A DNA stretch of 32,984 nucleotides from Sandarakinorhabdus cyanobacteriorum (lineage in GTDB: Bacteria > Pseudomonadota > Alphaproteobacteria > Sphingomonadales > Sphingomonadaceae): NCBI RefSeq assembly GCF_002251755.1, contig NZ_NOXT01000077.1, positions 1 through 32,984 on the forward strand. Reading direction: 5' to 3'. A model generated the notes under the pieces. It was given only the letters and a program-made list of their open reading frames with translations, was not told where the DNA came from and searched no databases. Numbering within the stretch: position 1 is the first letter of the stretch; every line of letters starts with the position of its first letter. A program made the translations under genes and the position numbers. Shown here piece by piece: positions 1 to 32,984 of the stretch.

Positions 1-37
1 CTATCAATGAATCAAGAGGCTGATTGGGTTTAGACCC
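1..37 (+). mobile_element. Possible right end of an insertion sequence (partial)
   Basis: The first 37 bases end in GATTGGGTTTAGACCC followed by TAG. This 16-mer matches the inverted complement of the last repeat in the window (reading inward from 32947) at 11 of 16 positions, and both are bordered by a TA dinucleotide. That is the pattern of IS5-type terminal inverted repeats with a short TA or CTAG target. No transposase is visible because the element would lie outside the window. The call is inference from end similarity only. Confidence 0.4.
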
Positions 38-103
38 TAGTTGGCACAATCGATGCAGTGTTCGAAGAGGCGAAACTGAAGCAGTAACCTGCCGCCTCCC
101 CTC

Positions 104-1111
104 TCACACCTTCCGCGGCATCCGCCACGGCAGCATCCACTGCACGGCCCCTGTCGCGAAGCGCTTCATGTTGAGCGATTCGTGCACGGCGACCACGTCT
201 TCGCCCCAGAGGCGGGTGGCGAGGGCGGTGCGGCTGTAGAAGGGGGTGTCTTCCCAGGTGGCGCGAAGCCTCGCGGTGTAGCCGGGATCGGCGCGGGTGA
301 GGCGGTCGAGGCGCCAGGCGGTTTTGGGGAGGACGACGGGGGCGGGCATTTCCATCACTTCGGCCTGGCCGTCGGGGGTGATCCTGAGGGCCATGCCGAA
401 ATCGCTGCCGTCGGCGAGCTGGCCTTCGTACATCACGGCGGTGGAGCCATCCTTCAGGTGGGCGCGGCTCCATTGCCAGTCGGCAAAGCCGTCTTCCAGG
501 GATTCGGCGCCGTGGTTGGCGTCGAGATAGCCGGTGCCGGACCAGCGGATGGCGGGATCGGTGAAATTGGCTTCGACACGGCTGCACGGGGCCAGCGGTT
601 CCCAGACGTGGCGGCCGCCGGGATCGAGGCGGAAGCGGCGCTGGCCATAGACCATCGGCGTGACGCGCACCTGGCCGCGCACGTTCAGCGGCAGCACGGC
701 GCCATGCTCCTCGATGTCGATGACGAGCGTCTGCCCGTCCCAGCGCACCTGGCTGGGGCCGATGCGCAGCGTGTGGCGGTCGCGCCAGAGGGCGCCGGCC
801 CCGCGCTCCGTCATCGTCCAGCGGCGGGCGCCCTTGCCATAGAGGGCGACGTTGAGGCTGACATGATCTTCCGGGGCCTGGCGGCCGGCGGCCTTGTAAT
901 AGGGGGAGAAGACCGAGCCGATGAAGGCGATGATCGTCAGCCCATAGTTTCCGCAGTCGCTTTCGGCGTCGACATACCACCAGCGGTAGCCATGGGCAGG
1001 AACGTCCTGGTCGAAGCGCGGGCCTTGAGGATCGCTGCGCTCGCCAAGCGGCCGGACAAGGCCGCCATCGGCACGCCCGCCCCCGGGTGCGCGCTGCCCG
1101 ATGCGACCCAC
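104..1111 (-). CDS. crtC: Carotenoid 1,2-hydratase CrtC
   Basis: Hydrates the C-1,2 double bond of acyclic carotenoids (neurosporene or lycopene ends) in the spheroidene/spirilloxanthin branch at the membrane. Family-typical stretches are clear: RFDQDVPAHGYRWWYVDAES, then GLTIIAFIGSVFSPYY, and further on a GTGYLDANHG segment and a DWQWSRAHL segment. The conserved part begins near position 1010, but no ATG, GTG or TTG lies in frame just before it. The nearest in-frame starts upstream are GTG at 1111 (chosen, 335 aa), GTG at 1162 and ATG at 1303. All of these make crtC overlap the 3' part of crtD by more than 70 bases, which points to translational coupling or an undetected frame error. The product is certain; the start is not. 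The gene runs leftward with crtD and its stop lies only about 65 bases from the putative IS end. Confidence 0.88.
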   Translation of the reverse strand: MGRIGQRAPGGGRADGGLVRPLGERSDPQGPRFDQDVPAHGYRWWYVDAESDCGNYGLTIIAFIGSVFSPYYKAAGRQAPEDHVSLNVALYGKGARRWTMTERGAGALWRDRHTLRIGPSQVRWDGQTLVIDIEEHGAVLPLNVRGQVRVTPMVYGQRRFRLDPGGRHVWEPLAPCSRVEANFTDPAIRWSGTGYLDANHGAESLEDGFADWQWSRAHLKDGSTAVMYEGQLADGSDFGMALRITPDGQAEVMEMPAPVVLPKTAWRLDRLTRADPGYTARLRATWEDTPFYSRTALATRLWGEDVVAVHESLNMKRFATGAVQWMLPWRMPRKV

Positions 1112-2511
1112 AGTCCGGGCAGCTTCGTCTTGCTGCCAGGCCGGCGGAAGCTGGCCTGCCACCCGTGCGAGGCCCGACCATAGAGGGCCCCACCGCTCGA
1201 AGGGAAAAGTGCCTCGAACATCTTCGGGCCGACCGGGTGCATTCCGTGTGGTTTCAGATTCAGCCCGCAGCGGGCCAGAATGGCCAGGGTTGCTGTCTGA
1301 CATTGGGCCATCTCCTCGTCGGTTGGGGGCTGCCCGTCACCCGTGGGTGGGGCATTGACGATCAACTGGAAGCGCTCAAGCCCTGGCGGGGGCGGCGTGA
1401 TGCCGCGGTCTTGCGCGCAGATGTAGATGCTGGGCTCCACCGGCAGGCGGCGTTCACCGAATATTTGCCGGAATTCGGCAGCATAGTCGGTGGAGAAGAA
1501 GACATTGTGCCGGTCCATCTCGAAGCCGCTGGCCTCTGCCGTCATCAGGGTGACGAGGGCGGAGAGCGAGCGTTCGTGGGGCTTGACGCCGGTGACGGCG
1601 CGGGATGCGGCGGGGCCGAAGCGGCCATCGGCAATCGCGGAAATGTCGCTGTTGGAGAGGACATCGCCGGCCGGGATCTCCTCCCCGCTGGCCAGCTTCA
1701 CGCCGGCAGCGCGGCCGTTTCGCACCAGGATTTCGGACACATGCGCGTTGTAGTGGAATTTGGCGCCGAGCCGGGTGGCCAGCGCCGCCATCTGGCGCGC
1801 CACCTCGTGCATGCCGCCATCGACGAGCCAGACGCCGCGCGCTTCGAGATGGGCGATCAGCATAAGGGTGGCGGTGGCCTGGAAGGGATCGGCGCCAGTG
1901 TAGGTGGCGTAGCGGCCATAGAGCTGGCGCAAGCGGGGATCGCGGAAATAATTGCCCAGCGCGCCCCACAGCGTCGCGAACGGGTTGATCGCGAACATTT
2001 CGTGCAGGTGGAAGGGGGCATATTTCAGCGTGAGGCCCAGCGGGCCCATCGCCGGGCTTTCCATGAAGCGGGTTTCGAGCGCGCGGAAGATGCGGGCGGC
2101 CTCGGCCTGAAAGCGGGTCCAGCCCTCGGCCTCGGCGGGGCCGGCGAACTGGGCGACGGCATCGCGGCTGCGGGCGTGATCGGCCCACAGATCAAGCGTG
2201 GAGCCATCAGCCCAAGCATGGCGGGCGAGGCGATCGGACTGCACAAGGGTGAGATGATCGTCCAGCCGCGCGCCGGCATCGGCGAACAGCCTCTCGAACA
2301 CCGGGCGGTGGGTGAAGACGGTGGGGCCGGCATCGATGGCATAACCGCCGACATCGACGGTGCGCAGCTTGCCGCCGGGGTGGGCCATGCGCTCGACAAT
2401 GGTGACGGGCAGGCCATGCGCCGCCAGCAGCACGGCGGCGCTGAGACCGCCCATGCCGGCTCCGATGATGACAATGGAGTTTTCGCCTGCCAAAGCCTTA
2501 TTCCGAATCAC
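937..2511 (-). CDS. crtD: Hydroxyneurosporene/methoxyneurosporene desaturase CrtD
   Basis: FAD-dependent carotenoid 3,4-desaturase acting after CrtC in spheroidene or spirilloxanthin synthesis. The N-terminal dinucleotide fold reads IVIIGAGMGGLSAAVLLAAH (GAGMGG at about residues 17-22), followed by the ERMAHPGGKLRT segment. The C-terminal CrtI-family signature, VASGSAHPGAGVPMAALSGR, is intact. No ATG lies before the flavin fold; GTG at 2511 is chosen (524 aa), TTG at 2493 is possible, and GTG at 2601 would place the start inside the operator. After the usual family end (SGRLASAAIL) the frame runs about 20 residues further into crtC DNA. It is divergent from crtF and shares its control region. 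Confidence 0.93.
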   Translation of the reverse strand: MIRNKALAGENSIVIIGAGMGGLSAAVLLAAHGLPVTIVERMAHPGGKLRTVDVGGYAIDAGPTVFTHRPVFERLFADAGARLDDHLTLVQSDRLARHAWADGSTLDLWADHARSRDAVAQFAGPAEAEGWTRFQAEAARIFRALETRFMESPAMGPLGLTLKYAPFHLHEMFAINPFATLWGALGNYFRDPRLRQLYGRYATYTGADPFQATATLMLIAHLEARGVWLVDGGMHEVARQMAALATRLGAKFHYNAHVSEILVRNGRAAGVKLASGEEIPAGDVLSNSDISAIADGRFGPAASRAVTGVKPHERSLSALVTLMTAEASGFEMDRHNVFFSTDYAAEFRQIFGERRLPVEPSIYICAQDRGITPPPPGLERFQLIVNAPPTGDGQPPTDEEMAQCQTATLAILARCGLNLKPHGMHPVGPKMFEALFPSSGGALYGRASHGWQASFRRPGSKTKLPGLWVASGSAHPGAGVPMAALSGRLASAAILKARASTRTFLPMATAGGMSTPKATAETMG

Positions 2512-2563
2512 TGCCTGTGGCGGCGGGGCAGGCCATGGCCAAACCCGACCGTCAAGGTCATGA

Positions 2564-2592
2564 TTGACCTTTGGACAGTGACTGTCTACATG
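2564..2592 (+). promoter_or_regulatory. Predicted crtF promoter
   Basis: TTGACC at 2564-2569 and TACATG at 2587-2592 are separated by 17 bases and would start transcription shortly before the crtF start at 2616. The -10 region overlaps the PpsR/CrtJ-type operator at 2583-2600, as expected for repression under oxygen. A GACAG/CTGTC inverted repeat (2574-2586) lies inside the spacer. The -10 match is weak. Confidence 0.35.
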
Positions 2593-2600
2593 ATTTGACA
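2583..2600. promoter_or_regulatory. PpsR/CrtJ-type operator between crtD and crtF
   Basis: An exact TGT-N12-ACA palindrome (TGT at 2583-2585, ACA at 2598-2600), the binding site of the photosynthesis repressor PpsR/CrtJ in purple bacteria. It sits in the divergent crtD/crtF control region, 16 bases before the crtF ATG, so one bound repressor could silence both carotenoid transcripts. That PpsR binds here is inference; the regulator gene is not in the window. Confidence 0.7.
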
Positions 2601-2615
2601 CTCGCGGGCGTGACG

Positions 2616-3785
2616 ATGACGACAGGTGGGAGCGAAAAGGGACGGCAGAGCCTGCGGTTGCGCTGGCTGAATGCGCGCAACCGGATGCTGGCCAGCCCGG
2701 CGTTCCAGCGCTTTGCCATGCGCAACATCTTCTTCCGGCGGACGGCGCGTTATCATGCCAACAGCATGTTTGCGGTGATCACCGGCTTTGTGCAGACCAA
2801 GGCGTTGACCGCGGCGGTGGATGCCGGGTTGATCCGCCGGCTGGCGCAAGGGCCGGCGACGACGGCCGATCTGGCGGCGGTTTCGGGGCTGGAGTTGAAG
2901 GCGCTGCAGCGGCTGCTGGGGGCGGCCAAGGCGATCGATCTGGTGGAGCTGGCCGAGGATGACCTGTGGGTGCTGGGCCAGCGCGGGGCGGCGCTTTCGA
3001 CCAACCAGGGCGCGCTGGCCATGATCGAGCATCACAAGATTTTCTATGATGATCTGGCCGATCCCATCGCCATGCTGAAGGGCGGGCGCGGGCAGGGCAA
3101 GCTGGCGGCGTTCTGGACCTATGCCCCCGCTGCCGGACAGGGGCAGCCGGCCACCGCCGATGATGCCAGCTGGCAGGGCGGTGGTGACGGGGCCGTGGCG
3201 CCCTATTCTGCGCTGATGGCGGCCAGCCAGCCGATGGTGGCCGAACAGGTGCTGGATGCCTATGATTTCCGCAGGCACCAGTGTTTGATGGACGTGGGCG
3301 GCGGCCATGGCGCCTTTCTGGCCGAGGTGGCCGGGCGGCATCCCGGCCTCGCCATGAAGCTGTTTGATCTGCCGGCGGTGGTGGAGGGGGCGAAGGCCAG
3401 GCTGGCGACGCGTGGGCTCAGCCATGTGGCGCTGCACGGTGGCAGTTTTCGCGATGATCCGCTGCCGCAGGGCGCCGATGTGATCAGCCTGGTGCGCATC
3501 TGCCATGATCATGATGATGCCGTGGTGCGGGCGCTGCTGAAGAAGGCGCATGCCGCGCTGCCGCCGGGCGGGCGGCTGCTGATCGCCGAGCCGATGGCCG
3601 GCACGCCGGGGGCCGAGGTGATGGGCGATGCCTATTTCGGCCTCTATCTGTGGGCGATGGGATCCGGCCGGCCGCGCACGGCGGCGGATTATCTGGCGCT
3701 GCTGGCCCAGGCCGGCTTTGCGACCGCGCGGGAGGTGAGCACCGCGCTGCCGATGGTCACACGGCTGGTGGTGGCGGAGCGCTGA
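2616..3785 (+). CDS. crtF: Hydroxyneurosporene O-methyltransferase CrtF
   Basis: SAM-dependent methyltransferase that methylates the 1-hydroxyl group made by CrtC, giving methoxylated carotenoids of the spheroidene/spirilloxanthin series. An N-terminal winged-helix dimerisation region is followed by the Rossmann SAM-binding motif DVGGGHGAFLAEVAGRHP from about residue 226. Further on come the CHDHDD segment and a LLIAEPMAGTPGAE strand typical of acetylserotonin-type O-methyltransferases. The length (389 aa) matches characterised CrtF (about 390). ATG 2616 is chosen over GTG 2610 and over TTG 2571, which lies upstream of the operator. It opens the rightward crt-bch-puf superoperon. Confidence 0.93.
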   Translation: MTTGGSEKGRQSLRLRWLNARNRMLASPAFQRFAMRNIFFRRTARYHANSMFAVITGFVQTKALTAAVDAGLIRRLAQGPATTADLAAVSGLELKALQRLLGAAKAIDLVELAEDDLWVLGQRGAALSTNQGALAMIEHHKIFYDDLADPIAMLKGGRGQGKLAAFWTYAPAAGQGQPATADDASWQGGGDGAVAPYSALMAASQPMVAEQVLDAYDFRRHQCLMDVGGGHGAFLAEVAGRHPGLAMKLFDLPAVVEGAKARLATRGLSHVALHGGSFRDDPLPQGADVISLVRICHDHDDAVVRALLKKAHAALPPGGRLLIAEPMAGTPGAEVMGDAYFGLYLWAMGSGRPRTAADYLALLAQAGFATAREVSTALPMVTRLVVAER

Positions 3786-3840
3786 GGCGGCGCGGCGGAC
3801 GAAATCGGACTGACTTCGTCCAATTTTTTTCTTCCCGTAT

Positions 3841-3882
3841 CGTCAAGCGCGCTTTACAGGCGAGTGTCGGGTTGGATAAACG
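3841..3882. promoter_or_regulatory. Degenerate tandem PpsR/CrtJ sites before bchC
   Basis: Two near-consensus TGT-N12-ACA boxes lie in tandem in the 160-base gap before bchC: CGT-N12-ACA at 3841-3858 and TGT-N12-ACG at 3865-3882. Each has one mismatch and they are 6 bases apart. Paired sites with a short gap are the known arrangement at the Rhodobacter bchC promoter, which supports reading these as an operator despite the mismatches. Binding is not shown by sequence alone. Confidence 0.42.
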
Positions 3883-3945
3883 GGCCGGCAGACGGAGCAG
3901 CGCCACGGGCAGGGGTGGTGCCACGCCGATGAGGGGTTGAATTGC

Positions 3946-4878
3946 ATGGAAACGATGGCCGTGGTTGTGGAGGCGCCGGAGCAGGTTACACTGCGCGCGC
4001 TGGCCCTCACGCCGCCGGGTGATGATGATGTGGTGGTGCGGATCGATTGGTCCGGCATCTCCATGGGCACCGAAAAGCTGATGTACAACGGCACGATGCC
4101 GATGTTCCCCGGCATGGGCTATCCGCTGGTTCCCGGCTATGAGGCGGTGGGCACGGTGGTGGATGCCGGCGCCAACCAGAAGGCCATGATCGGCACCAGC
4201 GTGTTCGTGCCGGGTTCGTCGAAATTCGAAGGCGCGCGCGGGCTGTTTGGCGGCCAGGCGCGCACGCTGATCACCGGCGCGGCGCGGGTGATTCCGGTGC
4301 CGGCGGGCTGGGATGAAAAGGCCGTGATGATGAGCCTGCTGGCCACCGCGCAGCATGCGGTGGTGGGCGGCGAGATGCCGGATCTGATCATCGGCCATGG
4401 CGTGCTCGGCCGCCTGCTGGCGCGCATCGCGCTGGCGGCCGGCGTGGAGCCGGTGGTGTGGGAAATCAACGAGGCCCGCATGAGCGGCGCCGAGGGATAT
4501 CGGGTGATCAGGCCCGAGACCGACGAGCGGCGGGATTACCGCTCGATCTACGACGCGAGCGGTGACCATCGCATTCTCGACCAGGCCGTCATGCACATGG
4601 CGCGCGGGGGCGAGATCGTGCTGGCCGGCTTCTACAGCGAGCCGCTCTCGTTCCAATTCGCGCCCGCGTTCCGCCGCGAAGCGCGCATCCGCATCGCCAC
4701 AGAGTTCCAGCCTGACGACCTCGCGACTTCGCTCGCGCTGGTGGGCAGCGGTAGGCTGTCGCTCGAGGGCCTTGTGACGCACAAGGTTCCGGCCACTGAG
4801 GCGCCGACCGCTTATGGTCAGGCCTTTTCGGACCCCAATTGTCTCAAGATGGTCTTCGACTGGAGAGATATCGCATGA
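3946..4878 (+). CDS. bchC: Bacteriochlorophyllide a dehydrogenase BchC
   Basis: Oxidises the C-3 hydroxyethyl group of bacteriochlorophyllide to acetyl, using NAD, late in bacteriochlorophyll a synthesis. It is a 310-aa medium-chain alcohol-dehydrogenase-like protein, close to the usual 310-315 aa. Family segments include IDWSGISMGTEKLMYNGTMP, GMGYPLVPGYEAVG and the cofactor-domain stretch LIIGHGVLGRLLARIALAAG. ATG 3946 follows GAGGGG by 9 bases; ATG 3955 is the alternative. The stop overlaps the bchX start (ATGA), indicating coupled translation in the bchCXYZ operon. Confidence 0.95.
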   Translation: METMAVVVEAPEQVTLRALALTPPGDDDVVVRIDWSGISMGTEKLMYNGTMPMFPGMGYPLVPGYEAVGTVVDAGANQKAMIGTSVFVPGSSKFEGARGLFGGQARTLITGAARVIPVPAGWDEKAVMMSLLATAQHAVVGGEMPDLIIGHGVLGRLLARIALAAGVEPVVWEINEARMSGAEGYRVIRPETDERRDYRSIYDASGDHRILDQAVMHMARGGEIVLAGFYSEPLSFQFAPAFRREARIRIATEFQPDDLATSLALVGSGRLSLEGLVTHKVPATEAPTAYGQAFSDPNCLKMVFDWRDIA

Positions 4879-5870
4879 GCATCAATCAACTTCTCGATCA
4901 GGTTGCCGCCCTTCGTGAGGAGGCCGCCATCGAGCCCGATCCGGTGCACACCGGTGAGGTCACCAAGGAAACGCAGATCATCGCCATCTATGGCAAGGGC
5001 GGTTCGGGCAAGAGCTTCGCGCTCGCCAACCTGTCCTACATGATGGCGCAGCAGGGCAAGCGCGTGCTGCTGATCGGTTGCGATCCCAAGAGCGACACCA
5101 CCAGCCTGTTGTTTGGCGGCAAGGCGACGCCGACCATCATCGAGACCAGCTCCAAGAAGAAGCTGACCGGCGAGGAGCTGACCATCGAGGATGTCTGCTT
5201 CCAGCGCGACGGCGTGTTCGCCATGGAACTGGGCGGCCCGGAAGTGGGCCGTGGCTGCGGCGGCCGCGGCATCATCCATGGTTTCGAGACGATCGAGAAG
5301 CTGGGTTTCCACGATTGGGGCTTCGACTATGTGCTGCTCGACTTCCTGGGCGACGTGGTCTGCGGCGGCTTTGGCCTGCCGATCGCGCGTGACATGTGCC
5401 AGAAGGTGATCGTGGTCGGTTCGAACGACCTGCAGTCGCTCTATGTCGCCAACAACGTGTGCAAGGCGGTGGAATATTTCCGCAAGATGGGCGGCAATGT
5501 CGGCGTGGCCGGCATCCTGATCAACAAGGATGACGGCACCGGCGAAGCCCAGGCTTTTGCCAAGGCGGTGGGGATTCCCGTGCTGGCCAGCATTCCGGCG
5601 CACGAGGAAATCCGCCGCAAGTCGGCCAATTACCAGATCATCGGCACGCCCGATGGCCCGTGGGGCCCGCTGTTTGCCGAACTGGCCCAGAATGTCGAAA
5701 CCGCGCCGCCGGTGCGCCCGACCCCGCTGGATCAGGATGGCCTGCTCGGCCTGTTCAAGCCGGAAGACACCGGCGGCAACTTCACCCTGAAGCCGGCGAC
5801 CCAGGCCGACATGCGCGGCGGCGTCTATGAGACCAAGCCGAGCCTGGAAGTGGTGTACGACAATGTCTGA
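4875..5870 (+). CDS. bchX: Chlorophyllide a reductase iron protein BchX
   Basis: ATP-dependent electron donor (nitrogenase NifH-like) of chlorophyllide a reductase, which reduces ring B of chlorophyllide a. The P-loop GKGGSGKS lies at residues 40-47. The two cysteines that ligate the shared 4Fe-4S cluster are visible as C128 in GRGCGGRG and C163 in DVVCGGFG. The length of 331 aa fits the family. ATG 4875 overlaps the bchC stop, and the 3' end overlaps bchY by 8 bases, so the subunits are translationally linked. Confidence 0.96.
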   Translation: MSINQLLDQVAALREEAAIEPDPVHTGEVTKETQIIAIYGKGGSGKSFALANLSYMMAQQGKRVLLIGCDPKSDTTSLLFGGKATPTIIETSSKKKLTGEELTIEDVCFQRDGVFAMELGGPEVGRGCGGRGIIHGFETIEKLGFHDWGFDYVLLDFLGDVVCGGFGLPIARDMCQKVIVVGSNDLQSLYVANNVCKAVEYFRKMGGNVGVAGILINKDDGTGEAQAFAKAVGIPVLASIPAHEEIRRKSANYQIIGTPDGPWGPLFAELAQNVETAPPVRPTPLDQDGLLGLFKPEDTGGNFTLKPATQADMRGGVYETKPSLEVVYDNV

Positions 5871-7374
5871 GGAACTGGCTCGCACTGACGCGCCGGCGCC
5901 TGCGGAAGGTGCCGGCTGCCACGCTGGCGCCGACACGATGCGCGAGGCTGCGGCCAAGGCCGGCAAGTCCGAGGTGCTCGACCGTTATGCGGCCGATTAT
6001 CCCAAGGGCCCGCACGACCAGCCGCAGTCCATGTGCCCGGCCTTCGGGTCCTTGCGCGTTGGCCTGCGCATGCGCCGCACCGCGACGATCCTGTCGGGTT
6101 CGGCCTGCTGCGTCTATGGCCTTACCTTCACGTCGCACTTCTATGGGGCGCGGCGCACGGTGGGTTATGTGCCGTTCAATTCGGAAACGCTGGTCACCGG
6201 CAAGCTGTTCGAGGATATCCGCGACGCCGTGCACGCGCAGGCCGATCCGGAGAAATATGACACGATCGTGGTGACCAACCTGTGCGTGCCGACCGCTTCG
6301 GGCGTGCCGCTGCAGCTGTTGCCCGACACGATCAACGGCGTTCGCATCATCGGCATCGACGTGCCCGGCTTTGGCGTGCCGACCCATGCCGAGGCCAAGG
6401 ATGTGCTGGCCGGCGCCATGCTGAAATATGCCCGGGAAGAGGTGATGGCCGGCCCGGTCGCGGCGCCCGCCGTGATGCCGGACAAGCCGACCGTGACCTT
6501 GCTGGGCGAAATGTTCCCGGCCGATCCGGTGGGCATTGCCATGCTGCTGGAACCGCTGGGCCTCACCACCGGCCCGGTGGTGCCCACCCGCGAATGGCGT
6601 GAGCTTTATGCCGCGCTGGCTTCGCCGGTGGTGGCGGCGATCCACCCCTTCTACACGGCGGCCGTGCGCGAATTCGAAGCCGCGGGCCGCACCATCGTCG
6701 GCTCCGCCCCGGTGGGCCGCGACGGCACCGCCGCCTGGCTGGCCGCGATTGGCGATGCCTTCGGCCTGCCCGCCGACAAGGTTGCCGCGGCGCAGAACAA
6801 GTGGCTGCCGGCGATCAGCGGCGCCCTGGCGGCGATGCCGATCAAGGGCCGCATCACCGTGTCGGGCTATGAAGGCTCCGAACTGCTGGTGGCGCGTCTG
6901 CTGGTCGAATCGGGCGCCGAGGTGCCTTATGTCGGCACCGCCTGCCCGCGCACCCGCTGGTCTGATCCGGACCGCGAATGGCTGGAAGCCCGCGGCACCC
7001 GCATCCAGTATCGCGCCAGCCTGGAGCAGGACATTGCGGCGGTGGAGGAGTTCCAGCCCGACCTGTCGATCGGCACGACGCCGGTGGTGCAGCACGCCAA
7101 GACCCGCGCCATCCCCGGCCTCTATTTCACCAACCTCATCTCGGCCCGTCCGCTGATGGGCCCGGCTGGTGCTGGCAGCCTGGCGCAGGTGATCAACGGC
7201 GCGCTCCGCAACAAGAGCCGCTTTGATGCGATGAAGGGCTTCTTCAACGGTGTTGGCGAAGGCCATGCCGCCGGCATCTGGGAAGATGTTCCCAAGGACC
7301 GGCCGGAATTCAAGAAGAAGTTTGCCGCCAAGATGATCGCCGCTGCCAAGGCGGAAGAAGCGGTGGGGAACTGA
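5863..7374 (+). CDS. bchY: Chlorophyllide a reductase subunit BchY
   Basis: One half of the catalytic BchYZ component that receives electrons from BchX and reduces chlorophyllide a. It is a NifD-like protein of 503 aa. Cysteines suited to cluster binding lie in [25 protein letters not shown] and [12 protein letters not shown], as in other BchY proteins. The substrate-domain end contains the [11 protein letters not shown] and [19 protein letters not shown] segments. ATG 5863 lies inside the end of bchX, and the stop is followed after one base by bchZ. Confidence 0.96.
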
Positions 7375-7375
7375 G

Positions 7376-8824
7376 ATGCTGGTTTTGGATCATGACCGCG
7401 CGGGCGGTTACTGGGGCGCGGTGTACAGCTTCACCTCGGTGAAGGGGTTGCAGGTGGTGATCGACGGCCCGGTCGGCTGCGAGAATCTGCCCGTGACCTC
7501 GGTGCTGCACTATACCGATGGCCTGCCGCCGCACGAGCTGCCCATCGTCGTCACCGGCCTTGCCGAAGAGGAACTGGGCAAGACCGGTACCGAAGGCGCC
7601 ATGAAGCGGGCGTGGAAGACGCTCGATCCGGCGCTGCCGTCGGTCGTCGTCACCGGCTCGATCGCAGAGATGATCGGCGGCGGCGTGACGCCGGAAGGCA
7701 CCAGCATCCAGCGCTTCCTGCCGCGCACCATCGATGAGGACCAGTGGCAATCGGCCGACCGCGCCCTGACCTGGCTGTGGAAGGAATTCGGGCCGAAGAA
7801 GATGCCGGCGCCCAAGGTGCGCAAAGAGGGCGAGAAGCCGCTCGTCAACATCATCGGGCCGCAATATGGCACCTTCAACATGCCGTCGGACCTGGCGGAA
7901 ATCCGCCGCCTGATCGAAGGCATCGGCTGCGAGGTGAACATGGTGTTCCCGCTGGGGACGCACCTGGCCGACATCCGCCGTCTCGCCGATGCCTCCGTGA
8001 ACGTGTGCATGTATCGCGAATGGGGCCGCAACCTGTGCGAGGCGCTGGAGCGCCCCTATCTGCAGGCGCCGATCGGGCTGAACAGCACCACCGCCTTCCT
8101 GGAAAAGCTGGGCGAGCTGACGGGTGTGGACCCGCAGCCGTTCATCGAGAAGGAAAAGCACACCACGCTGAAGCCGCTGTGGGATCTGTGGCGGTCGGTG
8201 ACGCAGGATTTCTTTGCCACCGCCAGCTTCGGTATTGTCGCGACGGAAACCTATACCCGTGGTATGAAGGTGTTCCTGGAAGACGATATGGGGATGCCGT
8301 GCGTGTTCGCATACCAGCGCAACGCCGGGGTGAAGCCAGACAATGAGGCGGTGCGCGAATCGATCCGCACCACCAGCCCGCTGATCGTGTTCGGCAGCTA
8401 CAACGAGCGCATGTACATGGCGGAAACCAACAGCCGCTCCATCTACATCAACGCCAGCTTCCCCGGTGCCGCCATCCGGCGCCACACCGGCACGCCCTTC
8501 ATGGGCTATTCCGGGTGCACCTGGATCATGCAGGAGGTCTGCAACGCGCTGTTCGATGCGCTGTTCTTCATCCTGCCACTGTCCACCCAGATGGACAGGG
8601 CGGATGCAACACCGTCGCGCCTGCTGGAAGCGGTGATGTGGGCCGATGACGCCCGGTCGGAGCTGGACCGGATTGTCGAGAAGGAGCCGGTTCTGGTGCG
8701 CATTTCGGCCGCCAAGCGGCTGCGCGATGCCGCCGAACGGGCGACGCGCGACGCTGGCGAGAAGCTGGTGACGCTGGACCGTCTGCACGCCGCCGTCCGC
8801 CTTTATGAAACACAGGCGGCCTGA
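7376..8824 (+). CDS. bchZ: Chlorophyllide a reductase subunit BchZ
   Basis: NifK-like partner of BchY in the chlorophyllide a reductase catalytic tetramer. The N-terminus carries the family hallmark [20 protein letters not shown], then the cysteine-containing [19 protein letters not shown]. The C-terminal [19 protein letters not shown] resembles the protochlorophyllide-reductase C-terminal domain and closes the 482-aa protein. The start at 7376 is one base after bchY. No terminator follows; about 185 bases then separate it from pufB, where a separate puf promoter is predicted. Confidence 0.96.
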
Positions 8825-8900
8825 GCTGTGATTTCCCTCTTTTCACATGGTTACAAAATTGCCATGGAGGGTTTCGGAGGAATTTGGCTTGACGGACGCC

Positions 8901-8941
8901 TGTCCAGAGAGCTTGACAGTCTTTGCGGTGGAATCATCCTA
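8901..8941 (+). promoter_or_regulatory. Predicted puf promoter with PpsR/CrtJ operator
   Basis: An exact TGT-N12-ACA site occupies 8901-8918, and its right half forms a perfect TTGACA -35 box at 8913-8918. A weak -10 (ATCCTA, 8936-8941) follows after 17 bases. The operator therefore covers the -35, a layout suited to repression of light-harvesting and reaction-centre genes. No pufQ or other small gene is visible between bchZ and pufB. Confidence 0.55.
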
Positions 8942-9009
8942 CGCCGCGAAGCCGCCGGTCGGGCGAGGCCATAACGGCCCCGTGCGGCGGAACCATCGGA
9001 GGAAAAGGC

Positions 9010-9240
9010 ATGAGTGACAACAAGATTGGTCCGGGTACCTACCTGACCGACGCCGAAGCGAAGGAGTTCCACCGGGGCTTCGTCGTGTCGATGGCGTTCT
9101 TCGTGATCGTGGCCGTGATCGCCCACTGGCTGGTGTGGGTGTGGCGCCCGTGGCTGGGTTCGAAGCGCGCGTTCGCTGCGACCGAGATCCACCAGATCCA
9201 GCAGGCCGACGCCGCCAGCGTCGCTGCGCCCCGGGCTTAA
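9010..9240 (+). CDS. pufB: Light-harvesting 1 beta subunit PufB
   Basis: Small membrane polypeptide of the LH1 antenna ring around the reaction centre. After a polar N-terminus ([14 protein letters not shown], with the conserved His21) a single membrane helix carries the bacteriochlorophyll-ligating His39 in [18 protein letters not shown] 9010 is set by the strong ribosome site CGGAGGAAAAGG. At 76 aa it is longer than the usual 48-60 aa because of a polar tail of about 26 residues after the RPWLG end. pufA follows after 12 bases. Confidence 0.96.
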
Positions 9241-9252
9241 GGAGCGACGACA

Positions 9253-9432
9253 ATGTGGAAGATCTGGCAGACCTTCAATCCGCAGCGCATCTGCACTGCC
9301 CTGGCCGTGTTCCTTTTCACGCTGGCCATCCTGATCCACTTCATCCTGCTCAGCACCGACCGCTACAACTGGCTGGACGGCGCCGAGCCGAAGTCGGCGG
9401 CGGCCGTCACGGAAGCGTCCCAGGCCGCCTGA
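9253..9432 (+). CDS. pufA: Light-harvesting 1 alpha subunit PufA
   Basis: Alpha polypeptide of the LH1 antenna, 59 aa. It begins [13 protein letters not shown], the typical membrane-surface N-terminus. A single helix carries the bacteriochlorophyll ligand His29 in [18 protein letters not shown], where the trailing RYNWL is also family-typical. GGAG at 9241-9244 provides the ribosome site. It is followed by a 149-base gap with stable hairpins before pufL, as in other puf operons. Confidence 0.96.
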
Positions 9433-9471
9433 CATCCGTCAGGCTGCCCGGACTGCTCCGGTCAAGCGCGC

Positions 9472-9503
9472 GATGGGCGGGCTGGCTCCGCCACCCGCCC
9501 ATC
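9472..9503 (+). promoter_or_regulatory. pufA-pufL intercistronic mRNA hairpin
   Basis: Perfect 10-bp stem (GATGGGCGGG at 9472-9481, CCCGCCCATC at 9494-9503) whose 12-base loop can add three more pairs (TGG/CCA). Smaller hairpins precede it at 9430-9441 and 9448-9461. No T-run follows, so it is not an ordinary terminator. In purple bacteria, hairpins in this position protect the pufBA part of the mRNA from 3' decay and so set the antenna to reaction-centre ratio. The same role is inferred here. Confidence 0.65.
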
Positions 9504-9581
9504 CGCACCCTTGCAACGGGCCCGTTCCGGTGATCACGGCGGCAATCGCCCTGATCAGCGGTTACCTGGGGGAGGTGCGCC

Positions 9582-10406
9582 ATGGCAGTGTTGAGTTTTG
9601 AACGCAAATATCGAGTCCGGGGAGGCACGCTGATCGGCGGCGATCTCTTCGACTTCTGGATTGGTCCTTTCTACGTCGGGTTCTTCGGGGTCACGACGAT
9701 CTTTTTCGCTGCCCTGGGTACGGCACTGATCCTGTACGGAGCCGCCATCGGCCCGACCTGGAACCCGTGGCTTATCAACATCGCGCCGCCCGATATTTCC
9801 TATGGGCTGGCCCTGGCGCCTCTGAAGGAAGGCGGGCTGTGGCAGATCATCACGATCTGCGCGCTCGGGGCCTTCATCAGCTGGGCGCTGCGCGAGGTGG
9901 AAATCTGCCGCAAGCTGGGCATGGGTTACCATGTGCCGGCCGCCTTCGGCATGGCCATCCTGGCCTACACCACGCTGGTCGTGTTCCGCCCGCTGCTGAT
10001 GGGTGCCTGGGGCTATGGTTTCCCCTATGGCATCTTCCCGCACCTCGATTGGGTGTCGAACACCGGCTATCAATATCTGCACTTCCACTACAACCCGGCC
10101 CACATGCTGGCGGTGAGCTTCTTCTTCACCACCACGCTGGCGCTCGGCCTGCACGGCGCCCTGGTGCTGTCGGCCGTGAACCCGGCCAAGGGTGAGACGG
10201 TGAAGTCGCCGGAATATGAAGACACGTTCTTCCGCGATCTGATCGGCTATTCGGTTGGCACGCTGGGCATCCACCGTGTGGGCCTGCTGCTGGCCATGAA
10301 CGCCGGCTTCTGGAGCGCGGTGTGCATCATCATCTCGGGTCCCTTCTGGTCGCGTGGCTGGCCGGAGTGGTGGACCTGGTGGCTCAACCTGCCGATCTGG
10401 CGTTGA
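9582..10406 (+). CDS. pufL: Photosynthetic reaction centre L subunit PufL
   Basis: Core membrane subunit of the type-II reaction centre, binding bacteriochlorophylls, bacteriopheophytin, QB and the non-haem iron. The N-terminus [14 protein letters not shown] and the five membrane helices align closely to known L subunits. Pigment and iron ligands are visible in [34 protein letters not shown] and LGIHRVGLL. The length of 274 aa is normal. ATG 9582 follows GGGGGAGG. pufM starts 15 bases after its stop. Confidence 0.97.
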
Positions 10407-10421
10407 GGACGGACACGCACC

Positions 10422-11393
10422 ATGGCTTATCAGAATCTCTTCACGCAGGTTCAGCTCCGCGGTGAGCTGGAAGCCGGCGTCCCGCTGGGTCCCAACAACG
10501 ACTCGCGTTTTGGTCCGTTCGGCACGTCGTGGCTGATGGGCAAGCTGGGCGGCGCCCAGATTGGTCCCGTCTATCTCGGCACGCTGGGTGTGGCCTCGCT
10601 GCTCTGCGGCTTCATCGCGATCGAGATCATGGGCCTGAACATGGCGGCCTCGGTGAACTGGGATCCGGTTCAGTTCGTCCGCCAGCTGTTCTGGCTCAGC
10701 CTTGAACCGCCGCCCGCCAAATATGGCTTCACCTTCAACGTGCCGCTGAACGAAGGCGGCTGGTGGATCGCCGCCGGTGGTTTCCTCACCGCCTCGATTC
10801 TGCTGTGGTGGGCCCGCACCTATGTCCGCGCGAAGGAGCTGGGCATGGGCACGCACGTGGCCTGGGCCTTTGCCTCGGCCATCTGGCTCTATCTGGTGCT
10901 CGGCTTCATCCGCCCGATGATGATGGGCAGCTGGGCCGAAGCGGTGCCGTTCGGCATCTTCCCGCACCTGGATTGGACCGCCGCCTTCTCGATCCGGTAC
11001 GGCAACCTGTTCTACAACCCGTTCCACGCGCTCAGCATCGCGTTCCTTTATGGTTCGACCCTGCTGTTCGCCATGCACGGCGCCACCATTCTGGCCGTTG
11101 GCCGCTATGGCGGCGAGCGTGAGATCGAACAGATCACCGACCGCGGCACCGCTTCGGAGCGCGCGGCCCTGTTCTGGCGCTGGACCATGGGCTGGAACGC
11201 CACGATGGAATCCATCCACCGCTGGGCCTGGTGGTTCGCGGTGCTGACCACCCTGACCGGTGGCATCGGCATCCTGCTCACCGGCACGGTTGTCGACAAC
11301 TGGTATCTCTGGGCTGTGCAGCACGGTTTCGCGCTGGAATATCCCGCCACCGGTGTTGTTGACCCCGCCACTCTTCCGGGAGCGCCGCAATGA
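10422..11393 (+). CDS. pufM: Photosynthetic reaction centre M subunit PufM
   Basis: Partner of PufL in the reaction-centre heterodimer; it holds QA and half of the special pair. Ligand motifs are visible in [41 protein letters not shown] and [12 protein letters not shown]. The [20 protein letters not shown] loop supplies the conserved Glu near the iron. The length of 323 aa is typical. The C-terminus resembles subunits that dock a tetrahaem cytochrome, and pufC indeed overlaps the stop codon by ATGA. Confidence 0.97.
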
Positions 11394-12499
11394 ACAGGCT
11401 GAACAAGCTGGTTGCCATCGCCCTGCCGGCCCTGCTGCTGGCTGGCTGCGAACTCGGCAAGAAGGAGCAGGAGCAGATCGGCTACCGTGGCACGGCCATG
11501 GTGCAGATCAACGATCCGGACTCCAAGGCCAAGGTGGGTGACATCCCCGCGCCGCCCTACGAGCTGACCGCCGAAATGGTGGCTGGCGACAAGGCGAGCA
11601 CGGCTTACGAGAACGTCCAGGTGCTGGGCGACACCTCGGTGGACGAGTTCAACTATCTGATGCAGGCCATGACGACCTGGATCGCGCCGGATGGTTCGAA
11701 CATCAAGGATGCCGGCTGCACCTATTGCCACAACCCGGAAAACATGGCCTCGGATGAGAAATACACCAAGGTCGTGGCCCGCAAGATGTTGCTGATGACC
11801 CGCAACATCAACGCCAACTGGAAGCCGCACTTTGCCGCCGGCGGTCAGCCGCAGGAAAATGCCGGCGTGACCTGCTGGACCTGCCACCGCGGCAATCCGG
11901 TGCCGGTCAATAACTGGTCGACGGCGGTTCCGGATCCGGGCAAGATCACTGGCAACAAGCGCGGCGGCAACACCCCGGCGGCTTCGGTGGCCTATGCCAG
12001 CCTGAACTATGATCCGTTCACCGGCTATCTGGCGGGCAAGGACAATATCCGCGTTGGCGGCAAGGCCTTCCCGACCGCTGGCAGCAATGCCGCGATCCAG
12101 ACCACCGAGAAGACCTATGGCCTCATGATGCACATGAGCCAGGGCCTTGGCGTGAACTGCACCTTCTGCCACAACTCGAACAACTTCGCGAAGTGGGAAG
12201 ACAGCCGGCCGCAGCGTGTGAACGCTTGGTACGGCATCCGCATGGTGCGTGACATCAACAACAACTACATCACCGCGCTGGGCGATGTGTGGCCGGCCAA
12301 CCGCCGTGGCCCGCATGGCGACCCCTACAAGGTCAACTGCGCGACCTGCCACCAGGGCGTGAACAAGCCGCTGGGCGGGGCCAAGATGCTGAAGGATTAT
12401 CCGACGCTGAAGGGCGTCGCCCCGGCTCCGGCCGTGGCGTCAACTCCGGCACCGGCCGAAACGGCGGCAGCTCCGGCCGAGGCCAAGCCTGCGGCCTGA
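11390..12499 (+). CDS. pufC: Reaction-centre tetrahaem cytochrome c subunit PufC
   Basis: Periplasmic cytochrome that re-reduces the photo-oxidised special pair. Four CxxCH haem sites are present: CTYCH (from C110), CWTCH (C162), CTFCH (C257) and CATCH (C317). The N-terminus is a lipoprotein signal ending in LLAGC, so the protein is probably anchored by lipid after processing at that Cys. After the last haem there is an Ala/Pro-rich tail. 369 aa. ATG 11390 overlaps the pufM stop. It is the last gene of the superoperon, followed by a strong terminator. Confidence 0.96.
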
Positions 12500-12524
12500 T
12501 CCTTCGGGACCGAACGACAATTGG

Positions 12525-12554
12525 GCCCGGCAGCACCTGCTGCCGGGCCTTTTT
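12525..12554 (+). terminator. Intrinsic terminator after pufC
   Basis: 11-bp perfect stem GCCCGGCAGCA / TGCTGCCGGGC (12525-12535 and 12538-12548) with a tight loop, followed by CTTTTTG. It lies 25 bases after the pufC stop and marks the end of the photosynthesis transcript. Confidence 0.9.
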
Positions 12555-12669
12555 GTTGTCAACGCGGCGCAGACTGTCGCACTCAATAGTCCCAGCTTGG
12601 CCTGCCTTGGCACCATGATAGCGTGACCGTGATCGTGCTGCCGGGGAGGGCGGCCATGGGGAGACGACA

Positions 12670-14397
12670 ATGACCGATCGTGTGGATGTGCTGATCGTCG
12701 GCGCCGGCTTTTCCGGCATGTACATGGCGCTGAAGGCGCGTGAGCAGGGCCTGAGCCACCAGGTGATCGAGGTGGGCAGCGGCGTGGGCGGCACCTGGTA
12801 CTGGAACCGCTATCCAGGGGCCCGCGTCGACATCCAGAGCCTGGAATATAGCTTCGGCTTTGACGAAAAGCTGGAACAGGAATGGCGCTGGACGGAGCGT
12901 TACGCGCCGCAGCCGGAACTGCTGGCCTATGCCAATCATGTCGCCGATCGCTTTGCCCTGCGCGATGCCATCCGTTTCAACACGCGTGTCACCGCCGCGC
13001 ATTGGGATGCCGCAGCCGATGGCTGGAATGTCACGCTCGACAGCGGCGAGGTGATCCCGGCGCGCTTTGTCGTGCTGGCGACCGGCTGCCTGTCGGTGCC
13101 GACCGATGTGACCTTTGCCGGCCTCGGCGATTATCAGGGCACCATCTACCGCACCTCGCGCTGGCCGCATGACGGGGTGGATTTCAGCGGCCAGCGGGTG
13201 GGCATCATCGGCACCGGATCATCGGCCATCCAGTCCATCCCGATCATCGCCGAAACTGCAGCGCATCTGACCGTGTTCCAGCGCACGCCCAATTACAGCA
13301 TGCCGGCCCACAACGGCCCGATCCCGGAGGCGGACTGGCAGGAATGGCTGGCGGACCCCCGCGCCTATCGGGCGCGCAGCCGGGCCACGGTGGGCGGCTT
13401 CTGGAACGAGGCGCGGGAGGTTGCGATTGCCATCCACACCCCGCCAGACGAGATCAAGGCGGAGCTGGAGCGGCGCTGGGCCTGGGGCGGCTTCCGCATC
13501 CTGTCCGGCTTTGCCGACCAGGGCATTGATCCGGCCGCCAACAAGATCATTGCCGATTTCGTCGCCGCCAAGATCCGGGAACAGGTGAAGGACCCCAAGG
13601 TCGCCGAACTGCTCACCCCGAAGGATCACCCGTTCGGCACCAAGCGCCCCTGCGTCGACACCGGTTATTACGCCACTTACAACCGCGACAATGTGGAGCT
13701 CGTTGATCTGCGCGCCGACCCGCTGGAGACCTTCACCGCCACCGGCATCAAGACCGCCAATCGGAGCTTTGATTTCGACGCGGTGGTGCTGGCCACCGGC
13801 TTTGACGCCATGACCGGCGCGATCGAGCGCATCGACATTCGCGGCGTGGACGGTGAGACCATCAAGGAGCATTGGGCCGCCGGGCCGGAAACCTATCTGG
13901 GCCTGATGGTTGCCGGTTTCCCCAATCTGTTCATGATCACCGGGCCGGGCAGCCCGTCGGTGCTGACCAACATGATCCACAGCATCGAACAACATGTGGA
14001 ATATGTTGCCAGCATCATCGCCGATCTGAACGCCAACCAGGCCGGCCGCATCGAGGCGACCCGCGAGGCGGAGCAATTGTGGACCGACCATTGCGACCAG
14101 ACCGCCGCCATGACCCTGCTGCCCCAGGCCAACAGCTGGTACATGGGCGCCAACGTGCCCGGCAAACCGCGCCGCTTCATGGCCTATGCCGGCGGGCTGC
14201 ACACCTATACCGACATCTGCAACGCCGTGCGCGACAAGGGCTGGGAAGGCTTCCGCATCGCGCGTGGTGACCAGGTGCTGCACGACAGCGCCACCTTCAC
14301 CTCCTACCCGCCACCGCCGGACAATATGGCCCCGCACCTGCTGGAGATGGCGACCCGGCGGGTGATGGCCTGGATGCAGGAGCATGGGCGGGTTTAA
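12670..14397 (+). CDS. Flavin monooxygenase, Baeyer-Villiger type
   Basis: 575-aa FAD/NADPH enzyme related to cyclohexanone-type Baeyer-Villiger monooxygenases, which insert oxygen next to ketones. The FAD fold GAGFSG lies at residues 11-16, followed by GVGGTWYWNRYPGARVDIQS, a hallmark of this group. The NADPH fold GTGSSA begins at about residue 181. The type-I fingerprint FxGxxxHxxxWP is altered to YQGTIYRTSRWP (residues 155-166), with Phe to Tyr and the usual His to Arg. Substrate unknown. The gene stands alone downstream of the puf terminator, with GGGGAG before ATG 12670. Confidence 0.85.
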   Translation: MTDRVDVLIVGAGFSGMYMALKAREQGLSHQVIEVGSGVGGTWYWNRYPGARVDIQSLEYSFGFDEKLEQEWRWTERYAPQPELLAYANHVADRFALRDAIRFNTRVTAAHWDAAADGWNVTLDSGEVIPARFVVLATGCLSVPTDVTFAGLGDYQGTIYRTSRWPHDGVDFSGQRVGIIGTGSSAIQSIPIIAETAAHLTVFQRTPNYSMPAHNGPIPEADWQEWLADPRAYRARSRATVGGFWNEAREVAIAIHTPPDEIKAELERRWAWGGFRILSGFADQGIDPAANKIIADFVAAKIREQVKDPKVAELLTPKDHPFGTKRPCVDTGYYATYNRDNVELVDLRADPLETFTATGIKTANRSFDFDAVVLATGFDAMTGAIERIDIRGVDGETIKEHWAAGPETYLGLMVAGFPNLFMITGPGSPSVLTNMIHSIEQHVEYVASIIADLNANQAGRIEATREAEQLWTDHCDQTAAMTLLPQANSWYMGANVPGKPRRFMAYAGGLHTYTDICNAVRDKGWEGFRIARGDQVLHDSATFTSYPPPPDNMAPHLLEMATRRVMAWMQEHGRV

Positions 14398-14399
14398 AG

Positions 14400-14540
14400 G
14401 AAGGCAAAGATTGCCTTCGGCGACCAGGGCCTGAGGCCCTGGACCCGCTTTCGTTGGTCTTCGTCACGTCACGGGGGAAAGCGCCAAAAACGAACGGGTG
14501 CAGGGACTGCGTCCCTGCCCGCCGGAGGCAAAGAATCTTG
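14400..14540. repeat. Paired inverted REP-like intergenic repeat
   Basis: Two related units face each other in the convergent gap after the monooxygenase. Each reads AAGATT, GCCTYCGGCG, a stem-loop, then ACCCG and TTCGTT. The left unit (+ strand, about 14406-14455) has the stem CCAGGGCC/GGCCCTGG. The right unit (- strand, about 14490-14540) has GCAGGGAC/GTCCCTGC. The stem bases differ but pairing is kept. A further AAGGCAA/TTGCCTT hairpin covers 14401-14417. This resembles dispersed REP-type palindromes and may also terminate transcription from both sides. Confidence 0.6.
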
Positions 14541-14545
14541 TTTCC

Positions 14546-15646
14546 CTACGATGCCCGCGCGGTGCCCGCACTGGCCCACAGGCGGGCGATGACGCCAGCG
14601 AGGGTGGGGTGGTTGCCGCCGTGATAGGCATTGCCGGCCGGCAATTCGGCGGCGAGGCGGCGATGGGCTTCCGGCAGGGCATGATAGGGCAGGCCGGGCA
14701 GCAGATGGTGCAGCGCATGGTAACGCAGGCCCACTGGCGCCCAGAGTTCGGGCAGCAGCGCCGGCGGCGGCACGTTCACACTGTCGAGATACTGGCCGGT
14801 GATGGTCATCACCTTGCCGTCATTCTCCCACAGATGCGCGGCGAGCGTGCGGATCTGATTGATCGTCATGCTGGCGGACAGCACGGCGAGCCAGATGCCG
14901 AAGGCGCGGAGCGGGATGAGGCCAGTGGCGACGCCGGCCAGCACGGCGAGCACGAAGATGGAGGTCGCCGCCTCCATGATGTTCCAGCGGGCGGCGTGCG
15001 GCCCCACCGGCGCATCGCGGCGGAAATCCGGGTTGATCGACAAGGCGGAGAAGCGGGCGCGGACGAAGGCGCGCACCGGCGGCAGCAGCGAAAGCGGCGC
15101 CAGCAGGCCCCAGCGGATGAGGAGACCAATCGGCCCGAGGGCGGCGACGGCGACGAACAGCGGCACGCTGAGCTTGGGCTTCAAGGCGAGGGCCATATAT
15201 TCGGGATCGCGCACCGTGCCATAGCGGTTGCGGGCGTGGTGGAGATTGTGCACGCCTTCATACATGAAGCTGGGGATCATCAGCGGGATGCCGGCGATGA
15301 GGTTCCAGCCCAGGCGATAGCCCGGCACGCTGTCGTCCTTCATGTGGGTGATTTCATGGATGAAGCTGCCGAGGCGATAGAGCGCCAGCACGGCGACAAT
15401 GGCCAGTGCTGCGGTGGCCGCCACGGGCAGGCCGGGCAACAGGATCAGCGCCGCCAACGCGCCCCAGCCGAGCAGCGCCGAGCCAGCCGTGTCCGCCCAA
15501 TAGATGGCGGGCTTGTAGGCGCCCAGCTCGCGGCCCAGCGTGGCGGCGAGCTTGATCATGGCCACGTCTTCACCGGCCATCGACCCGGCGTTTTCGCGCG
15601 GGGCGGTGGCGGAATCGGAAACACGGGCGGCAGTCGCAGTCATCAT
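14546..15646 (-). CDS. Membrane fatty-acid desaturase family protein
   Basis: 366-aa integral-membrane di-iron desaturase/hydroxylase. The three histidine boxes are HEITH (97-101), HNLHH (133-137) and HALHH (310-314), with hydrophobic helices before the first box and between the second and third. Family members introduce double bonds or hydroxyls into acyl chains, or act on related lipids such as carotenoid rings; the exact substrate cannot be read here. The start is one of two adjacent ATGs (15646, 15643) with only a weak ribosome site. It is convergent with the monooxygenase across the REP-like pair and divergent from the NTF2-like gene. Confidence 0.85.
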   Translation of the reverse strand: MMTATAARVSDSATAPRENAGSMAGEDVAMIKLAATLGRELGAYKPAIYWADTAGSALLGWGALAALILLPGLPVAATAALAIVAVLALYRLGSFIHEITHMKDDSVPGYRLGWNLIAGIPLMIPSFMYEGVHNLHHARNRYGTVRDPEYMALALKPKLSVPLFVAVAALGPIGLLIRWGLLAPLSLLPPVRAFVRARFSALSINPDFRRDAPVGPHAARWNIMEAATSIFVLAVLAGVATGLIPLRAFGIWLAVLSASMTINQIRTLAAHLWENDGKVMTITGQYLDSVNVPPPALLPELWAPVGLRYHALHHLLPGLPYHALPEAHRRLAAELPAGNAYHGGNHPTLAGVIARLWASAGTARAS

Positions 15647-15781
15647 GACACCGGTTATGGCAGAGGATTGCGACCGGTTAAGGGCAGAAAGCGGGCAGGG
15701 CTAGTCCGGGATTTGCCGCAGTCGCGCTGGCCTCGGCGGCCTGGCCCGGCTAGCATGCGGCATCTGCCAAGGGGGGGCATC

Positions 15782-16291
15782 ATGAGGATTGTCGTTGTTG
15801 CCTGCTTTGCGCTTTCGCTCATGGGCAGTGTGGCAGGCGCAAAATCGGCTGCGCTGCCGCCCTCGCTTGAGCTTGCCATTGCCGAAAGCCACGAAGCCCT
15901 GCGCAAAATTCTCAACGGTGACCCTTCGGGCTATGCCGCTCTTTTTGCTGACCGCGATGACATCACGCTGGGCAATCCGTTTGGTCCCTTCGGCAAGGGG
16001 CCGGTGGAGGTCCGCAGCCGACTTGCCAATGCCGCCACCAAATATCGTGAAGGCAGCGTGCGCAGCGTTGAGCGCATTGCTGTCTATGGCAGCGGTGACC
16101 AATATGTGCTGGTTGAAATCGAGAACGGCCGCGCAAAGCTGGGAAGCAGTGCCGATCTGGCCGATTTCTCTGCGAGGGTGACCAGCGTCTATCAACTGCT
16201 TGGAGGGCAATGGCGGCTGGTACACCGCCATGCAGACCCGATCACGACGCCACGTGGCGCGGAATCGATGTTGCCGACTCCGCGCCCGTAA
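15782..16291 (+). CDS. Secreted NTF2-like (SnoaL/DUF4440-type) protein
   Basis: 169-aa protein with a cleavable signal peptide (MRIVVVACFALSLMGSVAGA). A compact domain follows in which an early helix (AIAESHEALRKILNGD) leads to YAALFADRDDITLGNPFGP and later to the strand VYQLLGGQWRLVHRHADP. That order is characteristic of the cone-shaped SnoaL/DUF4440 NTF2-like fold. These domains bind small hydrophobic ligands or act as minor enzymes; no specific function can be assigned. The start ATG 15782 follows AAGGGGGGG. The stop lies 7 bases from the end of the convergent acyl-CoA dehydrogenase gene. Confidence 0.7.
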   Translation: MRIVVVACFALSLMGSVAGAKSAALPPSLELAIAESHEALRKILNGDPSGYAALFADRDDITLGNPFGPFGKGPVEVRSRLANAATKYREGSVRSVERIAVYGSGDQYVLVEIENGRAKLGSSADLADFSARVTSVYQLLGGQWRLVHRHADPITTPRGAESMLPTPRP

Positions 16292-16298
16292 CGTCTGC

Positions 16299-17441
16299 TC
16301 AGATTGTCCGCGCCACCACCAGCTTCATGATCTCGCTGGTGCCGCCGTAAATCCGCTGCACGCGGGCGTCGCGCCACAGGCGGGCGATGGGATATTCGTT
16401 CATGTAACCGGCGCCGCCGTGCAGCTGCAGCGCCTCGTCGCACACCCGGCCCTGCAGCTCGGTGTGCCACAGCTTGGCGGCGCTGGCTTCGGCGGCGGTC
16501 AGCGTGCCTTCGACCAGCTTCTGGAGGCCCCAGTCGATATGGGCCCAACCAACCTGCAGTTCGGTCTTCAGGCCGGCCAGCACGAACTGGGTGTTCTGGA
16601 AATCCCAAACCGTCTTGCCGAAGGCCTTGCGATCCTTCACGAACTTCACCGCTTCATCAAAGGCGCGCTGGGCGCCGGCCTGGGCGGAGATGGCGATGGA
16701 GAGGCGCTCCTGCGGCAGCTGGCTCATCAGGTAGATGAAGCCCTTGTTCTCCTCGCCGAGGCAGTTGGTCATCGGCACGCGGACATCGTTGAAGAAGAGT
16801 TCCGACGTGTCGGCGCTGTTCTGGCCGATCTTGTCGAGGTTGCGGCCGCGGCTGAAGCCCTCGCGGTCAGCCTCCACCAGGATGAGGCTGGTGCCCTTGG
16901 CGCCGGCGTCGGGATCGGTCTTGGCGACGACGATGATCAGATCGGCGTTCTGGCCGTTGGTGATATAGGTCTTGCTGCCGTTGATGACATAATGGTTGCC
17001 ATCCTTCTTCGCCGTGGTGCGCACGCCCTGCAGGTCGGAACCGGCGCCGGGTTCGGTCATGGCAATGGCAGTGATCAGCTCGCCGCTGATCATCTTGGGC
17101 AGATATTTCTGCTTCTGCTCTTCCGAGCCATAGGCGACGAGATAATCGGCAATGATGTCGGACTGGAGGGTGATGCCGGCCGACGAGCCGGCATAGCTCA
17201 GTTCCTCGTCAACGATGGCGTTGTAGCGGAAATCAAGGCCGAGGCCGCCATAGGCTTCCGGCACGGTGGGGCAGAGCAGGCCGGCCTCGCCGCAGGCGCG
17301 CCAGAATTTGCGGTCGACAATGCCTTCGTCCTCATAGCGGTCGAGGTTGGGGATCAGTTCCTTTTCGAAGACCTTGCGCACCGTGTCGCGGAAGGCGACC
17401 TCGTCGGGGCCAAAGACATTGCGGTGGGCAGTTTCGAGCAT
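16299..17441 (-). CDS. Acyl-CoA dehydrogenase
   Basis: 380-aa FAD enzyme catalysing alpha,beta-dehydrogenation of an acyl-CoA. The N-terminal helical domain is followed by the FAD/substrate segment AIAMTEPGAGSDLQGVRTTA and then the ITNGQNADLIIVVAKT beta domain. The C-terminal helical domain carries LHGGAGYMNEYPIARLWRDA, where Glu of NEYP is the catalytic base position of short/medium- and long-chain members. It ends with RIYGGTSEIM. ATG 17441 is preceded by AAAGGGA; an ATG 30 bases upstream is less likely. The chain-length class is uncertain. Confidence 0.93.
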   Translation of the reverse strand: MLETAHRNVFGPDEVAFRDTVRKVFEKELIPNLDRYEDEGIVDRKFWRACGEAGLLCPTVPEAYGGLGLDFRYNAIVDEELSYAGSSAGITLQSDIIADYLVAYGSEEQKQKYLPKMISGELITAIAMTEPGAGSDLQGVRTTAKKDGNHYVINGSKTYITNGQNADLIIVVAKTDPDAGAKGTSLILVEADREGFSRGRNLDKIGQNSADTSELFFNDVRVPMTNCLGEENKGFIYLMSQLPQERLSIAISAQAGAQRAFDEAVKFVKDRKAFGKTVWDFQNTQFVLAGLKTELQVGWAHIDWGLQKLVEGTLTAAEASAAKLWHTELQGRVCDEALQLHGGAGYMNEYPIARLWRDARVQRIYGGTSEIMKLVVARTI

Positions 17442-17545
17442 GGTTGATCCCTTTCGGCAAACGGATGACACGACATGTATGTGGCGACACTGCCGGGCCC
17501 GTCACCTGTCTTGCAAGAGAGGGCGGCAGGGTGCCACAGTGCGGC

Positions 17546-18076
17546 ATGACAATCGCCTTCACCGCCCTGATGCTAGCCGCTGCCGTGCCGGCCACCCCGC
17601 CACCGGTTGCGCCGGCCGAGCAGCGCTTTGCCATCGGCGCCACCGGCATCATCCTGCCGACGCCGCCGGGCTATTGCCTGCCAGCGGGCAATGCCGAAAC
17701 CGCCATCGCCATGGTCAACGCGGCGGACACGATGAACGACACGCCGGCGGCGCTGGTGTCGTGCCGGCCGGGCGTGCAACCGCTGGATGATTATTATCTG
17801 TTCAAGAGCCCCAAGCAGGCGGCCACATTTGAACTGTCGCGCCCGGTGCTGCTGGCCGGGCAGGACCAGGTTTGCGGTTATCTGCTGGGCAGTTTCACGG
17901 TGGAGGCTGGCGGCCGGCAGGAGCGGCTGACGGCGGCGGTGTGCGTCACATCGATCAAGCGCAAGGTGATCAACATCAACCATTATGAGCCCACATCGGC
18001 CGGGCGCAGCAAGGTGCAGATGCTGGCCGATGTGCGCGCCATGGCCGAGCGGATGATTGCCGCCAACGAGAAATAG
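17546..18076 (+). CDS. Secreted protein of unknown function
   Basis: 176 aa with an N-terminal signal-like hydrophobic stretch (MTIAFTALMLAAAVPATPPP), so probably periplasmic. Four cysteines (in GYCLPAG, VSCRPG, QVCGYL and AVCVTS) could form two disulfides. No family was recognised. Its start lies about 100 bases from the divergent acyl-CoA dehydrogenase start. The dipeptidase follows 73 bases downstream on the same strand, so the two could be co-transcribed. Confidence 0.65.
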   Translation: MTIAFTALMLAAAVPATPPPVAPAEQRFAIGATGIILPTPPGYCLPAGNAETAIAMVNAADTMNDTPAALVSCRPGVQPLDDYYLFKSPKQAATFELSRPVLLAGQDQVCGYLLGSFTVEAGGRQERLTAAVCVTSIKRKVININHYEPTSAGRSKVQMLADVRAMAERMIAANEK

Positions 18077-18149
18077 GGCGCCCTGGTCCGCCCCGCCATT
18101 TGCGCACTTGCCGGCCGGGCCGGTGCCTCTAAGGTTGCTGCCCGTGACG

Positions 18150-19391
18150 ATGAACCGCGCCCTGATTGCTGCCCTGCTCGCCACTTGCATCGCCGCCCCG
18201 GCGCTGGCGCTGGATGATCCCTGGCTGAAGCGGGCCGAAGCCGTGCTGAAGCGCCAGCCGGTGATCGATGGCCATAACGACTGGCCGGGCGCGCTGCGCG
18301 GCAGTTTTGGCGAGGCCTGGTGGCAGCAGGATCTGAAGGCGGACAGCCGCACGTTCAAGCGGCCGTTGATGACCGACATTCCCCGCCTGCACCAGGGCCG
18401 CGTGGGCGGGCAATTCTGGTCGGTCTATGTGTCGGCCAATGTCACCGGGCCGGCGGCGGTGAAGCAGACGCTGGAGCAGATCGACATCGTGCGCGGCTTT
18501 GTGGCTCGCTATCCCGATGATTTCGCGCTGGCCAGCACGGCGGCCGATATCCGCCGCATCCAGAAGACCGGCAAGGTTGCCAGCCTGATGGGGGTGGAGG
18601 GCGGCAGCCAGATCGACAATTCGCTTCCCGTGCTGCGCATGTATCACGCGCTGGGCGTGCGTTACATGACCCTGACCCATACGAAGCACAATGACTGGGC
18701 CGACAGCGCCAATGAATCGCCCCGGCCCAATCCGCTCAGCGATTATGGCAAGGCAGTGGTGCGCGAGATGAACCGCATCGGCATGCTGGTTGACCTGTCC
18801 CACGTCTCGCCGGGCACGATGAAGGCGGTGCTCGGCGTGACCAGGGCGCCGGTGATCTTCTCCCACTCCTCGGCGCGCGGGCTGGCCGATCATGTGCGCA
18901 ACGTGCCGGATGATGTGCTGCCGCTGGTGAAGGCCAATGGCGGGGTGGTGATGGCCACCTATGTGCCGGGCTTCATCAACAGCGCCCGCCAGGCCTGGGA
19001 AGCCGCGCGCGCCGGGGAGCGGCAACGGTTGCTGGCGCTGTATATCGGCGATCTGCCGCGCCAGGGCGCCGCGATGGCGGAATGGGATGCCAGGAATCCG
19101 CGGCCTGAGGTGGGCATCAAGGATGTCGCCGATCATATCCAGCATCTGGTGGCGCTGGCCGGGATCGATCATGTCGGCATTGGTGGCGATCTGGACGGCA
19201 TTGATTCAACGCCGACCGGGCTGGAGGGCGTGGAAACCTATCCGGCGCTGATTGCCGAGCTGCTGCGCCGCGGCATGAGCGAGGCCGATTGCGAGAAGAT
19301 CGCCGGCGGCAATCTGCTGCGCGTGCTGGCGGCGGCGGAGACGGTGGCAGCCGGCATGGCGGGCGAGACGCCGCCGGATGTGAAGCCCTAA
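18150..19391 (+). CDS. Exported membrane dipeptidase (peptidase M19)
   Basis: 413-aa zinc dipeptidase of the renal-dipeptidase/M19 family, cleaving dipeptides in the periplasm. The signal peptide is MNRALIAALLATCIAAPALA. Metal-site motifs appear in order: DGHND (His42, Asp44), GVEGG with its bridging Glu, LVDLSHVSPGTM, IFSHSSARGLADHVRNVPDD and HVGIGGDLDGI. ATG 18150 is chosen because the signal peptide begins there. Its stop overlaps the stop of the convergent gluconokinase by three bases. Confidence 0.92.
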   Translation: MNRALIAALLATCIAAPALALDDPWLKRAEAVLKRQPVIDGHNDWPGALRGSFGEAWWQQDLKADSRTFKRPLMTDIPRLHQGRVGGQFWSVYVSANVTGPAAVKQTLEQIDIVRGFVARYPDDFALASTAADIRRIQKTGKVASLMGVEGGSQIDNSLPVLRMYHALGVRYMTLTHTKHNDWADSANESPRPNPLSDYGKAVVREMNRIGMLVDLSHVSPGTMKAVLGVTRAPVIFSHSSARGLADHVRNVPDDVLPLVKANGGVVMATYVPGFINSARQAWEAARAGERQRLLALYIGDLPRQGAAMAEWDARNPRPEVGIKDVADHIQHLVALAGIDHVGIGGDLDGIDSTPTGLEGVETYPALIAELLRRGMSEADCEKIAGGNLLRVLAAAETVAAGMAGETPPDVKP

Positions 19392-19876
19392 AGCGCGCGC
19401 ACGACAGCGGCGACCTGATCGGCGGTCGACCATTCGGCGGCCACCGTGATGGCGGCTTCGTCGGGCGTGGGCGGTTCCAGGATGGCAAACTGGCTGGCGG
19501 TCAGGCTGGCGGGCCAGAAATGATCGGGCCGTGCCGCTGCGCGCGCCGCAGCCAGTTCGGGCGTGATGCTGATCAGCACATAACGCACCTGCGGATGGGC
19601 GGCATATAGCTGATCACGATAGGCGCGTTTCAGGGCCGATGCGCCGATGATGCCGCCGCCGTCGCCCCAGGCCGCAAGCTGCGCGGCACAGGCGGTGAGC
19701 CAGGCGGCGCGGTCGGCATCGGTCAAGGGCTGGCCGGCCGCCATCTTGTCCCGGTTGGCGGGCGGGTGCAGATCATCGCCATCGCACAGTGGCACGCCCA
19801 GCGCCGCGGCAAGGGCAGTGGCCAGCGTGGTCTTGCCGCAACCGGCCACTCCGCCGACGACCAGCAGCGGCCTCAT
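19388..19876 (-). CDS. Gluconokinase
   Basis: 162-aa ATP-dependent kinase phosphorylating gluconate to 6-phosphogluconate, feeding the Entner-Doudoroff/pentose-phosphate routes. The P-loop GVAGCGKT is at residues 9-16. It is followed by the family signature DGDDLHPPANRDKMAAGQPL and TDADRAAWL, and later by SALKRAYRDQL, which positions gluconate, and RPDHFWPASLTASQFAILE. Length and motif order fit the GntK type. The start overlaps the stop of the upstream exported protein (ATGA), so the two are translated together. Confidence 0.92.
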   Translation of the reverse strand: MRPLLVVGGVAGCGKTTLATALAAALGVPLCDGDDLHPPANRDKMAAGQPLTDADRAAWLTACAAQLAAWGDGGGIIGASALKRAYRDQLYAAHPQVRYVLISITPELAAARAAARPDHFWPASLTASQFAILEPPTPDEAAITVAAEWSTADQVAAVVRAL

Positions 19877-20820
19877 TGCGCTTCGGTTTCGCCGCCCGGT
19901 GCCAGTTCGGCGGTCATGGCGCTGAGCAGTTGCTGGCGCTGGCGTTGGGCCGAACGGTTCATCTGGACGCGATACAGGCCCTTCACAAAGGCCCGATCCC
20001 AATCGGTGAGGCCCGCTGGCCTGGCGCCCGGCGTGAACAGGCCAAGCACGCTGGGCACCCCGGGATTGCCCAGCGGCATGCGCATCGGCGCCACCATGAC
20101 AAGCGCGACATGATCGGCCAGCGCATCCAGCGACACGCCGGTGGCCAGGGTCACATCCACCACTGCCACCCCGGCGCGGGCCCACGCCGACAAGTTGGTA
20201 TCGACAAGGCTGGAATTCCAGCTGCTGGTGCCCACCGCATTGGGTCCGGCCGGCAGCACATTGCCCAGCGGCACGGCGTTGGACGAGGCGCTGGCCAGCG
20301 CGCCCGAATCGGGTGAACCGGCGCCGCCGCCCGATCCGGCCGGGCCCAGCACATGCCACCAGCGCACCGGCAGGCTGGGGCTGTTCAGCGCCGCGAACAG
20401 CCGGGGTTCAAAGGGCGGCAGCGCCGTGCGCTTCCGGTTGCGCACCTGGGCCACCAGGGCGCGCGCATCATCGGTGAAGGCCACCATCAGATTGGCCTTG
20501 CAGCCCGGCTTTTCGATGGCCAGCCCGGCCAGCCGCACCACGGCCTCGATCCGCCCCGCCACCCGGGCCGCCATGGCGGGATCGGGCATGCCGCGCACGT
20601 TCACACAGATGGGGCCGCGCCAGCGGGCATATTGGCCATAATCCGGATTGGGGGCGAGGCCGGCGCGGGCATAATCCAGCGCGGCGGCGCGGATCTGCGG
20701 CCGGGTCAGCCGCTGGGCGGCAACCTCGATCGTCTCCTCGGCCGGGGTGGCGACTGGCGTTGGACCGGGGGCAGCAAGCATCAGGACCGGCAGCAGCGCC
20801 GGCAGCAGGGTGGGGGGCAT
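19873..20820 (-). CDS. Exported protein of unknown function
   Basis: 315 aa with an N-terminal hydrophobic signal (MPPTLLPALLPVLMLAAPGP). A globular part follows with NPDYGQYARWRGPICVNVRG and two cysteines, one in PICVNV and one in KPGCKAN. A Gly/Ser/Ala-rich low-complexity stretch lies near residues 190-225. The C-terminus has the segment LTDWDRAFVKGLYRVQMNRS. I recognise it only as resembling uncharacterised sphingomonad proteins. ATG 20820 is preceded by a short promoter region shared with the divergent rpsF operon. It is coupled to gluconokinase by an ATGA overlap, but a functional link is not evident. Confidence 0.7.
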   Translation of the reverse strand: MPPTLLPALLPVLMLAAPGPTPVATPAEETIEVAAQRLTRPQIRAAALDYARAGLAPNPDYGQYARWRGPICVNVRGMPDPAMAARVAGRIEAVVRLAGLAIEKPGCKANLMVAFTDDARALVAQVRNRKRTALPPFEPRLFAALNSPSLPVRWWHVLGPAGSGGGAGSPDSGALASASSNAVPLGNVLPAGPNAVGTSSWNSSLVDTNLSAWARAGVAVVDVTLATGVSLDALADHVALVMVAPMRMPLGNPGVPSVLGLFTPGARPAGLTDWDRAFVKGLYRVQMNRSAQRQRQQLLSAMTAELAPGGETEAQ

Positions 20821-20849
20821 GGCCGGATTGTAGGTGGTTGGGGAATCGC

Positions 20850-20878
20850 TTGCAATCGCGCCGGGCTTGCCGCATAGG
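20850..20878 (+). promoter_or_regulatory. Predicted promoter of the rpsF operon
   Basis: TTGCAA (20850-20855) and CATAGG (20873-20878) with a 17-base spacer lie about 100 bases upstream of rpsF. The resulting leader holds a small ACGCC/GGCGT stem at about 20919-20940 and a GGGGCCCC segment. Some rpsF leaders bind S6:S18 for autoregulation, but I cannot confirm that motif here. Confidence 0.35.
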
Positions 20879-20978
20879 CGCCGCTTCACCGTGCCGGGGC
20901 AGCCTGTGCGCGGCGAATGACGCCAGCCGGAGGGGCGTGGGCATGGGGCCCCGTCAACGATCGGCACAGGAGAGTGAT

Positions 20979-21401
20979 ATGCCGTTTTACGAGCATGTCT
21001 TCCTTGCGCGCCAAGACCTGACCGCTGCTCAGGTTGAGACGCTGACGGAAGGCTTCACCAAGGTTCTCGCCGAAGGCAAGGGCCGGGTGGCAAACAGCGA
21101 ATATTGGGGCCTGCGCACGCTGGCCTATCGCATCGCGAAGAATCGCAAGGCCCATTATGTGATGCTCAACATCGACGCCCCGGCCGCTGCCGTGGCCGAG
21201 CTGGAGCGCCAGGTTGGCCTGAATGAAGACATCATCCGCTTCATGACCGTGCGGGTTGATGCCCTGTCCACCGAACCGTCGGCGATGACCCGCCGTGGTG
21301 ACCGCGCCGAGCGTGGTGACCGCGAAGCTGGCCGTGATGGCGCTCCGGCCCGTGAAGGCCGTCCCGAGCGTCCGCGCCGCGAACCGCGCGCTGCCGCGTA
21401 A
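20979..21401 (+). CDS. rpsF: 30S ribosomal protein S6
   Basis: Ribosomal protein that pairs with S18 on the platform of the small subunit. The N-terminus MPFYEHVFLARQDL and the segments YWGLRTLAYRIAKNRKAHYV and RFMTVRVD are diagnostic. At 140 aa it has the basic, Arg/Glu-rich C-terminal tail (GDRAERGDREAGRDG...) common in alphaproteobacteria. AGGAG upstream sets ATG 20979. First gene of rpsF-rpsR-rplI. Confidence 0.97.
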   Translation: MPFYEHVFLARQDLTAAQVETLTEGFTKVLAEGKGRVANSEYWGLRTLAYRIAKNRKAHYVMLNIDAPAAAVAELERQVGLNEDIIRFMTVRVDALSTEPSAMTRRGDRAERGDREAGRDGAPAREGRPERPRREPRAAA

Positions 21402-21413
21402 GGAGAGGCCAAG

Positions 21414-21638
21414 ATGGGACGTCCGTTTTTCCGCCGCCGCAAGTCGTGCCCCTTCTCGGGCCCGAATGCCCCCGCCATCGATTACAAGGATGTGCGTCTG
21501 CTGCAGGGCTTTGTCTCTGAGCGTGGCAAGATCGTGCCGGCACGCATCACCGCCGTTTCGGCCAAGAAGCAGCGCGAGCTGGCCAAGGCCATCAAGCGCG
21601 CCCGTCACCTGGGCCTGCTGCCCTATCTGGTCAAGTAA
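21414..21638 (+). CDS. rpsR: 30S ribosomal protein S18
   Basis: 74-aa basic ribosomal protein binding 16S rRNA together with S6. It begins [16 protein letters not shown] and contains [20 protein letters not shown] and [20 protein letters not shown], the family core. GGAGAGG precedes the start. It lies 12 bases after rpsF and 12 before rplI, as in most bacteria. Confidence 0.98.
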
Positions 21639-21650
21639 GGAGCAGCTGCC

Positions 21651-22229
21651 ATGCAAGTGATCCTGCTCGAACGCGTTGAAAAGCTTGGCCACATTGGCGA
21701 CATCGTCAATGTGAAGCCGGGTTTTGCCCGCAACTTCCTGCTGCCGCGCGGCAAGGCGCTGCGCGCGACCGAAGCCAACAAGGCCCGGTTTGAAGCCGAC
21801 CGCGCCCGCATTGAGGCCGACAACGCCAAGCGCCGCGACATCGCCCGCGCCGAAGCCCGCGAGATCGAAGGCGCCAGCGTGGTGATGATCCGCGCCGCCT
21901 CCGGCACTGGCCAGCTTTATGGTTCGGTCGCCGCCCGCGACCTGGCCGAAGCGCTGACCCATGGTGGCCACAAGGCCCACAAGAACCAGATTGTGCTGGA
22001 CAAGCCGATCAAGACCCTGGGCGTGCACGACGTGAAGGTCGCGCTGCACCCGGAAGTCGTGGTGATGGTGAAGGTCAACATCGCCCGTTCGGCCGAAGAA
22101 GCCGAACTGCAGGCCAAGGGCGTCGATGTGACCGCCACGGCCGAGCGCGAGGAATCGGGCTTCACCGAAGCCTTTGATCCGAACGCCGAACCGGGCACCC
22201 TGCCGACCGACGAAGCCGCCGAAGGCTGA
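21651..22229 (+). CDS. rplI: 50S ribosomal protein L9
   Basis: Elongated 192-aa large-subunit protein binding near the L1 stalk. The N-terminal domain [20 protein letters not shown] with [16 protein letters not shown] is textbook L9. A long charged helix follows, then the C-terminal domain ([19 protein letters not shown]). The acidic tail after about residue 150 is longer than in E. coli L9 (149 aa), as is common in alphaproteobacteria. An intrinsic terminator follows. Confidence 0.98.
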
Positions 22230-22253
22230 TCCGGCCGCCATTGCCGAAAAAAC

Positions 22254-22286
22254 GGGGCCGCAGGCACATGCCGGCGGCCCCTTTTT
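22254..22286 (+). terminator. Intrinsic terminator after rplI
   Basis: GGGGCCGC / GCGGCCCC stem (22254-22261, 22274-22281) with inner GGC/GCC pairing and a run of five T. It ends the ribosomal protein operon. Confidence 0.9.
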
Positions 22287-22323
22287 CTTGCCCGCAGCGC
22301 GGCCACAGCCTATGAGCGCGGGC

Positions 22324-22587
22324 ATGACCGAGACGCCTGAAACCGCCCCCGCTGCCGACACGCCGCCCGATCGCCTGTCGGTGAACCCGCGCAGCGACCA
22401 TTATGACTGGGATCTGCTGAGCCGCGGCGTGGGCATCAAGTTCAACGGCACCGAGCGCACCAATGTCGAGGAATATTGCATTTCCGAAGGCTGGATTCGC
22501 GTGGCCGCCGGCAAGAGCCTGGACCGCAAGGGCAACCCGCTGACCATCAAGCTGAATGGCACCGTGGAGGCCTGGTTCAAAAGTTGA
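22324..22587 (+). CDS. DUF3297 family protein
   Basis: 87-aa protein of the small, widespread proteobacterial DUF3297 family. Its core is DRLSVNPRSDHYDWDLLSRG, IGIKFNG-like GVGIKFNGTERTNVEEYCIS, then EGWIRVAAGKSLDRKGNPLT and a KLNGTVEAWF end. Function unknown. ATG 22324 follows GAGCGCGGG; ATG 22312 would add four residues. It sits directly after the rplI terminator, so it must have its own promoter or depend on read-through. Confidence 0.85.
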   Translation: MTETPETAPAADTPPDRLSVNPRSDHYDWDLLSRGVGIKFNGTERTNVEEYCISEGWIRVAAGKSLDRKGNPLTIKLNGTVEAWFKS

Positions 22588-22613
22588 ACCTGCGCTCTTG
22601 AAAGCGCGGCCTG

Positions 22614-22649
22614 CCCGCACAAGATTACACGCGTGTAATGTTGTGCGGG
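22614..22649. repeat. 36-bp near-perfect inverted repeat
   Basis: Two 18-base arms without a spacer (22614-22631 and 22632-22649) match in 17 of 18 pairs. The mismatch is G22623 opposite G22640. The central 16 bases, ATTACACGCGTGTAAT (22624-22639), are a perfect palindrome. It lies between the DUF3297 gene and the interrupted gene at 22680. It could be a repressor operator for the latter or a T-less terminator of the former. Confidence 0.7.
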
Positions 22650-22679
22650 GTGGGTGCACCCGCGTGCGATGGAGCGATC

Positions 22680-23438
22680 ATGGCAGATGCCCCGAAGACG
22701 GGCTGGCAGGTGCTGGCCCTGTGGTGGTGCGTGTGGTGGCTGGCCAGCGGGCCGGCGCGGGCGCAGCAGACCATCATCAATGTCCCCTCGATCGAACAGA
22801 CCAAGGCCGGCAAGGCATTTTTCCTGCACGAAAGCCAAGTGCGTGACTGGGATGGCAACCGCTATTAGCTGACCACCAATTTCTTCACCTATGGCGTGAG
22901 CGAGCGGTTCGAGCTGGCGTTGACCACCTACAATATCGGCACGCCGGTGAAGGCCAACCAGGCCATTGGGCTGGGCTGGAAGACAGCGCAACCAGTTCTG
23001 GCCAACAGCTTGCCGAAATGGGAATTGAAGCTGGGTGCCGGCCAGATGTTGCCGTTCAACCTGCGTGATGGCCGGGTTGGCCTGTGGAGCTATGGCCAGG
23101 CCAGCGCGCGCCTGCCCATTTTGAGCACCCGGCTGATGGGCGGGATCAGCCATGGCCCTGCCAATCTGTTTGGCCGGCACACCACCCATTTCATTGGCAG
23201 CATCGAACAACCGCTGACAGGGCTGGGGCAGCGGATCGGTGGGCCGGTGGGCGCGGTGATTGCCGATAGCGCGCTGGTGGCCGAATGGTTTTCCGGGACC
23301 CATGAGTTCGGCGATTTCGTGCCCGGCGTGAATTGGCACAACAAACATGGTTGGGTGGTGATCCTCGGCTACAAATTCAGCAACAAACCCGGCCGGCGTG
23401 ATGACGGCGTGATCATCGAAATTGGCAAGACCTTCTGA
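22680..23438 (+). pseudogene. Secreted protein gene interrupted by an amber codon
   Basis: One reading frame of 252 codons interrupted only by TAG at 22866-22868. The first part (62 codons) has a signal peptide ending near GPARAQQ and then KAGKAFFLHESQVRDWDGNRY. Immediately after the stop the frame continues LTTNFFTYGVSERFELALTT and keeps protein-like composition (alternating hydrophobic strands, GQMLPFN, LPILSTRLMGGISHG) to EIGKTF at 23438. The strand pattern suggests a small beta-rich envelope protein. ATG 22680 has GGAGCG 5 bases upstream. It is either a recent nonsense mutation, a sequencing error, or stop read-through. Family not recognised. Confidence 0.7.
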
Positions 23439-23479
23439 AAGGCTTGCGCCCATGCGGCAGTTGCGGCTTGGTTGGCAGC

Positions 23480-24787
23480 ATGGCCGATCTGTTCCTCAGC
23501 GCTGATCCCGCTGCCAGCGCCGCTCCGCTGGCCGAGCGGCTGCGCCCGCGCACCCTGGCCGAGGTGGTGGGCCAGGCCGCGCTGACCGGCCCCGATGGCG
23601 CCATCACCCGCATGGTGGCGGCCGGCAGCCTTTCAAGCCTGATCCTGTGGGGGCCGCCCGGCACCGGCAAGACCACCGTTGCCCGCCTGCTGGCCGATGC
23701 GGTCGGCATGCGCTTTGTCGCCATCTCGGCGGTGTTTGCCGGGGTGGCCGATCTGAAGAAATTGTTTGGCGATGCCCGCGAGGCGGCCCGTGCCGGCCAG
23801 CGCACGCTGTTGTTCGTGGACGAGATCCACCGTTTCAACCGGGCGCAGCAGGATGGATTTCTGGGGCCGATGGAGGATGGCACCATCACCCTTGTGGGTG
23901 CGACCACGGAAAATCCCAGTTTCGAGCTGAACGCCGCCATCCTCTCACGGGCGCGGGTGCTGATCGTCAAGCGGCTGGACGAGGCGGCGCTGGCCGAATT
24001 GCTGATCCGGGCCGAGGCGCTCGCCGGGCGCGTGCTGCCGGTGACGGAGGATGCCCGCGCTGCCCTGATCGCCAGTGCCGATGGTGATGGCCGCTTCCTG
24101 CTCGGCCAGGCCGAAACCCTGCTGGCATTGGGCGATGTTGCAGCGATGGACCCGGCGGCGCTGGCCGCGTTCCTGCACCGCCGCATGCCGGTGTATGACA
24201 AGGACCGCGAGGGCCATTATGGCCTGATCTCGGCCCTGCACAAAAGCTTGCGCGGTTCTGATCCCGATGCGGCGCTCTATTGGCTGGCGCGCATGCTGGT
24301 GGCCGGGGAGGAGCCTCTCTATGTGCTGCGCCGGCTGGTGCGCTTTGCCAGCGAGGATGTGGGCCTGGCTGACAGCAATGCCCTGCGCGTCTGCCTTGAT
24401 GCCAAGGATGCTTATGATTTCCTGGGCTCGCCGGAAGGCGAGCTGGCCATCGTGCACGCCTGCCTCTATCTGGCGACGGCACCCAAATCCAACGCGGCCT
24501 ATGTCGCGCAGAAGGCGGCGATGAAGCTGGCATCGGGCACCGGCTCGCTCACGCCGCCGGCCCATATCCTCAACGCGCCGACGCGGCTGATGAAGGACCT
24601 GGGCTATGGCCAGGGCTATGCCTATGACCATGACGCGCCGGATGGTTTTTCGGGGCAGAATTATTGGCCGGATGGCATGGCGGCGGCCACGCTTTACACC
24701 CCGTCCCCACGCGGGTTCGAGGCGCGCATTGCCGAGCGGTTGGCGGAGTGGAACCGGCGCCGGGCAGCGCTGCGGGGCGGCGCATGA
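23480..24787 (+). CDS. rarA: Replication-associated recombination protein RarA (MgsA)
   Basis: 435-aa AAA+ ATPase related to clamp loaders, acting at stalled replication forks. Walker A GPPGTGKT is at residues 58-65 and Walker B LLFVDEIHRFNRAQQD has the DE pair at about 114-115. The sensor segment VGATTENPSFELNAAILSR is diagnostic. The C-terminal MgsA domain follows (HYGLISALHKSLRGSDPDAA, RLVRFASEDVGLADSNAL, and HILNAPTRLMKDLGYGQGY). ATG 23480 is chosen. The stop overlaps the next start by ATGA. Confidence 0.95.
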   Translation: MADLFLSADPAASAAPLAERLRPRTLAEVVGQAALTGPDGAITRMVAAGSLSSLILWGPPGTGKTTVARLLADAVGMRFVAISAVFAGVADLKKLFGDAREAARAGQRTLLFVDEIHRFNRAQQDGFLGPMEDGTITLVGATTENPSFELNAAILSRARVLIVKRLDEAALAELLIRAEALAGRVLPVTEDARAALIASADGDGRFLLGQAETLLALGDVAAMDPAALAAFLHRRMPVYDKDREGHYGLISALHKSLRGSDPDAALYWLARMLVAGEEPLYVLRRLVRFASEDVGLADSNALRVCLDAKDAYDFLGSPEGELAIVHACLYLATAPKSNAAYVAQKAAMKLASGTGSLTPPAHILNAPTRLMKDLGYGQGYAYDHDAPDGFSGQNYWPDGMAAATLYTPSPRGFEARIAERLAEWNRRRAALRGGA

Positions 24788-25116
24788 CATGGGATGAGGT
24801 CGTGGCCCTGGCGCTGGCGCTGCCCGGCGCCACGCGCGGCACCAGCTATGGCCGCGATGCCGTGCTGGTGCGCGGCAAGATGTTCGTGGTGACGGGCAAG
24901 GAGCCTGACCATATCGTGCTGCGCGCCGGCCTGGATGAAGTGGAGATGCTGATCGCCACCGATCCCGGCTGTTTTTACCAGACCCCGCATTATGTCGGCT
25001 GGCCGGCGGTGCTGGCCCGGTTGGCGGCGGCCGATCCGGAGCGGATTGCCGTGCTGCTGGAACGTGCCTGGGCCGGCCATGCCTCGGCTGCGCAGCGCAA
25101 GGCGCGGGGCCTGTGA
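24784..25116 (+). CDS. MmcQ/YjbR family DNA-binding-like protein
   Basis: 110-aa small protein with the YjbR fold: an N-terminal helix (WDEVVALALALPGAT), GTSYGRDAVLVRGKMFVVTG, then HIVLRAGLDEVEMLIATDPG, CFYQTPHYVGWPAVLARL and the C-terminal helix LLERAWAGHASAAQRK. Members are small monomers with a CyaY-like/DNA-binding-like fold of uncertain function. It overlaps rarA upstream and the next gene downstream (4 bases each), forming a tight three-gene operon. Confidence 0.85.
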   Translation: MTWDEVVALALALPGATRGTSYGRDAVLVRGKMFVVTGKEPDHIVLRAGLDEVEMLIATDPGCFYQTPHYVGWPAVLARLAAADPERIAVLLERAWAGHASAAQRKARGL

Positions 25117-25928
25117 GATTCACCCGCTTTGTCGGCATCGATTGGTCGGGCGCCAAGGGCGTGCGGCATCCGTCGGTGCAGGTGGCGCTGTGTGAAGCGG
25201 GAGACGGCCCGCCCGCATTGGTGCTGCCGCCATCGGGCGTGTGGTCGCGCGCCGGCGTGCTTGACTGGCTGGGCGGCCTGTCGGGCGATGTGCTGGTGGG
25301 CATGGATGCCGGCTTTGGCTTTGCCGCGGTGCCGCCCTTTGGCCAGCCGGCCCGCGACCTGTGGGCCGAGGTGGAGGCGGTGTGCGCCGGTGAGGACGAT
25401 CTGGGCGGGCATGGCTTTGTTGAGCATCGGCGCGGCGCCTTCTGGCTGGGCAAGGATGACGGCCCACGCCATTTGCGGGCTCATCTCAGGGTGACGGAGC
25501 AGGTCTATCGCGACAGCGGGCTGGGCGTGCCGACATCGAATTTCGTGCTGCTGGGCGCCGCCCAGGTGGGCAAGGCGACGTTGACGGCGATGCGCTTGCT
25601 GCACCACCTGCGCTGGCCAGTGTGGCCATTTGATCCGCTGCCCACGACGGGCCCGCTGATCCTGGAGATTTATGCCCAGGCCTTTGCCCGGCTGGGCGGT
25701 TTTCGCGGCAAGTTGCGCGATGTCGCCAGCCTGAACGCGGCGCTGGCCCGCCATGGCAGCCGGCCCATGCCGGGCGGCTTTCCGGCGGCGTTTCCCGACC
25801 ATGTTGGCGATGCCATCGTGACCGCCGCTGGCCTGCGCGCCATTGCCCATCAGTCGCACTGGTGGCAGCCGGCGGCGCTGACGCCGGCGATCGCGGTCAG
25901 TGAGGGCTGGACGTTCGGGGTGGCTTGA
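25113..25928 (+). CDS. DUF429-like protein, RNase H-type fold
   Basis: 271-aa protein starting at GTG 25113, overlapping the previous stop. The start FVGIDWSGAKG and the later LVGMDAGFGFA give two acidic strands, the arrangement of RNase H/actin-like folds as in DUF429 proteins. Near the end, FPDHVGDAIVTAAGLRAIAH supplies a third acidic residue, so the set is compatible with a metal-dependent nuclease site. The assignment is by motif only. Its last 32 bases overlap the convergent MFS gene. Confidence 0.65.
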   Translation: MRFTRFVGIDWSGAKGVRHPSVQVALCEAGDGPPALVLPPSGVWSRAGVLDWLGGLSGDVLVGMDAGFGFAAVPPFGQPARDLWAEVEAVCAGEDDLGGHGFVEHRRGAFWLGKDDGPRHLRAHLRVTEQVYRDSGLGVPTSNFVLLGAAQVGKATLTAMRLLHHLRWPVWPFDPLPTTGPLILEIYAQAFARLGGFRGKLRDVASLNAALARHGSRPMPGGFPAAFPDHVGDAIVTAAGLRAIAHQSHWWQPAALTPAIAVSEGWTFGVA

Positions 25929-27204
25929 GCCGGCGCTGCCGGTTGAGGATCAGGATGCTGAACAGGGCACAGACGGCAATGACGAACAGGCCGGCATCAT
26001 AGCCGCCGGTGGCATCGCGGCTGACGCCAAACGCGCTGGTGCCAAGGAAGCTGCCGAACTGGCCGAAGGTGTTGACCGCGGCGATGCCAACCGCCCGGTG
26101 GCGTTCGTGCAACTGTTCCGACACCAGCGCCCAGAACACCGTGTGGGAAGGCAGGTTGAACGCCGCAATCACCAGCGCCGCCGCCATGGCCAGGGCGGGC
26201 GACAGGTGCAGCGCCAGCACGACGAAGGCCAGCCCGACCAGCGCCCAGGGCACCAGCACATGCCAAAAGCGTTCCTGCCGGCGATCGCTGTGCCAGCCCA
26301 GCACCAGCAGCACCAGCGCCCCGGTGATCCCGCCAAGCGTGACCAGTTGCCCGACGGCGCCGGTGTCCAGCCCGGTCTGTTCCCCCAGAACCTGCGGCAT
26401 CGAATAGAGATAGGCATTGACCGGGCCAGCGATCAGCAGCCAGGCGCAGCCGAGACCGAGGATGGTCGGGTCGGCCAGGGCGCGCAGCAGGCTGCCGTGC
26501 TGGGGGCCGTTGATGGCAGCGGCATCCGTGGCGAGCGCGCCGGTGAGCCAGGATTTTTCGGCCTGGTTCAGCCAGGAAACCTGGTCCGGGCGATCGGGCA
26601 GCCAGCGCCAGATGACAAGGCCAGTGATGATGGCCGGCCCGGCCTCCAGCAGCAGCAGCCATTGCCAGCCGGCAAGGCCGAGCGTGCCATCTAGCCGGAG
26701 CAGCGGCGCCGACACCAGGCCCAGCACCGCCTGGGAGGCCGGCTGCGCGATGTAGAAGCGGCTGACCACGCGGCCCCGCCACTGCGCCGGAAACCACAGG
26801 CTGGCATAGAAGAGGATGGCCGGGAAAAAGCCGGCTTCGGCGGCCCCCAGCAGGAAGCGCAGGACATAATATTCCAGCGGTGTCGTCACCAACATCTGGG
26901 CGGCCGAAATCAGGCCCCAGCTGATCATGATGCGCGTGACCCAACGGCGCGTGCCAAAGCGCATCATCAGCATGTTGGACGGCACTTCCAGCAGGGCATA
27001 GCTGACGAAGAACAGCCCGCCGGCAAAGCCATAGACGCTGGCCGTGAAGCCGAGATCGCGGTTCATGGTCTCGGCGGCAAAGCTGATGTTGATGCGATCG
27101 ATGATGGCGATGAGATAGGCGGTGAACAGCAGCGGCAGCAGCCGCCACTGGGCGCGCTGCATCACCCGGTCTGGCAGGCCGGGATCGGCGGGATCAGATG
27201 CCAT
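25897..27204 (-). CDS. MFS transporter, anion:cation symporter-like
   Basis: 435-aa, 12-helix inner-membrane transporter. After MQRAQWRLLPLLFTAYLIAI come IDRINISFA and the loop MMRFGTRRWVTRIMISWGL, matching the phthalate/tartrate/glucarate (ACS) group of the major facilitator family. Members import organic acid anions; the substrate is not readable. A second loop, GWHSDRRQERFWHV, matches the repeated MFS motif in the C-terminal half. ATG 27204 lies inside the end of the VOC gene (11-base overlap), so both are likely one operon, perhaps for aromatic or acid catabolism. Confidence 0.88.
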   Translation of the reverse strand: MASDPADPGLPDRVMQRAQWRLLPLLFTAYLIAIIDRINISFAAETMNRDLGFTASVYGFAGGLFFVSYALLEVPSNMLMMRFGTRRWVTRIMISWGLISAAQMLVTTPLEYYVLRFLLGAAEAGFFPAILFYASLWFPAQWRGRVVSRFYIAQPASQAVLGLVSAPLLRLDGTLGLAGWQWLLLLEAGPAIITGLVIWRWLPDRPDQVSWLNQAEKSWLTGALATDAAAINGPQHGSLLRALADPTILGLGCAWLLIAGPVNAYLYSMPQVLGEQTGLDTGAVGQLVTLGGITGALVLLVLGWHSDRRQERFWHVLVPWALVGLAFVVLALHLSPALAMAAALVIAAFNLPSHTVFWALVSEQLHERHRAVGIAAVNTFGQFGSFLGTSAFGVSRDATGGYDAGLFVIAVCALFSILILNRQRRLKPPRTSSPH

Positions 27205-27760
27205 GCGTGGCCGGAATGGGCGAAGGCGGGCCATCGGGCATGGCAAGCAGTTCCGCCTCGCTGGCGCCGGCTTCGGCGCGGGCCAGCAGCGCATCGGGAT
27301 CCCAGCTGACCCCCACCGGGTTGGCGGCCATCGCCGGGCCGGCCATGAAGGCGTTGGCTTCGGCCACGGTCAACGCGTCGGCCTGGAATTCCATGCGATT
27401 GCCATCCGGATCGGCATAGTAGAGCGACAGGGTGGGGCCATGATGCACCGGCCAATAGGGCAGGATATCGTGCGCCTTCAACCGCTTGTAAGTGCCCAGC
27501 AGATCATGGGCGCTGGCAAAGGTCCAGGCGACATGGTTGACGCCAATCTCTCCCTTCGAGCCGGCGTTGGCCGCGCCAGGGCGCAGCAGCTCCAGGTTGG
27601 CGAAGGCGAAACGATGATGCTCGTCATCGAAGGTGAGGAAGGCCAGCGCCGGATCGCGGTGGACGACATGGGCCTGGAACACGGTTTCATACCAGCGGAT
27701 CATGCGATCATATTGGCGCGTCTGATAAACGACATGCGCCAGCGTGCGCGGTTTCGACAT
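27194..27760 (-). CDS. VOC family (glyoxalase/extradiol dioxygenase-like) protein
   Basis: 188-aa metalloprotein of the vicinal-oxygen-chelate superfamily. The paired beta-alpha-beta units show ligands in LAHVVYQT (His), IGVNHVAWTF (His) and YADPDGNRMEFQ (Glu), the 2-His-1-Glu set. The HHGPTLSLYYADPDGN stretch resembles extradiol ring-cleavage dioxygenases, so action on an aromatic diol is possible but not proven. ATG 27760 is preceded by a G-run. Co-directional and overlapping with the MFS gene; divergent from crcB by 87 bases. Confidence 0.85.
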   Translation of the reverse strand: MSKPRTLAHVVYQTRQYDRMIRWYETVFQAHVVHRDPALAFLTFDDEHHRFAFANLELLRPGAANAGSKGEIGVNHVAWTFASAHDLLGTYKRLKAHDILPYWPVHHGPTLSLYYADPDGNRMEFQADALTVAEANAFMAGPAMAANPVGVSWDPDALLARAEAGASEAELLAMPDGPPSPIPATHGI

Positions 27761-27847
27761 GTGGCCCCCCCCAATGCAATCGGTGGCCATGCTGCGCCGC
27801 GGCGGCGCGATTGGCAATATCCGGCCGATGCCGCTATGGGGATGGCG

Positions 27848-28237
27848 ATGAACCCCGGTTTCAATCATCTGTTGCTGGTCGCCGTGGGCGGCGGGCTTGG
27901 CACGGCGTTGCGCTTTGGCGTCGGCCGCTGGGCAATTGCGCTGATGGGACCGGGTTTTCCGTTCGGCACCTTTGCCGTCAACATAATCGGCGGGTTTGCC
28001 ATGGGGTTGCTGGCCGGGTGGCTGGCACGCTTTGGGGAGGGCGGCGAGGAATTGCGCCTGCTGCTGGGCGTGGGCGTGCTGGGCGGTTTCACCACCTTTT
28101 CGGCATTCAGCCTTGAGGTTTTCAACATGATCAGCCGCGCCGAAGTGGCGCTGGCGGCGGCCTATGCGATATCGAGCGTGGCGGGCAGCGTGCTCGCCGT
28201 GCTGGCCGGCGTATGGCTGATGCGGAGTTTCGCCTGA
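27848..28237 (+). CDS. crcB: Fluoride exporter CrcB (Fluc)
   Basis: 129-aa, four-helix membrane protein forming dimeric fluoride channels. Family features are VAVGGGLGTALRFGVGRW near the start, PFGTFAVNIIGGFAMGLLAG, and GVLGGFTTFSAFSLEV with the conserved TTFS pore segment. ATG 27848 with GGGG six bases upstream is chosen; ATG 27836 and 27842 are in frame. The stop overlaps the rluC-type start (TGATG). No convincing fluoride riboswitch was seen in the short leader. Confidence 0.92.
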   Translation: MNPGFNHLLLVAVGGGLGTALRFGVGRWAIALMGPGFPFGTFAVNIIGGFAMGLLAGWLARFGEGGEELRLLLGVGVLGGFTTFSAFSLEVFNMISRAEVALAAAYAISSVAGSVLAVLAGVWLMRSFA

Positions 28238-29310
28238 TGCCAACTGCCACCATCGCCGAGGATGACGACGGCATCCGGCTGGACCGCTGGTTCCAGCGCC
28301 ATGCCAAGGAAATCAGCTTCAACATCGTGTCGCGCTGGTCAAAGACCGGGGCGGTGCGGCTGGACGGGGCCAAGGCCGGGCCCGGAGACCGGATCAAGGC
28401 CGGGCAGGTGCTGGAATGGCCGGCCGAACTGCCGGTGCCAGCGGCCAGCCGCCCGGCGGAAAAGCAGCGCGCGCCGCTGTCCCATGAAGAGATTGATTAC
28501 ATGCGCAGCCTGGTCATCCACCGCGATGCCCATGCCATCGTGATCAACAAGCCGCCGGGCCTGGCGACGCAGGGCGGCACCAAGCAGCTGACCAGCGTTG
28601 ATGCCCTGCTGGATGCGCTGCAATTTGATGCGCCGTCGCGGCCGCGGCTGGTGCACCGGCTGGACAAGGACACGTCGGGTGTGTTGCTGCTGGCGCGGAC
28701 GGCCAAGGCGGCGGCGCATTTTTCCAAATCATTTCAGGGGCGTGACGCACGCAAATATTATTGGGCGCTCACCGTGGGCGTGCCGAAGGTGGCAGCCGGC
28801 ACCATCGATGCGCCGATGGCCAAGCAGCCCGGCACCGGCGGCGAGAAGATGCATGTTGACCCCGAAGGCGGGCAGAGTGCCAAAACCCGGTATCGCGTGA
28901 TCGATCGGGCGGCGGCACGGGCGGCCTGGGTGGAGTTCCAGCCGCTGACGGGGCGCACCCACCAGATCCGCGTGCATGCCGCTGCCATCGGCCATCCCCT
29001 TGTGGGCGATGGCAAATATGGCGGCAAGGAGGCGTTTCTGACCGGCGGGATCAGCCGCAAGATGCACCTGCACAGCCGGCGGCTGGTGATCGATTTGCCC
29101 GGTGGCGGCACGCTGGATATTGCGGCCGAGTTGCCGGATCACATGGCGGAGAGCTGGGCGATGCTGGGCTTTGACATGGCGCTGGGCGCACCGTGGGAGG
29201 AGCCGCCGCCACCGCCGGCGCCGAAGAAGAGCCGGCGCCTGTCGAGCACGGCCAGCGGCAACCGGCGCGGGGAGCGGCGCGGCCGGGCGGCGGAACCGAA
29301 GCGGAAATGA
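28237..29310 (+). CDS. RluA-family 23S rRNA pseudouridine synthase (RluC-like)
   Basis: 357-aa enzyme that isomerises uridine to pseudouridine in rRNA. An N-terminal S4 RNA-binding domain (GIRLDRWFQRHAKEISFNIV to about residue 65) precedes the catalytic domain. The RluA signature HRLDKDTSGVLLLART has the catalytic Asp143. The domain closes with LTGRTHQIRVHAAAIGHPLV. A basic Arg/Lys-rich tail of about 40 residues follows a Pro run. The S4 domain and sequence fit RluC. ATG 28237 is coupled to crcB; 28213 is an alternative. Confidence 0.92.
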   Translation: MPTATIAEDDDGIRLDRWFQRHAKEISFNIVSRWSKTGAVRLDGAKAGPGDRIKAGQVLEWPAELPVPAASRPAEKQRAPLSHEEIDYMRSLVIHRDAHAIVINKPPGLATQGGTKQLTSVDALLDALQFDAPSRPRLVHRLDKDTSGVLLLARTAKAAAHFSKSFQGRDARKYYWALTVGVPKVAAGTIDAPMAKQPGTGGEKMHVDPEGGQSAKTRYRVIDRAAARAAWVEFQPLTGRTHQIRVHAAAIGHPLVGDGKYGGKEAFLTGGISRKMHLHSRRLVIDLPGGGTLDIAAELPDHMAESWAMLGFDMALGAPWEEPPPPPAPKKSRRLSSTASGNRRGERRGRAAEPKRK

Positions 29311-29312
29311 CT

Positions 29313-29340
29313 ATGGCCGGGCCCATCGGAGCCCGGCCAT
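29313..29340. terminator. Hairpin between convergent genes
   Basis: Perfect 10-bp stem ATGGCCGGGC / GCCCGGCCAT (29313-29322, 29331-29340) with an 8-base loop, directly after the pseudouridine synthase stop. It lacks a T-run on either strand, so it may stop transcription only weakly or act as a 3' stabiliser for both convergent genes. Confidence 0.5.
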
Positions 29341-29362
29341 CACATTGAAACAGCAGCCAAAA

Positions 29363-29953
29363 TCAGGGGCGGCCGGGGCGGGCTGCGCCGGGGCGCATGG
29401 CGGCCGGGCGGCCAACGCGGCTCAGCAGGCGCTGCGGGCCGGTGGTGGTGATGTTGCGAGTCACCTGGCCATTGGCGGCGCGGGTGGCGGTGAGATTGCG
29501 GCTCGCCACGGTTTCGCCAGCGGCGTTGGTGAGGGCGCGGTTGGCCGTGATTGTGCCATCGGCGCGGCTGACATTCCCGTTCAAGGTCAATGTGTTGCCC
29601 TGAGGGCCGGTGATGGTGCCGGTTTCGGTGAAGCCGGTTTCGGTGCGGGTGCGGGTGATCTCGCTGCTGCTGGTGCGGCCGTCAAAGCCGGTGCGGCTGG
29701 TGGCGGTGGTGACGCTGCCATCGGCGCGGGTGCGTTCGATGCTGCTTGTCATCGTGGCGCCGTCGCTCTTGCGGGTCACCTCGACGGTGCGGGCAAAGCT
29801 GCCGGCGTCGGGGTCGCGGGTCACGGTCACGGTGCCGCTCACCTTGGCGTTGTCGATCGTCTTGGTGGTGGTGCCGGCGGCAGGCGCAGTTTGTGCTGCG
29901 GCAGGCAGGGCCATCATCAGGGCGACGGCCGAGACAAGCATCTGGATACGCAT
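29363..29953 (-). CDS. Secreted Thr/Arg-rich repeat protein
   Basis: 196 aa with a clear signal peptide (MRIQMLVSAVALMMALPAAA). From about residue 45 to 175 it consists of about eight imperfect units of 13-16 residues, each centred on a DG, NG or EG turn flanked by Thr, Arg and Ser, for example RTRADGSVTTATSR and VSRADGTITANRA. The pattern predicts stacked beta-hairpins. The C-terminus is basic and Pro-rich. Family not recognised. ATG 29953 has AGAGGGAG upstream. It is preceded by its own ECF-type promoter and lies downstream of the sigma/anti-sigma pair. Confidence 0.75.
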   Translation of the reverse strand: MRIQMLVSAVALMMALPAAAQTAPAAGTTTKTIDNAKVSGTVTVTRDPDAGSFARTVEVTRKSDGATMTSSIERTRADGSVTTATSRTGFDGRTSSSEITRTRTETGFTETGTITGPQGNTLTLNGNVSRADGTITANRALTNAAGETVASRNLTATRAANGQVTRNITTTGPQRLLSRVGRPAAMRPGAARPGRP

Positions 29954-30007
29954 GAGAAATACTCCCTCTTCTGGCATGTGGGCGGCGATTTGCGGCCTCA
30001 TCGGGCT

Positions 30008-30035
30008 TAACGTGGCGGCGGGGAAACTCCTTCGC
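30008..30035 (-). promoter_or_regulatory. Putative ECF promoter of the repeat-protein gene
   Basis: On the minus strand: GCGAAGGA (30035-30028), 15-base spacer, CGTTA (30012-30008), about 54 bases upstream of the start at 29953. Two further copies flank the sigma-factor gene. This is the pattern expected for a -35/-10 pair recognised by an ECF sigma factor. Confidence 0.6.
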
Positions 30036-30045
30036 GGGCCCCCGG

Positions 30046-30924
30046 TCAGCGGGGGCGGGTGGCCGGCGGCGGGCGATTGGCACGGGCGGCGCGCAGGGTT
30101 TGCAGGGCGCGCAGCTGGCGGGCCTGATCGGGGGTGAGGCTGCCATTCTGCCGGGCCTGGCGCAGCGCCTGCAGGGCGGCGGCGCGTTCGGCGGCGGTGG
30201 CGGGCAGCGTGGCGGCCGGGCCGGATCGCGTAGCCGATTCCGCTGCATCGGTGGCCGCATCCGGCGCGGCGGTGACCGCGGGCGGCGCAGTGGTGACCGC
30301 ATCCGGCAGCGGCGGGATCGCGACCGGCGGCGGCGCGATCAGCATCGGCCGCGCCGGCAGATCCGGCAGATGTTCGGCACGAATGGCGGCGCGAATTGCG
30401 GTTGGCGCGGGGCGTGCCGGTGCGGCTGGCGGCCGGCTGGCGAGCGGGGCTGGCGGCGCGAAGGTGGGCAGGGTGGCCGGGGCGGCCGGGGCGGGCAGTT
30501 CGGCCTGCAGGCGCGGGGGAGGGAGCGCAGGGGTCGCAAGGGCCGGCGGTGCGGCGGCAGGGGCTGGCTGCGCCGGGTGGGGCCGGGCGGCGGTTCGGGC
30601 AGTTGGCTGTGGCCGCCGGGCGGGGGCTGGTGCGACGCCCAGCTGCTGCAACAGCGGGGCCAGGATCGGCGCGAGCCGGGGCACGTCCACCAGCCCGGCG
30701 GCGACGGCGCTGCCGATGGCAAGGCTGGCAGCGATGGCAATCGCCGGGCGCAGCCAGCGGCGGCGGGCAGGGCGCAGCGCCGTTGGTGGGGGCAGCGGCA
30801 CCGGATCGGCCGGCAGGGCCGCCATGATGCGATCGCACAGGCCGGCGGGCAGTGGCGGGGTGGTGCTGGCAGCACCGAGCAGGCGGGCGAGATCCGCATC
30901 GGAAATGGCAGGGGTGAAGCTCAT
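30046..30924 (-). CDS. Probable membrane anti-sigma factor
   Basis: 292 aa. A cytoplasmic N-terminus of about 55 residues (SFTPAISDADLARLLGA, then LPAGLCDRIMAALPADP) is followed by basic RPARRRW and one membrane helix (LRPAIAIAASLAIGSAVAAG). A long Ala/Pro-rich, presumably periplasmic region ends in the helical segment LQALRQARQNGSLTPDQARQ. No zinc-binding HxxxCxxC anti-sigma motif is present. The call rests on topology and on the 4-base overlap with the ECF sigma gene (ATGA). The C-terminal helix is faintly like LTxxQ/heavy-metal-sensor helices. It could instead be an unrelated membrane protein. Confidence 0.65.
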   Translation of the reverse strand: MSFTPAISDADLARLLGAASTTPPLPAGLCDRIMAALPADPVPLPPPTALRPARRRWLRPAIAIAASLAIGSAVAAGLVDVPRLAPILAPLLQQLGVAPAPARRPQPTARTAARPHPAQPAPAAAPPALATPALPPPRLQAELPAPAAPATLPTFAPPAPLASRPPAAPARPAPTAIRAAIRAEHLPDLPARPMLIAPPPVAIPPLPDAVTTAPPAVTAAPDAATDAAESATRSGPAATLPATAAERAAALQALRQARQNGSLTPDQARQLRALQTLRAARANRPPPATRPR

Positions 30925-31514
30925 GCCAAGTCTCCCGGCAGATCGGCGGCGGACAGGCCGGCCGCCGCCATCACGCCCTTCAGCGCGGCGCGGGCGCGGA
31001 TCAGCAGCGATTCGAATGCCTTGGGGCTGAGGCTGAGGGTTTCGGCGGCCATGGGCCCGGTCAATCCTTCCCAATAGGTGAGCACAATGGCGGCGCGTTG
31101 GCGTTCGGGCAGGGCGGCAACACACAGCTGGATGCGGCGGGCGGTGTCGGCCTCTGCCAGCACGGCATCGGCCAGCGGCGCCGGATCGGGATCATCCGGC
31201 AGATCGGCCATCGGCTGCGGCCGTTTGCGGCGGCTGCGATCGATGGCAAGATTGGTCACCACCCGGGTGAGGAAGGCCGCCACCCCGGCCTGCCCGGCCT
31301 GCCAGCGCGGCGCCTGGGCCCACAGCCGGGCAAAACCTTCCTGCACCAGATCCTCCGCATCGCCGGCATCGCCAGCGAGGCGAAAGGCCAGCCGCCAGGC
31401 CGCACTGCCATGGCGTTCGAACAGCCGGGCGAAGGCCGCACGGCTGCCGGCCGCCACCGCTGCCATCAGGGCATCATCGCCAAGGCCGGGATCGTCCAGC
31501 CGCTCCATCAACAC
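30921..31514 (-). CDS. ECF-family RNA polymerase sigma factor
   Basis: Sigma-70-type factor of the extracytoplasmic-function group. Region 2 has FARLFERHGSAAWRLAFRLA and the core-binding DAEDLVQEGFARLWAQAPRW, followed by FLTRVVTNLAIDRSRRKRP. Region 4 has LPERQRAAIVLTYWEGLTGP and the helix-turn-helix LSLSPKAFESLLIRARAALK. I chose GTG 31514 (197 aa) because AGGAAAGGG lies 8 bases before it and because the predicted promoter's CGTTA overlaps the upstream ATG at 31550. That ATG would give 209 aa; ATG 31508 is also possible. Coupled to the probable anti-sigma gene. Confidence 0.92.
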   Translation of the reverse strand: MLMERLDDPGLGDDALMAAVAAGSRAAFARLFERHGSAAWRLAFRLAGDAGDAEDLVQEGFARLWAQAPRWQAGQAGVAAFLTRVVTNLAIDRSRRKRPQPMADLPDDPDPAPLADAVLAEADTARRIQLCVAALPERQRAAIVLTYWEGLTGPMAAETLSLSPKAFESLLIRARAALKGVMAAAGLSAADLPGDLA

Positions 31515-31549
31515 CAGGCGCGCCCTTTCCTGCCGGCTGCCATTGGTCA

Positions 31550-31578
31550 TAACGTGGCGGCGGCGGCCTTTCCTTCGC
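31550..31578 (-). promoter_or_regulatory. Putative autoregulatory ECF promoter of the sigma gene
   Basis: On the minus strand: GCGAAGGA (31578-31571), 16-base spacer, CGTTA (31554-31550). It shares both boxes with the elements at 30008-30035 and 31602-31630. Transcription would start inside the longest sigma reading frame, which supports the internal start at 31514. Confidence 0.6.
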
Positions 31579-31601
31579 GGCAGCGAAAAATTTGCGGCGG
31601 C

Positions 31602-31630
31602 GCGAAGGAGCCGGCGCCGTTGCTGCGTTA
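31602..31630 (+). promoter_or_regulatory. Putative ECF promoter of the beta-barrel gene
   Basis: On the plus strand: GCGAAGGA (31602-31609), 16-base spacer, CGTTA (31626-31630), 41 bases before ATG 31672. It is back to back with the sigma-gene promoter, and the two -35 boxes are 23 bases apart. Confidence 0.6.
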
Positions 31631-31671
31631 AAGAAACGCGCAGTCTATTTTACCGTCGGGGAGTGGAACCA

Positions 31672-32556
31672 ATGTCGAGGCAGATCATGCTGGCCGCCGT
31701 GCTGCTGGCCAGCGCCAGCGCCGCCACCGCGCAAGAGGGCAGCGCCGCCCAGCCGGCCGATCGCGAGCGGCCGTGGGCCCTGTCCCTGCTGGGCGGCATC
31801 ACCGCGGTGCAGGCGCAGGCCGATCAGCCGTTCGCCAGCCTGGGGATTGCCCGCAATTTCGGCAACAGCTGGGTGAAGGGTGAGGTGACTTATGTCGGCA
31901 GCGGCGATGCCCGGGCGCTGACCATTCCGGCCGACACCTGGATCGGCGGGCTTTCGGCCGGCACTTATGTCGGCAATCTCGGGCTGGAAGGCCATGTCTC
32001 GCTCGGCACCCGCAAATTCGATGCCAGCAGCTTCCGCACCCAGGCCGGGGCGCCGATCAGTGTTGGCCGCTCGGGCAGCCTGTTCGGCCTTGGCGGTTCG
32101 GTCAGTTACGATATCGCCGTGGGCGACCGCCTGTTCCTCACCCCCTATGCCGGGGTGGATTACAGCCAGATCGATTTTGCCGTGGCCCTAACCGGGCCCA
32201 CCGGGCGGCCGATTTCCAGCCAGTCGCAATCGGCGGACGGGGTGACCGGATCGGCCGGCGCGGCGCTGACCTGGATGTTTGCCAATGACGGCGGCAGCTT
32301 TGGCCTCAACGCCGCGTTCAACACCGCCAGCAACATTGCCGCCGTGGCCCAGGTGGGTACGGGCCAGCGCACGGCGGCCGGCACGCCGCGCTTTGTCGAT
32401 GCGCCCACCACCAAGGGCAGCTGGGGCGAACTGGGCGCCACGCTGAGCTTCAATGCGTCGAAGGCGGTGGCGATCGACCTTTCGGTGATCCAGACGGTGA
32501 GCTTCCCGTTTGGCGACACCACGGCAGGGATCGCGGGGGTGCGGTTCCGGTTTTGA
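31672..32556 (+). CDS. Predicted outer-membrane beta-barrel protein
   Basis: 294 aa. The signal peptide (SRQIMLAAVLLASASAATAQ) is followed by repeated amphipathic strands with Gly/aromatic patterning (NSWVKGEVTYVGSG, GLEGHVSLGTRKF, SLFGLGGSVSYDIAVGDRLF, LTPYAGVDYSQIDFAVAL). It ends in VRFRF, with the terminal Phe typical of outer-membrane insertion signals. The fold resembles autotransporter-like or porin-like barrels of 8-12 strands; function unknown. GGGGAG 8 bases before ATG 31672 supports the start. Divergent from the sigma gene and preceded by the same type of promoter, so likely part of its regulon. Confidence 0.8.
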   Translation: MSRQIMLAAVLLASASAATAQEGSAAQPADRERPWALSLLGGITAVQAQADQPFASLGIARNFGNSWVKGEVTYVGSGDARALTIPADTWIGGLSAGTYVGNLGLEGHVSLGTRKFDASSFRTQAGAPISVGRSGSLFGLGGSVSYDIAVGDRLFLTPYAGVDYSQIDFAVALTGPTGRPISSQSQSADGVTGSAGAALTWMFANDGGSFGLNAAFNTASNIAAVAQVGTGQRTAAGTPRFVDAPTTKGSWGELGATLSFNASKAVAIDLSVIQTVSFPFGDTTAGIAGVRFRF

Positions 32557-32946
32557 GGGCGCAGACCCTGGCCTGCGCCGCGGGTTGGGTCGGGAGTGAC
32601 ATGGACGGGTTGGCAATGCCATTTGCCGATGCTGGGCAACGGCATCGAAACCCGGCCTCCTGGCTGACCGCCGTGGCGGCAACGGGCTGTCCAGAATCGC
32701 AATGATCCTGACTGCCGCCTGCCGCCTGCCGCCTGCCGCCGGATTGCAGCATGGCTCCGGCCGCAGCCCCATGGATGCTCAAACAGGTTCAGCATGGCGA
32801 GAGCAGCTCGGGACAAGGCAATCCCGATCCTATTGGGCCAAGGGACACCCAGCCCTTGCCACCGGGGCCGCGCGCTTCGTCGCCTGGCAGGCTGGATGGG
32901 GTTTGCGGCCAGCGGCGGGGCGTCAACTGACACTCCCCCAATCCTA
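32557..32946. other. Gene-poor segment
   Basis: About 390 bases with no convincing coding frame. It holds a 7-bp hairpin GGCGCAG/CTGCGCC (32558-32579) just after the beta-barrel stop, without a T-run, and four tandem copies of CTGCCGC. The short open frames here lack ribosome sites and protein-like composition. No RNA gene was recognised. Confidence 0.5.
32712..32739 (+). repeat. Tandem heptamer repeat (CTGCCGC x4)
   Basis: Four exact head-to-tail copies of CTGCCGC in the gene-poor segment near the right edge. Because the unit is 7 bases and the site is non-coding, copy number could vary between strains. Confidence 0.8.
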
Positions 32947-32984
32947 GGGTTCAGACTCATTCAAAGCCAGAATGCGATAGCGGC
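32947..32984 (+). mobile_element. Possible left end of an insertion sequence (partial)
   Basis: GGGTTCAGACTCATTC starts at 32947 directly after CCTA. It is the approximate inverted complement of the sequence ending at position 37, and as a direct match GGGTTCAGAC differs by one base from GGGTTTAGAC at 26-35. Both junctions carry TA. This fits the left terminus of an IS5-type element continuing beyond the window. No transposase sequence is available here to confirm it. Confidence 0.4.

Follow-up and report, generated by a model that had tools for sequence, protein, structure and literature searches.

What reads three copies of one two-box DNA element, all of them packed into a single 1.6 kb module of a 3.53 Mb bacterial genome and found nowhere else in it? 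The question is raised by one stretch of DNA from Sandarakinorhabdus cyanobacteriorum (contig NZ_NOXT01000077.1), which we have analysed at its full length of 32,984 nucleotides and which we call the window. A preliminary description had proposed that the copies are the promoters of the ECF sigma factor encoded among them, and we have tried to find out how well that idea fares, first in the window itself, then in the relatives of the organism, and especially in those relatives that have no such sigma factor.

The module runs, from left to right, from a gene for a secreted protein through those for a putative anti-sigma factor and the ECF sigma factor, all three on the minus strand, to a divergent gene for an outer-membrane barrel on the plus strand. 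The sigma factor (30921..31514, minus) matches Sigma70_r2 (65.6 bits) and Sigma70_r4_2 (43.6 bits) in Pfam, both above cut-off, and the sigma70-ECF family TIGR02937 in NCBIfam at 78.8 bits against a cut-off of 42.9; region 1.1 and region 3 are absent among the Pfam and NCBIfam matches listed for it, and this makeup, regions 2 and 4 and neither of the others, is that of an ECF (group IV) sigma factor. Its best sequence matches among solved structures are also ECF sigma factors (SigE and SigK, for example), and its top-scoring NCBIfam family is PRK05602, yet the score of 186.8 bits falls below the curated cut-off of 208, so that the protein is not a formal member. The longest open reading frame for it begins at ATG 31550; in four orthologues (L005, L006, L007 and L065), the frame that follows the upstream site begins MLMERL or MLMQRL, which corresponds to GTG 31514 here and makes GTG 31514 the likely start.

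The start of the next gene (30046..30924, minus) overlaps the sigma stop codon. Its product opens with a short N-terminal part, after which come a single hydrophobic segment from about residue 61 (where the 19-residue hydropathy reaches its maximum, 2.18) and a Pro/Ala-rich remainder; that is, the sigma factor is co-encoded with a predicted transmembrane protein. No recognised anti-sigma domain scored above cut-off in Pfam or NCBIfam, so the name that we use, putative membrane anti-sigma factor, rests on position and architecture. The secreted protein (29363..29953, minus) is a Thr/Arg-rich repeat protein with a signal peptide recognised by eye. Its model is an 11-strand beta meander with a mean pLDDT of 82.3 and block means of at least 90 over residues 31 to 170, for which no fold in the PDB matched at E<=0.001 (matches to OspA and to porins were weak). 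The barrel gene (31672..32556, plus) carries the Pfam Autotransporter beta-domain, and its AlphaFold model, built from 5 sequences, has a mean pLDDT of 29.

Where do the elements lie relative to these genes? The candidate promoter of the sigma/anti-sigma operon (CGAAGG-N17-CGTT, 29 nt) occupies 31550..31578 on the minus strand, 35 nt before GTG 31514, and that of the divergent barrel gene, of the same form and length, occupies 31602..31630 on the plus strand, 41 nt before ATG 31672. The third, for the secreted repeat protein (CGAAGG-N16-CGTT, 28 nt), occupies 30008..30035 on the minus strand, 10 nt beyond the stop codon of the anti-sigma gene and 54 nt ahead of ATG 29953. Scanning the window for GCGAAGGA-N14-17-CGTTA returned these three matches, with exactly the coordinates and strands of the preliminary description, and 100 dinucleotide shuffles of the window returned none; in the whole genome (3,532,745 bases in 130 contigs), the same pattern again occurs at these three sites only, against one match for a reversed-pattern control. 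The preliminary description was right that the spacer of the third copy is dissimilar (copies 1 and 2 have CCGCCGCCACGTTA in common and copy 3 differs). It had also put the sites 30-60 bases from the start codons, which stands for the distances given above and fails for the longest sigma frame, whose ATG 31550 sits within that gene's own -10 box.

Is the element kept where this kind of sigma factor is kept? We collected 97 related loci, made up of 4 close named-genome loci (from 31 matches), 29 family loci (sigma matches at E<=1e-25 in 149 genomes) and 64 order loci (from 73 matches at E<=1e-50 in 396 genomes, of which 7 were already in the set and 2 were left out). On the sigma strand and no more than 190 nt upstream, CGAAGG-N16/17-CGT is present in 59 of the 97, whereas shuffles of the same stretches gave a mean of 0.19 and a maximum of 1, the reversed pattern gave 0, spacers of 12-13 and 20-21 nt gave 3 and 0, and putting GGAAC in the place of CGAAGG gave 1. 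The opposite orientation was found in 14 of the 97 stretches, as divergent promoters would give (not each was checked). Among the 38 loci from which the exact sigma-proximal site is absent, one (L067) has a one-base variant. Judged by sequence, the site at 31550-31578 and its 59 counterparts have what one expects of the autoregulated promoter of an ECF sigma factor.

Sought anywhere in the locus, CGAAGG-N16/17-CGTT is present in all 4 close named relatives, in 11 of the 12 closer family loci (L064-L075) and in 2 of the 17 more distant loci L076-L092 (the reversed pattern is in 1 of 33), and on a tree of the 33 sigma factors, it is clustered without marking one clade (5 changes, where shuffling gave 11.2 on average). 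In other families of the order, 18 of 21 loci have the sigma-proximal site, there with CGTA as the -10. Counted over all three kinds of position (113 sites), the spacer is 16 nt in 81 and 17 nt in 32, and there is bias at positions outside the search pattern: G before the -35 box (0.59 bits), G or A after it (0.85 bits) followed by TT, and T or A after CGT (1.0 bits). In other words, the motif stands at equivalent positions of related modules, while its spacers have diverged. Nor is it frequent in unrelated places, a finding that, like its conservation, goes in favour of the preliminary description; the exact form is absent from the rest of the genome and from all 27 paralogous ECF loci examined (from 28 paralogue matches in 11 genus genomes).

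By loose labels, all three kinds of site are present in 9 of the 97 loci, two kinds in 19 more and none in 28. The third kind can be missed because the loci stop about 1500 nt beyond the sigma gene. The labelling of the third gene is a loose heuristic that flagged 25 of the 97 loci, at least one of them wrongly (L075); this run, with a slightly different window, counted the sigma site in 60 loci instead of 59. In many loci the divergent product is a barrel of about 280-300 aa, in others it is the start of a larger autotransporter-like protein, and downstream of the third site there is often a gene for a secreted protein whose repeats are of the TRT type seen in the window. In 15 loci compared for the distance that separates the divergent -35 boxes, it is 25-30 bp in seven (L004-L007, L064, L065 and L144) and 7-8 bp in five (L068, L069, L071, L073 and L134), and in L147 the boxes overlap by 2 bp; L184 and L188 are near-palindromes and were counted in both directions. 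Given that overlap, and a gap of about 3 bp in the genus genome G480, helical phasing of the boxes is only a guess. For a time, the motif seemed tied to a long second gene (the anti-sigma). The idea held in the first family set, where second ORFs are 104-162 aa long in the 17 loci L076-L092, and it was dropped because loci in other families of the order have short second ORFs yet carry the sigma-proximal site. At seven paralogous loci (L278-L281 and L283-L285), CG(A/G)GGG-N17-CGTA stands, by eye, before the ECF gene, an element close to the one studied here and distinct from it.

Orientation, spacing, position before start codons, conservation, co-occurrence with one kind of sigma factor and absence at the paralogues all agree with a reading of the sites as promoters that the adjacent ECF sigma factor recognises, and they support the central proposal of the preliminary description. 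We consider it very probable that the three sites are autoregulated promoters of that sigma factor, with a -35 box other than GGAAC. How might such a module work? We infer recognition of the sites by the adjacent sigma factor, an anti-sigma function for its neighbour, a signal and a role at the envelope, which could go together as follows. The membrane protein encoded after the sigma factor would keep it inactive until an envelope signal released it to bind RNA polymerase; the holoenzyme would then read -35 CGAAGG and -10 CGT(T/A), 16 or 17 bp apart. It would transcribe its own operon, giving positive feedback together with its own inhibitor, as well as the divergent outer-membrane barrel and, from a separate promoter, the secreted beta-meander protein. 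Most of the likely targets are exported or have to do with the envelope, which makes an envelope response plausible.

Known systems resemble the module in part. It shares its general plan with the RpoE envelope stress response, in which a membrane-held sigma factor answers outer-membrane trouble (PMC8103513), and differs in promoter and partners. It is like the EcfG (ECF15) general stress promoters of alphaproteobacteria in its GTT at -10, its similar spacing and its autoregulation, and those of Sphingomonas melonis Fr1 are given as GGAAC-N17-20-GTT (PMC6599016). Here, in contrast, the -35 is CGAAGG, the product of the second gene is a putative membrane protein and the genome has few sites; the GGAAC of EcfG/ECF15 is absent at all three of them, and the GGAAC version of the pattern is, as noted, upstream of only 1 of the 97 related loci. 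The same mixture is seen with RpoE1, RpoE3, RpoE4 and RpoE6 (ECF26) of Sinorhizobium meliloti (PMC6180224): their anti-sigma factors consist of an N-terminal domain, a transmembrane segment and a periplasmic part, rpoE6 and a serine protease gene are arranged divergently, and the consensus is -35 GGAATA and -10 GT. The pairing of a sigma factor with a membrane anti-sigma factor (putative here) is shared, whereas the -35 is not GGAATA and the neighbouring genes differ. A limited literature search, which covered titles and abstract starts of openly licensed papers among the matches listed and had the promoter predictions of the ECF reclassification outside its scope, found no description of the CGAAGG motif or of the module.

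What becomes of such promoters when their sigma factor is missing? The genus itself has made the comparison for us, for the sigma factor is present in 7 of its 24 genomes (E<=1e-60); a recheck of eight sigma-minus genomes at E<=1e-20 gave paralogues as the best matches, at about 1e-37 to 1e-30. All 7 sigma-bearing genomes have the divergent pair of sites, and two sites within 2 kb were found in no sigma-minus genome of the genus (from a list read by eye). The barrel gene (E<=1e-10) is likewise in 7 of 7 sigma-bearing genomes and in 0 of 17 others. The secreted protein (E<=1e-5) is found in 6 of the 7 and also in 4 of the 17, with a match in two pieces in G476 and G480, and the exact element stands upstream of its gene in all 6 of the former and in 3 of the 4 sigma-minus genomes (G020, G340 and G482), the fourth, G483, having CGGAGG instead of CGAAGG. 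In 9 of the 10 genomes with a homologue, the element precedes the beginning of the protein match by 82-83 nt (its place in G470 and G476 being taken from site and match coordinates).

In the sigma-bearing G106, the gene order is rluC - secreted gene - anti-sigma - sigma - barrel - pnp, and in G020, G340, G482 and G483, it is rluC - secreted gene - pnp (with extra DNA beside rluC in G483), the sigma, anti-sigma and barrel genes all missing between the secreted gene and pnp (L271, L272, L274 and L273, respectively). Is this loss, or were the three genes never there? KdsD, used in the place of a genus tree, is 85% identical to that of G106 in G340 and G482, 82% in G483 and 76% in the sigma-bearing G000, and these identities suggest that G340, G482 and G483 are nested within the sigma-bearing group, which makes loss of the sigma factor the simpler reading.

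What speaks most strongly against an exclusive regulon is the surviving promoter of the secreted protein. Present in three of the four sigma-minus genomes that have the gene, in a locus without sigma factor, anti-sigma factor and barrel, it implies that the adjacent sigma factor may not be its sole user. The sites could all be ECF promoters and still be read, at one place or more, by another ECF sigma factor, instead of the adjacent one or alongside it. A paralogous ECF kept in the genus might do so, having the similar CG(A/G)GGG-N17-CGTA upstream of its gene (by eye, in 7 stretches, 6 of them in detail). The exact element, however, is at none of the 27 paralogue loci, the barrel and the divergent pair are found only where the adjacent sigma factor is found, and at a site upstream of a Kdo operon, to which we return below, the sigma-minus genomes lack an exact -35. 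On balance, we regard a second reader as unlikely, though by no means negligible. Far less probable, in our view, is an element that serves a DNA-binding regulator as its operator and is no sigma promoter at all. In two genomes (G008, locus L072; G138, locus L075), the motif does stand before a gene close to the sigma gene that resembles, by eye, one for an OmpR-type response regulator, and an unsystematic reading of the modules noticed no recurrent regulator gene besides those two; an operator, moreover, sits badly with an asymmetric, two-box element that keeps a fixed orientation towards the start codon and a spacing of 16-17 bp, and whose -10 resembles that of the EcfG promoters. As for mere chance, or a local duplication of recent date, to which the GC-rich region and the 14 nt common to the 3' ends of copies 1 and 2 might point, and although isolated chance matches are common (32 of the 149 family genomes, our own counted, have at least one exact match), three clustered within 1.6 kb are not, and with empty shuffles, three copies genome-wide in one module, and boxes that stay while spacers diverge within and between genomes, we give it practically no credence.

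If the sites are indeed promoters of the adjacent sigma factor, does it have others? The best candidate is GCGAAGG-N17-CGTT about 100-120 nt upstream of a kdsD homologue, found in all 5 sigma-bearing genomes with the gene (G000, contig C119, L227 and L241; G106, C17, L228 and L235; G476, C14, L229 and L242; G480, C26, L240 and L245; G481, C111, L239 and L250) and in none of 5 sigma-minus genomes. Two of those five have CGAGGG at its position, and the homologue of one (G473), with an identity of only 51%, is perhaps no orthologue. After kdsD, G000 has genes with cytidylyltransferase, DAHP-synthase-type (KdsA-like) and capsule synthesis family matches, and similar ORFs follow in G106 and G476. 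The chances are about even that this site, upstream of a Kdo/capsule operon, is a fourth target of the sigma factor, because it was noticed post hoc by its recurrence, the genomes are related and it overlaps (by eye) the first codons of a divergent HAD-type gene. The stretch from the motif position to kdsD also contains a conserved near-palindrome, TGTCAAGAATTGAC (L235, L236, L237, L239, L240, L241 and L242), carried by the five sigma-bearing genomes and by the sigma-minus G340 and G482. Another site, before a fatty-acid hydroxylase gene, is exact in G000, G106 and G476, has one mismatch in G480 and is not visible in G481, where the contig ends; among four sigma-minus genomes, two have it with one mismatch and two have none. 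Its distance from the likely ATG, about 205-235 nt, leaves it a weak candidate.

Looser searches enlarge the picture only a little. A relaxed pattern has 32 matches in the organism's own genome against 27 in the reversed control, and most of the 29 that were inspected, the three module sites aside, lie in long open frames, so we claim no large regulon. Across 25 more distant genomes (two of them unintended), CGAAGGGTT-N13/14-CGTT has 42 matches, of which 20 fall at sigma modules and 22 lie elsewhere; the reversed control has 12, so that the distal matches exceed it only modestly. Of 13 distal matches inspected, four (L308, L310, L320 and L326, three of them from one genus) precede by 31-61 nt the genes of alpha/beta hydrolases (Pfam BD-FAE; exported, by eye), and one precedes the gene of a polysaccharide synthesis protein. 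The regulon may thus be somewhat larger than three sites.

One can imagine more than this, and we do so tentatively, holding the whole picture to be possible and rather doubtful. This kind of sigma factor, which occurs across the order, might read a class of promoters marked by the CGAAGG -35 box and governing a regulon for remodelling the cell surface (barrel or autotransporter, secreted beta-meander protein, Kdo/capsule synthesis, fatty-acid hydroxylase and secreted hydrolases), and a lineage that lost the sigma factor, anti-sigma factor and barrel together might have kept the promoter of the secreted protein, which a sister sigma factor with a near-identical box would have taken over while the other sites decayed. 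Such a history, if true, would amount to the takeover of a regulon in nature. In any event, an uncharacterised ECF sigma factor becomes a testable regulon, with named promoters, named partners and natural relatives that have no such sigma factor, and its presence and absence within one genus offers a way to ask what becomes of promoters after their sigma factor is lost. So sharply defined a promoter, without GGAAC, may even serve as an orthogonal switch.
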